Part shown: one piece after another, positions 1 through 64,000 of the stretch
Position numbering within the stretch: position 1 is the first letter of the stretch
How the letters are laid out: each line of letters starts with the position of its first letter
From: Rhodopirellula sp. P2
Lineage (GTDB): Bacteria > Planctomycetota > Planctomycetia > Pirellulales > Pirellulaceae
DNA: 64,000 nucleotides
Direction of reading: 5' to 3'
Assembly (NCBI RefSeq): GCF_028768465.1
Contig: NZ_CP118225.1
Span: 4,693,001 to 4,757,000, forward strand
Position numbers and translations under genes: made by a program
The notes under the pieces: model-generated
Seen by the model: only the letters and a program-made list of their open reading frames with translations
What the model was told of the DNA's origin: nothing
The model's database searches: none

Positions 1-731
1 CGGGACACCATTAGGAACGCCAGCACCAACGCCAAGGTTGGGATCACATAGTGCGACGCGTCCAAGGCGATGCCAGCCAAAGAATGGATCCAGTCGGGAT
101 AGCTTTCCCCCACTGCGAAATCTGCCAAGTCAGGGATCGCGATCGCAAAGGCGGCGATTGTTCCGGCTGCGGCGGGGGAGGGCAATCCTTCGAAACCCTC
201 GTGGTCGTCGTCTTCCGAGGTCTCCACGTTGAAACGAGCCAGCCGAATCAACACACAGAGTGCAAACAGAACGCCGATGCCCCAAGTCAAACGTTGCAGC
301 AACACGTCGCTGATCCGCCAAACGATGACTGCCGGAGCAACTCCAAAGGTCACCGCATCGCAGAGAGAATCCAACTCCGCGCCAAACCGACTGGCTTGAC
401 CGGTCAACCGTGCCGCTGACCCATCCAAGGCGTCGAACAACATGCCGCCAAAGATCAACAGCCCGGCCGCAAAGAGTTTGGATTCCGGTGTCCAATCCAA
501 TGTTCCCGTGCTGACCGCGATCGCGATCGCCGCCAATCCGCAGACGCCATTGCCCAGCGTCAACAACGTGGGCAACACCGCCAGGGTCAACCGCCGACGC
601 TTGCCAGAGCGACGTTTGCGGCGACGTCCAAATTTCGAACGATCAACGAACTCCTCCTCTTGGATGAGGTCGGATTCGTCGTCGACGCTGTCGTCGTCCA
701 GGAAGGGTGGTCGTGGTTTCAGTTCGCTCAT
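1..731 (-). CDS. pssA: CDP-diacylglycerol--serine O-phosphatidyltransferase, 3' end cut by the window
   Basis: Reading from the ATG at 731, the frame stays open to base 1, so the C-terminus is missing. The N-terminus is acidic then Arg/Lys-rich (about 50 residues), followed by hydrophobic segments. The CDP-alcohol phosphotransferase signature is complete: DG-x2-AR-x8-G-x3-D-x3-D, seen as DGSAAR, then G, D and D in SRFGAELDSLCD. The family makes phosphatidylserine from CDP-diacylglycerol and serine in the inner membrane. The start lies 5 bp after the psd stop on the same strand, and Psd acts on the PssA product, so the two form a phosphatidylethanolamine operon. Assigned from the motif plus the neighbour. 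Confidence 0.9.
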   Translation of the reverse strand, partial: MSELKPRPPFLDDDSVDDESDLIQEEEFVDRSKFGRRRKRRSGKRRRLTLAVLPTLLTLGNGVCGLAAIAIAVSTGTLDWTPESKLFAAGLLIFGGMLFDALDGSAARLTGQASRFGAELDSLCDAVTFGVAPAVIVWRISDVLLQRLTWGIGVLFALCVLIRLARFNVETSEDDDHEGFEGLPSPAAAGTIAAFAIAIPDLADFAVGESYPDWIHSLAGIALDASHYVIPTLALVLAFLMVS

Positions 732-736
732 TTCGA

Positions 737-1732
737 TCAACCTTGTTGATAACGGGCGAACACAGTCGAGCCGGCACACACCTTTTCACCGACTTGAGCC
801 ACGATCTCGAGGGCTTCGTCGCGAGGGATCACCAACTCGGTTCGCGAACCCAGTTTAATCATTCCGAATATTTCTCCGCGTTGCAAAACATCGCCCACGC
901 GAGCCCAGCAGACAATTCTTCGCGCGAATTGACCAGTGACCTGCCGAATCCGGACAATTCGCCCGCCAATTTCAGGACATTCCAATTCGACGTCCATGTT
1001 TTCGTTTTCTTTGGACAATTCGGAACGCAACGGATTCAAAGATTTCCCCGGGCGATAGCGAACCCGCACGACTTTTCCCGGCATCGCAATTCGATTGGCA
1101 TGCACATTGAAAATCGACAGGAAGATTCGAAAACGGATCGCAGCCCCAATGACGGGGTCATCCACTTCAGCGATCTCGACCAGTTTGCCATCCGCGGGGG
1201 ACACCACCGTGCCAATCGCATCCGGAACTTTGCGGCGTGGATTTCGAAAGAACCATGCCACCAGGCAAGCCGCGATCAGGAATGGCAAGGCCAGGGGCCA
1301 CCAGAACCACCCGAATAGAATTGCCAAGACGACCGAAAAGGAAGTCAGCACGATCATTTCGGCCAACCCAACCCGCACAAACGGCAGCGACTCTCGCCAG
1401 AGAAACGGGTCATCGGCATCCGCCCACCAATAACTGTCTTGGTTGCGATAGTATTTCATGTCTCGCGAATCCACCGGATCGAACGGCAACTCGCCGCGAT
1501 GCCCTTGGCGGCGATCTCGCATTTTGGCCACGTACTTGGGACGGACCGCTCTCAGCCATGCTCGCCGGACTCTCCCCCATGCCAACTCGACGGACATCAC
1601 CACGCCGCCACCGGGCTGGATCGATTTCAACGAGGGATCCATGGCAGGTACTTCCGCCGCCAGCGCATCCGTGCTCGGCGGATGCGGGTCGTCGAGCGGG
1701 ATGGAAGCGTTGGAGGTCAAAAAGCTGGCCAT
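737..1732 (-). CDS. psd: Phosphatidylserine decarboxylase proenzyme
   Basis: 331 residues from the ATG at 1732. It decarboxylates phosphatidylserine to phosphatidylethanolamine through a pyruvoyl group made by self-cleavage. Visible features: two hydrophobic segments (about 120-162), FFRNPRR at the membrane edge, SPADG (179-182 region), FNVHANR with the conserved His near 211, and KLGSRTE, where cleavage would fall between Gly295 and Ser296. GSR rather than GST is typical of the shorter archaeal/Bacteroidetes-type Psd. The first ~110 residues are longer than the usual ~220-residue form; Met31 or Met46 are alternative starts. It is followed 5 bp later by pssA. Confidence 0.9.
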   Translation of the reverse strand: MASFLTSNASIPLDDPHPPSTDALAAEVPAMDPSLKSIQPGGGVVMSVELAWGRVRRAWLRAVRPKYVAKMRDRRQGHRGELPFDPVDSRDMKYYRNQDSYWWADADDPFLWRESLPFVRVGLAEMIVLTSFSVVLAILFGWFWWPLALPFLIAACLVAWFFRNPRRKVPDAIGTVVSPADGKLVEIAEVDDPVIGAAIRFRIFLSIFNVHANRIAMPGKVVRVRYRPGKSLNPLRSELSKENENMDVELECPEIGGRIVRIRQVTGQFARRIVCWARVGDVLQRGEIFGMIKLGSRTELVIPRDEALEIVAQVGEKVCAGSTVFARYQQG

Positions 1733-1855
1733 GGATTCAATATGAAAGCCAAAACGACGGCTTGGCAGGGGGCCGGTCAGCAGGAAGCGTACTGGTTACA
1801 CTGTGAAATTGTCGAGAACACTCGCGCTCGAATTTGTTAACACGATGGATGGACG

Positions 1856-3538
1856 ATGATCACTCCCCGGTATCTTTTGCCTTTTGATTCGCGAAGAGCC
1901 CTTCATCGTTTCACGGATGTGTTGGTCATCGGAGGTGGTTTGGCTGGCCTGCGTGCAGCCAACGCGGTGGAACCGAACCTTTCCGTTTTGGTCGTCACCA
2001 AGGACGAACTGCGCGAATCCAACAGCAACTACGCTCAAGGTGGCATCGCCGGGGTCTTGGATCCCGAGGATTGCTTTGATGATCATATCCGAGACACGCT
2101 GATCGCGGGCGGCAACCTTTGCGACCCCGCTGTTGTTGCTCGTGTTATTCACGAAGGTCCCCGACGAATCGAAGAACTGATTCACTGGGGCACCCAATTC
2201 GACAAACGCGAGGGCGAACTGGCGCTCGGCCGAGAAGGCGGGCACAGCCACGAACGCATCGTGCATGCGATGGGCGACGCGACCGGCCGGGAAGTCATGC
2301 GGGCTGTGATCGCTCGTTCACGTGAAGCCGCCAACATCGACATTTGGGAAAACGCGTTCACCGTCGATTTGCTAAGCCAGGAAGGTCGTTGCCACGGCGC
2401 ACTCGTGGTCACCCCGGACGGCCGTCCCACGATGGTCTGGGCCAAGGAAACGATTCTTTGCACCGGCGGCGTTGGCCAAGTCTATCGCGAATCGACCAAC
2501 CCTCCCGTTGCCACCGGTGACGGCACCTCGCTGGCTTACCGAGCGGGTGTCCAACTTCGCGACATGGAATTCATTCAATTCCACCCCACCGTCCTCTACA
2601 TCGCTGGTTCCTCGCGATCGCTGATCACCGAAGCCCTGCGTGGCGACGGTGCCTACTTGCGAGACGCGACCGGACATCGGTTCATGCCCGACTACGACTC
2701 TCGTGGCGAACTGGCACCGCGGGACGTGGTCAGCCAATCGATCGTCAACCAAATGAACGAGACCGCGCACCCCTGCGTGTACTTGGACCTTTCGCATCTC
2801 AACGCGGAACACGTTCGCACTCGTTTCCCCGGCATCGCGGAAACTTGTGGCAAGTTTGGCTTGGACATCGCGACCGATCGCATTCCCGTTCGGCCCGGTG
2901 CCCACTACATGATTGGTGGTGTTCGAGTCGACATGCTGGGCCGAACCAGTCTGCCAGGATTGTGGGCGGCGGGCGAAGCCACCAGTTCTGGATTGCACGG
3001 TGCCAACCGGCTCGCCAGCAACAGTCTGCTGGAAGGATTGGTGTATGGGGCGCACGCCGGCGAAGCCGCCAGTCGCTCGGCAGCGGAAGGACCGCACAAA
3101 ATGGTCGCCCGTCGCATTCAACACGCTGATCACACACTCAGCGAATCGTTCGACATCGCCGACGTTCGCGTCTCCCTGAAAAGCCTGATGGGTCGGTTGG
3201 TCGGTGTCCAACGTGACGCCGAAGGGTTGCGACAGGCGGACAGCCAAATCCGATCGCTCGCGGCCTATGTGATGCGACACCAATTCGACAAAGTGGAAGG
3301 CTGGGAACTCCAAAACCTGCTGCTGACCGCCCACTGCATGGCATCTTCGGCACTGGCTCGGACGGAGTCACGCGGCGTGCACCTTCGCAGCGACTTCCCG
3401 GAACCCGATGACGAGAACTGGCGTTGCCACCTCAACGTTCAAGTCGATGTGGACGGCGGCATGCCCCAAAAAGGCGAACCGATGACGTCTCCTGTGATCA
3501 CCCGCGAATCAACGCAAGCCAACTCAACCGCCGATTGA
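1856..3538 (+). CDS. nadB: L-aspartate oxidase
   Basis: 560 residues. NadB oxidises L-aspartate to iminoaspartate with FAD, the first step of de novo NAD synthesis, in the cytoplasm. The N-terminus has the FAD dinucleotide-binding motif VIGGGLAGLRAA (about residues 24-35). The succinate dehydrogenase/fumarate reductase flavoprotein pattern follows: SNYAQGGIAG, EGGHSHERIVHA, FIQFHPT, RPGAHYMIGGV and GLHGANRLASNSL. The C-terminal helical domain is present, so length and architecture are normal. It is transcribed away from psd with 123 bp between them. nadA and nadC are not in the window. Confidence 0.93.
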   Translation: MITPRYLLPFDSRRALHRFTDVLVIGGGLAGLRAANAVEPNLSVLVVTKDELRESNSNYAQGGIAGVLDPEDCFDDHIRDTLIAGGNLCDPAVVARVIHEGPRRIEELIHWGTQFDKREGELALGREGGHSHERIVHAMGDATGREVMRAVIARSREAANIDIWENAFTVDLLSQEGRCHGALVVTPDGRPTMVWAKETILCTGGVGQVYRESTNPPVATGDGTSLAYRAGVQLRDMEFIQFHPTVLYIAGSSRSLITEALRGDGAYLRDATGHRFMPDYDSRGELAPRDVVSQSIVNQMNETAHPCVYLDLSHLNAEHVRTRFPGIAETCGKFGLDIATDRIPVRPGAHYMIGGVRVDMLGRTSLPGLWAAGEATSSGLHGANRLASNSLLEGLVYGAHAGEAASRSAAEGPHKMVARRIQHADHTLSESFDIADVRVSLKSLMGRLVGVQRDAEGLRQADSQIRSLAAYVMRHQFDKVEGWELQNLLLTAHCMASSALARTESRGVHLRSDFPEPDDENWRCHLNVQVDVDGGMPQKGEPMTSPVITRESTQANSTAD

Positions 3539-3585
3539 AACAAGCTGACTTGAATTGGTTCTCTCTCAGTCCTGCTACCTCACTC

Positions 3586-4048
3586 TAAGCAGGTACGCAG
3601 GAATGATTGGGTTTCACCTTGTGAGCCGTTTGGGCGTTAGCCTGGGCTGTCAAAAGGTTGGTATTGACACCGCTTTGGACTGCGCAGGTTTCGTTCCTCG
3701 ACTTCGCCCCAACGGGGCAGCCCTATGCCAGCCCAGGGCAACGCCCTGGGTTGTGGCGGGACCAAGATTACAAAGCCCCAACGGGGGCGGTCCTAGCGGG
3801 TTTTGGGGAGTCTTACTTAGGCCGCCCCGTTGGGGCTGGTGTAGGAATCTCCGTAACGAAACCCCAGGCGATGCCTGGGGCTATCTTCGAGCTGCCCCGT
3901 TGGGGCGTAGGACAGAATAAAAATCAACGTCGCGTTTTCCGTGTTAATACCAACCTTTTGACAGTCCAGCGTTAGCCCCGGTTTTACGTGGGGACCGTGG
4001 CTAACGCCAAACGGCTCACATACCCGATGACACCTGCGTACCTGCTTA
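3586..4048. repeat. 463-bp imperfect giant palindrome, nested REP/MITE-like element
   Basis: Both ends read TAAGCAGGTACGCAGG inwards (3586 forward, 4048 on the minus strand). The arms continue with GTGAGCCGTTTGG(G)CGTTAGCC (3621-3642 and the complement of 3998-4019), then TCAAAAGGTTGGTATT (from about 3650, and the complement of about 3945-3962). An inner inverted pair built on GCCCC(A)ACGGGGC palindromes (from 3707 and to about 3907) is centred near 3817. It fills the gap between convergent nadB and the porin gene, and its right end overlaps the porin TAA. It could form a very long hairpin in DNA or RNA. A shorter relative is at 10850-11040. Confidence 0.85.
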
Positions 4049-5560
4049 GAAATCCAGGTGGGCACGCATCGCAAAGATGTTGGCGTCGCTGTCGCCATTG
4101 ACCGGACTGTCCAGCATCGCATGGATGTAGTTGAATTGGAACTTGGTGTGTGGGTTCCAGTGCCAGTTGACTCCTGCCGTGATGTCGCTCAAACGACCCC
4201 CCTGAACATTCGCGTCGTTGAAGTCCAGATACGAGTAGCGAACCGCCAATTCCCAAGCCCCGATGCCGCCGTCCTTGCCGACACTGCCATTGGGCACCAC
4301 ATCGCCAAACACGCCATTCTTTTTGTCATACGAACGCTGCTCACCAGTCAGAAAATAGCCGGCGTAGGCGTAGGCACCCGGCAGGGCAACCGTCGGCCCG
4401 CCAATCTGATCGACCACGCTGACCAGGTATTCTGACTGGGCGTAAAACGATCCGGTCGACGCCGCGAGTTCCGCACCAAACAGATTGGTGTGCTCCGCAT
4501 CGATGAGGCCCGTGTCAACAAAAAATGGAGTGTTCACTGCAGTGGCAGCCGGCACGCCGCCACCTGTTTCGCTGACAAACACTTCGGGCTGACTGCGGTA
4601 TTGAAACAGATCGTTCGAAGGATCGATGAAGCTGTAAGCTCCCCCGATATGGAAGCGAACGTTGCCCGGCTCGCGATCAACCAGCAATCCGGTCACACGG
4701 GCAGCTGTGCCATAGCCACCGTTCTCACCGACACTGCCCCCATAGACATCGGTGGGGAAACGGAATCCGCTGACCGCCCAAGTCATCAAATCTTCTGAGG
4801 AGGTGCCGTACAAGACGGCCCCCACCTGACGGAACGGAATCAAGGCAAACGGCAAGGACCGTTCCATGAACGTCAACTCTTTGACGCTCGTCAATCCTTC
4901 CATTCCGATCGGTTGACGGAACTGGCCAATCCGCAGATTGCCATCGCCAATCACATCTTCCATGTCGACCCACACGTCCATGAAACTCGGACGTCCCGGG
5001 AAACCAAAGTCCATTTCCAGTGAGTAGCCGACGTTGTCCCAAACATTCCCAACCGCAGCCAATCGAGCTCGGCGAAAGTCCGAGCCATCTTCCGCATCCC
5101 CCACCGCAGCGATGTTTCGCTCGCTTTGATGGAACCAAGCGGTGTCGGCTTGGAAGAATCCGGTCAGCCGCGCAGTGGGATACTTGCTGGAAGCCGAGGG
5201 ACTGCAAGAAATTGCAGGGGACTCTTCCGCGTGAATATAAACTGGCTCCTGCGAAAGTTTCGAAGCTTGTTTCAATTCGTCGATCTGAGCCTGCAAACCT
5301 GCCAACTGCTGGGACATTTCATCCGAATGATTCTCCGCAGCGTTTCCCGCAATCGACTCCTCCGACCATGTCTGTTCCAGTGAAGCCTCTGTGGGCGACT
5401 GTGCAGCAACTCCGCTTCCCAGCACCATGCGTTCCTGGGCGGTGCTCACCGTCGCTTGAATGCCAACCAACGTCCACGTGATTAGGGCGATGCGCAGGGT
5501 GGTTCCACGGAAGTATGATTGCCGTGTCCCGCATCGCTTGCCGATTGCTTGCCCAGTCAT
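4046..5560 (-). CDS. OprP/OprO-like phosphate-selective porin family protein
   Basis: 504 residues. An N-terminal hydrophobic segment (about 22-42, ending STAQ) is a plausible signal peptide. A short coiled-coil-like region rich in Gln/Glu follows (about 80-105), as in many planctomycete porins. The body shows alternating aromatic strands and OprP-family phrases: FFQADTAWF, DFRRARL, LRIGQFRQPIGMEGL, FMERSLPFAL, and a C-terminal strand ending in Phe. This family forms trimeric outer-membrane channels; substrate cannot be read from the sequence, and phosphate selectivity is only the family label. The TAA stop is the first codon of the palindromic element downstream. Confidence 0.8.
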   Translation of the reverse strand: MTGQAIGKRCGTRQSYFRGTTLRIALITWTLVGIQATVSTAQERMVLGSGVAAQSPTEASLEQTWSEESIAGNAAENHSDEMSQQLAGLQAQIDELKQASKLSQEPVYIHAEESPAISCSPSASSKYPTARLTGFFQADTAWFHQSERNIAAVGDAEDGSDFRRARLAAVGNVWDNVGYSLEMDFGFPGRPSFMDVWVDMEDVIGDGNLRIGQFRQPIGMEGLTSVKELTFMERSLPFALIPFRQVGAVLYGTSSEDLMTWAVSGFRFPTDVYGGSVGENGGYGTAARVTGLLVDREPGNVRFHIGGAYSFIDPSNDLFQYRSQPEVFVSETGGGVPAATAVNTPFFVDTGLIDAEHTNLFGAELAASTGSFYAQSEYLVSVVDQIGGPTVALPGAYAYAGYFLTGEQRSYDKKNGVFGDVVPNGSVGKDGGIGAWELAVRYSYLDFNDANVQGGRLSDITAGVNWHWNPHTKFQFNYIHAMLDSPVNGDSDANIFAMRAHLDF

Positions 5561-5791
5561 CCATCTGCCTTTGATTGGTAGTCATTCTTTTCGATCCAAC
5601 CCTTGCCGCCCGGATGACCGGTCCGCAGGGATTGATCCTTCGCATCGCTTCGATGATCAAAATCGGCACGTCTGCCGGCCGGATGCAGACCGACTCATCG
5701 AACCGTTACAATCAGCTCAAACGCACCTCCCCGCTGGCGACATTCCCCTCCTTCGTCGCCGAGCTCCCTCCCCACCCAACTCACACTTCGA

Positions 5792-7972
5792 ATGAATCTG
5801 TTTCTCGATTGGTCGCCTCGCCAAAGACGATGTTTCACGCCCGTCGTTCAGAACCTTCTGGCGGTTGTCGTTGGCTTGGCTCTCACCGCCCTTTTGAGCG
5901 TCCGAGCGGTGGCCCAGACCGAGCCCACCGTTCCCCCACGAACCATCCCGTTTTCCGGTGACCCGACACAGCTCAAACACTTGGAAATGGAACCGGCCGA
6001 CGGCGCGATCGCCTTTCAAACCACCGGCAACGATCCGTTCATCGCCTTCCAGATCCCGCCGACACCCGCCAATCAACGACGCTGGATTTTGGCGATGGAA
6101 GTGTTCTGCCCGCAGGGAATTCAGAACATGCAACTGTTCTACGGACAACCTTGGACCGAACAGCGTCGCGTTGACCTGCCCCATTTGAGTCGCTCGGAAG
6201 GCTGGACCACCTACACCTGTGACTTGTCCCTCGGGCAACCTTTTTTGCGTGAGGACCAGCCGCTCTGGTTGCGACTTGATTTCGGAACCGTTGCCAACAA
6301 ACGTTTTCAAATTCGAAATGTGGTGCTGCGTTTGGAAACTGATTTTGAGTTTCGACAACACCAGGAAAAACGGGAACGCGTTGAACAACTGGAACGGCTC
6401 AACGAACAGATCGCATCCTACTATCAAACACCATTCCCGATCGATATCACTACCGTTGAACACACGGCGGGCGAGATTCTTGTTGCAGGCAAAACGGTCG
6501 GCGAACTCTCAACCGCCAACCTGAGTTTGATCGCGCGAGGGCTGGCAGACATTTCAGCCATCCCCGCGAAAGTGAATTCGAAAACCTTCCTTCGTTCGAT
6601 TCGGATTGGTGCGGACGGTCACTTCACCGTTCGCATCCCGGCCGGCAAACAATCCACGCTTCGCGACACAGGGCTTCGCTGGCAAATTGTGTCGATTTCC
6701 AGCCAACTGGACTCGGATGGAATACGATCCACGACTCCGTTTTCAGCCGTCCACCACGTCGATCGCTACGACGCGGCAGAGGCCAAGCAGCTTGCGCCAA
6801 CTCCCAAGCTGCAAGCCGCCAAAGGCATGACTTGTCTGGCCGAACTGGCGCCCGAACACGTCGAGGAACTCGGACTGGCCCACGGTTCAGTCAATCTTGT
6901 TCTGAGCAATCTGGTCTCGCTGACGCCTCGCCCTGGTTTTCAACCCATGAAAATTCGCGGCCGGGTGCGATATGTCAATCAAGCCGCCATGCGACACCTG
7001 AATCATCGCGTTCAAAAGGGACGCGACGCGGGCTTGGTGATGGCTGCGATCTTGTTGATCCCCAATTCTCAAACCAAGTCGACCAAGGATGCTCCCAGTT
7101 TGGAGCATCCTGACGCTGATCCCGCTGGCACGTACACGATGCCGAACCTGACGGACGAAGCATCCGCCCAACTGTACGCCGACACGCTCGACTTCCTGGC
7201 GGATCGCTACAGCGAAGGCAACCTTCGAATCGATCACTGGATCGTGCACAACGAAATTGACGCCGGATGGCAATGGACCAACATGGGCGAAGTCCCCATG
7301 CACATCTATCTTGACCATTACTTCCGCTCGATGCGAATGGTCGATGCCGCGACGCGACGCATCAATCCACACGCTCGCACCTTCATTTCGTTGACGCACC
7401 ACTGGAACCTGGAAGATCCGCCGCATTGGCGCTGGTACGCGTCCAAAAACATCATGCAGGCGCTCGTCCGCCACGGTGAAGTCGAAGGCAATTTTCCGTG
7501 GGGACTGGCCCATCATCCCTACCCCGAAAGTTTGTGGGAATCCGACACCTGGAACGACAACGTGGAGTTCTCGCTCGATGCCAGCATGTTCACGCTGAAG
7601 AACTGGCAGGTGCTCGACGACTGGATGCACACCGAACGCTTGCGTGATCCCGATGGCAACGTGCGTGCGGTGCTGCTCAGCGAACAAGGGTTCCACGCCT
7701 CCGAAACCGATCCGGAAGCATTGGAACAACAAGCCGCCGCGGTGCTCTACACGTTCGAACAGGTTCGAAAATGCGGATCCATTCTCGCATTCGACTATCA
7801 CCGCCCCGTCGACAATCGCAACGAAGGAGGCCTGCATTTGGGCCTGCGTGGGCTGGGTTCTCCCGAGCAACCACGCGGCGCGGCCAAACCCGCGTGGGAT
7901 GCTTACAAATCGATCGGAACCTCCTCCGAATCAAACCTCCGCACCCGCTACCAATCTCATTGGAAACAATGA
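5792..7972 (+). CDS. DUF5722 family secreted glycoside-hydrolase-like protein
   Basis: 726 residues with an N-terminal signal/anchor (hydrophobic about 20-42, ending VAQ). An N-terminal beta-sandwich-like region of about 230 residues precedes a C-terminal domain resembling a TIM-barrel glycosidase. WIVHNEIDAGW places an Asn-Glu pair at 487-488, the usual acid/base of clan GH-A, and LLSEQGFH places Glu631 where a nucleophile would be. Polysaccharide cleavage is inferred from these two glutamates; the substrate is unknown. A GH43-like gene lies 1 kb downstream on the same strand, so the region may handle a marine glycan. Confidence 0.65.
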   Translation: MNLFLDWSPRQRRCFTPVVQNLLAVVVGLALTALLSVRAVAQTEPTVPPRTIPFSGDPTQLKHLEMEPADGAIAFQTTGNDPFIAFQIPPTPANQRRWILAMEVFCPQGIQNMQLFYGQPWTEQRRVDLPHLSRSEGWTTYTCDLSLGQPFLREDQPLWLRLDFGTVANKRFQIRNVVLRLETDFEFRQHQEKRERVEQLERLNEQIASYYQTPFPIDITTVEHTAGEILVAGKTVGELSTANLSLIARGLADISAIPAKVNSKTFLRSIRIGADGHFTVRIPAGKQSTLRDTGLRWQIVSISSQLDSDGIRSTTPFSAVHHVDRYDAAEAKQLAPTPKLQAAKGMTCLAELAPEHVEELGLAHGSVNLVLSNLVSLTPRPGFQPMKIRGRVRYVNQAAMRHLNHRVQKGRDAGLVMAAILLIPNSQTKSTKDAPSLEHPDADPAGTYTMPNLTDEASAQLYADTLDFLADRYSEGNLRIDHWIVHNEIDAGWQWTNMGEVPMHIYLDHYFRSMRMVDAATRRINPHARTFISLTHHWNLEDPPHWRWYASKNIMQALVRHGEVEGNFPWGLAHHPYPESLWESDTWNDNVEFSLDASMFTLKNWQVLDDWMHTERLRDPDGNVRAVLLSEQGFHASETDPEALEQQAAAVLYTFEQVRKCGSILAFDYHRPVDNRNEGGLHLGLRGLGSPEQPRGAAKPAWDAYKSIGTSSESNLRTRYQSHWKQ

Positions 7973-8069
7973 ACGACGCCATGACTGAACCGTCCGGAGA
8001 CGGGCAGTGGCACCAATTCGTCGCGTCCAACAACCAATCCGTCCCCTTTCATCTCCCTGGTAGCCGATC

Positions 8070-8447
8070 ATGGAACTCACTGCTCATTCGATTCCCAAAC
8101 GTCGCCAAGCCAAAAGCCTGGCACTTGAATCCTTGATCAGCACCGTCGCGATACTCTCGGTTCTCTTCGGAGTGCTCGCCGCCGTCGCCGTACTGATTGT
8201 CGTCGGTTTTCCAGCCATCGCCACTTCGCTCTCGATTCTCGTCGGATCACTTTTGAATTGGCTGTTTTTTCAATCCCTCTCCGAAATCATTCGGTTGCTC
8301 AAAAAAATTGCGAAGATCGACTACGCCGGTTCCATCTCTGGCAATCACATGGAAATGGTCCTCACCTGCAGCCACTGCGACGCCACGCTTCGCAACGACG
8401 TCTACTGCGACCAATGTGGCGCCCGCTTGATTCCACCGAGTGAATGA
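8070..8447 (+). CDS. Small membrane protein with C-terminal zinc ribbon
   Basis: 125 residues, not recognised as a named family. Two hydrophobic helices span about residues 23-52 and 52-70, followed by an amphipathic stretch and a C-terminal zinc ribbon of two CxxC pairs (TCSHCD and YCDQCG). The ribbon is probably cytoplasmic. It starts 97 bp after the DUF5722 gene and ends 25 bp before the next small membrane protein. Function unknown. Confidence 0.65.
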   Translation: MELTAHSIPKRRQAKSLALESLISTVAILSVLFGVLAAVAVLIVVGFPAIATSLSILVGSLLNWLFFQSLSEIIRLLKKIAKIDYAGSISGNHMEMVLTCSHCDATLRNDVYCDQCGARLIPPSE

Positions 8448-8472
8448 GCGAACCAAACAAGACTGAGCCGCA

Positions 8473-8919
8473 GTGACTGACAACCCTTACGCACCACCGA
8501 CCGTTACCGAGACAGTTCGTCCGGTGAGCCAAAGTGTGAATCCAGAATTCCGAAGGGGACCGACGTGGTACATTATTTTCTCGGCTCTTGGCGGTGCGTT
8601 TGCATCCATTGAATTGCTGACTGACCTTCCTGCAATGGGACTCGCCACAATTCTAGTTGGATGCGTTATCGGTGGATTGATCTTCCGCATTCGATCTCGG
8701 AATTGGCGTCATGATCCAAGTGTGCGTTCTCGCCAGGTGCGCTATGCGTTGATTGCAATCACCTTTCCGCCCGCCGCACTGTTCCTCCTGGCTGGCCCCA
8801 ACGCTCAAGGAATTGGCATCATTCTTCTCGGGGCACTCATCGGCACATTCATTGCCTGCGGAATCTTCGTCAGCGGCACCAAGCGTTTCTCCCATGTCGA
8901 CAATTCCAATCGCATTTGA
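8473..8919 (+). CDS. Small NPYAPP-type membrane protein, hypothetical
   Basis: 148 residues from a GTG start. It begins TDNPYAPPTV, the Asn-Pro-Tyr-x-x-Pro opening seen in many small planctomycete membrane proteins, and continues with four likely transmembrane helices (about 33-50, 52-72, 93-112 and 117-137). There is no catalytic motif. It sits between another small membrane protein and the GH43-like gene, all on the plus strand with short gaps. The GTG start is preferred because it directly precedes the NPYAPP motif. Confidence 0.6.
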   Translation: MTDNPYAPPTVTETVRPVSQSVNPEFRRGPTWYIIFSALGGAFASIELLTDLPAMGLATILVGCVIGGLIFRIRSRNWRHDPSVRSRQVRYALIAITFPPAALFLLAGPNAQGIGIILLGALIGTFIACGIFVSGTKRFSHVDNSNRI

Positions 8920-8967
8920 AGCCCCCTTCCCCTTCACTCCCCACCTCATTGCTGCAACCTGTTGATC

Positions 8968-10746
8968 ATGAAAATGCTCTCCAAAATCTCGGATTTCTTC
9001 GCACGATCATCCCACCTCGCTCTGCTCGTCATCCTGACTTTCTCAACGAACGCCTCTGCCGATCAACCCGACCGTTTACCGCCCTCGACTGCGCAGGCCG
9101 AACCGGCCGACTCATCCATCGACGCACGTTTTCGTCAGTGGGGTGACCTGGGAAACGGCAGCTATGCCAACCCGATTCTCAATGGCGACTTTGCTGACAG
9201 CGATGTCGAACGCGATGAAGCCAATGACCGCTGGGTGATGATCACTTCGACGAACCACTACTCGCCCGGGATGACCATTCTGGAATCCACGGACCTGGTC
9301 AATTGGCAGTACACAGGGCACGCCATCCCGACGATCACCTGGGAACCCCGGTACAACTGGGACCAAATGACCGGCTACCGGTTTGGATGCTGGGCCGGGG
9401 ATCTGGTCCAACACAACGGCGAGTGGCTGTGCTACCAGATTGATTTTCAGTCCGGCCTCTACCTGACGCGAGCCAAGGATCTTTCCGGACCATGGACAGA
9501 GCCAGTCTGTCTGCTCCAACGAAAACACTGGACCGATCCCGCGGTCTACTTTGACGACGAAAAACAAGAGGCTTGGTTGGTTTGCAATTGGGGCAAAGGC
9601 TCGCCGCCTCGTCCCGACCAACCCCACGAGATCAAACTGTTTCGCCTGTCTTGGGATGGCTCTGAATTGCTCGATGAAGGCAAGACAATCTTTTCAGGGA
9701 CCGCGGTCGAAGCCGCCAAGATTCGGCGATTCAACAACCAGTGGTACATCATGCTGATTGAGTGGCAAGGCGAAGGCGAAAGCCGCGATCGCAAACAATT
9801 GTGCCTTCGGTCACTGACGGACTCCCTCGATGGCCCCTACGAATCGCGAGTGGTGATGGAACGCGAAAAGGACTCCGATCGATCGGCCTGCCAAGGTTCC
9901 TTGATCGAAGCCCCGGATGGCCGATGGTGGTTCATGCATCAGCTCGTTCAAAATGGCACACCGGTCTTCCACGGTCGCCCGCAGTGCTTGCAACCCGTCA
10001 CTTGGAAAGACGGGTGGCCAATCATTGGCAAGGACATCGACGATGACGGGATCGGGGAACCGGTTTGGATTCACGAGAAGCCCATCCCAAGCGAGCACGC
10101 CAGCCCGCTTCAGACATCCGATGAATTCGATGGCCAGCGAATCGGTCCGCAATGGAATTGGAACCACGAACCACGTCGCGACCGACACTCTCTTTCAGAG
10201 CGACCGGGCTACTTGCGTCTTCACGCCTCCAAACCCGTCACGGCGGATCGCGGCCGATTGAAAGGAGCGTTCTGGGGAGCGTCCAACACACTTTCCCAAC
10301 GGCACCTCGGCGTCACAAATACGGTCGCCACGACCAAGCTGGATTTGGGCGGCATGACCCGGGGAACACAGGCAGGACTATGCCACCACTCCGGCCGCTA
10401 CGCCTTGTTTGGGGTTCTCAAGCAGCAGGATGGCACGACGAAGCTGTTCTTCAACCACAACGGAAAATTGGAGAGCGGACCAGCGATCACCGGCACGGAT
10501 CTCTACCTGCGGAGCGCGACCGATGGTGACCAAGCGGACTTCGCGTGGAGCATCGATGGAGAATCCTGGAACACAACACCCTGGACCTACACGCTGAATT
10601 TCGGAAACTGGCGTGGCAATCGTCCCGGCGTGTTCTGCTGGAACAACCGAACCGACGACGTTTCCGAAAGCGGCTGGGTGGACATTGATTGGTTCCACTA
10701 CGAAAGAGGCCCAAACCATAGCCAGGCTTCCCCGGTTGTTGATTGA
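8968..10746 (+). CDS. GH43-like secreted five-bladed beta-propeller glycosidase
   Basis: 592 residues from the ATG at 8968; a TTG six bases upstream is also in frame. The N-terminal hydrophobic segment ends near SADQ, a likely signal peptide. GH43 features are NPILNGDFADSDV with the first acidic residue, LESTDLVNWQYTGHAIP, GCWAGDLVQHNGEW, LSGPWTEPV and DGRWWFMHQL. A C-terminal beta-sandwich (about 385-590) begins DEFDGQRIGPQWNWNHEP and resembles the GH43 C-terminal accessory domain. The family acts on arabinose- or xylose-containing polymers, but the substrate is not readable here. Confidence 0.75.
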   Translation: MKMLSKISDFFARSSHLALLVILTFSTNASADQPDRLPPSTAQAEPADSSIDARFRQWGDLGNGSYANPILNGDFADSDVERDEANDRWVMITSTNHYSPGMTILESTDLVNWQYTGHAIPTITWEPRYNWDQMTGYRFGCWAGDLVQHNGEWLCYQIDFQSGLYLTRAKDLSGPWTEPVCLLQRKHWTDPAVYFDDEKQEAWLVCNWGKGSPPRPDQPHEIKLFRLSWDGSELLDEGKTIFSGTAVEAAKIRRFNNQWYIMLIEWQGEGESRDRKQLCLRSLTDSLDGPYESRVVMEREKDSDRSACQGSLIEAPDGRWWFMHQLVQNGTPVFHGRPQCLQPVTWKDGWPIIGKDIDDDGIGEPVWIHEKPIPSEHASPLQTSDEFDGQRIGPQWNWNHEPRRDRHSLSERPGYLRLHASKPVTADRGRLKGAFWGASNTLSQRHLGVTNTVATTKLDLGGMTRGTQAGLCHHSGRYALFGVLKQQDGTTKLFFNHNGKLESGPAITGTDLYLRSATDGDQADFAWSIDGESWNTTPWTYTLNFGNWRGNRPGVFCWNNRTDDVSESGWVDIDWFHYERGPNHSQASPVVD

Positions 10747-10849
10747 ATACGTTTCGCAGATTTCGCGATCAGCCGAACGGCGTTCGCCCAAGGCTACCGG
10801 AGACGAACTGGACGCAATCGCATTCCGGCTGACGAAGTCAACACGCTGC

Positions 10850-11040
10850 TAGGCAGGTCGGCAGGTCGGCAGGTCGGCAGGTCGGCAGGTCGGCAGGTCG
10901 GCAGGTCGGCAGGTCGGCAGGTCGGCAGGAATGATCGGGCAGAATCATGCGAGCCGTTTGGGCGTTCGCCCTGGTTGTGCGTGAAAACCGTGGCCAACGC
11001 TAACGGCTCACCTACCCGATGACACCTGCGTACCTGCTTA
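10850..11040. repeat. Short palindromic REP/MITE-like element, second copy
   Basis: A 191-bp relative of the 3586-4048 element without the inner module. The left arm has GAGCCGTTTGGGCGTTCGCC (10951-10970). The right arm (about 10988-11040) matches the other copy over about 50 bp and ends CCTGCGTACCTGCTTA. The final TTA is the stop codon, read on the minus strand, of the S9 peptidase gene, exactly as in the first copy. It lies between convergent genes. Its left end has been expanded into an octamer tandem repeat. Confidence 0.8.
10853..10929. repeat. Octamer microsatellite, GCAGGTCG repeated 9.6 times
   Basis: Nine perfect copies of GCAGGTCG plus GCAGG. It sits exactly where the sister element has GCAGGTACGCAGG, so it probably arose by slippage on the two GCAGG words of the element's terminus. 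It is intergenic and should not alter a protein. Confidence 0.9.
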
Positions 11041-13158
11041 CTTCGATTGCAACGGCAACGGACCAGGGGGCAGATTCTCCAGCAGGTAACGCGTGATCAG
11101 CATCCGGACGTGCACCTCGGTTCCCTTGCCTTCACGAAGACCGTGGTCTCGGTTGGGATAGACCATGTAGTCAAATGGCTTGCCCAGTTCAATCAATCGG
11201 TCGACCAAGCCTTCGATGATTTGAATGTGCGTGTTGGTTTCCCCCGATCCGGTGACGATCAGCAACTTGCCCTTCAACCCATCCGCAAAACCAAGGGGAG
11301 CCGAACGAGCGTAGCCCTCCGCATTGACTTCCGGGGTCCGCATGTAGATCTCTTGGAACCAAGCGTTGTAAAGATGCGGTTGCGGCTTGGGCACGACAGC
11401 GATTCCGAGGTGATACACATCGGGTTTGCGAAACAAAGCGTTGAGAGTGTTCGAACCACCGCCGCTCCATCCCCAGATGCCGACCCGCGACAAATCCACA
11501 TACGATCGTGTGCGGCCCAGTTCCTGAATCGCGGCGGCTTGTTCTTCGGTCGACAACGGGCCCAGACTGCCGAAGACGCTTCGTCTCCATGCCGCACCCT
11601 TGGGGCAAGGCGTCCCGCGGTTGTCGATTGAAACGGTGATGTACCCCAGATCTGCGATCGTGCGAAGAAAATCGATTTGAGCGGCTCCCCAACGATCGAG
11701 CACGGTCTGCAAGTAGGGCTCGCCGTACACATAAACAAACACGGGGTAACGTTTCGACTCGTCAAAGTCACTCGGTTTGGTCACGCTCGCGTCGACGGTC
11801 ACCTCCTCTGAAAGCTTCAACTGCACGAACTCAGTGGGACGCGAGATCGTCTCCTGTGCCTTCTTGTGGAGTTCTTGATTCTCCTCCAGGATTCTGATCG
11901 AGCGATGTGCTGGGATCGTGACCAAGTCGACGACGGGCGGCGAGTTCACGGTTGAGAAAGTGTGAATCGCGAATTTTCGATCGGGAGAAAACTGATACTC
12001 ATGCCAGCCGGCTTGTTCCGTTGGCGTGATCAACTCCTTCGTTCCGGTGCCATCCAGTGGAACGCGATACAGATACCGCTGCGTCCCATTGTTCGGCGAC
12101 GCGTAGAAGTAGTACCAGCCACCCTCCTCATCCACGACATCCTCGGGTTCCGCTCGATCGATGATGTCGTAATCGCCAGGCGACAACAGGCGTTCGTTTT
12201 TACCATCACGATCAATGACGAACGCCTGCCGCCACCCATCCTTCTCGCTCAGAAAGACCAAACGCGTTCCGCCGTCGATCCATTGGACGCCGGAGTTGAT
12301 CCCGTGGCTTCCCACTGCCCAAGCCTCGTTCGTCTCCTCAAAGAGAGTGGACACCGCACCGTCGACACGCGCCATCAAAAGCTCGCGTTTGTCACGAAAG
12401 CGACTGAGTCTCTCGACCAACACTTCTTCCGAATTCCCTGCCCAGGAGACCTCACCGAAGTAGCCACCCTCTTCCGGAAAATCAATCGGCCGCCACTTCA
12501 CAGAACCGGCATCGTCACCGTCGACATCGACCACGCCCACTCTCAGCTTCGGGATGTTGGTTGCAACGCGAGCAAAACGTGTCTTGCGGACGCCGGGGTA
12601 CGAAGGGTCACCGGGAACAAGGACGTTTCGTAAACGGACGTCGTTCGAATCCGCTTCCACAAACAAGACACGCTTGCCATCTGGGCTCCAGGTTGGGTCT
12701 TGATAGGAAACATCACCAGCCTGGGAGGGCTCCAACAAAGGACGTGTCTCACCACTTGTTATGTCTCGAATGATCCAACTTCGCCCCTGCTTCTTCAGCA
12801 CGCTTTTCCCATCGGGAGACAGCAGAGGGTCGACCTTGGCGGTCTCAACATCGGTCGTCGCAACCGTGCGTTCCCCTGAATTCACGTCGTAGATCGCTCG
12901 GACGGTTTCATCTGAATCGACGTCCTGTTCGCGAATCACCATTCCAGTGCTGTCACGCAGCCACTGGGCTTCGAATCGCTGGGGACGCATCTCGCCTTTT
13001 GCGTAAATGCCCTCCAATCGAGGCCGTGACCTTTCAAGCAGTTCTGCCGTGCTGGCGGAATGCGGACCGGCCGATTGGGCCAGCGTCGTGTTCGTGTTCA
13101 TCGTGATCGCAAATGCCGCGACCGAAAACAGAGTGAGAACCTTCAGACGTGAGTGCAT
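11038..13158 (-). CDS. S9 family peptidase (DPP IV / prolyl oligopeptidase type), secreted
   Basis: 706 residues from the ATG at 13158 (a TTG lies one codon upstream). A signal peptide runs to about TLAQ. An N-terminal eight-bladed-propeller-like region (about 60-430, with LLSPDGKSVL, PTWSPDGKRVLFV and FSPDRKFAIH) is followed by an alpha/beta hydrolase domain. The nucleophile is Ser565 in GWSGGG and the His is His672 in NRDHG. The usual HGxxD acid position reads TGSGE, so Asp is replaced by Glu640. The family removes dipeptides from peptide N-termini in the periplasm. Activity is likely but the acid change is unusual. Confidence 0.85.
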   Translation of the reverse strand: MHSRLKVLTLFSVAAFAITMNTNTTLAQSAGPHSASTAELLERSRPRLEGIYAKGEMRPQRFEAQWLRDSTGMVIREQDVDSDETVRAIYDVNSGERTVATTDVETAKVDPLLSPDGKSVLKKQGRSWIIRDITSGETRPLLEPSQAGDVSYQDPTWSPDGKRVLFVEADSNDVRLRNVLVPGDPSYPGVRKTRFARVATNIPKLRVGVVDVDGDDAGSVKWRPIDFPEEGGYFGEVSWAGNSEEVLVERLSRFRDKRELLMARVDGAVSTLFEETNEAWAVGSHGINSGVQWIDGGTRLVFLSEKDGWRQAFVIDRDGKNERLLSPGDYDIIDRAEPEDVVDEEGGWYYFYASPNNGTQRYLYRVPLDGTGTKELITPTEQAGWHEYQFSPDRKFAIHTFSTVNSPPVVDLVTIPAHRSIRILEENQELHKKAQETISRPTEFVQLKLSEEVTVDASVTKPSDFDESKRYPVFVYVYGEPYLQTVLDRWGAAQIDFLRTIADLGYITVSIDNRGTPCPKGAAWRRSVFGSLGPLSTEEQAAAIQELGRTRSYVDLSRVGIWGWSGGGSNTLNALFRKPDVYHLGIAVVPKPQPHLYNAWFQEIYMRTPEVNAEGYARSAPLGFADGLKGKLLIVTGSGETNTHIQIIEGLVDRLIELGKPFDYMVYPNRDHGLREGKGTEVHVRMLITRYLLENLPPGPLPLQSK

Positions 13159-13612
13159 CAATTTTGCTCTTCAGTGGATGTCGCGCGACGAAATCTTGAT
13201 CGGACACAGATCATCAACCAGTACGTGGTTGTTCAAAATCCGATCGCAATTTTCCAAAGACGCGACGCAGGGGAAGTGTGGCGGGAGATAGCAGGTCAAC
13301 GAAGGGGATCTCAAGAGAGTAAACCAAACCAACCCGTCCATTTGTCCGGCAACAAATTTTCACGATCCAGTTGTTTCAGATTTCCAGTGGAAGCCAATAG
13401 CGGCGAATTCCCCGCCCCATGCATCCTCGGGTTTTGGTCCAGCCATCCCCAAGACCTGGTCACGTCAGGGTGCCATGTCTCCCCCTCCACGCTGCCCTGA
13501 GTTCCGGTCACAATCAATCCGTTGCTAAGCATCGGTCAGCGTGTTCGCTGCGTCCCACGCGCAGCCCGACGCCGCAGCAAAGCCAAACGAAACCATCCTT
13601 GAGGAAACGTCT
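13159..13612. other. Intergenic region, no gene recognised
   Basis: 454 bp between the divergent S9 peptidase and ACT-domain genes. Short open frames on both strands lack homology-like features or conserved starts. It should hold both promoters, but I could not define -35/-10 boxes with confidence. Confidence 0.5.
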
Positions 13613-14017
13613 ATGACCGGGATCACCGACCTGCCAACCCTGCTCGGGTCTCTGCGTCCCCTGCTGCGTGAACACGAGTTTGTGTTCGTGACCCAACCCG
13701 GAAAACGCATCGCGGATGCCGCCGACCTGCGTCCCATCGCAGCGTTCGAAGAGCAGGAGGGTTTGACGCTTGTGTTGCGAAGAGAGCACGCGGACGCCAA
13801 CGGGGAACATTACCAAGGCGTCTTTCGAATGATCACGTTGCAAGTGCATTCCAGTCTGGAGGCGGTGGGGCTGACGGCCGCCGTTGCAGAGGCTCTATCC
13901 GAACAAGGGATCAGCGCCAATGTGATGGCGGCGTTCTTTCACGATCACGTCTTTGTTCCCTCCGATCGTGCTCACGATGCCATGGCGACTCTCGAAGGAC
14001 TCAGGTCCCGAAACTAG
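13613..14017 (+). CDS. ACT-domain protein, amino-acid sensor-like
   Basis: 134 residues from the ATG at 13613, which has a good GAGGAAA ribosome-binding site 5-11 bases upstream; a longer frame from 13541 is less likely. The family phrases are LRPLLREHEFVFVT, an acidic loop, FRMITLQVHSSLEAVGLTAAVAEALSEQGISANVMAAFFHDHVFVPSDRAHDAM, split over two beta-alpha-beta halves. This is the small stand-alone ACT type, thought to bind amino acids. The stop codon lies 11 bp before the ~127-bp repeat array. Confidence 0.75.
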   Translation: MTGITDLPTLLGSLRPLLREHEFVFVTQPGKRIADAADLRPIAAFEEQEGLTLVLRREHADANGEHYQGVFRMITLQVHSSLEAVGLTAAVAEALSEQGISANVMAAFFHDHVFVPSDRAHDAMATLEGLRSRN

Positions 14018-14028
14018 CGCCAACCTTG

Positions 14029-14692
14029 TCCCCGGGCAGGAGCCTGGGAACGAGCCCCACCAACCTTGTTCCCAGGCTCCCGCCTGGGAACACACTGCCA
14101 CCGAGGCTCCCGCCTCACGAACCCCCAAACCGCAGGCAGAGCCTGCAAGACATCCCGTCCCCAGGCAGAGCCAGGGAACGAGCCCCACCAACCTTGTCCC
14201 CAGGCTCCCGCCTGGGAACACACTGCCACCGAGGCTCCGCCTCACGAACCCCAAACCGCAGGCAGAGCCTGCAAGACATCCCGTCCCCAGGCAGAGCCTG
14301 GGAACGAGCCTCACCAAACTTGTCCCCAGGCTCCGCCTGGGAACACACTGCCACCGAGGCTCCGCCTCACGAACCCCCAAAACCGCAGGCAGAGCCTGCA
14401 AGACATCCCGTCCCCAGGCAGAGCCTGGGAACGAGCCCCACCAAACTTGTCCCCAGGCTCCCGCCTGGGAACACACTGCCACCGAGGCTCCGCCTCACGA
14501 TCCCCTAAACCGCAGGCAGAGCCTGCAAGACATCCCGTCCCCAGGCAGAGCCTGGGAACGAGCCCCACCAAACTTGTTCCCAGGCTCCCGCCTGGGAACA
14601 CACTGCCACCGAGGCTCCGCCTCACGAACCCCAAACCGCAGGCAGAGCCTGCAAGACATCCCGTCCCCAGGCAGAGCCTGGGAACGAGCCCC
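14029..14692. repeat. Tandem array of ~127-bp palindrome-rich units
   Basis: The word GTCCCC(A/G)GGCAG recurs at 14029, 14157, 14283, 14410, 14537 and 14663, giving periods of 128, 126, 127, 127 and 126 bp and about 5.2 units. Each unit carries CCCAGGCAGAGCCTGGG, then CCCAGGCTCCGCCTGGG (the same palindrome reversed), CGAGGCTCCGCCTCACG and GCAGGCAGAGCCTGC. The first unit is the most diverged. Frames are open on both strands only because of the repeat composition. It lies between the convergent ACT and sulfatase genes, and an IS has landed at its right edge. Confidence 0.9.
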
Positions 14693-14735
14693 ACCACCGC
14701 GAAAAGGGGACGCCACCGCGAAAAGGGGACGGGGG

Positions 14736-16477
14736 CAATAGTGTTCGGCCCGGCGTTTGCCGGCTGGAATATTGGCGGATGGTTGGCGAGTTGAGTGTGG
14801 GTTCATTGCGAAGGAAGCGAAGCGATCCGGCTTGCCCAGGGCCGTTGCGTTTTTGTGTTTGGTACCGCGCAGCATTTACGCCGAGACCAGTCAGGCAAAA
14901 TGACTTCCCGCAACGCCGATTAGCAAATTTCTTGACGCTCCTCTTTGGCACGCTTTGCCTCTTCTGCAGCAGCTTGCTTTTCGATGTGAGCTATCAGCTC
15001 CTCTTCACTGGCTAAGCCTTGAAAGTAGAAACAGATCATTTCAAACGTTCGTTTCGTGGGGCGAGATCCAGTCCACAGGTTGATCAGTAAGCAGGCAATC
15101 ACCGAACAATAGACTTGGATCTGGATCCCATTGACGTTGTGGCTGATAAGGTGATCGCCGCCCATCAGTTGCTTGTAGAACCGAAAGAAGATTTCAATTG
15201 TCCATCGGTAGGAGTAGATCAGGGCAATGATTTCAGCAGGTACATTCAGCAGATTGGTGGCAATGCGAAGGATCCCATCGCTGTTGGGTGCCTTGGAACC
15301 TCTCGCCTTTCCGCCTGTGCGGTTTTGATGAGGCGTGCAGCGGATTTGGATCAACCGGATCGGATGATCAGGGGAATTTGAGCTGCTGCTCGATCCTCCA
15401 AGCTTCACAATCGTATCGTTGAGCACCCCCGCAGCACGGTCACCCTCGGTTAACTCAAGTTCTTGAGTCGTCTCGTAAACCGTGTTGTCACGTAGTCGGC
15501 AAACATAGCTACTCGATGACGCGACGATTGAATTGAAGAGCGAGAACTTGGCATAGCCACGGTCCATCACGTACAAGCGATCTTCTTCGAGCACTCGTTT
15601 GAGCACGGCCCGCTCGTCGTGTTCTCCACCGCCGTCAGGTGTCACGTCGACTCGTACGGGCAGCAGGTTATTGACCTCAAAGTGTGTGTGTAGTCGCCAT
15701 CGCACCAGCGCTGAGCCCGTTGTTTGCTTCAGAATGGATGCGGCAATCAGCGACGGCAAGGCGTTAACAAGTGAGCCATCCACGGCGGTGATCGTTTGCT
15801 GAATGCTGCTCAGTCGCGGGTCCGGGGCAGCATCGTTGACTTCAGCAGACAAGGCCTCAATGATCGGCTTGAGAAGGTCTGCAGAGAACAGCCCACCGGC
15901 TTCGGATAGCGATCCCAGCGAAGCTTTCTCGTTGCCCAGTTTGTCACGTACTTTCGTCAACTCACTGGCCTGCGAGATTGCTCGCAAACTTGAGACAGTG
16001 GGGTTCAGGACATACAGCAACACGAGCATGCAATACTGATCGTAGTGCAGCGTACGGTTGCCAGCGGTATCACGCTGGCACTCATGTTCGTGAAGATGCT
16101 CGAGCAGAGGCTTGAGCATGGCGAAGTATTTGAGGCCTTCGATTTTGATCTTTGGCTTGACGAGAGATTCCTGTGTTCGCTCGCCCTGGTCATCAGGAAG
16201 CTTTCGTCTTTTGAGTCGCTTGGTTTTGGTTGGCATGGCGAACCAACGATTGCCCGCTCAACGCAGGAGTAAAGCAACATCGACGCATGAGCCAATCCGG
16301 TTTCACGCATCTCGACTCTGGCGGATGCAAACCATTGAAAGTTTCACATCATCGCAACTGCCCGCCAGTCTCCTTGAAGCACGAACGAGACACTCTCGCC
16401 CAGCGAGCGAAGGCAAGCCAAATTGTCGTTGCTAGCAATTCAGCATCGACCGGCAAACGTCGGGCCGAACACTATTG
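14736..16477. mobile_element. IS4-type insertion sequence, complete, 1742 bp
   Basis: Inverted ends of 28 bp match at 27 positions: 14736-14763 starts CAATAGTGTTCGGCCCGG and 16450-16477 is its complement with one change. The 9-bp sequence GGACGGGGG occurs immediately outside both ends (14727-14735 and 16478-16486), a perfect target duplication. Removing the element restores AAAAGGGGACGGGGGTCTTT. It contains one intact DDE transposase gene on the minus strand. Intact ends, gene and duplication point to a recent insertion. Confidence 0.92.
14920..16236 (-). CDS. IS4 family DDE transposase
   Basis: 438 residues, not frameshifted. The DDE triad is visible: Asp153 in TAVDGSL, Asp225 in YVMDRGYAKF, and Glu348 in the IS4 YREK-type motif YRWTIEIFFRFYK (343-355). 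A basic N-terminus (KRLKRRK) and a Lys/Glu-rich C-terminal tail flank the RNase H-like core. It would catalyse cut-and-paste transposition of its element. Ends 157-213 bp from the gene complete the unit. Family assignment is from the YREK motif and the 9-bp duplication size. Confidence 0.92.
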   Translation of the reverse strand: MPTKTKRLKRRKLPDDQGERTQESLVKPKIKIEGLKYFAMLKPLLEHLHEHECQRDTAGNRTLHYDQYCMLVLLYVLNPTVSSLRAISQASELTKVRDKLGNEKASLGSLSEAGGLFSADLLKPIIEALSAEVNDAAPDPRLSSIQQTITAVDGSLVNALPSLIAASILKQTTGSALVRWRLHTHFEVNNLLPVRVDVTPDGGGEHDERAVLKRVLEEDRLYVMDRGYAKFSLFNSIVASSSSYVCRLRDNTVYETTQELELTEGDRAAGVLNDTIVKLGGSSSSSNSPDHPIRLIQIRCTPHQNRTGGKARGSKAPNSDGILRIATNLLNVPAEIIALIYSYRWTIEIFFRFYKQLMGGDHLISHNVNGIQIQVYCSVIACLLINLWTGSRPTKRTFEMICFYFQGLASEEELIAHIEKQAAAEEAKRAKEERQEIC

Positions 16478-16564
16478 GGACGGGGGTCTTTTGGGGCCTG
16501 AACTCGTTTCTATCTCCAACCGAATCCCTTGATCTGGATTGAACAAAGGATTCCTCTGGAGTGC

Positions 16565-16594
16565 AAAAAAAAAGCGACGAGCATAGCTCGCCGC
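16565..16594 (-). terminator. Rho-independent terminator of the sulfatase gene
   Basis: On the minus strand a hairpin GCGGCGAGC-TAT-GCTCGTCGC (16594-16574, one mismatch) is followed by nine T (16573-16565). It begins 38 bp after the sulfatase stop. Confidence 0.8.
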
Positions 16595-16631
16595 TTGATG
16601 AGAATCGTTGAGAGAGCCCTGTCAGCTCAGA

Positions 16632-18182
16632 TTAGCGACCGCCCAGGCTGCCTTCGATTTGCTTCTGAATCTTCTCCAGGTTGAACGAACCAGGCGTTTG
16701 GCTCGGTGGGAATTCCTTCATCGTTTTCAGGAAATTCCCAGCGAATTGTTGCATTGGGGCCAGCACGAAGACTCGCGACAAGAACCAGTCGTTGTAGGTG
16801 GTCGCGTTGTGCTGAGCCTTTTCGAAAGGATCGCGACGGAGGTTGAACAACAACGGCACGCGAAGTTCAACGAAAGGTTCACGCCAGACTTCGAACGCCA
16901 TGCCTCGGTTCTCGAGGAACACAGCTTTCCAGTCGTCGTAACGAATGGCAACGATCTGACCGTCATCGTTGACGTACATGAACTCTCGGCGAGGCGATTC
17001 TTCGGACTTGCCGGTCAGGTAATCAAGTTGATTGTGACCATCGATGTGGTTCTTGTAAGAACGCCCATTCAGTTCGACGCCTTTGAGCAATTGCGCCTTG
17101 ATGTCGGTGGAACCACCGATGGCAGCAAACGTGGGCAACCAATCTTCATGAGCAACGATCCCGTTCAGCACGGTGCCGGCTTTGAACTTGCCAGGCCAGC
17201 GGACGTAACAAGGAACCCGATACGCACCTTCCCAGTTGGAATTCTTTTCGCTGCGGAACGGAGTGGTTCCGGCATCAGGCCAGGTGTTGTAGTGAGGTCC
17301 GTTGTCCGTTGAGTACTGAACGACGGTGTTGTCGGCGATGCCGAGTTCATCCAACAGGTCAAGCAATTCGCCGACTTGCAGATCGTGCTCGATCATGCCG
17401 TCCGTGTATTCATCGTTGCCTTTGTGACGATGTTCTTTCTTGACGTGGGTGCGGAAGTGCATCCGGGTGCCATTCCACCAGCAGAAGAAGGGCTTGCCGG
17501 CTTTGTGTTGACGGGTGATGAAATCCTTCGCAGCCGCGATGGTTTCTTCGTCAATGGTTTCCATCCGCTTCTTGGTGAGCGGCCCGGTGTCTTCGATCTT
17601 CCCGTCGGCGGTGGCTTTGATCACACCACGAGGTCCAAAGGCTTGCAAGAAGGTTCGGCCGTCGGCCATCTTCATGTCAGCGGGGTAGTCTTCGTTTTCC
17701 GGTTCTTCCTCGGCGTTGAGGTGATACAGGTTGCCAACGAATTCATCAAAACCATGTTGCGTCGGCAGGTGTTCGTCTCGGTCACCTTGGTGATTCTTGC
17801 CGAATTGGCCAGTGGTGTACCCCAGGCTTTTCAAGACCGTCGCCATGGTGACGTCGTTTTTTTGCCAGCCCTCTTTGGCGCCCGGCAAACCAACCTTGGT
17901 CATTCCGCTACGGACGGGAACGCTGCCGCCAATGAACGCGGCGCGTCCGGCAGTGCAAGATTGTTGACCGTAGTAGTCCGTGAAGAAGATCCCTTCGTTG
18001 GCAACACGATCGATGTTGGGCGTTTTGTAGCCCATCATTCCACGGTTGTAGTGACTGATGTTTTCAGTCCCGATATCGTCGCCCCAGATGACGAGGATGT
18101 TTGGTTTCTCCTGCGCTTGAGCCGTGAGGCTCAACCCCAGGGTCAGTAGACAAGCTTGAAAGAAGAGGACTCGAGGCTTCAT
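16632..18182 (-). CDS. Arylsulfatase family protein, secreted
   Basis: 516 residues. A signal peptide ends near Ala22-Gln24 (TAQAQ). The core starts KPNILVIWGDDIG with metal ligands Asp35 and Asp36. The formylglycine motif is CTAGR with Cys76, the residue converted to formylglycine by the sulfatase maturase. GKNHQGD and a later VQYSTDNGPHYN supply further active-site residues. It hydrolyses sulfate esters, in planctomycetes usually on marine polysaccharides; the true substrate is not visible. The gene is followed by its own terminator and stands alone. Confidence 0.88.
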   Translation of the reverse strand: MKPRVLFFQACLLTLGLSLTAQAQEKPNILVIWGDDIGTENISHYNRGMMGYKTPNIDRVANEGIFFTDYYGQQSCTAGRAAFIGGSVPVRSGMTKVGLPGAKEGWQKNDVTMATVLKSLGYTTGQFGKNHQGDRDEHLPTQHGFDEFVGNLYHLNAEEEPENEDYPADMKMADGRTFLQAFGPRGVIKATADGKIEDTGPLTKKRMETIDEETIAAAKDFITRQHKAGKPFFCWWNGTRMHFRTHVKKEHRHKGNDEYTDGMIEHDLQVGELLDLLDELGIADNTVVQYSTDNGPHYNTWPDAGTTPFRSEKNSNWEGAYRVPCYVRWPGKFKAGTVLNGIVAHEDWLPTFAAIGGSTDIKAQLLKGVELNGRSYKNHIDGHNQLDYLTGKSEESPRREFMYVNDDGQIVAIRYDDWKAVFLENRGMAFEVWREPFVELRVPLLFNLRRDPFEKAQHNATTYNDWFLSRVFVLAPMQQFAGNFLKTMKEFPPSQTPGSFNLEKIQKQIEGSLGGR

Positions 18183-18576
18183 ACGGACGGCTCCTAACCG
18201 GGAAAGTGCACCGTTGCAGAATTGCAGGGTGAATCGAAAAGAAAAGTGGGTCTTGGTGAATCGAACTCTTGAGGTGCGATTTCAGTCCGAGGGCACACCA
18301 CTTGAATTTTACCACCGCACTGAAGTGGGGTGGCACTGCCAGAAACAGGGAGGGGCGGCATTTTGCAAGAAATCTGGGCTCGCGAATTGTTCCGCACCTG
18401 CTGTTTCGAGCATCGTCATTCTGAATGGCTGCTGGAACCTGCCTTGGGGCGAAAGAACTCCAAGGGCAGATCGGCCGGGGGCAGCTGCACGACCGTCGCC
18501 CGGCGGAAAGGACGCTGCAGGCGGACGAGGCGGCGACGCTTGGAAACGGGCCGGTTCCAGCGAGCGTTCTGGCGAG
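18183..18576. other. Intergenic region, GC-rich, no gene recognised
   Basis: 394 bp upstream of the sulfatase gene and downstream of a small minus-strand gene. The right half (about 18420-18560) is GC-rich with several short self-complementary words, but I could not fold it into a known RNA family. It should contain the sulfatase promoter. Confidence 0.4.
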
Positions 18577-18915
18577 CTACGACTTGCTATAGCCCAACTC
18601 CCGCATCACCACCAGCATTTCATCGCAAGTGATGTACCGACGATGGTGAGTCATTTTGTACTTGTCGATCGCGGCGGCCAATTCTCGGCCATCGGCGGAG
18701 AGATCCGCGTGCGAGCTACCAAACTGACGACGTTCGCCAGAGAACGAACCAGCGGATGACTCCCGGTCGCGACGGCGATCCTGCCGGACCACTTGTTCGG
18801 AAGAACGAGCATCTTGGCGGTTCGCGTTCGACGCAAAAGCGGAACGGACCCGACGCGGCGGAATCACTGTCACGGGCGGTGGTTGGCTAACATTTGTCGG
18901 CGTTGGGAGCGGCAT
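18577..18915 (-). CDS. Small conserved-looking hypothetical protein
   Basis: 112 residues from the ATG at 18915 (a TTG lies one codon upstream). The N-terminal ~70 residues are low-complexity, rich in Pro, Arg and Ser. The C-terminal ~35 residues look folded: AAIDKYKMTHHRRYITCDEMLVVMRELGY, a helix-turn-helix-like pattern. That contrast and the clear start/stop suggest a real gene. No function can be assigned. Confidence 0.5.
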   Translation of the reverse strand: MPLPTPTNVSQPPPVTVIPPRRVRSAFASNANRQDARSSEQVVRQDRRRDRESSAGSFSGERRQFGSSHADLSADGRELAAAIDKYKMTHHRRYITCDEMLVVMRELGYSKS

Positions 18916-19218
18916 CAATTGGGATCCTCACACGGGTAACGGGCGTGTCTTGCACACGTTTTCGAGAGACCTCTCACACCAACCCTAGGTCAAAAACCGA
19001 CGGAAGGCGGCCGAAAAACGATTTTGATCCCCATCGAAGGGGGCTGTCTGTAGCAAAGGTTCCTGTTGGAGAAACAAAACGGAGTGATTCGAGTCTGGTT
19101 TCGCAATCCCTTGGAAATCGTTACCGTTTTGGCAGCGGGATCAGCTCGCAAAATGTGTGAACCGCCGCGCTGATTTCGCCTTTTCCGTTTGCTTCCTCTG
19201 ACACGACCTGACGCCGAG
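18916..19218. other. Intergenic region between divergent genes
   Basis: 303 bp between the small minus-strand gene and pyrH. No RNA or protein gene recognised; the pyrH-frr promoter should lie here. Confidence 0.4.
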
Positions 19219-19998
19219 ATGCCCGACATTGCCCCATCAAGTCAACCCGACGGCGATTTACGTTATCGCCGCGTGATTTTGAAACTCAGTGGCGAAAGCC
19301 TGGCCGAATCTGGCAAACGGGGGATCAGCGAGAACGAACTGTTGGCGATTGCCCGGCAGATCAAATCCGCTCACGAATCGGGTTGCCAAATCGCGATCGT
19401 CAACGGCGGCGGCAATATCCTTCGCGGGGCATCGTTCTCCGGTGCCAACGCCTGCGTCCAAGAAGCCACGGCGCACTACATGGGCATGCTGGCGACGGTG
19501 ATCAATTCCCTCGCCTTGCAAGACGCTCTGGATTCAATTGGATTGCAAACGCGCGTCATGAGCGCGTTGCCCGTCGATCGGGTCGCCGAACAATTCATTC
19601 GTCGTCGCGCTATCCGGCACCTCGAAAAAGGCCGCGTGGTCATCCTTTCCGGAGGAATCGGAAGCCCCTTTGTGACGACTGACACGGCCGCCGCTCAGCG
19701 TGCTCTGGAGATCGAAGCGGACGTGATTCTCAAAGCGACCCGCGTCGACGGTGTCTACAGCGACGACCCAGAAAAGAACCCCCATGCGGTTTTGTACGAG
19801 CAACTCAGCTACAACGAAGTGATCCAAAAGAAGCTGCGAGTGATGGATGCCACCGCAATTGCGCTGTGCAACGAACATCGCAAGCCGATCTTGGTGTTTA
19901 ATTTCAAGCAGGACGGCAACATTGTTCGTGCCGTCCGCGGTGAATCCGTGGGAACCTGGATCGGTGACCCACAGGATACGCAAACCAACCAACGTTGA
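19219..19998 (+). CDS. pyrH: Uridylate kinase
   Basis: 259 residues from the ATG at 19219; an in-frame TTG at 19189 would add ten residues and is less likely. It phosphorylates UMP to UDP in the cytoplasm. Amino-acid kinase features: [12 protein letters not shown], the glycine-rich [30 protein letters not shown], and the pocket [43 protein letters not shown]. The C-terminus keeps [14 protein letters not shown]. frr follows by 40 bp, the classic bacterial pair of pyrimidine kinase and ribosome recycling. Confidence 0.95.
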
Positions 19999-20038
19999 GT
20001 GCAATCAGCCTTTCCCCTCCTCAATCCCCCAGGATGAC

Positions 20039-20602
20039 ATGATGACGAGCGACGAGATATTGATGGACGCCGAAGAGCGAATGGACAAAGCCGTTTCGGT
20101 GCTGCAACACAATTTGTCGGGGATTCGTACCGGACGAGCCAACCCAGGCTTGGTCGATTCGATCAAAGTCGAAGTCTACGGATCGTTGACGCCACTGAAG
20201 CAATTGGCCAGCATCGGGACCCCCGAACCACAACAAATCTTGATTCGCCCGTACGACGCCACGACCATCAAAGACATCGAAAAGGCACTGGTTGCCGGTG
20301 ACCTGGGGCTGAACCCTCAAAACGACGGACGCGTCATTCGCTTGAACGTCCCCCCGTTGTCGGGCGAAGTCCGCAAAAAAATGGTGGCGAGAATCAAGGA
20401 ATTGGCAGAGGAAGCCAAGGTCTCGATCCGCAATATCCGTCGCGATGCGAACAAGGCTGCTGAAACAGCTGAAAAAGACAAGGAAATGACGGAAGACGAT
20501 CGCGACAAGACCAAGGATCAGGTGCAAGAGTTGACCAAGAAGGCTGAAAACAGTGTCAATGAATCCGCCAAAGCTCGCGAAGCGGAAGTGATGGAGGACT
20601 GA
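20039..20602 (+). CDS. frr: Ribosome recycling factor
   Basis: 187 residues, the normal length for Frr, from ATGATG at 20039-20044 preceded by AGGA. It splits post-termination ribosomes together with EF-G. Typical phrases: NLSGIRTGRANPGLVDSIKVEVYG, LKQLASIGTPEPQQILIRPYD, and the long helical C-terminal hairpin with VSIRNIRRDANK. It follows pyrH and precedes a zinc-ribbon membrane protein gene by 6 bp, so the three are probably cotranscribed. Confidence 0.96.
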   Translation: MMTSDEILMDAEERMDKAVSVLQHNLSGIRTGRANPGLVDSIKVEVYGSLTPLKQLASIGTPEPQQILIRPYDATTIKDIEKALVAGDLGLNPQNDGRVIRLNVPPLSGEVRKKMVARIKELAEEAKVSIRNIRRDANKAAETAEKDKEMTEDDRDKTKDQVQELTKKAENSVNESAKAREAEVMED

Positions 20603-20608
20603 TCCTCG

Positions 20609-22318
20609 ATGACTCAATCGGTGCAATGCCCGCGATGTCTCGTGGCCGTCGCGGTCAGCGACGACGCCGGGGGGACACGCGTGGTTTGCCCGCATTGCCG
20701 AGAAACGTTCTTGGTCCCAGGGGTTTCTGCCAGCACCACCAATGATGACGACGATTGGTTGGTGCTGAGCGACCCGCCAGTGAAACCTGCGGTCAAACCG
20801 CAGGACGCGAACATCTCGCCGACCAAGATCTCTCGGTCGCCTCCGCCCCAGCCCGCTGCGACGGGCCCGGCAACCAAGTCCAACGCGGCAGCCGACGAGC
20901 CCCCAGCTTCCGCCGCGGAGGGCGACATGTTTGGCATGGACCTGCCTCCGGTCGACTCCGACGCAGATTCGGAGGATGCCGACCCGTTTGGGTTCGACAA
21001 CATTCAAGATCTCTCGGAGGGCTCCGCTCCGGTCGCCGCGTCAAAACCTGCCGATGCCTTTGACGATCCCGACGACCCCTTCAACTTCGACGCGATGGAG
21101 GAATCGGTCCAGTCGTTCCCAGGGGCCGCCGAACCTGCTGCTCCTGGTTCCAAGGATCCAACCGTCGATCCGTTGTTTGAACAAGCCGCCGCCTTGGCCG
21201 CTGCTGCCAGCAAGCCCAAACCGCCGTCGTCGGACAAACCGGTCGCTCACAACGTCGAGTACGAAGAGCAGTACCGGGTCCGATGCCCGGTCTGCGCAAC
21301 GATGATGAATGTCACCGCAGCCCAAGCGGGCAAGCAGATTCGTTGCCACGATTGCCACAAGACGATCAAGGTGCCGCCGGCCCCGCGCAGGAAGAAGAAG
21401 GTCGTGATTGACATGGATCGGGCTCAGTCCTTCCAGTTCAACGAATCCACAGTGACCCAAAGTGATCGGCCCGCCGATCCGTTCCGCAAATCCGCTCAAG
21501 AGCTGTTGGATCAGGCCGCGCGCACGGAAGAAGAGGCGCCGGCACCCGACTTGGATGTCCCCAAGATTTCCGATTGGGCCAAATCCATCTTTGGAATCTT
21601 TGGTCAACTGAGCGTGACCGTTCACTGGCTGATTCTGTCCACGATCGGGTCTGCCATCGCCGCCATCGCCATCGCCACTGGTTTCGATGCGGCGTTGAAG
21701 TTTTTGTTCCCAGCCGGAATCGTTTACGGGGCGTTGGTTTTGGCCTGTGGATTCACCATCCTGCAATCAGTCAGCAACGACGAAGACGAAGTTTCGGAAT
21801 GGCCGCTGACGCTCGAACCGCTGGAGTGGCTGGCCCCCACGTTGTTCTGTTTTGCTGCGGTGGGACTGACGGGCGGCCCGGGATGGATGATCGGGACATT
21901 GGCGTTCGGTCAAACGTTGGCAACCGTCTGTGTGACCATGTTGTCGGTGTTTCTGCTGTTCCCATTCGTTCTGCTGTCGATGTTGGACATGCAGAACATG
22001 TTTGTTCCGTTTTCGCCTGAGGTCGGACGCAGTGTGACTCGGTGCGAGGAAGCTTGGGGCGGCTTCTATCTTTCGGCCGCCTTGATCTTCTTCGCTGCCT
22101 TTCTGATCTTTGTCTCGGCCAGTCTGATGTCCCCGATCGCCGCCGCGGCGGTGTGCATTTTCACTGGCACGGCGGGAACGTTCATCTATTTCGCCATGCT
22201 GGGACGGTTGGCCAAAGCGATCGGCCAAGCCGTCAACGACAAACCGCGAGAGAATGACATCGAGGAAGTTCGCGAAAAAGATCGTGAAAAAGATCGTGCT
22301 CGCGAAGCCGGCGGCTGA
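20609..22318 (+). CDS. Membrane protein with two MJ0042-like zinc ribbons
   Basis: 569 residues. The N-terminus carries one zinc ribbon (CPRC...CPHC, residues 7-31), then a long Ala/Pro/Asp-rich linker, and a second ribbon (CPVC...CHDC, about 229-250). The C-terminal half has about five transmembrane helices (about 335-520) and ends in a charged tail. Both ribbons resemble the MJ0042 finger, a common N-terminal module in planctomycetes and proteobacteria. It sits 6 bp after frr. Function unknown; the ribbons may bind a nucleic acid or a partner at the cytoplasmic face. Confidence 0.7.
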   Translation: MTQSVQCPRCLVAVAVSDDAGGTRVVCPHCRETFLVPGVSASTTNDDDDWLVLSDPPVKPAVKPQDANISPTKISRSPPPQPAATGPATKSNAAADEPPASAAEGDMFGMDLPPVDSDADSEDADPFGFDNIQDLSEGSAPVAASKPADAFDDPDDPFNFDAMEESVQSFPGAAEPAAPGSKDPTVDPLFEQAAALAAAASKPKPPSSDKPVAHNVEYEEQYRVRCPVCATMMNVTAAQAGKQIRCHDCHKTIKVPPAPRRKKKVVIDMDRAQSFQFNESTVTQSDRPADPFRKSAQELLDQAARTEEEAPAPDLDVPKISDWAKSIFGIFGQLSVTVHWLILSTIGSAIAAIAIATGFDAALKFLFPAGIVYGALVLACGFTILQSVSNDEDEVSEWPLTLEPLEWLAPTLFCFAAVGLTGGPGWMIGTLAFGQTLATVCVTMLSVFLLFPFVLLSMLDMQNMFVPFSPEVGRSVTRCEEAWGGFYLSAALIFFAAFLIFVSASLMSPIAAAAVCIFTGTAGTFIYFAMLGRLAKAIGQAVNDKPRENDIEEVREKDREKDRAREAGG

Positions 22319-22352
22319 GATCACGCCGACCGGCCACCACGCCGATCGGCCA

Positions 22353-22388
22353 CGTTGCTTAGAACGGCCGCGTTGCTTAGAACGGCCG
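22353..22388. repeat. 18-bp perfect tandem duplication over a stop codon
   Basis: CGTTGCTTAGAACGGCCG occurs twice, at 22353-22370 and 22371-22388. Each copy contains TTA, so on the minus strand the last codons and TAA stop of the small gene are duplicated just downstream. Confidence 0.9.
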
Positions 22389-22616
22389 CTCGTCGGAGTC
22401 CTCACGCGGATCGCCGCACCAACGGTTCAGGGCTTCCAGCACCTCATCACGCTCCGCTGAGCTCGTCCATATCGAATCTTCGACGTCCAACCGGATCTCG
22501 TAATAGCCTTCGCGTTGGCAATCTTCTTCGCCACAAAAGTGTGGCAGATCTGCAACCCAAACGACTCGGTACAGAGGCAAGTGCTTGTCGTCGACTTTGA
22601 CGATCGGCGAAACCAT
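22377..22616 (-). CDS. Small hypothetical protein
   Basis: 79 residues from an ATG. It is acidic with a compact composition: VVWVADLPHFCGEEDCQREGYYEIRLDVEDSIW, then a helix ERDEVLEALNRWCGD. The regular hydrophobic spacing suggests a folded alpha/beta protein. Three cysteines might bind metal. It lies 132 bp upstream of proC on the same strand. Not recognised. Confidence 0.55.
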   Translation of the reverse strand: MVSPIVKVDDKHLPLYRVVWVADLPHFCGEEDCQREGYYEIRLDVEDSIWTSSAERDEVLEALNRWCGDPREDSDERPF

Positions 22617-22748
22617 CGCGGCGTCCCTATGGAAAGTGTGAAAGTGAAATCGTCGATTGAAAGTCTCGCCGACTTTCGTTTCTAAAAATGAGGTGGATCG
22701 ACCGTCTGGAAGACTTCCGGTCCTGAAAACTCAGCGATGACAAACCGG

Positions 22749-23567
22749 CTAAGCCAACTCGCGACTGCGATTGGCCGACGCCTGCACGGCTTGAATCATT
22801 GCTCCACGAACTGCATTCTGTTCCAGGACGCTCATCGCGGCAATGGTTGTTCCACCAGGACTGCAAACGTTGTCCTTCAGAACGCCGGGGTGCTCGCCCG
22901 TCTCACGAACCATTTTGGCGGCCCCCAAGACCGTTTGCGTTGCCAATTTCAACGCCGTGGCACGCGGCAATCCAGCGGCGACGCCGCCATCCGCAAGTGC
23001 CTCGATGATCAGAAACACGTAGGCGGGGCCGGAGCCACTGACTCCGGTGACCGCGTTCATCTGAGGTTCCGTGACCAGCGCGGCAATTCCGACGCTGCCC
23101 AACATCGTTTCGATCAATTTCACATCGTCATCGCTCACGCCCGAACTGACGCAGTAGCCGCTGGCCCCTTCCCCAACGAGGCTGGGGGTGTTCGGCATCA
23201 CGCGGACGACGCGATCGTGACCGACCCCTTGGGTCAATTGATCCAACCCGATTCCGGCCGCGATGGAGACGATCAAGCGTCCTGACCAATCCGCTGATTT
23301 GCCGTCCGCATCTTTGACCGCCAACACCTCCGCGATGATGTGCGGTTTGACGGCCAGCATCACGGTGCTGGCGTCCGAAACCGCTTCGACAGTGTCGGTG
23401 CTGGTCGTGCACCCGGGATACTTTGACAACCACCAATCGCCAGTCGCTTTGGTTTGGTGAACGACCGTCAGTTCGCTTGCTTTCAGGCATCCACTTGCGA
23501 GCATTCCGCCCACGAGAGCCCGAGCCATTTGGCCGCCGCCGATAACCGTCAATCCGGTGAGTTGCAT
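22749..23567 (-). CDS. proC: Pyrroline-5-carboxylate reductase
   Basis: 272 residues from the ATG at 23567 (a TTG at 23579 is also in frame). It reduces 1-pyrroline-5-carboxylate to proline with NAD(P)H. The Rossmann motif is LTVIGGGQMARALVGGML. Further signatures are VMLAVKPHI, VRVMPNTPSLVGEGASGY, VTGVSGSGPAYVFLIIEALADGGVAAGLPR and the C-terminal DNVCSPGGTTIAAM. Length and order of motifs are standard. The kinase gene precedes it by 55 bp on the same strand. Confidence 0.95.
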   Translation of the reverse strand: MQLTGLTVIGGGQMARALVGGMLASGCLKASELTVVHQTKATGDWWLSKYPGCTTSTDTVEAVSDASTVMLAVKPHIIAEVLAVKDADGKSADWSGRLIVSIAAGIGLDQLTQGVGHDRVVRVMPNTPSLVGEGASGYCVSSGVSDDDVKLIETMLGSVGIAALVTEPQMNAVTGVSGSGPAYVFLIIEALADGGVAAGLPRATALKLATQTVLGAAKMVRETGEHPGVLKDNVCSPGGTTIAAMSVLEQNAVRGAMIQAVQASANRSRELA

Positions 23568-23622
23568 GTCGTGGTTCAATCCATCTATCGCGTGTTGTGA
23601 AAGAGAGGACTGAAAGGACAGC

Positions 23623-25131
23623 TCAAAACATTCCCGGGGTCCGCTTTTCGATGTTGGCCAGCAACTGCATCAGCGCAACTCGAAGTTGCTTGACTCGCAG
23701 CGGCAAGGGCAGCAGCACGCGATTGGGGCCGCGTTTGGCGCGGCTGATGATGTGTCCTTGGCGTTGATCGACGAGCAAGATCGCCGGGATTTCGGCCGTC
23801 TTTTCGTCCGTGACAAATTGGTTGTAGGCCTCCAAGGCGTCGTTGCCAAGTTCGGCTGCACCAAAGATCACACAATCCGCCGGATTCTCAATGTCATCCT
23901 CAAATCGAGCCAAAGCACGCTTCGGATCGGCGATGATCAACACGCGATACCCACGTGCCTTCAACCGCTCGCGAACCGCGTTTTGCAGGTTGGCTTTTGA
24001 TTCCACCAACATCACGACGTAGCCCTCGCCCTCGTTGGTGACCACTTGGTCATCACCAACATCGGCCGCGTTGACGGTTCCGGTGGTGTCGTGGACTTTC
24101 CGTTCCGTTGGTCCCTTCTTTAGAGTTTCAAGCACCCGTTCGACTTCAATCCGCATCGCCGCGGCTGATTGAATGCGTTTCTCAGGATCGTAGGCGAGGA
24201 TCTTCATCAGCAGCTGACTGACGATCCCGGGACAGTCGGGAACGTGTTCCGAGATCGGCTTGATTTCTTGAAATCGCGACACGTTCAGCCGCGCCAAACG
24301 GTCACGGGTTTCCGTCAGTGCCGGCTCGCCCGCGATCATGTGATACAGCATGTTGCCAGTGAAGAAGACGTCACTGCGTGGATCGTCCTTGCGAACGTTG
24401 GTGCCTCGTTCCAACGCGGCGTAATCGATCGCACGTGCGTTGGGGCAATCGGCCACTTGTTCGGGGTTGTTGCGATCGGCCAAGGCGGCCAAGCCGAAGT
24501 CGACCAGCTTCGCCGTCCCGGCCGATGAAATCAGCACGTTGGACAGCTTCAAGTCACGGTGCGAAATCCCGAGCCCCGCCGCGTGTGCCAGACCGGCGGA
24601 GATTTCCATCGTGAGTTTCAACGCCAGTTCAACCGGGAGTTGTTTGCGAATCCGAACCAACTCGCGAAGCGTTTGCCCTTCGACAAACTCCATCACCAAG
24701 AACGGATTTCTCACGTCCGGAACCACATCCAAGATGCGAACGATGTTGGGGTGTTTGAGCTTCAACCCCATGCGACCTTCGCGAAGGAATTGCTCCATTT
24801 CCTTCGGTTCGTCGCGGAACCGCTTGCGGAGGACTTTGACGGCGAAAACTTCCTCGCCCTTTTGAGCGCGGTACACCCGAGCGAACGTACCAGCACCGAT
24901 CAGGTACTGGACGATGTACTCCCCGTAGAAGTAACCACCTTTGTCGCCTCGGGTCAGCTTCTCGCACTGCAACGTGGTCAAAATCCCATGTCGCTGCAGC
25001 AGCTCAATCACGTCGCTGAGTCCGCGTTCCTCTGAACCTAAGTCCGCCAGCGCACGGTCGACCGAACGGCGGTCAGCAATTCCGACCGCCATCGCTCGCT
25101 GAATGAATTCCTCGGGAGTCGGAGCACTCAT
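23623..25131 (-). CDS. Serine/threonine protein kinase fused to a degenerate receiver-like domain
   Basis: 502 residues. An N-terminal helical region (1-65) precedes a kinase domain with Gly-rich loop IGAGTFARVYRA (79-88), Lys99 in AVKVL, catalytic HRDLKLSN (Asp193) and DFG (211-213). From about residue 370 a domain with response-regulator-like order (VVMLVESKANLQ, YRVLIIADPKRALARFE, ADCVIFGAAELG, IPAILLVD) has Gly where the phosphorylated Asp should be. No transmembrane helix. The start overlaps the stop of the LRR gene by 4 bases (ATGA), so they are translationally coupled. Substrate unknown. Confidence 0.85.
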   Translation of the reverse strand: MSAPTPEEFIQRAMAVGIADRRSVDRALADLGSEERGLSDVIELLQRHGILTTLQCEKLTRGDKGGYFYGEYIVQYLIGAGTFARVYRAQKGEEVFAVKVLRKRFRDEPKEMEQFLREGRMGLKLKHPNIVRILDVVPDVRNPFLVMEFVEGQTLRELVRIRKQLPVELALKLTMEISAGLAHAAGLGISHRDLKLSNVLISSAGTAKLVDFGLAALADRNNPEQVADCPNARAIDYAALERGTNVRKDDPRSDVFFTGNMLYHMIAGEPALTETRDRLARLNVSRFQEIKPISEHVPDCPGIVSQLLMKILAYDPEKRIQSAAAMRIEVERVLETLKKGPTERKVHDTTGTVNAADVGDDQVVTNEGEGYVVMLVESKANLQNAVRERLKARGYRVLIIADPKRALARFEDDIENPADCVIFGAAELGNDALEAYNQFVTDEKTAEIPAILLVDQRQGHIISRAKRGPNRVLLPLPLRVKQLRVALMQLLANIEKRTPGMF

Positions 25132-26177
25132 GGATTCGACTTGGCTCCCTTCTGCTTCCGCTCATACTCGTGCAAACGCACGCCGAGAGTTCGCAGTTCA
25201 GCCAGGTCCTCGGACCAATCCGCGTGATTCAATTGTGTGGGAGAAAAGTAAACGTTCAAGTAAGGAGCGAAACGGCGATCACCTTCCAGGTCCGCTCGAC
25301 ACATTTCGACCAGAGGTTTCAGGTTGGCCAGCGGATTGCCGGGAGCGATCAGCATGTCCAGATCATGGAGCGCCGTCAGCGGTTGAAGGGACGTGATTTG
25401 GTTGTCCGAAATCTCAAGGGTCGTCAACCAACTGAGCTTCGAAAGGGGATCCAAACTGCTGAGTTGATTCCCGGCCACATCCAGCGACCAAATTTTGGTC
25501 AAGCCCGCCAAAGGATCCAGGCTGGTCAGTTGATTGTCGGCCAAATACAGAGTCCGCAGATTGGACATCTTCACCAGCGGATCCAAGCTGGTCAGTTGGT
25601 TGCCAGAAACATCGAGCAATTGCATCGCGACCAATTCCGCGATCGGATCGAGGCTGCTGATTTTGTTGCCCGCCAGGGTGACGGATTGCAAGCGTTTGAG
25701 ACCGGAGATCGGAGTCAAGTCTTCGATCTCATTGTCGGCCAGATCGATCAACATCAATGACTTGCAGTGCTGCAAACCCTCCAGCGATGCGATGCCTTTG
25801 CCGCTGCCAACCACACGCGAGATCTTGGCAACGTCTGCGGCCGTGATCGGTTCGTCATTGTGTCGTTTGGCGAAGACTTCCGCGCGGACGGCCTGTTCGA
25901 GAGCCTTGTCGGGGAAGATCGATTTGACGACGGGTTTTTCCTCCGCCTTCTTGGGCACTTCTTGCGTGGCGTCGGCCTTCGTTTCAGCCACTTTTTTCGG
26001 AGCTGGCTGGTCGGCCTTGGCGGGCGGCTTCACCTCGGCGGCCGGTTCGGCTGCCACGGCTTTTTCCTTCGCGTCGGCCTTCTTCTCATCGTCGGCGGAC
26101 ACGGGGGCGACCGAGGCCATGGCAAGGCAGCAGAGCGACACGAACCACAGGAAAGACAATTTTCGCGAGCTGTTCAT
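25128..26177 (-). CDS. Secreted leucine-rich-repeat protein
   Basis: 349 residues from the ATG at 26177, which opens a signal peptide ending near VSADDE; upstream in-frame codons would bury it. A Lys/Ala/Pro-rich low-complexity linker covers about 30-90. Then come about eight 22-residue repeats of internalin-like type (LYLADNQLTSLDPLAGLTKI pattern) from about 135 to 300. Such repeats bind protein partners. The stop overlaps the kinase start (ATGA), which links a probably extracytoplasmic LRR protein with a cytoplasmic kinase gene. Confidence 0.8.
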   Translation of the reverse strand: MNSSRKLSFLWFVSLCCLAMASVAPVSADDEKKADAKEKAVAAEPAAEVKPPAKADQPAPKKVAETKADATQEVPKKAEEKPVVKSIFPDKALEQAVRAEVFAKRHNDEPITAADVAKISRVVGSGKGIASLEGLQHCKSLMLIDLADNEIEDLTPISGLKRLQSVTLAGNKISSLDPIAELVAMQLLDVSGNQLTSLDPLVKMSNLRTLYLADNQLTSLDPLAGLTKIWSLDVAGNQLSSLDPLSKLSWLTTLEISDNQITSLQPLTALHDLDMLIAPGNPLANLKPLVEMCRADLEGDRRFAPYLNVYFSPTQLNHADWSEDLAELRTLGVRLHEYERKQKGAKSNP

Positions 26178-26259
26178 GGTGATGGTGCAGAACGGTGATG
26201 GAAGAAGGAGGGCGACAAAGACACCCATCATAGTCGCTGACCCCCGCAATCGTCATCGC

Positions 26260-26277
26260 CCGCTCGGGCCCGAGCGG
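26260..26277. repeat. 18-bp perfect palindrome CCGCTCGGGCCCGAGCGG
   Basis: It lies 21 bp after the stop of the pyroglutamyl-peptidase-like gene and upstream of the LRR gene, both on the minus strand. No T-tract follows, so it may be a transcript-end hairpin, a processing site or a protein-binding site. Confidence 0.6.
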
Positions 26278-26298
26278 CCGTTCCAGACCGGATTCTGC

Positions 26299-26883
26299 TC
26301 AGTGGGTCGATGCAACCAGACTTTGAATCAAAATCGCGAGCGCGGCGCTGGTCATCGGCACACTCATGCTGGGCGATTCCGAATTTTCACGTGCGACCTG
26401 AGAGGGGGCCAGCGGCAAATGCACGAACAGAGACTGAGTTTGCAGGCCGAATGCCGCTGAATAGTGGTGACTCAGGTACAACGCGGCATTGCACAAATAT
26501 GTACCCGCATGATGCGACACCGCGGCAGGAATCCCTGCATCTCGAATTTTTTGGGCGGCTGCCGACAGTGGCAAACCAGTCCGGTAGGCCGCAGGAGCGT
26601 CGGGTAGGATCTCGGTGCCATCGGTGCGGAGATTCAGGCCCACGTTCTCCAATCGCATTTGGGTCGATCCAGGAGCCTGGCCGCAATGAATCGCCAGGTC
26701 ATAGCCCGCCTGCAAATCGGCTCGCAGCCGCTCGCTCATGGTCAGCAAATTCACCGGGTATCGCCGCGTGACCAGCTCAACGGGGCCGTCGTACCAATGT
26801 GTCAGCTCCATCAGACTCATCCAGCTCGAGTTGTCCGGCCAGCGGTCGTAGGGCTCGAAAGCCGTCAAGAGAACCTTGGTCAC
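26299..26883 (-). CDS. Pyroglutamyl-peptidase I-like (C15) protein
   Basis: 194 residues from GTG at 26883. C15 family peptidases remove N-terminal pyroglutamate. The sequence keeps LLTAFEPYDRWPDNSSW (family TGFEPF...NPS), Glu79 in RLENVGLN, Cys131 in HHAGTYLCNAALYLS, and His155 in SLFVHLPL, so the Glu-Cys-His catalytic set is in place. The protein is slightly shorter than the usual ~215. Downstream and upstream genes share the strand but have 120-210 bp gaps. Confidence 0.8.
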   Translation of the reverse strand: MTKVLLTAFEPYDRWPDNSSWMSLMELTHWYDGPVELVTRRYPVNLLTMSERLRADLQAGYDLAIHCGQAPGSTQMRLENVGLNLRTDGTEILPDAPAAYRTGLPLSAAAQKIRDAGIPAAVSHHAGTYLCNAALYLSHHYSAAFGLQTQSLFVHLPLAPSQVARENSESPSMSVPMTSAALAILIQSLVASTH

Positions 26884-27010
26884 GTGTTGGGTCGTCCGGC
26901 GGGAATGCGAGAGAAGCGGAGGAGGATTCCAGGACCGAATCCCGAGCGAAAAAGCTGAAAAGGGCCCCGCAAGTATAGTTCGCTCTTTTTCACACCGAAG
27001 TCAGAAACGC

Positions 27011-27044
27011 AAAAACGCCCCCGAATCAAATGATTCGAGGGCGT
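27011..27044 (-). terminator. Rho-independent terminator of the BBP7 gene
   Basis: On the minus strand, CGCCCTCGAATCA-TT-TGATTCGGGGGCG is followed by TTTTT. It lies about 54 bp after the stop of the BBP7-type gene. Confidence 0.85.
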
Positions 27045-27097
27045 CAAGCGGTTCACTGAACTGTCGTCAACCGGCCACCGGACATGGCCGCTGACAA

Positions 27098-29062
27098 CTA
27101 CCAGTTGAAGTTGGCACCTACGTAAGCTCCGTGAAGCAGCAGGCTGCTGTCGGCGTGCAGGGCACTGGCCGAGGCGACCGAGCTGTAATCCCGTGAGTAG
27201 TTGTCGGCGATTGCCAAACCGGAGGCACCCAGGACACGGTAGCCACCGCGGACCGTCCAGGCGTTGCTGACGCGAACACCAAGGCCCAGATCAATTTCGC
27301 CGAGAGTCGACAACACGGTGTCGCTGGTCTCGTAGTTGATCATTTCGCCGGGCATTGCAGCCAATTCAGCGGCGGTGTCTTGGGTTCCCAAACGATGACG
27401 GAACTCAGCTTGGTTTCCGTAGACACCGAACTTGCCACCCACGTTCAAGTTGACGCGGCTGCCCAAGCAATAGATCAGTTGGCTGCCGAACTGGTAGCCG
27501 AACAAATCGTTCTCGGTCGAGGTCGTGTCGTAGATGTCATTCATCGTGTAGCCGGCTCGTCCATCAACATCGAAGGCGTAATCGACGCTGTCTTTGAACT
27601 GGAACCAACGAAGTCCGTGGCTGGTCACGACTTGAACTTTGCCGTTGCAAGGACGAACCAAGGGGCCACCGGCTCCACCGTAACCGTGCATCGGGCCACA
27701 TTGTTGAGGTGGGCAAGCCCCGGTGTTGCAGCTGCCGTAGCCACCGTAGCTGGCTCCACCGTAACCGCCGACTCCGCCGTAGCCACCAAAGCCCATGAAG
27801 CTCTTCAGTTTGTGACCCATGCCCATGCCCGTTCCGCAAGAAGCGGCCGAAGCACGTTGAGCACCCATCAGACCAAAGCTGAACAGGTTGACTTCCAAGC
27901 CTTGAACGTCGACGTCGCGACGAGCACGGAACTGAGTCGCTTCAGCATGGGAACTGGTACCAGCTCCACCAGGAGCGGCGTTCAGATCGCCACCATCCAA
28001 AGCACTTTGCCCCGCACGGCCATCGATGATGTCATAAACGGTGTACGCTCCGCCACCGTTCAGGGCGTTGTAAACACCGCCGCCGTTGTCGTAGTTGTAC
28101 GCCATTTGGGCGCCATTGTACTGAGGCATTCCTGAGGCACGCAGAGCACCACCGCCACCGCCGTCTGCAATCGAATCTTCCGGCGTGTAGACCGGCGAGT
28201 TGTACATCTCGGAATCAGGATCCCAATTGAAGTACGTCATCCCCAGACCGTACTGGCCACATCCGAGGTAGCGACCGAAGCTGAGGCTGTAGCCCAACGA
28301 GCTGTCTGGCTCAATCGATCCGATGCCCATCAAAGGCAAGTAGGGTCGCGTTGGCATTCCGGTGTCGTAACGCGACACGATGTTTCGGTCTTTGCCGTTG
28401 GTGTCCATGTTGAAGAACAACAGGTCAAACGAACCGAACCATGGGAACAAGGGCCCCCGAGCGGGAGCGGCCGATGGCATGCCACAGGATTGTGCTGCGT
28501 AAGAGGCACCTTCCCATGGTTGCGAAGCGGCTTGCATGTAGGGGCTCGGTTGAGCACAGCTTTGGCAGTCACCGGCAGGAGCACTGTTGTACTGGGCAGG
28601 TGCGCCGTAGTGCTCGACGGGAGCCGCCGAATGCTGGTGCTGCACGCTCGCCGAAGGGGCTGGTGCCGAGTATGTCGGAGCGGGCTGAGCAGGAGCGATG
28701 TGCTGCTGCATCGGAGCCGCCAATTGCTCGCCGTAAGAAGGAGCAGGCGTGGGGATGGATTCAGGCGATGGCATTTGGTTGTCGTACCCACCCGACGATG
28801 CGGGCTGGAACAATTGCGGGCCATTGCTTTGGTTGCCGAAGTTGTTCCACTTCGCAGGCGCTTGATAGCCGCCTGAGTTGGGTGCCTGGTAGTTTCCGCC
28901 GCCAAACGTTTGAACCGCTTGTGTCTGTGGGACTCCCAGTTGGCTGGTTGGACCAGCGTAGGGTTGTCCGCCGTATTGACCAGGCCCGTACTGTGCCGAG
29001 GCGATTGTGCAAACACCCATGGAAAGGGTGGCTGCGACAGCTCGCAAGACGTTGAATTTCAT
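27098..29062 (-). CDS. BBP7-type outer-membrane beta-barrel protein
   Basis: 654 residues. A signal peptide (MKFNVLRAVAATLSMGVCTIASAQ, split here as residues 1-24) is followed by a long Gln/Pro/Gly/Tyr-rich region (25-200). The barrel-like C-terminal part starts near FPWFGSFDLLFFNMD, includes two further Gly-rich insertions (about 300-345 and 415-470), and ends with strands and LHGAYVGANFNW, a terminal aromatic residue. This matches the Rhodopirellula beta-barrel porin-7 group, whose members are predicted outer-membrane proteins of unknown cargo. A strong terminator follows, suggesting a monocistronic, well-expressed gene. Confidence 0.75.
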   Translation of the reverse strand: MKFNVLRAVAATLSMGVCTIASAQYGPGQYGGQPYAGPTSQLGVPQTQAVQTFGGGNYQAPNSGGYQAPAKWNNFGNQSNGPQLFQPASSGGYDNQMPSPESIPTPAPSYGEQLAAPMQQHIAPAQPAPTYSAPAPSASVQHQHSAAPVEHYGAPAQYNSAPAGDCQSCAQPSPYMQAASQPWEGASYAAQSCGMPSAAPARGPLFPWFGSFDLLFFNMDTNGKDRNIVSRYDTGMPTRPYLPLMGIGSIEPDSSLGYSLSFGRYLGCGQYGLGMTYFNWDPDSEMYNSPVYTPEDSIADGGGGGALRASGMPQYNGAQMAYNYDNGGGVYNALNGGGAYTVYDIIDGRAGQSALDGGDLNAAPGGAGTSSHAEATQFRARRDVDVQGLEVNLFSFGLMGAQRASAASCGTGMGMGHKLKSFMGFGGYGGVGGYGGASYGGYGSCNTGACPPQQCGPMHGYGGAGGPLVRPCNGKVQVVTSHGLRWFQFKDSVDYAFDVDGRAGYTMNDIYDTTSTENDLFGYQFGSQLIYCLGSRVNLNVGGKFGVYGNQAEFRHRLGTQDTAAELAAMPGEMINYETSDTVLSTLGEIDLGLGVRVSNAWTVRGGYRVLGASGLAIADNYSRDYSSVASASALHADSSLLLHGAYVGANFNW

Positions 29063-29714
29063 CGCTGACTCCTTCTGCGTGCGCTAATGTGCTTCATTGC
29101 AACTGCCCTAGCCGAAATCGAGTCATCCACGGAGGCGACCGACCAAGATCGAAATGACAGTCAAGTAGGACCAGTAGATGCCGGCCCAAATTGCTGGGAG
29201 GCAGTTACGGAATGTCATGTCGATCTCAATCAGTGGGACGAACAGTGCCGCCCAACACCCCAGCCGAATGTTCAATACGGTGGACCTGAATTGAGAGAAG
29301 TTGGTAGACCGGACCGATCCCTCGGTTTGGCTTTCCTTCCGCAAGTCGAATCGACCGAGGTGGACTCCTTTCCACGTCTCAATCCCTCAAATGGTGGCCA
29401 ACTCGTTCCGGAATCTGCGAAGAATGGGATCGACTGCTAGGAGCGGTGCAATCGGAACCGCTTGCCAATCCGGACCACCTTGTCTGAACCCACCCTCCGC
29501 CGCTGATCAATTCGCCCAACCGCTAAGGTTCCCCCAATTGGCTGTGGCCTGCAAAAAGGGGAACACAACCGGGGTGCCAGAGTGTTTCCGGCTCGAATCG
29601 GGTTGCTCGACCCTTGATTGATTGCTGCTTCAGGGGCACGATTGCGTTCGGACGCATCACGTTGCTTCCGTTCCGGACGCTCTCGTTCCCACTCCCTTCC
29701 GACGGACCCGCGAC
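29063..29714. other. Intergenic region, 652 bp, no convincing gene
   Basis: It lies between the divergent BBP7 and DUF2237 genes. A minus-strand frame at 29123-29344 encodes 73 residues with one hydrophobic stretch (PAIWAGIYWSYLTVISILVG) and could be a tiny membrane protein, but nothing else supports it. Confidence 0.4.
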
Positions 29715-30101
29715 ATGCCCTCACCCAACACTTCCGGCGCGAAAAATGTCCTGGGGACCGAATTGGAAACCTGCAACACGGATCCGATGACCGGATTCTA
29801 TCGAGACGGTTGCTGCAACACGGGCGGCCAAGACGTCGGTTTGCACGTGGTTTGCGCGGAGATGACCGCTGACTTCCTCGAATTCAGTCGCTCGCGGGGG
29901 AACGATCTCAGCACACCGATGCCGGTCTATCAATTTCCCGGCCTCCAACCGGGCGATCGCTGGTGCCTGTGCGCCGCTCGCTGGAAAGAAGCCTTCGACG
30001 CGGGCATGGCCCCCAAGGTCCATCTGGAAGCGACACACATTTCCGCCCTGGAATTCGCTTCCCTGGAAGAATTGCAGAGATTCGCGACGGAATCGCACTG
30101 A
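29715..30101 (+). CDS. DUF2237 family protein
   Basis: 128 residues from the ATG at 29715. It carries the family pattern NVLGTELETCNTDPMTGFYRDGCCNTGGQDVGLHVVCAEMTADFLEFS, split here across residues 10-58, then PGLQPGDRWCLCAARWKEAFDAGMAPKVHLEATH. The conserved cysteines and His suggest a metal or redox site, but no activity is known to me. A longer frame upstream has no family support. It converges on yjbQ with a 41-bp gap. Confidence 0.85.
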   Translation: MPSPNTSGAKNVLGTELETCNTDPMTGFYRDGCCNTGGQDVGLHVVCAEMTADFLEFSRSRGNDLSTPMPVYQFPGLQPGDRWCLCAARWKEAFDAGMAPKVHLEATHISALEFASLEELQRFATESH

Positions 30102-30142
30102 CTCGCTTGGTGTTCACCGCCTGAGTCACGAGCTCTCAGCAC

Positions 30143-30577
30143 TCAGGTGTCCGCCCGCTTGCCTTGCAATGTCAGAACTAAATGACGCGAGGAAGCCCGG
30201 TCGCGGTGTTCGCACAGATAGATGCCCTGCCAAGTTCCAACGTTCAGCCGCCCGTTGTGGATCGGGACGCTGACACTGCTGCCCATCATCGACGCTTTCA
30301 CGTGCGCCGGCATGTCATCGGGCCCTTCCAAGGTGTGGACGTAAGGCAGCGATTCAGGCACCGCATGGTTCATCGCGGTTTCAAAGTCGACTCGAACGTC
30401 CGGATCCGCGTTCTCATTGATCGTCAGAGAAGCGCTGGTGTGCTGGATGAACACGTGCAGCAGCCCCACCTCAACTTCCGCGAGCTCCGGAACCGCCTCC
30501 AAAATCCGCCGTGTGACCAAATGAAATCCGCGTCGCGCGGCCGGCAATGTCAATTCCCGTTGGATCCAGTACGACAT
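30143..30577 (-). CDS. YjbQ/UPF0047 family protein
   Basis: 144 residues, full length. The family signature is present: LLHVFIQHTSASLTINENADPDVR, with the conserved His and Asn, and GTWQGIYLCEHRDRASSRHLVLTLQG near the end. Members are small trimeric alpha/beta proteins, some reported to have weak thiamine-phosphate synthase activity in E. coli mutants; the physiological role is unclear. It stands alone, convergent to DUF2237. Confidence 0.9.
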   Translation of the reverse strand: MSYWIQRELTLPAARRGFHLVTRRILEAVPELAEVEVGLLHVFIQHTSASLTINENADPDVRVDFETAMNHAVPESLPYVHTLEGPDDMPAHVKASMMGSSVSVPIHNGRLNVGTWQGIYLCEHRDRASSRHLVLTLQGKRADT

Positions 30578-31051
30578 TTAGGAAGGTACCGAGGGTTCGA
30601 GGAGAAATTTTTCAGAAGTTTTTTTCTAGCCCGATCGAGTGGTGACGTTTATACGGTTCCTGCGTCGAAGGGCTTCCAGTCACAAAATCTTGACGGAGAA
30701 GGCGGTTGCGTGGCAACCCTGTCAAGAGCCTTCTGGCAACCTTCACCGAGAAACTAGGTTGGGCATCTCCCCCTTGACGGTTTTCAAATTCCTCCAACTG
30801 CAAGTCGATGGATTCCTGACCGGCAAACTCACCGTGTTTGACAAGGTCGTGAGTGACCGTTGTGGGTGACGCCGGAATGGCAGGGAAGAGCAAGCCCCCT
30901 CCAGAATTTTCTTGACCAACGCTCACAAACACGAATAATCCCTTCGTGTGAAATGCTTTCGACGAATGGACTTGGTTGAAGGCGAATGTTTGAAAGCTGA
31001 GTCGTGGACGCTCGGATCGCTCCCGACCCTTGGAAGAAAAATCGGAATAGT
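30578..31051. other. Intergenic region, 474 bp, no gene recognised
   Basis: It lies between divergent yjbQ and a small plus-strand gene. A 156-codon minus frame is open here but has random-like composition. A short hairpin GGTTGC-GTG-GCAACC lies near 30700. The local base composition is less GC-rich than in the coding DNA. Confidence 0.4.
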
Positions 31052-31276
31052 ATGACTCATTGCAAAAACGTGTTCGAAGCAATCTTGCGTTACGGCCACG
31101 ATGAAGATTTCGTGCCTAACGAAGACGAAATGTTCTCCTCAACGGATGCACCTGCCGGCAGTCAAGAGAAAATCGAAGTGCTTCGTCGCCGTGTCGAATT
31201 GGGCCAGCCCCTGTGGCACACCACCGACCGCGTTGACTACAGCGGTTTGACTGGCGCCATCCGCCCTCGCGAATAG
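31052..31276 (+). CDS. Small hypothetical protein with own terminator
   Basis: 74 residues from the ATG at 31052, a start chosen because the upstream extension is Arg/Pro-rich and unlike a folded protein. It reads as a compact acidic domain: CKNVFEAILRYGHDEDFVPNEDEMF, then QEKIEVLRRRVELGQPLWHTTDRVDYSG. A strong rho-independent terminator 78 bp downstream supports a real, singly transcribed gene. Function unknown. Confidence 0.6.
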   Translation: MTHCKNVFEAILRYGHDEDFVPNEDEMFSSTDAPAGSQEKIEVLRRRVELGQPLWHTTDRVDYSGLTGAIRPRE

Positions 31277-31353
31277 TTCGAACGATCGAAGTGCCCGCCG
31301 CCCACATTCGAGGCGAAATGCACCCATCGAATCCCACAATGAACGACCCAGAA

Positions 31354-31383
31354 AGCCCCGGTCTCCCGCGACCGGGGCTTTTT
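31354..31383 (+). terminator. Rho-independent terminator
   Basis: Stem GCCCCGGTC / GACCGGGGC with loop TCCCGC, followed by TTTTT at 31379-31383. It closes the small gene at 31052-31276. Confidence 0.9.
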
Positions 31384-31642
31384 CGTTTCCCCCCAGGGTG
31401 TTTTTCAAACGCCCGCTGCTGCCTCCCCCGCTCCCCCGCAAAGCCTCCCCCAAAAAAGGCCCCTAGCACGCTCTGCTGAGCAGGGTGGCTTTGGGTGCTG
31501 CCCGCTTTCGCGTTGCCATTCTGCTTTCGCGTTGCCGTTCTGGTCGTGGCTGCCTTCCGCTTCGAATGCCCGACTCACGCCAACCTGGCGAGCTACCATG
31601 TATTCGTTCTGGATCTGGTTGCCGTCGGTTACACTCTCACCC

Positions 31643-34339
31643 ATGCTCGAATCCGCTTTGTCATCCAACGTCTCCGCCCCTGAATTGCTGGCCCCTGCCG
31701 GCAATTGGGACTGTGTCCACGCCGCCATCGAAAATGGAGCCGACGCCGTCTACTTCGGTCTCGATCGCGGTTTCAACGCCCGACACCGGGCGGCCAACTT
31801 TGGTGTCAACGACCTTTCCTCGTTGATGGGCCAACTGCATCTCCGCGGTGTGCGTGGTTACGTGACGCTCAACACGCTGGTCTTTCCCGACGAATTGAAT
31901 GATTTGGTCGAGGTCGTCGACGCAATCGCCAGTGCCGGGGTCGATGCGGTCCTCGTTCAAGACTTCGGTGTCGCCCGAATTGTCCGCGCCATTTGTCCTG
32001 AACTGGAGATTCACGCCTCCACACAAATGAGCCTGACCAGCTCGGAGACCATCGAAGCGGCCCGATCGCTGGATCTTTCTCGCGTCGTCGTCGCGCGGGA
32101 ATTGTCGATCGAGGAAATCAAGCAGATCCGTTCGAAAACAGACATGCCAATCGAGGCCTTCATTCATGGGGCACTTTGTGTCGCCTACAGCGGCCAGTGC
32201 TTGACCAGCGAATCGCTCGGCGGACGCAGCGCCAACCGCGGCCAATGCGCACAAGCCTGCCGGTTGCCCTACGATTTGGTCTGCGACGGAATCGATCAAG
32301 AACTGGGCGACGTTCGCTACTTGCTCAGCCCGCAAGATTTGGCGGGTTACGCCGCGATCCCAGACATGGTCGCAGCGGGTGTCAACAGTTTGAAGATTGA
32401 AGGTCGGCTGAAGACCCCCGAATACGTCGCCAACATCACCGGCCACTACCGTCGCGCGATCGACCAAGCCATCTCCGAAGGCGTTGTGAACCTCGGCGAG
32501 GACGCTCGACACGAAATGGAGCTCTCGTTCTCTCGCGGCTTCACTCCCGGGTGGCTCGAAGGCAACGACCACAAACGCTTGGTCCCCGGCATCCGTTCGG
32601 CCAAACAAGGCATCGTGCTGGGCGAGGTCCGAGCCATTGGGCGTGATTCGATCTTGGTGGATATTCAAACAGGAATCGCCCTGGGCGATGGACTGGCAAT
32701 GGAATCTGCCGTGGATCCCAACAGCACCAAAGCCTTCGATAGCGGTTTCGCCGACAATCACCAAGGCGGCCGCATCTATTCGCTGCGTTTGGACAACGAA
32801 TCCAAACCCGATCCGGGCCGACAAGAGAACTCACAGACTGACCAGCAACCCGCAGAAAATCCGTGGGACCAAGCCCGCCAGCGGAAACAATCCGAATCGC
32901 AAGCAGGGACCGAGAAGCTCTCCAAGGTGGAAGCCAATCAAACTGTTTGGATTGGATTCGGACGAGGCGAACTCGACTTTTCGCGAATCGAGATGGGGGC
33001 GACGGTCTTCAAGAACGATGACCCGCAGCTGAACAAACGCTTGGCGGCCACGTTTGGTGGCAAGCCACGTCGCACACGTCCGATCCATCTGCACGTCGTG
33101 GCCCATGTGGGCCGCCCGGTTGAAGTCACCGCGACTCTCGGCAGCGGCGAACACGCCACGACCGAAAACATTGTCGGCGAAGACGACCTGGCCGTCGCGA
33201 ACAAACATCCGATCACCGAAGAAGTCTTGGCAGACAAACTGGGCCGGCTGGGTGGAACCCCCTTTCACCTGGCACGTCTGACCAGCGACCTGAGCGGTGG
33301 CCCGATGGTGCCACTTGGCGTTCTCAACCAGCTCCGCCGGGAATTGGTCGAAAAGCTCGAAGATCAATTTCACGCGGCGCCTCGTCGTTCCGTTCGCTTG
33401 TCGGCCGGACGAGCACTGGTGACCCCCATCAAGAACGAAGTGTCGGTTTCAGACGACCAACCCACCGTTCCTCAGGCACCGCCGCAATTGTCGGTGCTCT
33501 GCCGAACGCTGGATCAAGTCCGAGGCGCGATCGCAGCCTCCGCCGAACGGATCTACGCTGACTTCCACGATCCCCGCGAGCACAAAGCTGCGATTGCTCT
33601 GGGGGCCGAACACAACGCGTCGATTTGGATCGCCTCGCTTCGGATCCAAAAGCCCGGCGAAATGGGACTTCTCAAGCAAGTCCTCAAACAGGGCCCGGCA
33701 GGACTGCTGGCACGAAACTTGGCCGCCGTTCGATTGGGCGTCGAAGCCGGCCTGCCAACCATCGCCGACTTCTCACTCAACGTTGCCAATCATCGTTCAG
33801 CAGAATGGCTGATCGAGCAAGGCGTCGAGCGCGTCACAGCATCTTACGATCTGAATGCCGACCAACTCGATCAACTGGTCAGTTCGATGCCCGCGGAATG
33901 GTTGGAATTGGTTCTGCATCAACACATGCCCATGTTCCACATGGAGCACTGTGTGTTCTGCAGCGTGCTGTCCCCCGGAACCAACAAAACCAACTGTGGG
34001 CGTCCCTGCGATCGACACGTGGTCCAACTGCGTGACCGGGTCGGCAAACTGCACGTTCTCCAAGCCGACATCGCCTGCCGCAACACGCTCTTCAACGCGA
34101 CGCCTCAAAGCGGTGCCGAGATCGTTGGCAACATGGTCGCGTGTGGCGTCGGCTCGTTCCGTGTTGAACTGCTCAGCGAAAACGCACAGGAAGCCGAATC
34201 GATCCTGCGTCTGTACCGGCAATTGCTGCTCGGCGAGATTCCAGGACAAGAAGTTTGGCGATCACTGTCCGCCGAAAATCGCGTCGGTGTGACTCGTGGA
34301 ACGCTCGAAGCGAAACGCAACCCCCTGGCTATCTTGTAG
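31643..34339 (+). CDS. U32 family protein (RlhA/TrhP-like), long form
   Basis: 898 residues from the ATG at 31643, where the U32 fold begins (SAPELLAPAGNWDCVHAAI); ATG at 31598 and further upstream starts give a non-conserved leader. The U32 signature is IEAFIHGALCVAYSGQC with later cysteines in GQCAQACRLPY. A DUF3656-like middle region (about 380-640) has a Gln/Lys-rich low-complexity insert. A C-terminal part has HCVFCSVL and CGRPCD, more Fe-S-type cysteines. Characterised relatives RlhA and TrhO/TrhP hydroxylate rRNA or tRNA; peptidase activity is doubtful. Which RNA this one modifies cannot be read. Confidence 0.85.
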   Translation: MLESALSSNVSAPELLAPAGNWDCVHAAIENGADAVYFGLDRGFNARHRAANFGVNDLSSLMGQLHLRGVRGYVTLNTLVFPDELNDLVEVVDAIASAGVDAVLVQDFGVARIVRAICPELEIHASTQMSLTSSETIEAARSLDLSRVVVARELSIEEIKQIRSKTDMPIEAFIHGALCVAYSGQCLTSESLGGRSANRGQCAQACRLPYDLVCDGIDQELGDVRYLLSPQDLAGYAAIPDMVAAGVNSLKIEGRLKTPEYVANITGHYRRAIDQAISEGVVNLGEDARHEMELSFSRGFTPGWLEGNDHKRLVPGIRSAKQGIVLGEVRAIGRDSILVDIQTGIALGDGLAMESAVDPNSTKAFDSGFADNHQGGRIYSLRLDNESKPDPGRQENSQTDQQPAENPWDQARQRKQSESQAGTEKLSKVEANQTVWIGFGRGELDFSRIEMGATVFKNDDPQLNKRLAATFGGKPRRTRPIHLHVVAHVGRPVEVTATLGSGEHATTENIVGEDDLAVANKHPITEEVLADKLGRLGGTPFHLARLTSDLSGGPMVPLGVLNQLRRELVEKLEDQFHAAPRRSVRLSAGRALVTPIKNEVSVSDDQPTVPQAPPQLSVLCRTLDQVRGAIAASAERIYADFHDPREHKAAIALGAEHNASIWIASLRIQKPGEMGLLKQVLKQGPAGLLARNLAAVRLGVEAGLPTIADFSLNVANHRSAEWLIEQGVERVTASYDLNADQLDQLVSSMPAEWLELVLHQHMPMFHMEHCVFCSVLSPGTNKTNCGRPCDRHVVQLRDRVGKLHVLQADIACRNTLFNATPQSGAEIVGNMVACGVGSFRVELLSENAQEAESILRLYRQLLLGEIPGQEVWRSLSAENRVGVTRGTLEAKRNPLAIL

Positions 34340-34517
34340 CGTCGACGCGAACAAGATGTGATTCCAGAGGCAGTCGCTCACGCTCGACCGTCAAACGCGA
34401 CTCTTCCCACCGCGTCTCGCGAACACCCGAGATGTTCTTCGGACGCGGTCATGAAAGCCAGTGTGCCTGGGCCCCACGTGGATGGAAATCGCACGTGGAT
34501 GCAGGTTCGCGTGCAGC

Positions 34518-36290
34518 TCAGGCGGTTTGGGGAGACTTCTTTTTCAACACAAATCCCAACACCACCGCAATCGCGTACGCCACCCAGATCGTTGCGACAA
34601 TCCGGAAGGACAAAGGATCCTGGGCCATGTACTTTTCGTACACGGCAACGCCAGCTGCTGCGGTCGCTCCGATCACAGCCAATCCCATGAACACGTTCCA
34701 AGCCAACCGGTGACCGCCAGTGGGTCGATCGTCACCCAATATTTCGCGGCTGTTCATCATCAAGAAGAACGTGAAATACGCGATCGGCAACAACATCACC
34801 GCGAACGTGCTGGCCAGAATCGCCAACCAGAACTTCTTGTCCGGGTCCGTCCACAGTTCCACCCAACTCGCCCCGGACGCACCTGCGATCAACACGCCGA
34901 TGATGAAGATCGTTTGACTGTTCGGACGGCCAAACATTTCGCGAATCGCGTAACCGTTGATCAACATCAGGATGATGATCGTTGAGAACCCCATTCCGAA
35001 CACGCCCAGACCGAAGATCAATTTGGCGGATTCGTCCCCCAACAGCGGTGCGAGTGTCTGAGAAAGCTCAAACGCGTTGCGTTTGACCAAGGCTGCGGCG
35101 AGTCGCTTTTCTTCTTCCGGAAGTTCCGCGACCATTTGTAGTTTGGCGACTTCAGCGGTCGCTGCCGCTTCCGCACCCAACCCCGCGTCCACGCGAGCGA
35201 TCAAGTCGCCCTTCACTTTTTCGTACAGCGGAGACTGCTGCATCACTTGCAGGTCAGTGGATGCCAATTGTTCATCGATTTTGTTGTGAAACGACGATGC
35301 CGACGCGATCACGACGCAGCTGGTGACCAAGACAAAGGGAATCGCCATGCCGGTTGAAAGGTCAAAACGAGCCAATCCACGGAAGGTCTTGTCCCAACCA
35401 CGAGCCAACATGGAGTACGGCAACAGGAAGGTCATGTTGATCCCAACGGCGGTCGCGATGGCGGAGATCATCACGCTTCGCTGAGTTCCCATCAAACGAT
35501 GCGTCCAAAAGGAACTGCCTTCCGGTGAAAGGTTCGCGACCGTTTCACGAAGGTCACCTGCCGGGCGAACAAACTGAGTCAGGTCAGGGACCAAGCCGGC
35601 GAAAATGCTGGCAAAGTCGAGTTGTCCTTTGGCCAGCAGCAAAATCGCGACGCCGAAGAAGCAGATCACGACCATCCCGATCAACGTCTTCAGAAAGATG
35701 TCGAAGACCTTGGCCGCCCGCCCCTGCTTGGTGTTCAGCAGGACGATGAAGCCCGCGGCAAAAAACAGCACCATGGTCACAATCCAGCGGGCCGAACGAG
35801 AATCGCCCAGTCCCTCGCCGCCACCGAGCGTCAACAGGTTTTTGTCCAGAGCGTCGTAGCAAAGACTGAACTGCGGCATGCAAAAGATCATGTTGGCAAG
35901 CACGGTTGCGATGATCCATCCCCAACCCAGCGCCGGGTTGATCTCGTTGTTGATCGCTTCAAACGGTCGCCGACCGGTCGAAAGCGTCACGTAACTGATC
36001 GCGGACAGCATCACCACGCCCAAGATGATTGCGACGAGTTGCAGCCACAACATGCTGGTTCCCCCCATCACTCCCAGGAACAACGATCCTGCGAGCGATC
36101 CGCCCCCGAGCGTGATGGCAGATTGCAGCCATCCCGGTCCCGAGAGTTTGATGTAGGTGCCCAGCGTTTTGCCTTCGGCTTGGGCTTTTTGCAGCATCGC
36201 CCGATCGGCGAGGACTTTGTCGCTGATCACAGCTTCGCCACCGGTCAGAGGGTTGGCTTCGGTGTTGGAGGTGGGGTTCGATTCAGACAT
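34518..36290 (-). CDS. Divergent Nramp-like transporter
   Basis: 590 residues with about eleven hydrophobic helices. TM1 reads GPGWLQSAITLGGGSLAGSLFLG, positioned like Nramp TM1, but the metal-binding DPGN is replaced by LGGGS. The MPH motif of TM6 is also absent (GINMTFLLPYSMLARGW). A soluble insert of about 85 residues (about 345-430) interrupts the membrane domain. The fold assignment (Nramp within the LeuT/APC superfamily) is moderately secure; divalent-metal transport should not be assumed. The N-terminal ~45 residues are hydrophilic. Confidence 0.65.
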   Translation of the reverse strand: MSESNPTSNTEANPLTGGEAVISDKVLADRAMLQKAQAEGKTLGTYIKLSGPGWLQSAITLGGGSLAGSLFLGVMGGTSMLWLQLVAIILGVVMLSAISYVTLSTGRRPFEAINNEINPALGWGWIIATVLANMIFCMPQFSLCYDALDKNLLTLGGGEGLGDSRSARWIVTMVLFFAAGFIVLLNTKQGRAAKVFDIFLKTLIGMVVICFFGVAILLLAKGQLDFASIFAGLVPDLTQFVRPAGDLRETVANLSPEGSSFWTHRLMGTQRSVMISAIATAVGINMTFLLPYSMLARGWDKTFRGLARFDLSTGMAIPFVLVTSCVVIASASSFHNKIDEQLASTDLQVMQQSPLYEKVKGDLIARVDAGLGAEAAATAEVAKLQMVAELPEEEKRLAAALVKRNAFELSQTLAPLLGDESAKLIFGLGVFGMGFSTIIILMLINGYAIREMFGRPNSQTIFIIGVLIAGASGASWVELWTDPDKKFWLAILASTFAVMLLPIAYFTFFLMMNSREILGDDRPTGGHRLAWNVFMGLAVIGATAAAGVAVYEKYMAQDPLSFRIVATIWVAYAIAVVLGFVLKKKSPQTA

Positions 36291-36597
36291 GCGCGGTCAC
36301 GAGGCGGGCGGGAGGTAGGAAACTGGCCAGATAATACCAGCGATGAATCACGCGTCGTTACCCCCTAGGGGCACAGAATCAGTCATACTGGCAAAGAACC
36401 ATAGAAATGGAGATCAGGTCCTGACGGTTTCGGGCTAAGAATCGGCGAAATGAAGCCGACTTGTCGGTCTCATTTCGCAATCTGAACGCCAACGTGGCTT
36501 CCGCTTTCGTTGATCCTCGTCGCATTGCCGTTGCCGCTTCCAATCCGCGGTCCCACCTGACAATCCGCCTTCCTCGCCCTCCCACCGGTTTTTTGAC
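36291..36597. other. Divergent promoter region
   Basis: 307 bp between the Nramp-like gene and the giant heme-binding gene. No gene or clear regulatory motif recognised. Confidence 0.4.
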
Positions 36598-39500
36598 ATG
36601 AATCTGTTCGCGTTCATGGCTCGCCCCACCTCGCTGTCCTGCTCAGCCATTCTGGGCTGCGCAGCACTGCTGCTCGGATTGCTTGCCAGTCCCGTCGTTG
36701 CACAGCAAGAACCGCCCCGCCTCGAAGACACACACGTTGGTTGGGAATCGCAGCAGATCAGCGATCAGTTCTTCGCTGAAGGCTCCGCGGTGGGCGACCT
36801 GAACGGTGACGGCTTGAATGACCTGGTTTACGGGCCGGTCTGGTTCGCAGGCCCGGACTTTCAAGCTCAGCATGCCCTGGCAGAACCGAACGTGGTTCCG
36901 GTGGCTGGATACAGCCAACACTTCTTTTCTCACGTTTGCGATGTCAACGACGACGGCCACCCGGACGTGATCTCGATTGGTTTCCCGGGGCGCAACGCCA
37001 CCCTGTACATCAATCCCGGTGAAATCGAATTCGGCGCTGACAGCCCAACTTGGAAATCTCACATCATTGCCCCGCGGGTTTCCAATGAATCTCCTGCCTG
37101 GGTGCATCTCCTTCCCGGGGGACTGCCTGAACTCGTGTGCGCTCGCGATCGCGTCTACGGCTATTACACGGCGGACGATTTGGATGATCCGACCCAGCCT
37201 TGGAAATGGGTCGCGATCTCGGAACCCGGCACGGCAATCGAACCCTTTGGGCATGGACTCGGTGTCGGCGACATCGACGGTGACGGGCGAAACGACATCA
37301 TCGATCGCCAGCACTGGTGGAAACACCCGGACACCGACGACTCGGCAACGAAAACCAAATTGTGGCAGCGACATAGCTGGATCGCACAACCGTACGGCGG
37401 CGGAGGCGCTCAGATTCATGTCCACGATTTCGATGGCGACGGCGATTCCGACTTGGTCACATCCAAGAACGCCCACGGATACGGGTTGGCGTGGTTCGAA
37501 CAAACCGCAGCAGGTCAGTTCGTTCCGCACGAAATCAGCGGCGAATCGTCGATGAGCAATCCACACGGCTACGCCACGTCTCAAATGCATGCCTTGGAAG
37601 CGATTGACGTCGATGGCGACGGGCGACGTGACATTGTGACCGGCAAACGCTACCTCGCCCACGCCGGCAAAGACCCTGGCGGTCTGCAGGCTCCCTTGGT
37701 CGTTTGGTTCCGAAATGTGAAGAGCGACCGACCCGGCGGCATCGAATTCATTCCCCATATCATCCACGAAACCTCCGGCGTGGGAGTCGAAGTCATCGCC
37801 ACCGACATCAACGGCGACGGACGAGTGGATGTCCTGACGGGAAACAAAAAAGGTTTGACGGTCCATTTCCAAACCGACCTCAGCGACGTCCCCCAAGACA
37901 AACGGCGTCACGTCGCCGAGCGTTGGCGAACCCCCAAATTGCCGCAAACAGAATACGCGACTGGTTTGAGTCCGACGGAATCTGCTCTGCACATGAACCT
38001 GCCCGACGGATTCGAGGTCGATGTCATTGCCAGCGAACCAGAATTGGTGCAACCCATCGCGATGTGCTTCGATGATCGCGGCCGGATCTGGATGATCGAA
38101 GGTAACACGTATCCCACCAAGGCTCCCGAAGGCGAAGGCAAGGATCGAATCTTGATCCTCGAGGATTCCGACGGTGACGGATCATTCGAAACGCACCGAG
38201 TTTTCGCGGAAGGCCTGAACCTTGCCAGCGGCATCGAAGTCGGCTTCGGTGGCGTTTGGATCGGCGCGGCTCCCGAGTTGTTGTTTTATCCCGATGCGGA
38301 TCGCGACGATGTGCCCGACGCGGAACCCACCGTTTTGCTGGACGGTTGGGGATACCAGGACACTCACGAAACGCTCAACAGTTTCACCTGGGGAATGGAC
38401 GGCTGGCTGTACGGTTGCCACGGTGTGTTCACGCATTCCAACGTTGGCAAACCCGGCACCGCAAAAGCAGATCGCACTCCGCTGAATGCGGGCGTCTGGC
38501 GATACCATCCGGTGCGACACGAATTTGAGGTGTTCGCACATGGAACCAGCAACCCCTGGGGCGTCGACTTCAACGAAGACGGCGATTGGTTCATCAGTGC
38601 CTGTGTGATTCCACACCTGTTTCATCTGTCGCACGGCGGACGTTACTTCCGCCAAGCCGGGCAACACTTCAACCCACACACCTACGACGACATCAAAACC
38701 ATCGCCGATCACCTGCACTACGGGGACGGCACTTTCCAATCAGCGAATTCAGCCAACAAAGTTGACCGTGATTTGGTTCGTCGCACGGTCGCAACCACGT
38801 CCATGGTCGGCGGCGGACACGCTCACGCAGGTTTGACGATCTACCAAGCCGATGAATTTCCGGCTCACTACCGCGGTGAATTGTTCTTCCACAACTTGCA
38901 CGGCCACCGAATCGTTCGCGAGCACCTGGAAACGGAGGGATCCGGCTACATCGGTCGACACCGCCCTGATTTCATGCTGTCCCACGACCACGAACAAATT
39001 GGCGTGGGAATCATGCAAGGCCCTGACGGCGCCCTTTATTCATCGGATTGGCACGACGACCAAACCTGCCACCACCGTGACCATGAAATCTGGGACCGCA
39101 CCAATGGTCGCCTCTTCCGAATTCGCTACGGCGACCTTCAACCGTATCGCTTTGATCTGTCGACACAAAGCGTCGATCAACTGGTCGATAACCTGAAGCA
39201 TTCCAACGCCTACTTCGTGCGTCAGTCGCAACGCATTCTACAAGAGCGTGCTGCTGCCGGCACACTGGACCGTGCCCAACTGGCGTCCAGTCTGACCGCG
39301 ATGGTTCAATCCGAGTTGCCGCGTCGCCAGCGTCTGCAGGCCGTTTGGACGGCGTGGACATCCGGATTGTTGTCAGTCGAACGTTCGCGAGAATCCAATC
39401 ACGTCCACGTCGCAACGGACCTGGCCACGTTGTTGGATGACAGCGATCCGGTGATTCGCGGTTGGGCTGTCCAGTTGATCGGTGAGGGGCATCCAACCTT

Positions 39501-41379
39501 GTCGAACGCATTGCTTGGAAAGCTGGAACGAATGGCGGCAACTGAATCGTCACCGGTCACGCGTCGTCACCTCGCGTCGTTTCTGCAACGCATCCCAGAA
39601 TCACAACGCCTCGGTCTTGCGAGTGGCTTGCTGAACCATGTCATCGACCAAAACGACCGCAACCTGCCTTGGTTGATTTGGTACGGGATCGAACCGGTCA
39701 TCGACGTTGACCCCGCTGGAGTGATGAGCGTGGTGTCCACTGGCAATTGGCAACCACTGCAACGGTTCGTGACTCGTCGCACGGCCACCACCCCCGAGGG
39801 TCGGCAAGCCTTGGTGGCATCCATCAGGAACAAGATTGAGGGATTGGACAAGGACGCCACCGTGAACAATCAATTCGACTGGATGCTGGAGGAGTTGTTG
39901 CAGTCGGCGCGCAGTCGTGGCGGGGTCGCGATGCCGGACGCATGGCCTCAGGTTTCACAACTGCTGCGGGAGAAAGCCTCGGCGACCAGCACAAAGGATT
40001 TGGCCGGAGCCTTGGCGATCCAGTTTGGAGACGCATCGGCTCTGCCCGAGTTACGGAAGATTCTGACTGATCCCGCCCAACTGGCTTCGTCTCGAATGGA
40101 GGCGTTGCGACTGCTCGCGCAAGCCAAAGATCCCGAGCTCGGCGAAATGTTGTTGACCTTGATCGACGATCGCGACATTGGCTCCCACGCCGTCCGCGGT
40201 CTCGCTTCGTATGACTCACCCAAAATCGCTCCGCTGCTGATCGAACGATTTCAAGCTTGGTCCCCGCAAAAGCAATCCGATGCGTTGGCAACCCTGACCT
40301 CACGGACCGACTCTGCCATTCAGTTGATCGCGGCAATGGAAGAAAACGTGATCCCACCAACAATCGTTCCGGCGTATGCGATCCGCAATGTGCTGTCGTT
40401 GCCGTTTGAAGACGACACAGCACGCAAGCGTTTGGAAGCTGCGTGGGGACGCATTGGAGCGACCAGTGAACAAGCCAAACAGAGGCACCAAAAGTACGCC
40501 GGGATGCTGACGCCTGCCAAGCTTGCGTCGGCCAACCGCACCGAAGGCAAGAAACTCTACGAGGTCAACTGTGGCAAATGCCATCGGCTGTTTGGCGAGG
40601 GCGAACCGATTGGCCCCGACCTCACCGGAGCCAACCGCAGCGATGTCAACTATTGGTTGGAAAACATCCTGCAACCCAATGCGGTGATCGGCAACGCTTA
40701 TCAAATGACCACGTTCTTGTTGGCCGACGGACGAGTCGTTTCCGGATTGGTTCGTTCTCGCAATGAAGACGCCGTCACGGTGCAAACGACCTCGGAGATT
40801 TCCGTGCTGCCACTCGAAGACGTCGAAATCGAAAAGCTTTCGGAGACCTCGTTGATGCCCGAGGGACAACTCGAACCGCTGACAGCCAACCAAGTCCGTG
40901 ACCTGTTTGGCTACCTGATGAGCCCCGGTCCTGCGTACACCCGCGAGTGGGCAATCGAAGCGGAAAGCCTGATTCGTTCCGCAGATGTCCAAGGCGGTCA
41001 AATCCAAGACCAAAACATGAAGCCATTCCACGATCAATGGTCGGCCGACAACCACCTTTGGTGGACCGGCGGCCAGGTGGGATCGACGTTGACGTTGACC
41101 GTGCCTCATCAGATCAACGGCCCCGCTGAAATCCAAATGCATCTGACGGGTGCGATTGATTACGCCACGTTGACGTTGAAACTCAACGAGCAACCCGAGA
41201 AGTCATTCGACGGATTTTCCCGCGACGTCAAAGTCATGCCCCCGATCACCTGGGACCGAGTCGAACTGTCGCCTGCAAAGCCGGTGACCATTCAAATCAA
41301 GATCACGGGCAAGAACGAACAGGCGATCGCACGTTGGATGGCCGGAATCGACACGATCTCGATCCGTCCACTGCACTGA
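36598..41379 (+). CDS. Giant secreted VCBS / dehydrogenase-propeller / HEAT / heme-binding CxxCH protein
   Basis: 1593 residues. A signal peptide (about 1-36, ending VVAQ) precedes FG-GAP/VCBS repeats with Ca-binding DxDGD loops (DLNGDGLND, DVNDDGHPD, DIDGDGRND, DFDGDGDSD, DVDGDGRRD, DINGDGRVD; about 55-420). Next comes the planctomycete membrane-bound-dehydrogenase propeller (about 465-850), then HEAT-like helices (about 880-1270). A single heme site CGKCH (Cys1325, Cys1328, His1329) sits in the PVC-type heme-binding domain, and a beta-sandwich closes the protein (about 1450-1593). This points to periplasmic oxidation of an unknown substrate with electron transfer to a c-type heme. Confidence 0.85.
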   Translation: MNLFAFMARPTSLSCSAILGCAALLLGLLASPVVAQQEPPRLEDTHVGWESQQISDQFFAEGSAVGDLNGDGLNDLVYGPVWFAGPDFQAQHALAEPNVVPVAGYSQHFFSHVCDVNDDGHPDVISIGFPGRNATLYINPGEIEFGADSPTWKSHIIAPRVSNESPAWVHLLPGGLPELVCARDRVYGYYTADDLDDPTQPWKWVAISEPGTAIEPFGHGLGVGDIDGDGRNDIIDRQHWWKHPDTDDSATKTKLWQRHSWIAQPYGGGGAQIHVHDFDGDGDSDLVTSKNAHGYGLAWFEQTAAGQFVPHEISGESSMSNPHGYATSQMHALEAIDVDGDGRRDIVTGKRYLAHAGKDPGGLQAPLVVWFRNVKSDRPGGIEFIPHIIHETSGVGVEVIATDINGDGRVDVLTGNKKGLTVHFQTDLSDVPQDKRRHVAERWRTPKLPQTEYATGLSPTESALHMNLPDGFEVDVIASEPELVQPIAMCFDDRGRIWMIEGNTYPTKAPEGEGKDRILILEDSDGDGSFETHRVFAEGLNLASGIEVGFGGVWIGAAPELLFYPDADRDDVPDAEPTVLLDGWGYQDTHETLNSFTWGMDGWLYGCHGVFTHSNVGKPGTAKADRTPLNAGVWRYHPVRHEFEVFAHGTSNPWGVDFNEDGDWFISACVIPHLFHLSHGGRYFRQAGQHFNPHTYDDIKTIADHLHYGDGTFQSANSANKVDRDLVRRTVATTSMVGGGHAHAGLTIYQADEFPAHYRGELFFHNLHGHRIVREHLETEGSGYIGRHRPDFMLSHDHEQIGVGIMQGPDGALYSSDWHDDQTCHHRDHEIWDRTNGRLFRIRYGDLQPYRFDLSTQSVDQLVDNLKHSNAYFVRQSQRILQERAAAGTLDRAQLASSLTAMVQSELPRRQRLQAVWTAWTSGLLSVERSRESNHVHVATDLATLLDDSDPVIRGWAVQLIGEGHPTLSNALLGKLERMAATESSPVTRRHLASFLQRIPESQRLGLASGLLNHVIDQNDRNLPWLIWYGIEPVIDVDPAGVMSVVSTGNWQPLQRFVTRRTATTPEGRQALVASIRNKIEGLDKDATVNNQFDWMLEELLQSARSRGGVAMPDAWPQVSQLLREKASATSTKDLAGALAIQFGDASALPELRKILTDPAQLASSRMEALRLLAQAKDPELGEMLLTLIDDRDIGSHAVRGLASYDSPKIAPLLIERFQAWSPQKQSDALATLTSRTDSAIQLIAAMEENVIPPTIVPAYAIRNVLSLPFEDDTARKRLEAAWGRIGATSEQAKQRHQKYAGMLTPAKLASANRTEGKKLYEVNCGKCHRLFGEGEPIGPDLTGANRSDVNYWLENILQPNAVIGNAYQMTTFLLADGRVVSGLVRSRNEDAVTVQTTSEISVLPLEDVEIEKLSETSLMPEGQLEPLTANQVRDLFGYLMSPGPAYTREWAIEAESLIRSADVQGGQIQDQNMKPFHDQWSADNHLWWTGGQVGSTLTLTVPHQINGPAEIQMHLTGAIDYATLTLKLNEQPEKSFDGFSRDVKVMPPITWDRVELSPAKPVTIQIKITGKNEQAIARWMAGIDTISIRPLH

Positions 41380-41428
41380 AACCGCCTCCCACTCGTCCCG
41401 GCCCCCATCACGCCCCGCGCCGAACCCC

Positions 41429-41925
41429 AACCGCGGCGAGCGCCGTGCGGCTCACAAACCAACGCCCAAGTGAGCCGATGGCCGTTAGGCCCGGTTATCA
41501 CCCACATCATCCCCCACAGCCCCAACCTTCCAACCAACAACGACCTCGCCACAGTCCCCGCACACAACCGCGGCGAACGCCGTGCGGCTCACAAACCAAC
41601 GCCCCCGTGAGCCGCAGGCCGTTAGGCCCGGTTATCACCCACATCATCCCCCACAGCCCCAACCTTCCAACCAACAACGACCTCGCCACAGTACCCGCAC
41701 ACAACCGCGGCGAGCGCCGTGCGGCTCACAAATCCACGCCCGAGTGAGCCGCAGGCCGTTAGGCCCGGTTATCGACCAAACTCCAAACCAACCCAACCTC
41801 CCAAGCCAGCGACCAACTCGCCCCCATCACTACCCAGGCCAACCGCGGCGAACGCCGTGCGGCTCACAAATCCACGCCCACGTGAGCCGCAGGCCGTTAG
41901 GCCCGGTTATCAACCAAACCTCCCA
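41429..41925. repeat. REP-like array, left block, four units at 137/138 bp
   Basis: The word TGCGGCTCAC recurs at 41446, 41583, 41720 and 41858. Each unit is a 68-bp imperfect hairpin: AACCGCGGC(G/T)AACGCCG, then TGCGGCTCAC, a ~14-base loop, GTGAGCCGCA, and GGCCGTTAGGCCCGGTT. Units are joined by two alternative spacers, one with CATCATCCCCCACAGCCCC and one with CTCCAAACCAACCCAACC. The block starts about 50 bp after the giant protein gene and ends at the transposase stop codon. Confidence 0.92.
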
Positions 41926-41930
41926 ACCAG

Positions 41931-42464
41931 TCACCCATCGCGTCCAACTCGATCTTGCGCCTCATCGACGTAGCGAACGACGCGTTCAAGTTCATCCTCT
42001 TGATCGATGAACTCGCAATCACCACCCGACGTCCAGACAGGACGCCCGATATAGACGGGCCAGCGTTCTCGCAACACGCGGGTGCAGTTTGCCTTGATTT
42101 GATTCAAAACCTTGCGTCCGGCCAGTCCGGTAGCCGTGACGACAACATGCACATGATTGGAACGCGGGTTGGCTCTCCATAGCTTCCAACCACAGTGGTC
42201 GCAGAGCCGCGTGAGTTCCTCCTTGATCGCATCACGTTGATCGGGTCGCAGCAACAGAACGTCGTGCTTGAGTCGGTCCCGATGCCATTGCTCAAGCCGT
42301 GGCTGCGGTGATTTGGCACCCTCTGTCCGCGACCGCCACCACCGCCGATCCCCCTGCAAAAAGGAGCCGTAGACCGTGAAGGTGATGAAAAAGGCGACTG
42401 GCTCGGAATTCACTTTGAAACCTTCCAGGGTCACATCATTGGCGACGACAACCGCTGCGCACAC
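41931..42464 (-). CDS. REP-associated tyrosine transposase (RAYT), Y1/HUH family
   Basis: 177 residues; a GTG at 42413 (before NSEPVAFF) would give 160 and fits the family better. Y1_Tnp features: FFITFTVYGSFLQGD (family W/P-x-FIT-x-R-x-YG-x-WL-x-GD), HUH motif SNHVHVVV with His104 and His106, and candidate nucleophile Tyr165 in VVRYVDEAQ. Such enzymes nick single-stranded DNA at REP hairpins and are thought to spread REPs. It is framed by REP hairpins at both sides, four left and six right, in the gap between two convergent genes. No second transposon gene is present. Confidence 0.88.
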   Translation of the reverse strand: MCAAVVVANDVTLEGFKVNSEPVAFFITFTVYGSFLQGDRRWWRSRTEGAKSPQPRLEQWHRDRLKHDVLLLRPDQRDAIKEELTRLCDHCGWKLWRANPRSNHVHVVVTATGLAGRKVLNQIKANCTRVLRERWPVYIGRPVWTSGGDCEFIDQEDELERVVRYVDEAQDRVGRDG

Positions 42465-42582
42465 AGATTCGCCTGCAGTCCCAGCGCCCGGCCGAAATGA
42501 TCACGAAGCACCGACGCATGGCCATTGTTCGCGCAACGAAACGCATTCGGCATCAGACAAGTACCTGACGAACATCAAGGAT

Positions 42583-43330
42583 ATCGCCACAGTACCCGCA
42601 CACAACCGCGGCGAGCGCCGTGCGGCTCACAAACCAACGCCGACGTGAGCCGCAGGCCGTTAGGCCCGGTTATCAACCACATCATCCCCCACAGCCCCAA
42701 CCCTCCAGCCAACAACGACCTCGCCACAGTACCCGCACACAACCGCGGCGAACGCCGTGCGGTTCACAAATCCACGCCCAAGTGAGCCGATGGCCGTTAG
42801 GCCCGGTTACCAACCACATCATCCCACACAGCCCCAACCTTCCAACCAACAACGACCTCGCCACGGTACCCGCACGCAACCGCGGCTAACGCCGTGCGGC
42901 TCACAAACCAACGCCCAAGTGAGCCGCAGGCCGTTAGGCCCGGTTACCACCCAAACTCCAAACCAACCCAACCTCCCAAGCGAGCGACCAACTCGCCCCC
43001 ATCGCCCCCCAGGCCAACCGCGGCTAACGCCGTGCGGCTCACAAACCAACGCCCAAGTGAGCCGCAGGCCGTTAGGCCCGGTTACCAACCACATCATCCC
43101 CCACAGCCCCAACCTTCCAACCAACAACGACCTCGCCACAGTACCCGCACACAACCGCGGCGAGCGCCGTGCGGCTCACAAACCAACGCCCAAGTGAGCC
43201 GCAGGCCGTTAGGCCCGGTTATCAACCAAACTCCAAACCAACCCAACCTCCCAAGCGAGCGACCAACTCGCCCCCATCGCCCCCCATGCCAACCGCGGCG
43301 AACGCCGTGCGGCTCACAAATCCAACGCCG
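42583..43330. repeat. REP-like array, right block, six units at 137/138 bp
   Basis: TGCGG(C/T)TCAC occurs at 42621, 42758, 42895, 43033, 43170 and 43308, with steps of 137, 137, 138, 137 and 138 bp. Spacer order is a, a, b, a, b; the left block has a, a, b. Variants GCGGCTAACGCC and GCGGCGAACGCC alternate. The last unit lacks its right arm and degrades 40 bp before the SMP-30-like gene. It is in the same orientation as the left block. Confidence 0.92.
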
Positions 43331-43369
43331 CGCGGCATCGCTAATGCCGGTACGGCTTCTCGCCCACTC

Positions 43370-44341
43370 TCACACGGGCCACGTGGTCCGTTCAAATGAA
43401 TCGTCCGCGACGTAGTCCGTTTCGCCGACGAACAGGCGTCCAGCGTTGGGGCACTTGGCTTGATCTTCCACGCTGAAGTTCTCAACGGCGGTTGTGATGA
43501 TCAACTTCAGTTTGCCTTCGTGAGGCACCAGCGCCGGACAGGTGTTTTGCGGCGACCCGGGTGTTTGCCAGACCGTACGAAGCTCGCCGCTCGCCAGATC
43601 GTAAAGACGGGTCTCACCGTGTTCCGCCACACCGGGATGAAAGATCGCGACGATGATGCCGCTGCCATCGGGCGTCAAAATCGCACCGTCCGGGACGCCC
43701 GGGTCGCTGGTCAGGTCCAACACCACGCGAGGCTCGCCAAGCGTTCCGGCAGCAACGTCCAACGAATACTCCACGATCGTTCGTGTTGGCGAATCGATGT
43801 CGATCAAGAACAAATTGCCCGCCTCATCTCGGCGGATCATCTTGCCGTTGCTGCAGATTTGATCGTCACGCAGGCGGATCAACTGTTGGTCACTCCCGCG
43901 ATACAGGTACAACCCTGCCTTCTTCTCCGCGAACGCCAAGTCCTTGGTTCCGAAAAGAAGGTTGTCGTCAAATGCCAAACCATCGTTGATGATCGTGTTG
44001 GTGACGTCCTCGTCCACGCCCTCGCAGAACGGCGTCCACTCGCCGGAGTTGGTGTCAAAGATCCCGAGCGAACGTTCCACACCGGCCACAAACTTGCCCG
44101 CCGTTTGACATTGAAACGCGAACCCTGGGCGTCCCGGCAAATCGAACGATTGATTCGATTGCGTGGCGAGGTCCAACACGTTGATGCTGCCGTGAGTCAC
44201 ATCGGCGCCGTGCTGAATCCCCACCCATGACAATTTGCCGTCGCCCACCATCGCCATCGGACCTTCTGGCAGAAAACGCAAGGCGTCACTGTCAGGAACA
44301 TTCAGAGGGTTGGCAACGCGAAGTACGGGTGCTGACGACAT
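43370..44341 (-). CDS. SMP-30/gluconolactonase family protein
   Basis: 323 residues, no signal peptide. A six-bladed beta-propeller of the SMP-30/LRE type is suggested by FLPEGPMAM with Glu26, TIINDGLAF with the conserved Asn-Asp, and DPGVPDGAILTPDGSG with the metal-binding Asp. These are the metal ligands of the lactonase family. It probably hydrolyses a sugar lactone; the natural substrate is unclear. DUF4404 lies upstream on the same strand with a 113-bp gap. Confidence 0.75.
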   Translation of the reverse strand: MSSAPVLRVANPLNVPDSDALRFLPEGPMAMVGDGKLSWVGIQHGADVTHGSINVLDLATQSNQSFDLPGRPGFAFQCQTAGKFVAGVERSLGIFDTNSGEWTPFCEGVDEDVTNTIINDGLAFDDNLLFGTKDLAFAEKKAGLYLYRGSDQQLIRLRDDQICSNGKMIRRDEAGNLFLIDIDSPTRTIVEYSLDVAAGTLGEPRVVLDLTSDPGVPDGAILTPDGSGIIVAIFHPGVAEHGETRLYDLASGELRTVWQTPGSPQNTCPALVPHEGKLKLIITTAVENFSVEDQAKCPNAGRLFVGETDYVADDSFERTTWPV

Positions 44342-44454
44342 ATCGATTTCAAAATGCGAGAGAACACGGTCGAAAACGACGGATTGTAGGAACCTCGGAC
44401 AAGATCAACCACCGTCGACAATGCCTCGCACGGAAGCATCTCATCGAACCACGT

Positions 44455-44712
44455 TCAGATTCCCATTTGGGCCAACATGTCCGCGACGCGGCCCGCGTTT
44501 TCGGTCAGCACAGGATAGGACTCGCGGAAATGTTCGACTTGCGTTTTCCAACGTTCAGCCAACGTCGCTGAGTTCACGTCTTGTTCATCGAGCGTTTCAC
44601 GAATCTCGTCGAGTTCTGTTTTCAGTCGTTCGATTTCAGCGGGATCCAAGTCGTCAATGTCGGCGAGTTGTTCATGAAGGTGAGCAATCGCGGCGTCCAA
44701 TTCGCTTCGCAT
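44455..44712 (-). CDS. DUF4404 family protein
   Basis: 85 residues, almost entirely helical. The pattern is a charged coiled coil (IAHLHEQLADIDDLDPAEIERLKTEL) followed by ERWKTQVEHFRESYPVLTENAGRVADMLAQMG, as in the DUF4404 family. Function unknown. ATG start 258 bases from the stop; no ribosome-binding site stands out. Confidence 0.75.
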   Translation of the reverse strand: MRSELDAAIAHLHEQLADIDDLDPAEIERLKTELDEIRETLDEQDVNSATLAERWKTQVEHFRESYPVLTENAGRVADMLAQMGI

Positions 44713-45137
44713 GATGGGGGTCTCGATCTTTGATGGGAGGTCATGTTCGTTGCCAGGAAATCAAACCGTCGTTGCGTCTTGTCAGACGAGGCAGCCTCAC
44801 CATCGCTCCAAAGCGTGCGGGCGAAATCCACCGGTCCGTGAGAACAAACGCGGTCTTCAATCGTTATTGTATCGTTCGCAACTCTTCTTCGCGGAAGTGG
44901 TGACCATGCGAATGTCTGACGACCAGCCTCCGTGACAACTCTCCGCCGAGTGGGTCCCTTCAAACGGCCCATGCTCATGGAAGTTGAAACGATTCGGGGG
45001 AATGAACCGTCCAATCGGAACCACCGACCGAGTTTTGGGGGCACAAACCGCCTCAGGGGTGGTGCGACGGGCGTCAGCGTGGATTATTCTGATCCGTACC
45101 CACTCGACTTTTCTCTCCTTCCGTGGTTGTTTCATCG
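44713..45137. other. Intergenic region, 425 bp
   Basis: It lies between the divergent DUF4404 and exbB-like genes. Open frames on the minus strand here look random. No RNA gene recognised. It should carry the promoter of the exbB-pabA operon. Confidence 0.4.
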
Positions 45138-46034
45138 ATGATGCGTCCTGCTGAACTGTTGGCTCCTCGAACTTGGCTCTTCTCTGTGGGTCTCGTTCTC
45201 GCTTCTTTGGTTTTGTTCGGGACGTCGCTCACGACCAGCTTCGCACAAGACGATGCGATGGCGGAGTTCGGTGAAGACCCGGTCGCGGAAGCACCTGTCG
45301 AGCCAGCCGGTCCCGGCGCCGCAGAACAACCTGCTGGCGATGTCGGTGCAGCCAACCCTGGTGGCGGCAACACAGCCCCCGCTGCCGCCGATCAATCGTT
45401 GCTGGAGTGGGTCTTTGAATCACTCGGGGCCGCCTACCTGATCGTGTTCTTGGCACTGTCAGTGACGCTTGTCTCCCTGTTCGTCATGAACATGTTGGCG
45501 GCACGACGCGACACGCTCTGCCCCACCGAATTGGTCGAAGAGTTCAGTCAACGAATCGCGGCCAACGACAACCAAGGTGCGTATGACCTAGCAAAAGCCG
45601 ACGAATCCGTGCTTGGCCAGGTTCTGGCGGCCGGGTTGGCAAAGGTCAGCAAAGGCTACAACAAAGCTCTCGAAGCGATGCAGGAAGTCGGCGAAGAGGA
45701 AAGCATGAAGCTCGAGCACCGACTCAGCTACATGGCATTGATTGGCAACCTTTCGCCCATGATCGGGTTGTTTGGAACGGTCCAAGGGATGATCTCCTCG
45801 TTCCAAGTCATCGCGACCGGCGGATCGACGCCCAAGCCATCCGATTTGGCCGCCGGTATCTCAACCGCTTTGTTCACCACACTGGTTGGACTCGCCGTCG
45901 CGATTCCCGCGATCGCGGCCTACAACATCCTTCGCAACCGGGTCGCTCGACTGCTGTTGGAAGTGGGCGTGGAAAGCGAAAATCTAATGAGCAAATTCGA
46001 AGACCTGACGCCCAAGTCCGGAGCCCGCGGCTGA
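45138..46034 (+). CDS. ExbB/TolQ/MotA-family proton channel subunit
   Basis: 298 residues from the first of two ATGs at 45138. A signal-like hydrophobic N-terminus (about 10-35, ending FAQDD) and an Ala/Pro/Gly-rich acidic linker (36-85) precede three helices (about 95-115, 205-225 and 245-265). The core shows MNMLAARRD, the family stretch LSYMALIGNLSPMIGLFGTVQGMISSF, split here over ~27 residues, and ISTALFTTLVGLAVAIPAIAAYN. It forms the inner-membrane motor with ExbD to energise outer-membrane transport. It overlaps the first exbD by one base. Confidence 0.88.
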   Translation: MMRPAELLAPRTWLFSVGLVLASLVLFGTSLTTSFAQDDAMAEFGEDPVAEAPVEPAGPGAAEQPAGDVGAANPGGGNTAPAAADQSLLEWVFESLGAAYLIVFLALSVTLVSLFVMNMLAARRDTLCPTELVEEFSQRIAANDNQGAYDLAKADESVLGQVLAAGLAKVSKGYNKALEAMQEVGEEESMKLEHRLSYMALIGNLSPMIGLFGTVQGMISSFQVIATGGSTPKPSDLAAGISTALFTTLVGLAVAIPAIAAYNILRNRVARLLLEVGVESENLMSKFEDLTPKSGARG

Positions 46035-46471
46035 TGCGAGTCAAACGCACCGAAGTCGACATGGCGGAAGGTGACATGACGCCGATGATCGACATGACGT
46101 TTCAGTTGATCGCCTTCTTCATGGTCCTGATCAATTTCGCTCAGACAGAAGCCAACGACAACGTTGTGTTGCCAAACAGTCGGTTGGTCAAACCACCCGA
46201 AGTGGCACTCGAGTTCCCGATCATTTTGCATGTGGGTGCCGACGGTCGTATCTTCCTGGGTGGCGACGACTACACCGCCGAAACACTCCGCATTGGTCTG
46301 GAACGAGAACTGGCCGTGGTTCGTGCCGAAGGCAAGGCGGTCAGCGATGCCAACGTGATCATCCGGGGGCACAAAGACGTTGCCGCCGGAGAAGTCCAAG
46401 AGATCATTCGCGTCTGCCAGGATTCCAAGCTGGAAAACTTTGCGTTGCGGGTCAAAGAGGATCGCTCATGA
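46034..46471 (+). CDS. ExbD/TolR family protein, first copy
   Basis: 145 residues. One transmembrane helix near the N-terminus holds the essential Asp: DMTPMIDMTFQLIAFFMVLI. A periplasmic domain follows (HVGADGRIFLGGDDYT, then VIIRGHKDVAAGEVQEIIRVCQ). The Asp carries protons in the Exb/Tol/Mot motor. Start and stop overlap the neighbours (TGATG before, ATGA after), so it is translationally coupled to exbB and to a second exbD. Confidence 0.88.
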   Translation: MRVKRTEVDMAEGDMTPMIDMTFQLIAFFMVLINFAQTEANDNVVLPNSRLVKPPEVALEFPIILHVGADGRIFLGGDDYTAETLRIGLERELAVVRAEGKAVSDANVIIRGHKDVAAGEVQEIIRVCQDSKLENFALRVKEDRS

Positions 46472-46959
46472 AGATTCGCAATCGCGAAACCAGCCAGGGC
46501 ACAGAGCTGAACATGACCAGCATGATTGACATTGTCTTTCTGCTGCTGATCTTCTTTGTGATGACGTTCAAAATCGTTGAGATGGAAGGCGACTTCAGCA
46601 TCAAGATGCCGCTGGCCGGTCAGGGCAGCAGCAGTCTGGATCCAACCGACCTGCCGTTGAAACTGCGACTTCGATCCGACGCCGCAGGATCCCTGGCCGG
46701 GATTGAACTGAATGACATCCAGATGGGCAACGACGCGACCAGCTTCGACAAACTGCGTGCGAAGGTCGTTGGGATGATCGGTTCGTCAACGCCGATGGAG
46801 GTCGAAGCGGGCGAGGGGCCCGAAATCGAAATCGACACGGATTACAACTTGCGGTACGAATACGTGATTCGAGCGATCACCGCGGTCAGTGGTTACAAAG
46901 ACGGTGACCAGGTGGTCAAATTGATCGAGAAGATCAAATTCGCCAAGCCGCGGCGTTGA
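46468..46959 (+). CDS. ExbD/TolR family protein, second copy
   Basis: 163 residues. The N-terminal helix is LNMTSMIDIVFLLLIFFVMTF with the conserved Asp. The periplasmic part is longer than in the first copy and ends DGDQVVKLIEKIKFAKPRR. The two ExbD proteins are clearly different, which suggests a hetero-ExbD motor, a common planctomycete layout. It overlaps the first copy by 4 bases (ATGA) and ends 49 bp before the pabA-like gene. Confidence 0.87.
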   Translation: MKIRNRETSQGTELNMTSMIDIVFLLLIFFVMTFKIVEMEGDFSIKMPLAGQGSSSLDPTDLPLKLRLRSDAAGSLAGIELNDIQMGNDATSFDKLRAKVVGMIGSSTPMEVEAGEGPEIEIDTDYNLRYEYVIRAITAVSGYKDGDQVVKLIEKIKFAKPRR

Positions 46960-47008
46960 TTCGCGATTGGCTGAACCATCCGTGAAGCCGTTTTGATACT
47001 GTTGCTCG

Positions 47009-47743
47009 TTGATCCTGTTACTCGATAACTACGACTCCTTCGTTCACAATGTGGCGCGTTATCTACGCGTCGCTGCTCGTCGGAACCGCACTGGCAACAA
47101 CCTGCCAATGGAAGACGAGCCCGGCAAAGGGCTGCGAACCCAAGTCGTCCGCAGTGACACGCTGACGGTCGAACAAATTGTCGCGATGAATCCGAGTGCG
47201 ATTGTGATTTCGCCCGGTCCCCACGGCCCCGAGTCCGCAGGCTGTTCTCTCGAAGTCGTCCAACAACTCGCTGGCCGCATTCCCATTTTGGGAATCTGCT
47301 TGGGACATCAGGCGATCGCGGCTGCCTACGGGGCGAAAGTCATCGTCGGCCCGCCGATGCACGGGATGGCGGTCCCCATCCGGCATTGTGGCGCCAGCGT
47401 CTTTGCGGGGTTGCCGTCGACATTGGAAGTCGGGCGGTATCACTCGCTCCGCGTCGATGCAACCACCTTGCCCGAGTCTTTGGAAGTCACCGCCTGGGCC
47501 GCCGACGATCCGAGCTTGGTGATGGGGTTGGCGGATCACGAGCGCTGCGTGCACGGGGTTCAGTTTCATCCTGAATCATTGTTGACCCAAGATGGACTGG
47601 CGATGTTCGAACACTTCATCGGATTGGCCCAACGTCATCAGCCCGATGCTCACCCGCTCACTCGCAATTCGCGGTACCAACGCAGCGCACTGCCGACCGT
47701 GTCAATCTCGCCAACCAAATCCGGCGGAGGCGTGAGTCCATGA
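47009..47743 (+). CDS. pabA: Aminodeoxychorismate/anthranilate synthase glutamine amidotransferase subunit
   Basis: 244 residues from a TTG start that directly opens the family N-terminus ILLLDNYDSFVHNVARYL. Class I glutamine amidotransferase triad: Cys97 in GICLGHQ, His187 and Glu189 in QFHPES. PGPHGPESAGCS matches the oxyanion loop. A ~20-residue insert (about 23-43) and a tail after 220 are unusual. TrpG and PabA cannot be separated by motif; the two following genes, including beta-RFAP synthase that consumes pABA, favour the pABA role. The stop overlaps the DUF447 start (ATGA). Confidence 0.85.
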   Translation: MILLLDNYDSFVHNVARYLRVAARRNRTGNNLPMEDEPGKGLRTQVVRSDTLTVEQIVAMNPSAIVISPGPHGPESAGCSLEVVQQLAGRIPILGICLGHQAIAAAYGAKVIVGPPMHGMAVPIRHCGASVFAGLPSTLEVGRYHSLRVDATTLPESLEVTAWAADDPSLVMGLADHERCVHGVQFHPESLLTQDGLAMFEHFIGLAQRHQPDAHPLTRNSRYQRSALPTVSISPTKSGGGVSP

Positions 47744-48327
47744 TTTTGGAATCACTGGTCACCACCCGGGACGCCATTGGACGCGTCAACCTGGCTCCTC
47801 TGGGCCCGATCGTGCAGCCGCCTGCTACGGCAGGCGGTCTGCCCACCTTTTTGCTGCGGCCCTACCAAGGTTCCACGACCTGCACGAATCTACTGGCAAA
47901 CGGAAACGCGGTGATTCATGTGATCGACGACGCCTTGTTGATCGCGAAAACAGCAATTGGAAGTGTTGATGCGTCGGAGTTGGTCATTCCTGTGCCTGGA
48001 CTGGAAAGCTCGCACGTTCGGCTGACGCGCTGCCATCGCTGGTTTGCGATTCGCGTGACGCAGCGTGCCGGCACACCGCCCAGACATGAACTGACAGCGA
48101 GCTGCTTGGATTCCCAGATCGTGGATCCCTTCTTTGGATTCAATCGTGCCAAACACGCGGTGATCGAAGCGGCAATCGCCGCGACGCGTCTGCATCTGTT
48201 GCCGGACGGCGAGATCGCAGAAGAACTCCGACGTGCCGCGATCGCCGTTGACAAGACAGGCGGCGACGACGAACGAGAAGCGTTGCAACTGATTGAGCGA
48301 CACGTGCGAGAGACGAAGGTCTCATGA
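47740..48327 (+). CDS. DUF447 family protein, tetrahydromethanopterin gene cluster
   Basis: 195 residues. It opens ILESLVTTRDAIGRVNLAPLGPIV and carries LLRPYQGSTTCTNLLANGNAVIHVIDDALL, the flavin-reductase-like barrel pattern of DUF447. Members occur mainly in organisms with tetrahydromethanopterin and sit with its biosynthesis genes. Exact role unknown. ATGA overlaps at both ends with pabA and beta-RFAP synthase, so all three are made together. Confidence 0.82.
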   Translation: MILESLVTTRDAIGRVNLAPLGPIVQPPATAGGLPTFLLRPYQGSTTCTNLLANGNAVIHVIDDALLIAKTAIGSVDASELVIPVPGLESSHVRLTRCHRWFAIRVTQRAGTPPRHELTASCLDSQIVDPFFGFNRAKHAVIEAAIAATRLHLLPDGEIAEELRRAAIAVDKTGGDDEREALQLIERHVRETKVS

Positions 48328-49268
48328 GCATCGAAGTTCAAACGGGAGCGCGCTTGCACTTTGGATTGCTGGACGTCGCCCCGCCGTTTGGCGGTTGCGG
48401 GGTGATGATCGATGGTCCGCCCACACGCGTTCGCGTGAGTGCAGCCTCCGCCTTCGCATCGGACGTGCGACATCGCGACCGAATTGCCGGAATCGTCCAC
48501 CGTTGGCAACAAATGACTGGCAACGACTCGCCTCCGGCGGTTGCCATCGAAGTCCTTCACGCCGCTCCATCACACCATGGTTTGGGAAGCGGGACTCAGC
48601 TGTCACTTGCCATTGCCGATGCCTTGCTGAAACAAACATCCGGTGAAACGCCCGCTCGAGAACAAGTCCTCCAGTTGGCCAACCGAGGTCGCCGAAGTGC
48701 GGTCGGTTCGCACGGGTTCTTCGACCCCGGTTTGATCGTGGAAGGTCTCGACCGCCAACGATCGACGGGATCCCAACTCAACCCGATCGACCAACGAATC
48801 CAACTTCCTGATGCATGGCGAGTCGGAGTGGTGTTGATGGACGAAGTGTCTTCCGCAGAAACGATCAGCGGCGACGAAGAACAACAACAATTCGATGCAT
48901 TGCACCCGGCACACGATGATGATCGGTCACGACTCGTCGGGATCCTCACAGAACAGCTGATCCCCGCTATCGAACGCGTGGACTTCCCGAGCTTCGCCAA
49001 GGCGGTCACCCAGTACAACCGATCCAGTGGCGAACTGTTCGCCCCGGTTCAAGGCGGTCCTTACAACGGCGAAGCCACAACCCAACTGATAGAACAATTG
49101 ATCGCCATTGGATTGCACGGGGTTGGCCAGAGCAGTTGGGGCCCCGGTGTATTCACTTGGTTTGAATCAGAACAGGCTGCGCAACAAACCGCACGGAACT
49201 GGAGAGAACGATTCCCTGGAACACGCTTGCTCGTCCAACGCCCACTCGGCCAAGCGACTCCACATTGA
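48324..49268 (+). CDS. Beta-ribofuranosylaminobenzene 5'-phosphate synthase
   Basis: 314 residues, GHMP-kinase fold. It opens IEVQTGARLHFGLLDV, a family hallmark, with the glycine-rich loop HHGLGSGTQLSLAIADALL, then GRRSAVGSHGFFDPGLIVEGL and GVGQSSWGPGVF. The enzyme condenses 4-aminobenzoate with phosphoribosyl pyrophosphate with loss of CO2, the first committed step of tetrahydromethanopterin synthesis. It directly follows the pabA-like gene, which would supply pABA. Tetrahydromethanopterin-dependent C1 genes are known in Planctomycetes. Confidence 0.92.
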   Translation: MSIEVQTGARLHFGLLDVAPPFGGCGVMIDGPPTRVRVSAASAFASDVRHRDRIAGIVHRWQQMTGNDSPPAVAIEVLHAAPSHHGLGSGTQLSLAIADALLKQTSGETPAREQVLQLANRGRRSAVGSHGFFDPGLIVEGLDRQRSTGSQLNPIDQRIQLPDAWRVGVVLMDEVSSAETISGDEEQQQFDALHPAHDDDRSRLVGILTEQLIPAIERVDFPSFAKAVTQYNRSSGELFAPVQGGPYNGEATTQLIEQLIAIGLHGVGQSSWGPGVFTWFESEQAAQQTARNWRERFPGTRLLVQRPLGQATPH

Positions 49269-49314
49269 TGCGCGACGTCCGGCGTCCAAGCATTCAGAGC
49301 GTGACTCGGTGCTG

Positions 49315-49803
49315 CTACGAAATCGCCGTTGTTTGACGTTGGTGTTCGTACAACGCGATTCCAGCGGTGACGCTCAAGTTCAAACTTCGAACTTGTTCTC
49401 TCATCGGCAACCGCAACGCTCGCGGGTCATTGGGTTTCAGAATTGTCGAGGGCAACCCGCTGGTTTCGCGGCCGAACACCAGCACATCTCCCAGCGTGAA
49501 ATCGGCTTCCCAAACAGTCCGCTTCGCAAACTTTGAAAAGAAGAAGAACCGTTCCGGATCCAGGTGTTCGCACAAAGACTCCCAGGACGGGACCGGTTCC
49601 CAGTCCAGGTACTGCCAGTAGTCCAACCCGGCTCGACGCAATCGTTTTTCGTCGAACTGAAACGAAGCCGGTTCGACGATCCAAAGTTTGGCCCCCACCG
49701 CCACGCAGGTCCGCCCGATATTCCCCGTGTTCTGGGGGATTTCCGGCTGATACAGGACGACGTGGGCAGGCGGTGCGGCGGATAAGGGTGGACTGTCGGA
49801 CAT
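49315..49803 (-). CDS. trmL: tRNA (cytidine(34)-2'-O)-methyltransferase
   Basis: 162 residues from the ATG at 49803 (an in-frame GTG lies three codons upstream). It is a minimal SPOUT methyltransferase with the TrmL pattern VVLYQPEIPQNTGNIGRTCVAVGAKLWIVEP, DYWQYLDWEPVPSWE, VFGRETSGLP and LPMREQVRSLNLSVTAGIALYE. The last part forms the trefoil-knot SAM site. It methylates the wobble 2'-O of tRNA-Leu. It converges on the beta-RFAP synthase gene. Confidence 0.92.
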   Translation of the reverse strand: MSDSPPLSAAPPAHVVLYQPEIPQNTGNIGRTCVAVGAKLWIVEPASFQFDEKRLRRAGLDYWQYLDWEPVPSWESLCEHLDPERFFFFSKFAKRTVWEADFTLGDVLVFGRETSGLPSTILKPNDPRALRLPMREQVRSLNLSVTAGIALYEHQRQTTAIS

Positions 49804-50133
49804 CAACGGCACATTTCAGCGATTGGCGGTCAGCCGCAACATCAGCGACTCGGAAATGACTATCCTACGAGGACTTCGGATCTTCTCCCACCTCCATTGC
49901 GAGATCGCGTCTGAAACCCCGCCTGATTTTTGCCCACCTCCCTCGAACACTTTGATGCCCACTGGTTCCTCATGCCGACTCGGCCTGCATCCAGCGTCAT
50001 CGGCCGTTCAATCGTCCCAGCGGTTCCCGCCTTCGTCGCCGGACATTGGCGAGCAGCCATGCATGAACGACACGTTGCCACGCGTGCGTTCGATCGACTC
50101 ACTTCATCCTGGTTACCACTTCCACGTTGCAAC
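49804..50133. other. Intergenic region, 330 bp
   Basis: It lies between divergent trmL and the DUF1080 gene. An open frame here extends the DUF1080 gene upstream by 68 codons but would put the signal peptide inside the protein, so I treat it as noncoding. Confidence 0.4.
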
Positions 50134-51459
50134 ATGAAATTACACCTGAACCATCGCTTGCCACTTTGCGTGGCCTTGTGCCTTGCCGCCCTCACGACTT
50201 CTCATGCCCAAGACGCCACCGACGCCCAGTCCGGCTGGACGGCGTTGTTCAACGGCAAAGACATGACGGGATGGCACGGCCAACCCCACTTTGACCCGTA
50301 CAAACTCGCCGAACTGTCCGAAGAAGAACGTGCGACGAAGATCGAAGCATGGACCGCGGACGCCAAGCAACATTGGTCGATCGAGAACGGCGAATTGGTC
50401 AACGACGGTCACGGGGCTTACCTGACCACGGACGAGAACTTCTCGGACTACGAGTTGAAACTCGAGTACCGCACCGTCGCGAAAGCAGATAGCGGCATCT
50501 ACTTGAAGGGCACCCCGCAAGTCCAGATCTGGGACTACACCGACGAAGGCAAGTTCAACATCGGATCCAACCTGGGCAGCGGAGCCTTGTGGAACAACTC
50601 GCCCAAGGCGCCCGGCAAAGACCCCTTGGTTTTGGCTGACAAGCCATTCGGCGAATGGAACACCGTGCACATCGTCCAAGTCGGTTCACGCACCTCGGTG
50701 TGGTTGAACGGCAAGCAAACCGTCGATCACGCAATCATGGAAAACTACTGGCGGCGTGACGAGCCATTGCCCCCCTCGGGCCCCATCCAACTGCAAACGC
50801 ACGGCGGTGAAATCCGCTGGCGAAACCTGGAAGTGCGGCCTCTGGGAACAGAAGAAGCCAACTCGATTTTGGCAGCCAACCAAAACGATGGATTCGTTTC
50901 CGTGTTTGATGGCAAGACCCTCGATGGTTGGATCGGAGCCGTCAACGATTACGAAGTCACCGAAAACGGTTCCGTCCAATGCCAAAAGGGCCGCGGTGGC
51001 AATCTGTTGACCGAAAAGGAATACAGCGACTTCTCAGCTCGCTTGTTGTTCCGTTTGCCAGCACGAGGCAACAACGGCTTGGCCATCCGAGCCCCCAAAG
51101 AAGGCAACCCGGCCTATGCCGCGATGACCGAACTGCAAGTCCTGGACAACGATCACCCCGCTTACGCCAAGTTGGATGAACGTCAGTACCACGGTTCGGC
51201 TTATGGCATGGCAGCTGCAAAACGCGGCTACCTGCGTCCGACTGGTGAGTGGAACTTCCAACAAGTGACTGTGATTGGCCCCACAATCCGAGTGGAGCTG
51301 AACGGCAACGTGATCCTCGATGCCGATGTCTCCCAGATCGAAGACTACATGGCTGGCAGCGCTCACCCAGGCAAGACTCGCACCTCCGGCCACTTCGGAT
51401 TCGCCGGCCACAATGACCCGGTCGAGTTCAAAGACATCTCGATCCGCGAAGAAAACTGA
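50134..51459 (+). CDS. DUF1080 (3-keto-disaccharide hydrolase) protein with two domains
   Basis: 441 residues from the ATG at 50134, which begins a signal peptide ending SHAQDA. Two DUF1080 jelly rolls are in tandem: the first starts WTALFNGKDMTGWHG (about 33-235), the second FVSVFDGKTLDGWIG (about 255-440). Each has an EYRTVAKADSGIYLKG- or LFRLPARGNNGLAIRA-like strand. DUF1080 proteins have been linked to 3-keto-disaccharide hydrolysis and carbohydrate binding in the periplasm. A strong terminator follows. The two-domain layout is common in planctomycetes. Confidence 0.87.
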   Translation: MKLHLNHRLPLCVALCLAALTTSHAQDATDAQSGWTALFNGKDMTGWHGQPHFDPYKLAELSEEERATKIEAWTADAKQHWSIENGELVNDGHGAYLTTDENFSDYELKLEYRTVAKADSGIYLKGTPQVQIWDYTDEGKFNIGSNLGSGALWNNSPKAPGKDPLVLADKPFGEWNTVHIVQVGSRTSVWLNGKQTVDHAIMENYWRRDEPLPPSGPIQLQTHGGEIRWRNLEVRPLGTEEANSILAANQNDGFVSVFDGKTLDGWIGAVNDYEVTENGSVQCQKGRGGNLLTEKEYSDFSARLLFRLPARGNNGLAIRAPKEGNPAYAAMTELQVLDNDHPAYAKLDERQYHGSAYGMAAAKRGYLRPTGEWNFQQVTVIGPTIRVELNGNVILDADVSQIEDYMAGSAHPGKTRTSGHFGFAGHNDPVEFKDISIREEN

Positions 51460-51487
51460 TCCGTCGATCCGAGCTCTGAAAACACTC

Positions 51488-51523
51488 GAAACCCCGCCTG
51501 CAGCCCCGTTGCAGGCGGGGTTT
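51488..51523 (+). terminator. Rho-independent terminator of the DUF1080 gene
   Basis: Stem AAACCCCGCCTGCA / TGCAGGCGGGGTTT with a short CCCCGT loop; the 3' side ends in TTTCTGTT. Its symmetry may allow action on both strands. It begins 29 bp after the stop. Confidence 0.85.
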
Positions 51524-51721
51524 CTGTTGCGCCCACAGCTGGACAACGTTTTGACAGTCGACATTCACCCCGAATGAGGCGACATCGCTCGCCTCCCACT
51601 CAGACTCCCGATACCCGCCAATCCCGATTTCTTCTAGAACTATTCGCACCCGCTCATCCCATCGCTCCCTCGCTCCTGACGTTTTCCGATCGCCACCCCA
51701 TCGCTGAATCCGAACGAATCC

Positions 51722-52879
51722 CTGGTCGCCCCCGACTCGCCAACTCGCTGCCACGTCTGCTTTCGTCCTCGGTCACTGTGTTTTTGCAAACTGATTCCGA
51801 AGGTTGCCAACCAGACCGAGGTGTTGATCATGCAACACCGTCGCGAACGATCCCACCCCTTCAACACCGCCCGGATCGTCAGCCAATCGCTGCAAAGGTG
51901 CCAAGTCATGGTGGCTTACAACCATGAATTGGCGGAGCGGTTTGCCACCATGCAACTCAGCGATCGCGTCGGTCTGTTGTACCCCGGCGAGAACGCGAAA
52001 CTGCTCTCGGACCTGGAGCCTGACGAACGCCCTGAGCAACTGGTCGTGATCGATGGAACCTGGCATCACGCCAAGACGCTCTTTCGCGACATTCCGCGTC
52101 TGCAAACGCTGCCCCGATATCGGCTGGCTCCCTCGGAACCCGGGCGTTACCGAATCCGTCGCGAACCCAATGAACACGCCCTGTCGACGCTGGAAGCCAC
52201 CGTCGCGGCCTTGTCCGCAATCGAGCCCACCACACCTGGATTTGACCGCTTGGTGGATGTGTTCGACCGCATGATCTCGGACCAGCTCAACGTCTCCAAG
52301 TCCAATTGGCGTCACAACGAAGCCCGCCGCCCTGGATCCCCCAACGTGCCGCGAGTGCTGACCAAGGACATCAGCAAAATTGTCGTCGCCTATGGCGAAC
52401 AGGAACGTGGCAACACCGGCGAAGGATCGAGCGCGGCCAACCAACCGCCCGCACCGCTGTACTGGAACGCCGTCCGCATGGGCACGGGCGAGTTCTTTCG
52501 ATGTGCGATCCAATCAAAATCCTTGAACGACGAAGCGTTCATGGAACGCTTGCGGCTGACGCCAGACGAATTGCAACCGCTTGTCTCCGTCGACGACTTT
52601 CGCGAGCGCTGGCGATCGTTCGTTCGTGCTGACGATCACTTGGCCGTCTTTCATCGCAGCACGTCGAAGCTGCTGGAAGACGTCGCGGCAAATTTCTCAC
52701 CCAGCATCGTTCTGAAATCAATCCACTTGAAGCCCCAGACCAAGGAAAGTGATCCGCGTACCCCCGCGATCCTGGCCCACCAAACCAGCAACTCCCGGCC
52801 GCTGAGACGTCTCGCGTGGGCAGTCCGCTTCGTCGAAGAATTGGCGGCCACCAAGGCTCCCGGTTCAGACGGCCCGTGA
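51722..52879 (+). CDS. DTW-domain protein (tRNA-uridine aminocarboxypropyltransferase family), start uncertain
   Basis: About 385 residues if started at the CTG at 51722. The family N-terminus TRCHVCFRPRSLCFCKLIPK, with its CxxC...CxC zinc site, is encoded at 51737-51796, but no ATG, GTG or TTG occurs in this frame between the TGA at 51677 and the GTG at 51821. CTG (51704 or 51722) or ATC (51689) are the candidate starts. Other signatures follow: LIMQHRRE, HPFNTAR, the DTW motif VVIDGTWHHAKTLF and EPNEHALSTLEA. The family adds aminocarboxypropyl groups to tRNA uridines. The C-terminal ~190 residues are an extension. Confidence 0.75.
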   Translation: MVAPDSPTRCHVCFRPRSLCFCKLIPKVANQTEVLIMQHRRERSHPFNTARIVSQSLQRCQVMVAYNHELAERFATMQLSDRVGLLYPGENAKLLSDLEPDERPEQLVVIDGTWHHAKTLFRDIPRLQTLPRYRLAPSEPGRYRIRREPNEHALSTLEATVAALSAIEPTTPGFDRLVDVFDRMISDQLNVSKSNWRHNEARRPGSPNVPRVLTKDISKIVVAYGEQERGNTGEGSSAANQPPAPLYWNAVRMGTGEFFRCAIQSKSLNDEAFMERLRLTPDELQPLVSVDDFRERWRSFVRADDHLAVFHRSTSKLLEDVAANFSPSIVLKSIHLKPQTKESDPRTPAILAHQTSNSRPLRRLAWAVRFVEELAATKAPGSDGP

Positions 52880-52884
52880 CGTTC

Positions 52885-53530
52885 CTCTGTCGCCCCATTC
52901 GGGGCTGCTCATCAAGCGAGGAACATGGACCGGGGCCTCACGGCCCCGGCAATGGTTCTGCCGGCCCTATCGGGCCTTGCCAAAGGATGAACAACACCGC
53001 ATCCAAGTCGCCACCCCATCCAGCGGCCAGCGGCTGCCCCAGCACTCTGCCCAGCGGCTCACCATCACTCCCCAACACTGGTTGATATCCCGTCCACGCC
53101 CCAGGCCTGAAAGGCCGACACAGCCTTTGCCGGGGGCGTCAGTCCCCGGTTCCCTGCCCCCCCTAACACCCGCCAAGCCCTGAAGGGGCGACAGAGATCG
53201 ATAATGGCGATTTCTCTGTCGCCCCTTTCGGGGCTGCCCATCAAGCGAGGAACATGCACCGGGGCCTCACGGCCCCGGCAATGGTTCTGCCGGCCCTACC
53301 GGGCCTAGCCAGAGGATGAACAACACCGCGTCCAAGTCGCCAACCCATCCAGCGGCCATCGGCTGCCCCAGCACTCTGCCCAGCGGCTCACCATCACTCC
53401 CCAACACTGGTTGATATCCCGTCCACGCCCCAGGCCTGAAAGGCCGACACAGCCTTTGCCGGGGGCGCCAGTCCCCGGTTCCCTGCCTCCCTAACACCCA
53501 CCAAGCCCTGAAGGGGCGACAGAGATGACA
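52885..53530. repeat. Palindrome-rich repeat cluster, two units of 329 bp
   Basis: CTCTGTCGCCCC starts at 52885 and 53214. Each unit carries GCCCC(T)TTTCGGGGC, ACCGGGGCCTCACGGCCCCGG, GCCGGCCCTA(C/T)CGGGCC, GCCTGAAAGGC and CCGGGGGCG(T/C)CAGTCCCCGG. At the unit junction is an inverted pair CGACAGAGA ... TCTCTGTCG. Units are about 95% alike. The cluster starts 6 bp after the DTW stop and ends 66 bp before the transposase stop. Confidence 0.9.
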
Positions 53531-53595
53531 GTCTCTCCAGATCCCCAATTGAGAATGCCAACCACAGAGGAATTTCAAACAGGCCAAACCTGCAA

Positions 53596-54045
53596 TCAGT
53601 CAAAGACATATCGCTCATCAAACTCAACTTCGTGCTTCAACAACAACTGCAAATACTCCTCTTCAAAGGTTCTCTTCCGATGATGTTCCATCTGCCCACC
53701 GATGTAGCGACTCACCGCATCCTTGTTGGATGGACTGACTGAAAATGCTCCAAAGCCATCCTGCCACCCGAAAGGAACTCCAAGAGCTTTTCCTTCGTTC
53801 AGGTGTTTGCTCGTATTGGATTTAATCTTGCCGACAAAATCGGAGACAGCCACACGAGCCGGGATCCGAACGAGCAAGTGAGCATGGTCGTAGTAACCGC
53901 CCACCTCCAACGGGAAGCCATCCAACCGTTTGCACACACCAGCGATGTAGGAGAACACATCCTCGCGAATCGAATCATTCAAAAGTCGCTTGCGACGCTT
54001 GGTACTGAACACAATGTGGTAGAGAAGCTGCTGATGAGTTGACAT
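53596..54045 (-). CDS. IS200/IS605-type Y1 (HUH) transposase
   Basis: 149 residues, full TnpA length. Features: LLYHIVFSTKRRK at the N-terminus, HUH motif YYDHAHLLVRI (His54, His56), and nucleophile Tyr114 in VSRYIGGQMEHHRKRTF, with the Gln and two His that typify IS200. It would cleave single-stranded DNA at a hairpin. No tnpB is adjacent. Instead of normal IS200 ends, it is flanked on both sides by the 329-bp palindrome-rich repeats, between convergent genes. Unrelated in detail to the RAYT at 41931-42464. Confidence 0.9.
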   Translation of the reverse strand: MSTHQQLLYHIVFSTKRRKRLLNDSIREDVFSYIAGVCKRLDGFPLEVGGYYDHAHLLVRIPARVAVSDFVGKIKSNTSKHLNEGKALGVPFGWQDGFGAFSVSPSNKDAVSRYIGGQMEHHRKRTFEEEYLQLLLKHEVEFDERYVFD

Positions 54046-54060
54046 GGCTGCTCCAAGGAG

Positions 54061-54692
54061 TTTCTCTAGCGTCCCTTTCGGGGCTGCTCATCTCGCAAGG
54101 CAAATGGTCCGGCCCCGGCAAAGGTTTCCCCAGCCCAGTCGGACCTTGTATCGCGAATCGCTGTGTCTTGATCTTACACATCTCGGCCCAAGCATGTTGC
54201 GAACCTCCCATGGATCTTCAGACATGAAGGGCTGGTAACATTCCAACCTGGAACACTTTCCAATCACCCACTACTCACCTCAGCACTCAGGCCTGAAAGG
54301 CCGACACAGCCTTTGCCGGGGGCGTCAGTCCCCGGTGGTTGAAGCCCCATCTCCACCAAGCCCCGAAGGGGTGACAGAGATCGATAATGGCGATTTCTCT
54401 GTCGCCCCTTTCGGGGCTGCCCATCAAGCGAGGAACATGGACCGGGGCCTCACGGCCCCGGCAATGGTTCTGCCGGCCCTACCGGGCCTTGCCAGAGGAT
54501 GAACAACACCGCGTCCAAGTCGCCAACCCATCCAGCGGCCATCGGCTGCCCCAGCACTCTGCCCAGCGGCTCACCATCACTCCCCAACACTGGTTGATAT
54601 CCTGCCCACGCCCCAGGCCTGAAAGGCCGACACAGCCTTTGCCGGGGACGTCAGTCCCCGGTGGTTGAAGACCCCATCTCCGCCAACCCCCG
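54061..54692. repeat. Palindrome-rich repeat cluster, right of the Y1 transposase
   Basis: Same family as 52885-53530. A degraded head lies at 54061-54140, a tail part at about 54282-54380 (CAGGCCTGAAAGGCCG to the CGACAGAGA junction), and a nearly complete unit at 54397-54692. The unit spacing is disturbed, unlike the left side. It ends 11 bp before the RND gene stop. Confidence 0.85.
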
Positions 54693-54702
54693 AGCACACA
54701 TT

Positions 54703-57700
54703 TTAGGATTTCCAAATCAGTCGCCGCGCATCCAGGGCCAGACTGAACAACAAGGGAATCACGAGCAGCGTGAACACCGTGGAAAACAGCAACCCGCCAA
54801 CCACGATGGAGCCCAGCCCGCGATACAATTCACTGCCCGAACCCGGGGCAATGACCAGCGGCAACATCCCAAACACGCTGGTGCACGTCGTCATGAAAAT
54901 CGGCCGCATGCGAGTGCGGACGGATTCGCGAATCGCGTCCCGTGGCGACATCGGCTCCGCGTCGCCCTCGCCATCGTGGTGCCGGCCATGCATGTTGTTG
55001 AGGGCTTGGTGAACGATCAAAATCGCATTGTTGACCACCACCCCAACCAGAATCACAAACCCCAGCATCGTTAGCACATCGAGCTGTTGTGTCGGATCGT
55101 TTTGACGGATGAACCACAAACCGATGAAGCCACCAACGGTTGCCAACGGAACCGTGAACATGATGACCAGCGGATACAGAAAGTTCTCGAACAACGCGGT
55201 CATCAACAGATAGGTGATCACCATCGCGAGGAAGAAACGACTCAGTGCCACACTGCCGATGGAATCCCAATTCCAACCCGTCCAGCGTCCCATCAACGAG
55301 GCCCGAACTTCCGACAGACGGTCGGCGTTTCCCGACAGGGTGACAAAGATGTCGTTGCCAAGATGTCCCTCCGCACGGGCGTCGGCCACAATTTCGAGAA
55401 TCGTCGCTTGGGCCTCTTCCAACGCGATGTTCTCCGGTGGCGTGACCGACAGCGAGATCGCTCGCTGTTGTTCAACACGTCGGATCTCCTGGGACGCTTC
55501 CGTCGAAACAAACTCGGCGATCTGCCCCAGAGGAACCATGGCGACTTCCCCATCGGCCTCGCGAACCGCGATCGGCAAATCGGGGACGTCGTCCGGCGAA
55601 ATCTCAATTGCCGGGTCGCGGATCAGCAACAGATCGATGTTGTCGCCTTCGAAATCGAAGTCACCGACAAACGATCCATCGATCATCGCACGAGCGGACA
55701 TGGCCAGTTCGCTCACGCTGATGTTCAAGCGTTTCGCGACCTCTTGTTTGATCTGCAACTGCCGTTCAGGTCCGGCCTCGTTGTAGTTGCTCGGTGACGC
55801 ACGAACGGAAAACTTCGAGAACGCGACTTTCAATTCCCGTTCCAAGTGGGAACAAGCCGATTTCAGGCGGACCAAGTCGTTCCCGCTGATCTCGATGTCA
55901 ACGGCGTTGGAACTGCCCGCTCCACGACCAAAGATTGATTTCTGAGACGTCACCCCTTTGCTCGCCGGGATCACCTCAAAGGCTTTGTTGAACACCGCAG
56001 CGATGGGTTCCACATTGTCAGGCTCATCACTGATTCCCACCATGAACACACTGCCACGGGCCACGACAAAAAAGAACTCCTTCAAAGCGGGAATCGTGTG
56101 AAACTCTTTGCCAGAGCGTTGGTCCGTGATCGGGCCATAGGCGGACGCTTCCTCGGAACTTTTCGCACTCCAAAAAGGCTTCAAGGCTTGTTCGATCCGT
56201 TGCCCGACGTAGAAGTTCTCCATCACGGAGTAACCGGCTGGCGTCGACATCCGACAGAACGTGAAGTTCTTGTTCCCGTTGGGCAGGTAACTCGCTGGCG
56301 GCATCAAGATCATGCTGATCACGACCGAGACCAGGATGGTGAGTGTGATCAAAACAATCCGCAGCCAAGCACTGGCGATGCTGCGATAGGTCAAAAGGTG
56401 AATCAGCGATGCCCAACCGTTCCCGAGCCGCTGAAAAACAGGAGCGATGCCGAACAGTTGCGATGCTGAACGTGCGATCGGGCCGGTCGCCGTCGAGGGA
56501 CGCAAAAACAGCGACGCGGCGGCCGGGATGACCGTGATCGACACAACGAACGACAATCCGACGGCGGCGCAAATCGCCAGAATCAGGTCGTAAAACAATT
56601 GGCCGGCTTCGTCTTGGATCGTCAGCACGGGCGCGAACACGGCGAGCGTCGTCAGGGTCGATGCCAGAATCGCTCCCCAAACTTCCTTGGTGCCATCGTA
56701 GGCGGCTTGTCGTGGGCTGGACCCTTGTTTGAGATGGCGATCAATGTTTTCCAACACAACAATTGCATTGTCGACCACCATCCCGACTGCGAAACTGAGC
56801 CCGGCCAAGGAGATCACGTTCAGGTTTCGATCGGCGAACCACATGATCACAAAGGTGCCGATGACTGAGATCGGAATTGAGACCGCGACGATCAACGTGG
56901 ACCGAATGCTGCGAAGGAACAGCAGCAACACCAGCACGGCCAGCCCACCGCCAATCAACAGGTTCTCTTTGACCAGATTGATCGCACTGTAGATGTAGTG
57001 CGAATCATCGAACGCCATTCGCAGTCGCAACCCGTAACGGTCGTTTTTAAAACTGCGTAGAACACCGTCGGGGGCATTCATTTGGTCCACCACGACTTTG
57101 ACTTGCTCGATGATGTCGAGCACGTTGCTGCCAGTCTTTCGCTTGACGAAAATCGTCATCGATGTTTGACCTTTGCACTGATCAAAGTGAGTCGTCTTTT
57201 CCAAGGCGAGCTCCACATCGGCAATATCCGCGACACGCACGGGGCTGCCCATGTCGTCGTACTTGATGATCGTGTTGCGGAGCGGTTCCAGCGAATCGTA
57301 TTGGCCGAGAACTCGAAACCGAACGTCTTGCCGATTGTTGGCCATGTCGCCTGCAGAGGCGTTGATATTGTCCAACCGCAACGCGGCATTCAGTTCTGAA
57401 ATCGTGATTCCACGCCGCGCCAAAGTGGTGGGGTCAAAGCGAATTTGGACTTGGTGTTGGCGACCGCCTTTCAAGTCAATTTCGGCAACGCCTTCGATTC
57501 GTTCCAGGCTGGGCTTGAGGAACCGATCGGCGTAGTCGTAGAACGTCGCCACTTCAAAATCGGGGTCTTCGGCTTGCAACAACAGGTACGCGATCGCGTC
57601 ATCACCGGCGGTATCGGCGACATCGATGATCGGTCGGTCCACGTCTTCGGGGTACTCGGGAACCTCATCGATCTTGTTGGACACTTCTTGCAGAATTCGC

Positions 57701-58005
57701 TCGGGCGACGATCCCACATTGAACTCGAGCGTCGTCATGGCCGAACCGAGGCTGGCGACCGAAGTCATTTTCCAAAGTCCTTGGACCGACTTCAGCTTCT
57801 CCTCTTGTTCAATGATGATCGACTTTTCGATCTCCTCGGGGCTGCGTCCTGCCCACTGCGTCCGAATGGTGATCACAGGGCGATCGACGTCCGGCGTCAG
57901 CTGCACTGGAATTTGTGCAAACGCAATGATGCCAAACAACAGCACCAAGATCACGCCGACGGCGGCTTTGACGGGGTTCTCGATGGCGAATTTGATGGGA
58001 TCCAT
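54703..58005 (-). CDS. RND efflux pump, AcrB/HAE1-type inner-membrane subunit
   Basis: 1100 residues, the normal size. First helix AAVGVILVLLFGIIAFAQIPVQLTPDVDRPVITIRTQW followed by SPEEIEKSI, the RND opening, read in pieces. The proton-relay helix is GMVVDNAIVVLENIDRHL (Asp present; second Asp is Asn, as in many HAE1 relatives). Two periplasmic loops and 12 helices are evident; the second half has GVVVNNAILIVHQALNN. It exports hydrophobic or ionic toxic compounds with the adaptor encoded 66 bp upstream; the outer-membrane channel is not in the window. Substrate unknown. Confidence 0.92.
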   Translation of the reverse strand: MDPIKFAIENPVKAAVGVILVLLFGIIAFAQIPVQLTPDVDRPVITIRTQWAGRSPEEIEKSIIIEQEEKLKSVQGLWKMTSVASLGSAMTTLEFNVGSSPERILQEVSNKIDEVPEYPEDVDRPIIDVADTAGDDAIAYLLLQAEDPDFEVATFYDYADRFLKPSLERIEGVAEIDLKGGRQHQVQIRFDPTTLARRGITISELNAALRLDNINASAGDMANNRQDVRFRVLGQYDSLEPLRNTIIKYDDMGSPVRVADIADVELALEKTTHFDQCKGQTSMTIFVKRKTGSNVLDIIEQVKVVVDQMNAPDGVLRSFKNDRYGLRLRMAFDDSHYIYSAINLVKENLLIGGGLAVLVLLLFLRSIRSTLIVAVSIPISVIGTFVIMWFADRNLNVISLAGLSFAVGMVVDNAIVVLENIDRHLKQGSSPRQAAYDGTKEVWGAILASTLTTLAVFAPVLTIQDEAGQLFYDLILAICAAVGLSFVVSITVIPAAASLFLRPSTATGPIARSASQLFGIAPVFQRLGNGWASLIHLLTYRSIASAWLRIVLITLTILVSVVISMILMPPASYLPNGNKNFTFCRMSTPAGYSVMENFYVGQRIEQALKPFWSAKSSEEASAYGPITDQRSGKEFHTIPALKEFFFVVARGSVFMVGISDEPDNVEPIAAVFNKAFEVIPASKGVTSQKSIFGRGAGSSNAVDIEISGNDLVRLKSACSHLERELKVAFSKFSVRASPSNYNEAGPERQLQIKQEVAKRLNISVSELAMSARAMIDGSFVGDFDFEGDNIDLLLIRDPAIEISPDDVPDLPIAVREADGEVAMVPLGQIAEFVSTEASQEIRRVEQQRAISLSVTPPENIALEEAQATILEIVADARAEGHLGNDIFVTLSGNADRLSEVRASLMGRWTGWNWDSIGSVALSRFFLAMVITYLLMTALFENFLYPLVIMFTVPLATVGGFIGLWFIRQNDPTQQLDVLTMLGFVILVGVVVNNAILIVHQALNNMHGRHHDGEGDAEPMSPRDAIRESVRTRMRPIFMTTCTSVFGMLPLVIAPGSGSELYRGLGSIVVGGLLFSTVFTLLVIPLLFSLALDARRLIWKS

Positions 58006-58071
58006 GATGCAGTGTGTCTTGAAATCGTTCAGAAGCTGTTTTGTCCGGGGTGTGAGTCGGTGATCGTTCTG

Positions 58072-59379
58072 CTACCGATCGCGGTCACTCTTTTGTTGGC
58101 CCGTTCGGTAGGTCCCGGGGACAGCGGCGAGTTCGGACGTGTCAGGATCCACTTTGACACGTGCACCGGGAACCAATCGTTCGAGACCCTCCGTCACGAC
58201 TTGCACCCCGGGTTCCAATCGCGGCCGATCGACTTTTCGGACCGGCGCGATCGCGTACGATTCTCGAGTGTGCGACAGCACGCGAACCGGGATGGGATGC
58301 GCGGTCCAATTGGGTGCCCCGTTCGTTTTGGGACCCTCCGGTTTCCCGCTGGTTGCCGCGTTGGGATCTCCCGCGGCGGAGTCACCTTGCTCGAGAATCC
58401 AAATGGTCGATTCGTCCGGCTTTCGCAAAACCGCGTCGCGGGGAACGAGCAGTTCCGTTGACTCGCGTTGGATGGGGATGAAAGCGCTAACGCCCATGCC
58501 AGGCAGAAGTGTGCCGTCTTGATCGTCCATCGCAATTCGAACCGGGAAGGTTCGGCTGCCGACGGATCCTTGTGCGTTGATCGACGCAACCTCGCCTCGC
58601 AGTTCAATGCCCAGACTATCGATCAGCATGTCAAGCGAATCGCCCACACGGATCAATGCCAGCGATTCCTCTGGCACCATGATGCGAGCGTCGATGCGAC
58701 CACTGGAAACGATTTCCACAATCGGACTGCCGATCGGCAAGTATTCACCGACCTCCGCAAGCTTCGCCACGACGCTCCCGTCAAAAGGAGCGAAAATTTC
58801 CAGACGCGAATCGCGCTCGTTGGCTTCACGCAGCATCACCTTGTGCTGAGCGAGCGCCGCTTCGAGACCTTCGATCAGCGATCGTTTCTGCTCGGCTTCG
58901 CTGAGTGAGACCGCGTTGTGTTTGAGCATGTCTTCGTAGCGTCGCAGATCGGCTCGTTCGAATTCCAACGTCGCCTTCTGTTCCGCGATTTGCGTCGCGA
59001 TCTTGTCCTCTTCGAGTTTGGTCCATGTGTCATCCACGCGAGCCAAGCGGGTCTTGCCAGCGATCACGGCACTGCCTTCATCAACGGGCAACTCGATGAT
59101 CTTGCCCGCAACCTCGGTCGCAATCGTCGCACGACGAACCGCTATCAGGTCACCGACCAAGGTCCGGACTGGCGTGATGGTTTTCCGCTGAATCGAATCA
59201 ACGCGAACGAGTTGAGCCTGAGGGCCGCCACGCTTTGCAGCGGGAGTTGCCGTCGCAACCTCGGAAGCGGAATCTGCGGCGGGTGAGAGCTGATTCCCAA
59301 CCCAGTAGCTGGCCAGTCCGCCCAGCAAGAATGTCGTTGTGGAGACGGAAAGGACCGTGATCAGGAACTTTTGCGACAT
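58072..59379 (-). CDS. RND efflux periplasmic adaptor (HlyD/AcrA-like)
   Basis: 435 residues from ATG at 59379 (MSQKFLITVL); an in-frame ATG at 59409 adds ten residues. A single N-terminal membrane anchor (about 5-30), then a membrane-fusion-protein layout: AGKIIELPVDEGSAVIAGKTRLARVD (lipoyl half), an alpha-helical hairpin (about 120-165), IFAPFDGSVVAKLAEVGEYLPIGSPIVEI (second lipoyl half), a beta-barrel and a C-terminal domain. It joins the RND pump to the outer-membrane channel. The same-strand pump gene follows by 66 bp. Confidence 0.9.
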   Translation of the reverse strand: MSQKFLITVLSVSTTTFLLGGLASYWVGNQLSPAADSASEVATATPAAKRGGPQAQLVRVDSIQRKTITPVRTLVGDLIAVRRATIATEVAGKIIELPVDEGSAVIAGKTRLARVDDTWTKLEEDKIATQIAEQKATLEFERADLRRYEDMLKHNAVSLSEAEQKRSLIEGLEAALAQHKVMLREANERDSRLEIFAPFDGSVVAKLAEVGEYLPIGSPIVEIVSSGRIDARIMVPEESLALIRVGDSLDMLIDSLGIELRGEVASINAQGSVGSRTFPVRIAMDDQDGTLLPGMGVSAFIPIQRESTELLVPRDAVLRKPDESTIWILEQGDSAAGDPNAATSGKPEGPKTNGAPNWTAHPIPVRVLSHTRESYAIAPVRKVDRPRLEPGVQVVTEGLERLVPGARVKVDPDTSELAAVPGTYRTGQQKSDRDR

Positions 59380-59944
59380 CGATTCGTTCGTTGTGAGTTT
59401 TTGTAGCATGCGCTTCGTACGCTGATGCGGAGCGATAGAAAGTCGTTGCGAAACGCCGATTCATTCCCTGCTGCGGAATCAGCCGCAGCGGCAATTGGAT
59501 ATCTCGCGTGAATCGTGATGCCAGATCGTCTCAGCGGGGCTGGACGTTTCCCAATGCAACAAGGCATTGAGAACAGGCAGGTGGCGGGGCCAAACGGGTT
59601 GGCGGATCGCAGTGGGTGGGGAACAAGGCAATGCGAGAACGCGTTCCGACTCGGGCCAAAATTTTTGCCCGCGTCAGGAGTGCCAGGAGGGTTCGTCAAT
59701 TCAATTGGTCAACGGACAGTCTAATCCATCTCGTCGCCAATGAATTGAAATGGCCTTCTTCCTCGACAACTCGCCTTGAACAGCGAGATTTTCGCGGCTG
59801 GGGAATTGATTGGCAATGCGTCACGGCATCGCGAGCGTCTCGGGGCAATTTCTCGTCACGGATGCCGCATGACTCCCCCCGCCCGAATGCCTACACTGTT
59901 GACCACCGGAACAAACTGCCCTGTCTCCACATTCTGCCAGTCTT
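59380..59944. other. Intergenic region, 565 bp, no gene recognised
   Basis: It lies between the divergent RND adaptor and LEPR-XLL genes. Short open frames have random composition, and there are no obvious repeats. Promoters for both directions should be here. Confidence 0.4.
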
Positions 59945-62089
59945 ATGAATCTCCCTGATTGGATGCACCACCTCTCACAACGCCGCATCTTGCGATCGGC
60001 CATAAAGAATTCGCGATCATCGGCGATGGATTGGTCTCTGGAGGAACTGGAACCACGGTTGCTTCTGGCTGGTGACGCTGGCCAAGAAGTCGGCTTTGCC
60101 TTGGACTCTTCTGGAATCCAGGTTCAAGCAATCGGCGACACTGGCCAAGAAGTTCTGGAAGTCATCTACAACGAAGAAAGGATCTCGTACTTTCGCGTTA
60201 GCGACCAATGGGAGACCTATCAGATCAACGTGGACTACACCACGATTGATCCCAGCCTACTGCGGATTCATTTTGTGAACGACCTCTATGACCCAGCACA
60301 GGGAATCGACCGGAATGTTCAACTTGGATCGGTGACCATTGGCGATCAAGTTCTCGACAGCAACGCGGCGAACGTCTTCTCAACGGGAACTTGGCTCCCC
60401 GAAGACGGAGTCATCTCCGGCCAAGGACGTGGCAGCGTGCTGAACGCGAATGGGTACTTGCAGTACGGCACGCCCAGCGGATCGGAACTCATCGTTTATG
60501 CTCGCGGCGATGAAGGCGGCGAAACGATGAACGTGTTGGCCGGGTCCTTTCGTTCCGATCGAATCAGCTTGACAACCAAAATGACGGCTTACAAGTTCTA
60601 TCTCAACACCGAGTTGGAACCGAGTTCAGTTCGAGTTGAGTTTCTCAACGATCTGTACCGACCTGATCTAGGAATCGACTACAACCTAGTCGTCGATCGG
60701 ATCGAGATTGATGGTGTCGTCCACCAAACCGAAGATCCAACGACCTTCGCCCAAGGCGTTTATCGAGACGGTGCACTCACGTCGGGCAATTGGCAAACCG
60801 AGCGTCTCGAAGGACGTGGGCATTTTCAGTTCGATGCAAGCGATTTTACGAGCGAACGATACACGTTGGACGACTCAATCGCCGAGGCAGGCGTTTCCAT
60901 CATTAGCCCCAATCTTCCTTTTGATGTTGAACACGAGATCACCTCTTCGGATCAATCCGCGGTTGGATGGAGCGAATCGTTTTGGACCGAATCAGGCCAG
61001 TATCAAAAGATTGTCCAAGTCCAACTGTTCGACGAAAACGGATCTGCGCTGACTTCGTTCCATCGCGGCGAACCTGTCGAACTGATTCAAGCCACAATGG
61101 AATTCCTCGATGATGACTCGCTGGAATCTTCGCAATTCTCATTGAAGGACCTCGAGGTCGACTCACAGGATCGGCTGCTCGCCCGTCTTCAGGTATTCCA
61201 CTACAACGGAAACTACCGCAGCTATTCCAATGTATTGGTTCGGTTGACATCGGATGGACAATTGGATTCCTCGTTCGGCGACGGTGGATTCGTGCCAGTG
61301 TCATTGGGAGGCATCACGACCGCTTCCTCAATGACAATCGATTCCCAAGACCGCATTCTGATTAGCAATGCCGTGACGATCTCACGCTACAACGCGGACG
61401 GGACCGCCGACAACAGTTTCGGAACCAACGGTGCATCGGACATCCCGTTGCCGCAGGAACCTGACTTTTACGCGGGCCAATCGCAGATCCTCACGCGTCC
61501 TGACGATTCGATCCTGGTCTTGTGGGGAATCCCATCCAGTGCGAACGCGAGTGCCGGGTGGCTGATTCAATTGAACGAAGACGGCAGCACGGGAACCTGG
61601 TTTGGCGACGAAGGCTTCGCAAGCATTCCCTACCAACAGTTTTCAGAATTTTCGTCCTACAGCGAGCGGTTTGAACGGATGGTGCTGGACGATGAAGGAA
61701 GGCTCACCATCCTGGGGACTCAGGCACTGCTTCGGTTCACGATCGATGGTCAAATCGACCCCAGCTTTGGTGACGGCGGTCGGATCATTCTGCCAAGTTC
61801 CATCGTGACCGATGGATCGCTGTTGTTCGATAACACGGGCGGGACCTTCGGCCTCGATGGCTTGGGCCGTTATCTGGTCCATTACTTCAACGGAGTTGCT
61901 CGGCTGACGCCGGACGGCCAACTGGACACGTCATTCAGTGCCGATGGGATCTCGGCCTACAACCCTGATGAAATCGGAAGCCTGCAGCCCTATTCACTGA
62001 AAGAGGGAAAATTCGATTCCGATGGCGAACTTCGCACGTTGGCGCAGAACGACAACGGTTTCGGCGTCGCCTTCTGGCAACTCGTTTGA
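59945..62089 (+). CDS. LEPR-XLL surface protein with CBM-like and delta-60 repeats
   Basis: 714 residues. The N-terminus is MDWSLEELEPRLLLAGD (about 28-44): the LEPR-XLL sorting-like motif of large planctomycete exoproteins. Two similar beta domains follow (about 47-165 and 175-290), each with VRVEFLNDLYRPDLGIDYNL-like text, which resembles Ca-dependent xylan-binding modules. From about 390 to 700 lie delta-60/NHL-like repeats (LTSDGQLDSSFGDGGF, YNADGTADNSFGTNG, FTIDGQIDPSFGDGG, LTPDGQLDTSFSADG). Probably exported and surface-bound; the ligand is unknown. Confidence 0.85.
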   Translation: MNLPDWMHHLSQRRILRSAIKNSRSSAMDWSLEELEPRLLLAGDAGQEVGFALDSSGIQVQAIGDTGQEVLEVIYNEERISYFRVSDQWETYQINVDYTTIDPSLLRIHFVNDLYDPAQGIDRNVQLGSVTIGDQVLDSNAANVFSTGTWLPEDGVISGQGRGSVLNANGYLQYGTPSGSELIVYARGDEGGETMNVLAGSFRSDRISLTTKMTAYKFYLNTELEPSSVRVEFLNDLYRPDLGIDYNLVVDRIEIDGVVHQTEDPTTFAQGVYRDGALTSGNWQTERLEGRGHFQFDASDFTSERYTLDDSIAEAGVSIISPNLPFDVEHEITSSDQSAVGWSESFWTESGQYQKIVQVQLFDENGSALTSFHRGEPVELIQATMEFLDDDSLESSQFSLKDLEVDSQDRLLARLQVFHYNGNYRSYSNVLVRLTSDGQLDSSFGDGGFVPVSLGGITTASSMTIDSQDRILISNAVTISRYNADGTADNSFGTNGASDIPLPQEPDFYAGQSQILTRPDDSILVLWGIPSSANASAGWLIQLNEDGSTGTWFGDEGFASIPYQQFSEFSSYSERFERMVLDDEGRLTILGTQALLRFTIDGQIDPSFGDGGRIILPSSIVTDGSLLFDNTGGTFGLDGLGRYLVHYFNGVARLTPDGQLDTSFSADGISAYNPDEIGSLQPYSLKEGKFDSDGELRTLAQNDNGFGVAFWQLV

Positions 62090-62099
62090 GTCCAAACCC

Positions 62100-63701
62100 T
62101 CACTCCTGCGGAATGTGGTTCAGCGTGTAGAACGCTTTGCGGTGCAGCAGTGGTTTGCCGTTTGCATCCAGCACGCCATGCGCATCCAGTTCGTGCACAA
62201 ACAGTTCCCGCAAACCGTCCACCTTCAACTGAACTCGCAATCGGTCTTCGGAGACAATCGCTTCGCGAATTTTCAGATCTCGCTTCAACACCTCGTCGCT
62301 GCCGTAGCCGGACTGATACAGGTACGTGTGACTGGCCATTCCGTAGGACTGAACATCCGAGGCGGATTCGACGTTCACCGGTCGCGTGAACACCAATTCA
62401 AATCCCTCCGGCTGGGCACGCATCTCTTGAATTTCAAAGGGAGTCTTGCCCGTCCACGTCAAACGCTGCAACCCATAGGACGACGTTCCTAGACTGCTCC
62501 ATCCCCGATTGGTCAGCCCCACGTAGACGCTTCCATCTTCCGCTTGCGCCATTCGCAGCACCGCCGACGCAAACCCGCGACGAAAGGGAAAGCAGGCGCC
62601 CTGATATTCGCCGTTGATCTTTTCCAAGAACACGCGATGAATCGATGCCTGCGTGAATTCTCCAACGAACATCTGGTTTTCAAACGGGCCAAACTTGCCA
62701 CCACTTTGATCCAACAGGATATCCGTCGCGGATTGACCGGCCTTCTTGTAGGGAAACCAGACGACGGGGGGACGCATTTGCGGAAATCGCTTCAAAGCTT
62801 CTGGGTAGGCCAGTCCATTGGGCACTTCCTCGACGTCCTGGATCGTGGATCCTGCCAGGTTCATGGACGCCAGCGATTCCGGATGGTGAAAGAATGCCCC
62901 GGGACGCATGTGATTCAGCGAGTTCGTGGCCACCCAATTGCCTTGCTGATCGGTGTAGAACATGTCGCCGTTCGCATTGGCCCCCAACCCCGAAGGCGAT
63001 CGCATGCCAGCACACATCGGATGCAACTTCCCGTCGGGATCCAACTTCATTCCCCAGCCACGCCAGGCAGCCTGCCGGTAACCCAACGGCGCATCGGGAA
63101 CGATCTTCTGAAGTTGTTCGCCCTTCAGTCCCATCCCAATGTTCAACGTCATCCAAAGGTTGCCGTCGCCATCCAACTTGGGTCCATACGCGTACTCGTG
63201 GTAGTGGCCCGAGACGCCCCATCCCGACGCGAGCGTGTCGTACTCATCCGCGACATCGTCTCCATCGAGATCACGCAATCGAGTCATCTCGGTCCGCTGG
63301 ACAGTGATCAGGGAATCATCCTGTTGCAGCAACCCCAGCGGTTCGTGCAAGGCGTTGGCGAAACGCTGGTAGGAAACCACGCCGGATTCCTCCTTATCGC
63401 CCGTGACCTGATCCACACCATCAAGCAACCAGACCTCGCCCTTCCGAATCGCAACGGCCACGCGTGAGGGGCTAAGAACCGCGATTCCGCTGACCTCCAA
63501 TGCGATCCCGTCGTCGGAAGGCTTCCAGTTTGGGTCGCGAGAATCACTTTGCGACGCGGGGGTCGCAATCGAAACGATCCGGTAGTAGTCCTGTTCCTCC
63601 TCCGCCACCGCTGAGCCGGCTGCCTGAGCGGACATCAACAGTCCCATCACCCAGCCGGCCAGTTGCATCGCACGTGTTCGGCACATGTTTTGATTCACCA
63701 T
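62100..63701 (-). CDS. Secreted PQQ-dependent sugar-dehydrogenase-like propeller protein
   Basis: 533 residues. Signal peptide about 12-33 (ending SAVAEEE); the start overlaps the upstream stop by 7 bases, and Met6 is an alternative. Propeller phrases: LEVSGIAVLSPSRVAVAIRKGEVWLLDGV, DGDDVADEYDTLASGWGVSGHYHEYAYGPKLDGDGNLWMTLNIG, RSPSGLGANANGDMFYTDQQGNWV, read in pieces. It resembles planctomycete soluble dehydrogenase-type propellers; no heme CxxCH is present. A C-terminal beta domain covers about 420-533. Probably a periplasmic polyol or sugar-related protein; cofactor and substrate unknown. Confidence 0.7.
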   Translation of the reverse strand: MVNQNMCRTRAMQLAGWVMGLLMSAQAAGSAVAEEEQDYYRIVSIATPASQSDSRDPNWKPSDDGIALEVSGIAVLSPSRVAVAIRKGEVWLLDGVDQVTGDKEESGVVSYQRFANALHEPLGLLQQDDSLITVQRTEMTRLRDLDGDDVADEYDTLASGWGVSGHYHEYAYGPKLDGDGNLWMTLNIGMGLKGEQLQKIVPDAPLGYRQAAWRGWGMKLDPDGKLHPMCAGMRSPSGLGANANGDMFYTDQQGNWVATNSLNHMRPGAFFHHPESLASMNLAGSTIQDVEEVPNGLAYPEALKRFPQMRPPVVWFPYKKAGQSATDILLDQSGGKFGPFENQMFVGEFTQASIHRVFLEKINGEYQGACFPFRRGFASAVLRMAQAEDGSVYVGLTNRGWSSLGTSSYGLQRLTWTGKTPFEIQEMRAQPEGFELVFTRPVNVESASDVQSYGMASHTYLYQSGYGSDEVLKRDLKIREAIVSEDRLRVQLKVDGLRELFVHELDAHGVLDANGKPLLHRKAFYTLNHIPQE

Positions 63702-64000
63702 TGGTAGACAAACTCCAACGTCTGATTCGGGTTTAAATCAAGCCAAACCTGTTCGCTTGAAGCCACACTTGTCACGCCCTGCGAATCAAACCGGCTTTTC
63801 GACGACCGCACCTTCCGTCCGGATGCTCCCTTCAACGTGTGCGTATCGAGGACTTGGATCGACGAGTCCTTTAGAACCTGAAATTGAATCCGGTCGCTCG
63901 GTTGGACTTCGCCATCTTCCAAGCGAATCGTTCGCCGCAAGGCACCCTCGATCGTCGCTTCACAGCGATCCAGGATGATTGCACCGCCCAAGCGATAACG
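63695..64000 (-). CDS. C-terminal part of an unrecognised protein, 5' end beyond the window
   Basis: The frame is open to base 64000 and encodes 101 residues to a TGA at 63695. It reads as beta-strand-rich: GGAIILDRCEATIEGALRRTIRLEDGEVQPSDRIQFQVL, then SSIQVLDTHTLKG and LDLNPNQTLEFVYQW. No family recognised from this fragment. It overlaps the start of the propeller gene by 7 bases, so they form an operon. Confidence 0.6.
   Translation of the reverse strand, partial: RYRLGGAIILDRCEATIEGALRRTIRLEDGEVQPSDRIQFQVLKDSSIQVLDTHTLKGASGRKVRSSKSRFDSQGVTSVASSEQVWLDLNPNQTLEFVYQW

Follow-up and report, generated by a model that had tools for sequence, protein, structure and literature searches.

The window analysed here is a 64,000-nucleotide stretch (positions 4693001–4757000) of the 7,291,416-base, single-contig genome of Rhodopirellula sp. 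P2 (G000), and it holds an array of 19 REPs arranged in 9.5 doublets, nine full and one half, around a gene for a Y1 (HUH) transposase. The gene lies at 41931..42464 on the minus strand and encodes 177 residues, its identity being supported by a PF01797 match, catalytic motifs and an AlphaFold2 model. Convergent genes, whose ends fall at 41379 and 43370, flank the array and the transposase gene. Each unit consists of two oppositely oriented REPs, the first on the minus strand and the second on the plus strand, with their GTGAG ends facing inward across 14 nt. Specifically, unit 1 (41429..41496; REPs 41429–41455 and 41470–41496) and unit 2 (41566..41633; 41566–41592 and 41607–41633) are each followed by a spacer of type a, and unit 3 (41703..41770; 41703–41729 and 41744–41770) by a spacer of type b. 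The transposase gene sits in the fourth spacer, that of unit 4 (41841..41908; 41841–41867 and 41882–41908), which it breaks after approximately 22 nt. The array restarts on the plus strand with the 20-nt right-hand rest of spacer a (42584..42603), followed by unit 5 (42604..42671; 42604–42630 and 42645–42671) and unit 6 (42741..42808; 42741–42767 and 42782–42808), both with spacer a, unit 7 (42878..42945; 42878–42904 and 42919–42945) with spacer b, unit 8 (43016..43083; 43016–43042 and 43057–43083) with spacer a, and unit 9 (43153..43220; 43153–43179 and 43194–43220) with spacer b. The array ends with a half unit 10, a single left-arm REP at 43291..43317 on the minus strand.

The left-arm REP starts obtained from a mismatch scan give unit steps of 137, 137 and 138 bp to the left of the gene and 137, 137, 138, 137 and 138 bp to the right, and TRF reports 137-bp arrays at 41428–41916 (score 683) and 42584–43329 (score 956). 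The original prediction of a RAYT-type Y1 transposase within a REP array is borne out, as are the 137/138-bp pitch and the a,a,b | a,a,b,a,b succession of spacers, which the sequences confirm. Its description of ten hairpin units in one orientation holds for the regular spacing; the supposed single hairpins are opposed REP pairs, and the tenth unit is a half. Relative to unit 2, identity is 92–96% for units of type a and, over the aligned part only, 81–83% for those of type b. Capture of rayt 3′ ends in BIMEs has been described by Nunvar (PMC2817692). Here, an origin of the spacers in the transposase gene was considered and rejected, as the coding end scored no better than shuffles against six spacers (p 0.13–0.85), and spacer-like sequence near the gene is confined to the 22–26 nt outside it. 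Elsewhere in the window, a perfect octamer repeat, GGCAGGTC, is present in 9.8 copies at 10852–10929.

Each REP spans 27 nt and comprises the foot GTGA, a stem with a 2-nt bulge, a loop and a TT tail. With up to two mismatches allowed, the REP pattern has 130 matches in the 7.29-Mb genome versus none for the reversed pattern, so the copies are not due to chance. Among 69 distinct REPs, stem pair 11/22 is standard in 93% (shuffled mean 43%) and stem pair 13/20 in 100% (shuffled mean 56%), with 0 of 2000 shuffles as high in either case, whereas at four position pairs outside the stem pairing was no higher than in the shuffles. The two stem pairs constitute the free covariation test, since most of the remaining stem positions are prescribed by the pattern used for searching, and they change in a compensatory way, which shows that the hairpin is under pairing constraint. 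The repeats also have the features by which REPs and BIMEs are defined, namely inverted palindrome pairs that are regularly spaced, extragenic and present in many genomic copies, and they depart from the GT[AG]G definition of a REP in having the foot GTGA, followed by GCCG. Reading a cleavage dinucleotide from conserved flanks was attempted and abandoned: dispersed REPs lie within larger elements, so that flanks are conserved on both sides, and these flanks differ between G000 and its relative G003. One such dispersed element of G003 (L308–L372), aligned in 42 copies, carries two REPs whose feet point outward, and its outer ends match, CTGTTGATTTA/TAAATCAACAG.

With respect to the transposase itself, the protein was read from a GTG start; because homologue matches mostly begin near residue 19–20, translation may actually start at the GTG of codon 18. 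It contains the HUH motif NHVH (103–106), W144–T145, the catalytic Y165 within YVDEAQ and the foot-associated residues C150, F152 and D154, and the HUH histidines and Y165 are invariant across nine aligned proteins. It scores 34.2 bits against PF01797 (Y1_Tnp; gathering cut-off 23), 14.3 bits against the RAYT/TnpA_REP model NF047646 (curated cut-off 80) and 25.2 bits against the IS200/IS605 model NF033573 (curated cut-off 55). Judged by its scores under both NCBIfam cut-offs, the enzyme is not a canonical RAYT. A phmmer search of structures with the protein returned nothing relevant, and a profile search retrieved the IS200-type transposase 2f4f (E 0.013). The AlphaFold2 model (mean pLDDT 78.4) matches the ISDra2 and IS608 transposases and, at E 1.1e-3, E. 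coli RayT (4er8). The protein shows the motifs that PMC6006769 lists for class 3 TnpA_Y1 (NHVH, W[TA], Y-x4-Q and a length of about 178 residues). Hairpins are likewise present, with the foot GTGA here and ATYA in relatives in place of the published CnGA, and we use the label class-3-like because of this difference. CAGA, CGGA and ACGA are the most frequent feet at distant loci alone, for example L242 and L244–L246. Among class-3-like paralogues, L056, L057, L107 and L108 carry NHAH or NHCH; those with NHCH lack the Tyr motif that was searched for and are perhaps inactive. The window also holds a second Y1 gene, of IS200 type (match 53692–54033 on the minus strand, 71 bits to NF033573), in a region (52885–54600) where it lies between palindrome-rich repeats of approximately 329 bp (380 bp, 94% identity left versus right).

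A search of G000 with the repeat unit gave 42 matches. In addition to the array in the window (array A), the genome has array B at 3131409–3133749, the longest, in which a 136-bp unit with a related spacer is repeated 17.3 times, as well as array C, with a 186-bp pitch from 5942215, and a further 241-bp array near 4288119. Units 4, 5 and 6 of array B are identical to units 8, 9 and 10, and units group by array and by species (6 changes versus a shuffled mean of 15.7; 0 of 200 shuffles as low), the G000 units of arrays A and B falling on separate branches. The identical blocks and the clustering by array together show that the arrays are amplified locally, by block duplication of units. A Y1 family search of G000 found no such gene near array B, that is, between 2259565 and 4734961, so array growth needs no transposase. 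The proposal that the unit is duplicated whole, spacer included, stands; the suggestion that the enzyme does the duplicating is not supported. In its explicit form, the latter would have the enzyme copy the entire 137-bp unit, through a single-stranded or rolling circle, and insert it beside existing units. REPs do bound the unit, the pitch is nearly constant, and related enzymes cleave and rejoin at REPs (Corneloup 2021, PMC8266576). However, the identical multi-unit blocks of array B point to recombination between units, the units of arrays A and B occupy separate branches, and pitch and spacer are specific to each locus, which leaves this route highly improbable.

Another explanation takes the array to be an ordinary minisatellite, enlarged by slippage or unequal crossing-over, with the transposase as a bystander. 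Array B amplifies by exact multi-unit blocks without a nearby Y1 gene, and at 14028–14696 the window contains 5.3 copies of a 127-bp palindromic unit, again with no Y1 gene near. The locus in related genomes also bears on this point. The downstream neighbour protein is present in 13 of 13 genomes searched, and the upstream neighbour adjoins it in G000 and in five of nine other genomes with longer stretches (G009, G004, G006, G003 and G011). Both array and gene are present in G000 and its sister G009, whose array has eight right-arm REPs, three on one side and five on the other, at a pitch of 133–135 bp. G003 and G006 hold a syntenic array, with units at a 130-bp pitch, from which the gene is absent, as a bystander would allow; tblastn found no gene remnant at this site in either genome (best E 0.48 and 0.59), and a script scan of the site in G004 and G011 found no such REPs. 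The neighbour-protein tree does not fix the order of gene gain and loss well, and our leaning, short of a claim, is that the common ancestor of G000 and G009 acquired the gene here.

Against the transposase being a bystander stands the recurrence of this arrangement around other Y1 genes. PF01797 has 13 matches in G000, corresponding to 11 places when a tandem triplet is counted once; the triplet (L052, 6437942–6440280) is an IS200-type gene in three tandem copies approximately 1 kb apart with equal scores. Direct repeats lie on both sides within 2 kb at 10 of the 11 places when ORF ends are used (L055, at 6312665, has none) and also at 10 when domain-match ends are used instead, with L059 as the exception, and eight of the 11 have a TRF array of period at least 60 within 1.5 kb. 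A scan of named genomes gave 118 relatives, of which 80 were kept; pooled with the other loci and with three duplicates dropped, they made up 101 distinct class-3-like loci from 104, and flanks of 1.5 kb or more are available on either side for 74 of these. At 45 of the 74 loci, direct repeats lie on both sides, versus 3 of 220 random 500-bp positions in G000, a ratio to be read as indicative because the controls were drawn from a single genome and the loci span many. The corresponding counts are 33/74 versus 1/220 for inverted repeats on both sides, 18/74 versus 11/220 for a TRF array, and 15/74 versus 1/220 for a TRF array together with a straddling direct repeat of at least 60 bp. Arrays occur on both sides of the gene at L097 (94 bp; 11.2 and 8.6 copies), L103 (90 bp; 5.9 and 4.5 copies), L196, L185, L188 and L197, the last having a short flank that places it outside the 74. 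This suggests that Planctomycetes commonly carry Y1 genes within tandem arrays made up of the genes' own hairpins. Given these straddling repeats, and a foot type that follows the enzyme tree as described below, we consider a minisatellite with a bystander transposase rather improbable.

To relate foot to enzyme, loci were labelled by at least two copies of GTGAGCCG or AT[CT]AGCCG within 800 nt. Forty-three class-3-like loci passed, 42 of them labelled and one mixed, and 36 of the 42 show a single kind only. On a transposase tree of 41 rows, with one short sequence left out, the label changes four times versus a shuffled mean of 11.9, and 0 of 500 shuffles were as low; the proteins of the window and of G009, both GTGA, pair with each other within a 26-row branch in which 24 rows are ATYA. 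Genome-wide exact counts of GTGA and ATYA REPs are 78:2 in G000, 60:0 in G009, 6:28 in G004, 2:62 in G010, 10:74 in G003, 3:33 in G006, 0:22 in G012 and 0:11 in G005. The other five genomes have no exact match to either pattern, including G007, which has a RAYT at 54% identity that is ATYA-labelled. No relative of the window RAYT above 37% identity was found in G003, G006, G012 or G005. On whether the repeat is equally abundant in relatives lacking the RAYT, the point raised by the original prediction, the answer is thus divided: GTGA REPs are far from equally common in these four genomes, and ATYA REPs are common there. Since REPs are abundant in genomes where no close RAYT was found, they outlive or precede an enzyme.

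A comparison of G000 with G003 allowed foot changes to be followed at shared sites. Flanks were compared, with REPs masked, for subsets of 39 G000 and 68 G003 sites (35 and 68 with a REP by the script's pattern); nine site pairs had at least 300 aligned bases, of which five were counted as the same site and four (330–587 bases, weak or scattered) were set aside as repeats. In the syntenic arrays A and C, the right-arm foot is GTGA in G000 and ATCA in G003. The stem is kept, as is the pitch of array C, and foot positions 1 and 3 differ in every matched right-arm REP (25 versus 7, no overlap), the right-arm matching pattern fixing most of the stem and leaving the foot free. In G003 and G006, the left-arm REPs of array A (three matched) read ATGA or TTGA, neither type. 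The shared site L301/L372 carries different REP types. The foot is unchanged at two of the five sites shared with G003: a 188-bp array, L303 (G000:C1:1189100–1191500) and L141 (G003), has GTTA in both genomes, in 2 versus 4 copies, and one single site has GTGA in both. Most of the dispersed REP population seems to have been replaced rather than converted, because the two species carry their dispersed REPs in different element families (25 and 42 copies aligned).

The foot difference could instead reflect lineage history, either the sorting of mixed REP pools or separate horizontal arrivals of RAYTs and REPs, with no co-adaptation involved. GTGA REPs at low number in G003 (10), the single site with GTGA in both species and the small number of independent contrasts all favour such a history. 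It accounts poorly for two syntenic arrays that share a stem and whose matched right-arm copies all differ at foot positions 1 and 3, or for the C/I-x-F/I-x-D type residues shared by GTGA loci on separate branches, and we regard it as unlikely while still giving it appreciable weight.

Those residues were identified from the alignment, where the best separators of foot type among 155 columns are 152, 154 and 150 (overlap 0.11, 0.11 and 0.12; next 0.22). In the AlphaFold2 model they alternate along a predicted strand (149–153) and just past it. Trp150 occurs in 21 of 26 ATYA rows, the exceptions being L199, L201, L206, L180 and L174 (Tyr), and in none of 14 GTGA rows (Fisher 5e-7, uncorrected for kinship, one X row left out); among pure labels with at least three feet, 28 of 30 agree. 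Four independent pairs gave approximately 1.8 concordant and no discordant for residue 150 (sign test p 0.5), which is not significant because independent origins are too few. The distance from W to the catalytic Y is 21 in both the window protein (144–165) and E. coli RayT (94–115), which aligns residues 150 and 154 with 100 and 104 of the latter, a mapping based on this spacing rather than on superposition, as hhalign gave no usable alignment. According to PMC8266576, Q95, D100 and R104 are among the E. coli RayT residues contacting GTAG; residue 100 is E in the sequence used here. G000 encodes another class-3-like protein (5385532), whose triad is IFD and which might likewise act on GTGA REPs, and G009 gave one other match, L106.

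These comparisons with relatives suggest that the REP recognition tag switched together with three enzyme residues, and a single face of the strand that carries 150, 152 and 154 probably reads the foot. A fuller version, in which class-3-like Y1 enzymes read the foot with one β-strand face (W-x-C-x-N for AT[CT]A, C/I-x-F/I-x-D for GTGA), and a triad change in the G000/G009 ancestor was followed by foot replacement in the entire REP population, with tandem arrays changed in place and stems preserved, is put forward tentatively, our confidence in it being somewhat below even. The RAYT groups that have been studied well vary in the palindrome and keep an almost constant tetranucleotide; were this version true, the foot would vary and the palindrome would be kept, the reverse of that pattern.

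Taken together, the most probable explanation, which we favour with fair confidence, is that the locus is a class-3-like TnpA_Y1 REPtron within a BIME-like array of its own REP doublets, in which the enzyme seeds foot-matched REPs, the array grows by recombination and the foot has followed a change in the enzyme. The enzyme would recognise single-stranded REPs by the hairpin and its 4-nt foot, GTGA here and ATYA in most relatives. By analogy with its family, it would cleave and rejoin next to a foot-matched hairpin, and would thereby seed and maintain REPs bearing its own foot. Growth of the 137-bp unit would proceed mainly by homologous misalignment between units, through unequal exchange or slippage, perhaps prompted by nicks that the enzyme makes. 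With a change at residues 150, 152 and 154 in the G000/G009 ancestor, the REPs, including those of the syntenic arrays, would have gained the new foot. The locus bears on how RAYTs and REPs co-evolve and on how an enzyme chooses its hairpins. Natural enzyme pairs with different feet, together with three candidate residues, make a foot-recognition rule testable, and syntenic arrays in which the foot differs and the stem is the same would be a record of a repeat population following its enzyme.

A REPtron in a BIME-like tandem array is of a kind already in print; new here are the recurrence of the gene-in-repeats architecture, the local growth of arrays by duplicated blocks, the agreement of foot type with the transposase tree, the altered foot on a kept stem at two syntenic arrays and the three residues that best separate the foot types. 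A search for 'RAYT' with 'Rhodopirellula' gave no match in the open-access literature; PMC3733652 attributes to R. baltica a 'plethora' of genes for tyrosine transposases that are accompanied by flanking repeats. The notion that few REPs flank the RAYT genes in print is contradicted by two papers. Nunvar 2010 (PMC2817692) finds BIMEs directly associated with one third of RAYTs and places the E. coli rayt between BIME-2 on both sides, and Bertels and Rainey 2011 (PMC3116915) describe tandem REPIN clusters with flanking sequence, one adjoining each of three RAYTs. Related literature includes PMC3686654 and PMC6749651.

With IS200/IS605 elements (IS608, ISDra2), the locus shares the fold and catalytic layout; unlike them, its protein falls below the NCBIfam IS200 cut-off, and no fixed-end cassette was seen around the gene. 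With the E. coli rayT BIME-2/REPtron (PMC2817692 and PMC8266576), it shares a Y1 HUH gene between tandem inverted REP pairs and a bulged hairpin with a 5′ tetranucleotide. It differs in its foot (GTGA versus GTAG), in a protein far below the RAYT model, and in having more units, a fixed pitch and two spacers. REP doublets repeated with flanking sequence beside a RAYT are likewise shared with the REPIN clusters of P. fluorescens SBW25, where the largest tandem cluster comprises four REPINs and one REP (PMC3116915), versus 9.5 doublets here and 17.3 units at array B. Finally, beyond the motif set and length discussed above, the locus has in common with class 3 TnpA_Y1, as set out in Quentin 2018 (PMC6006769), its occurrence in Planctomycetes and the hairpins that flank the gene, and differs from that class in the foot that those hairpins carry.
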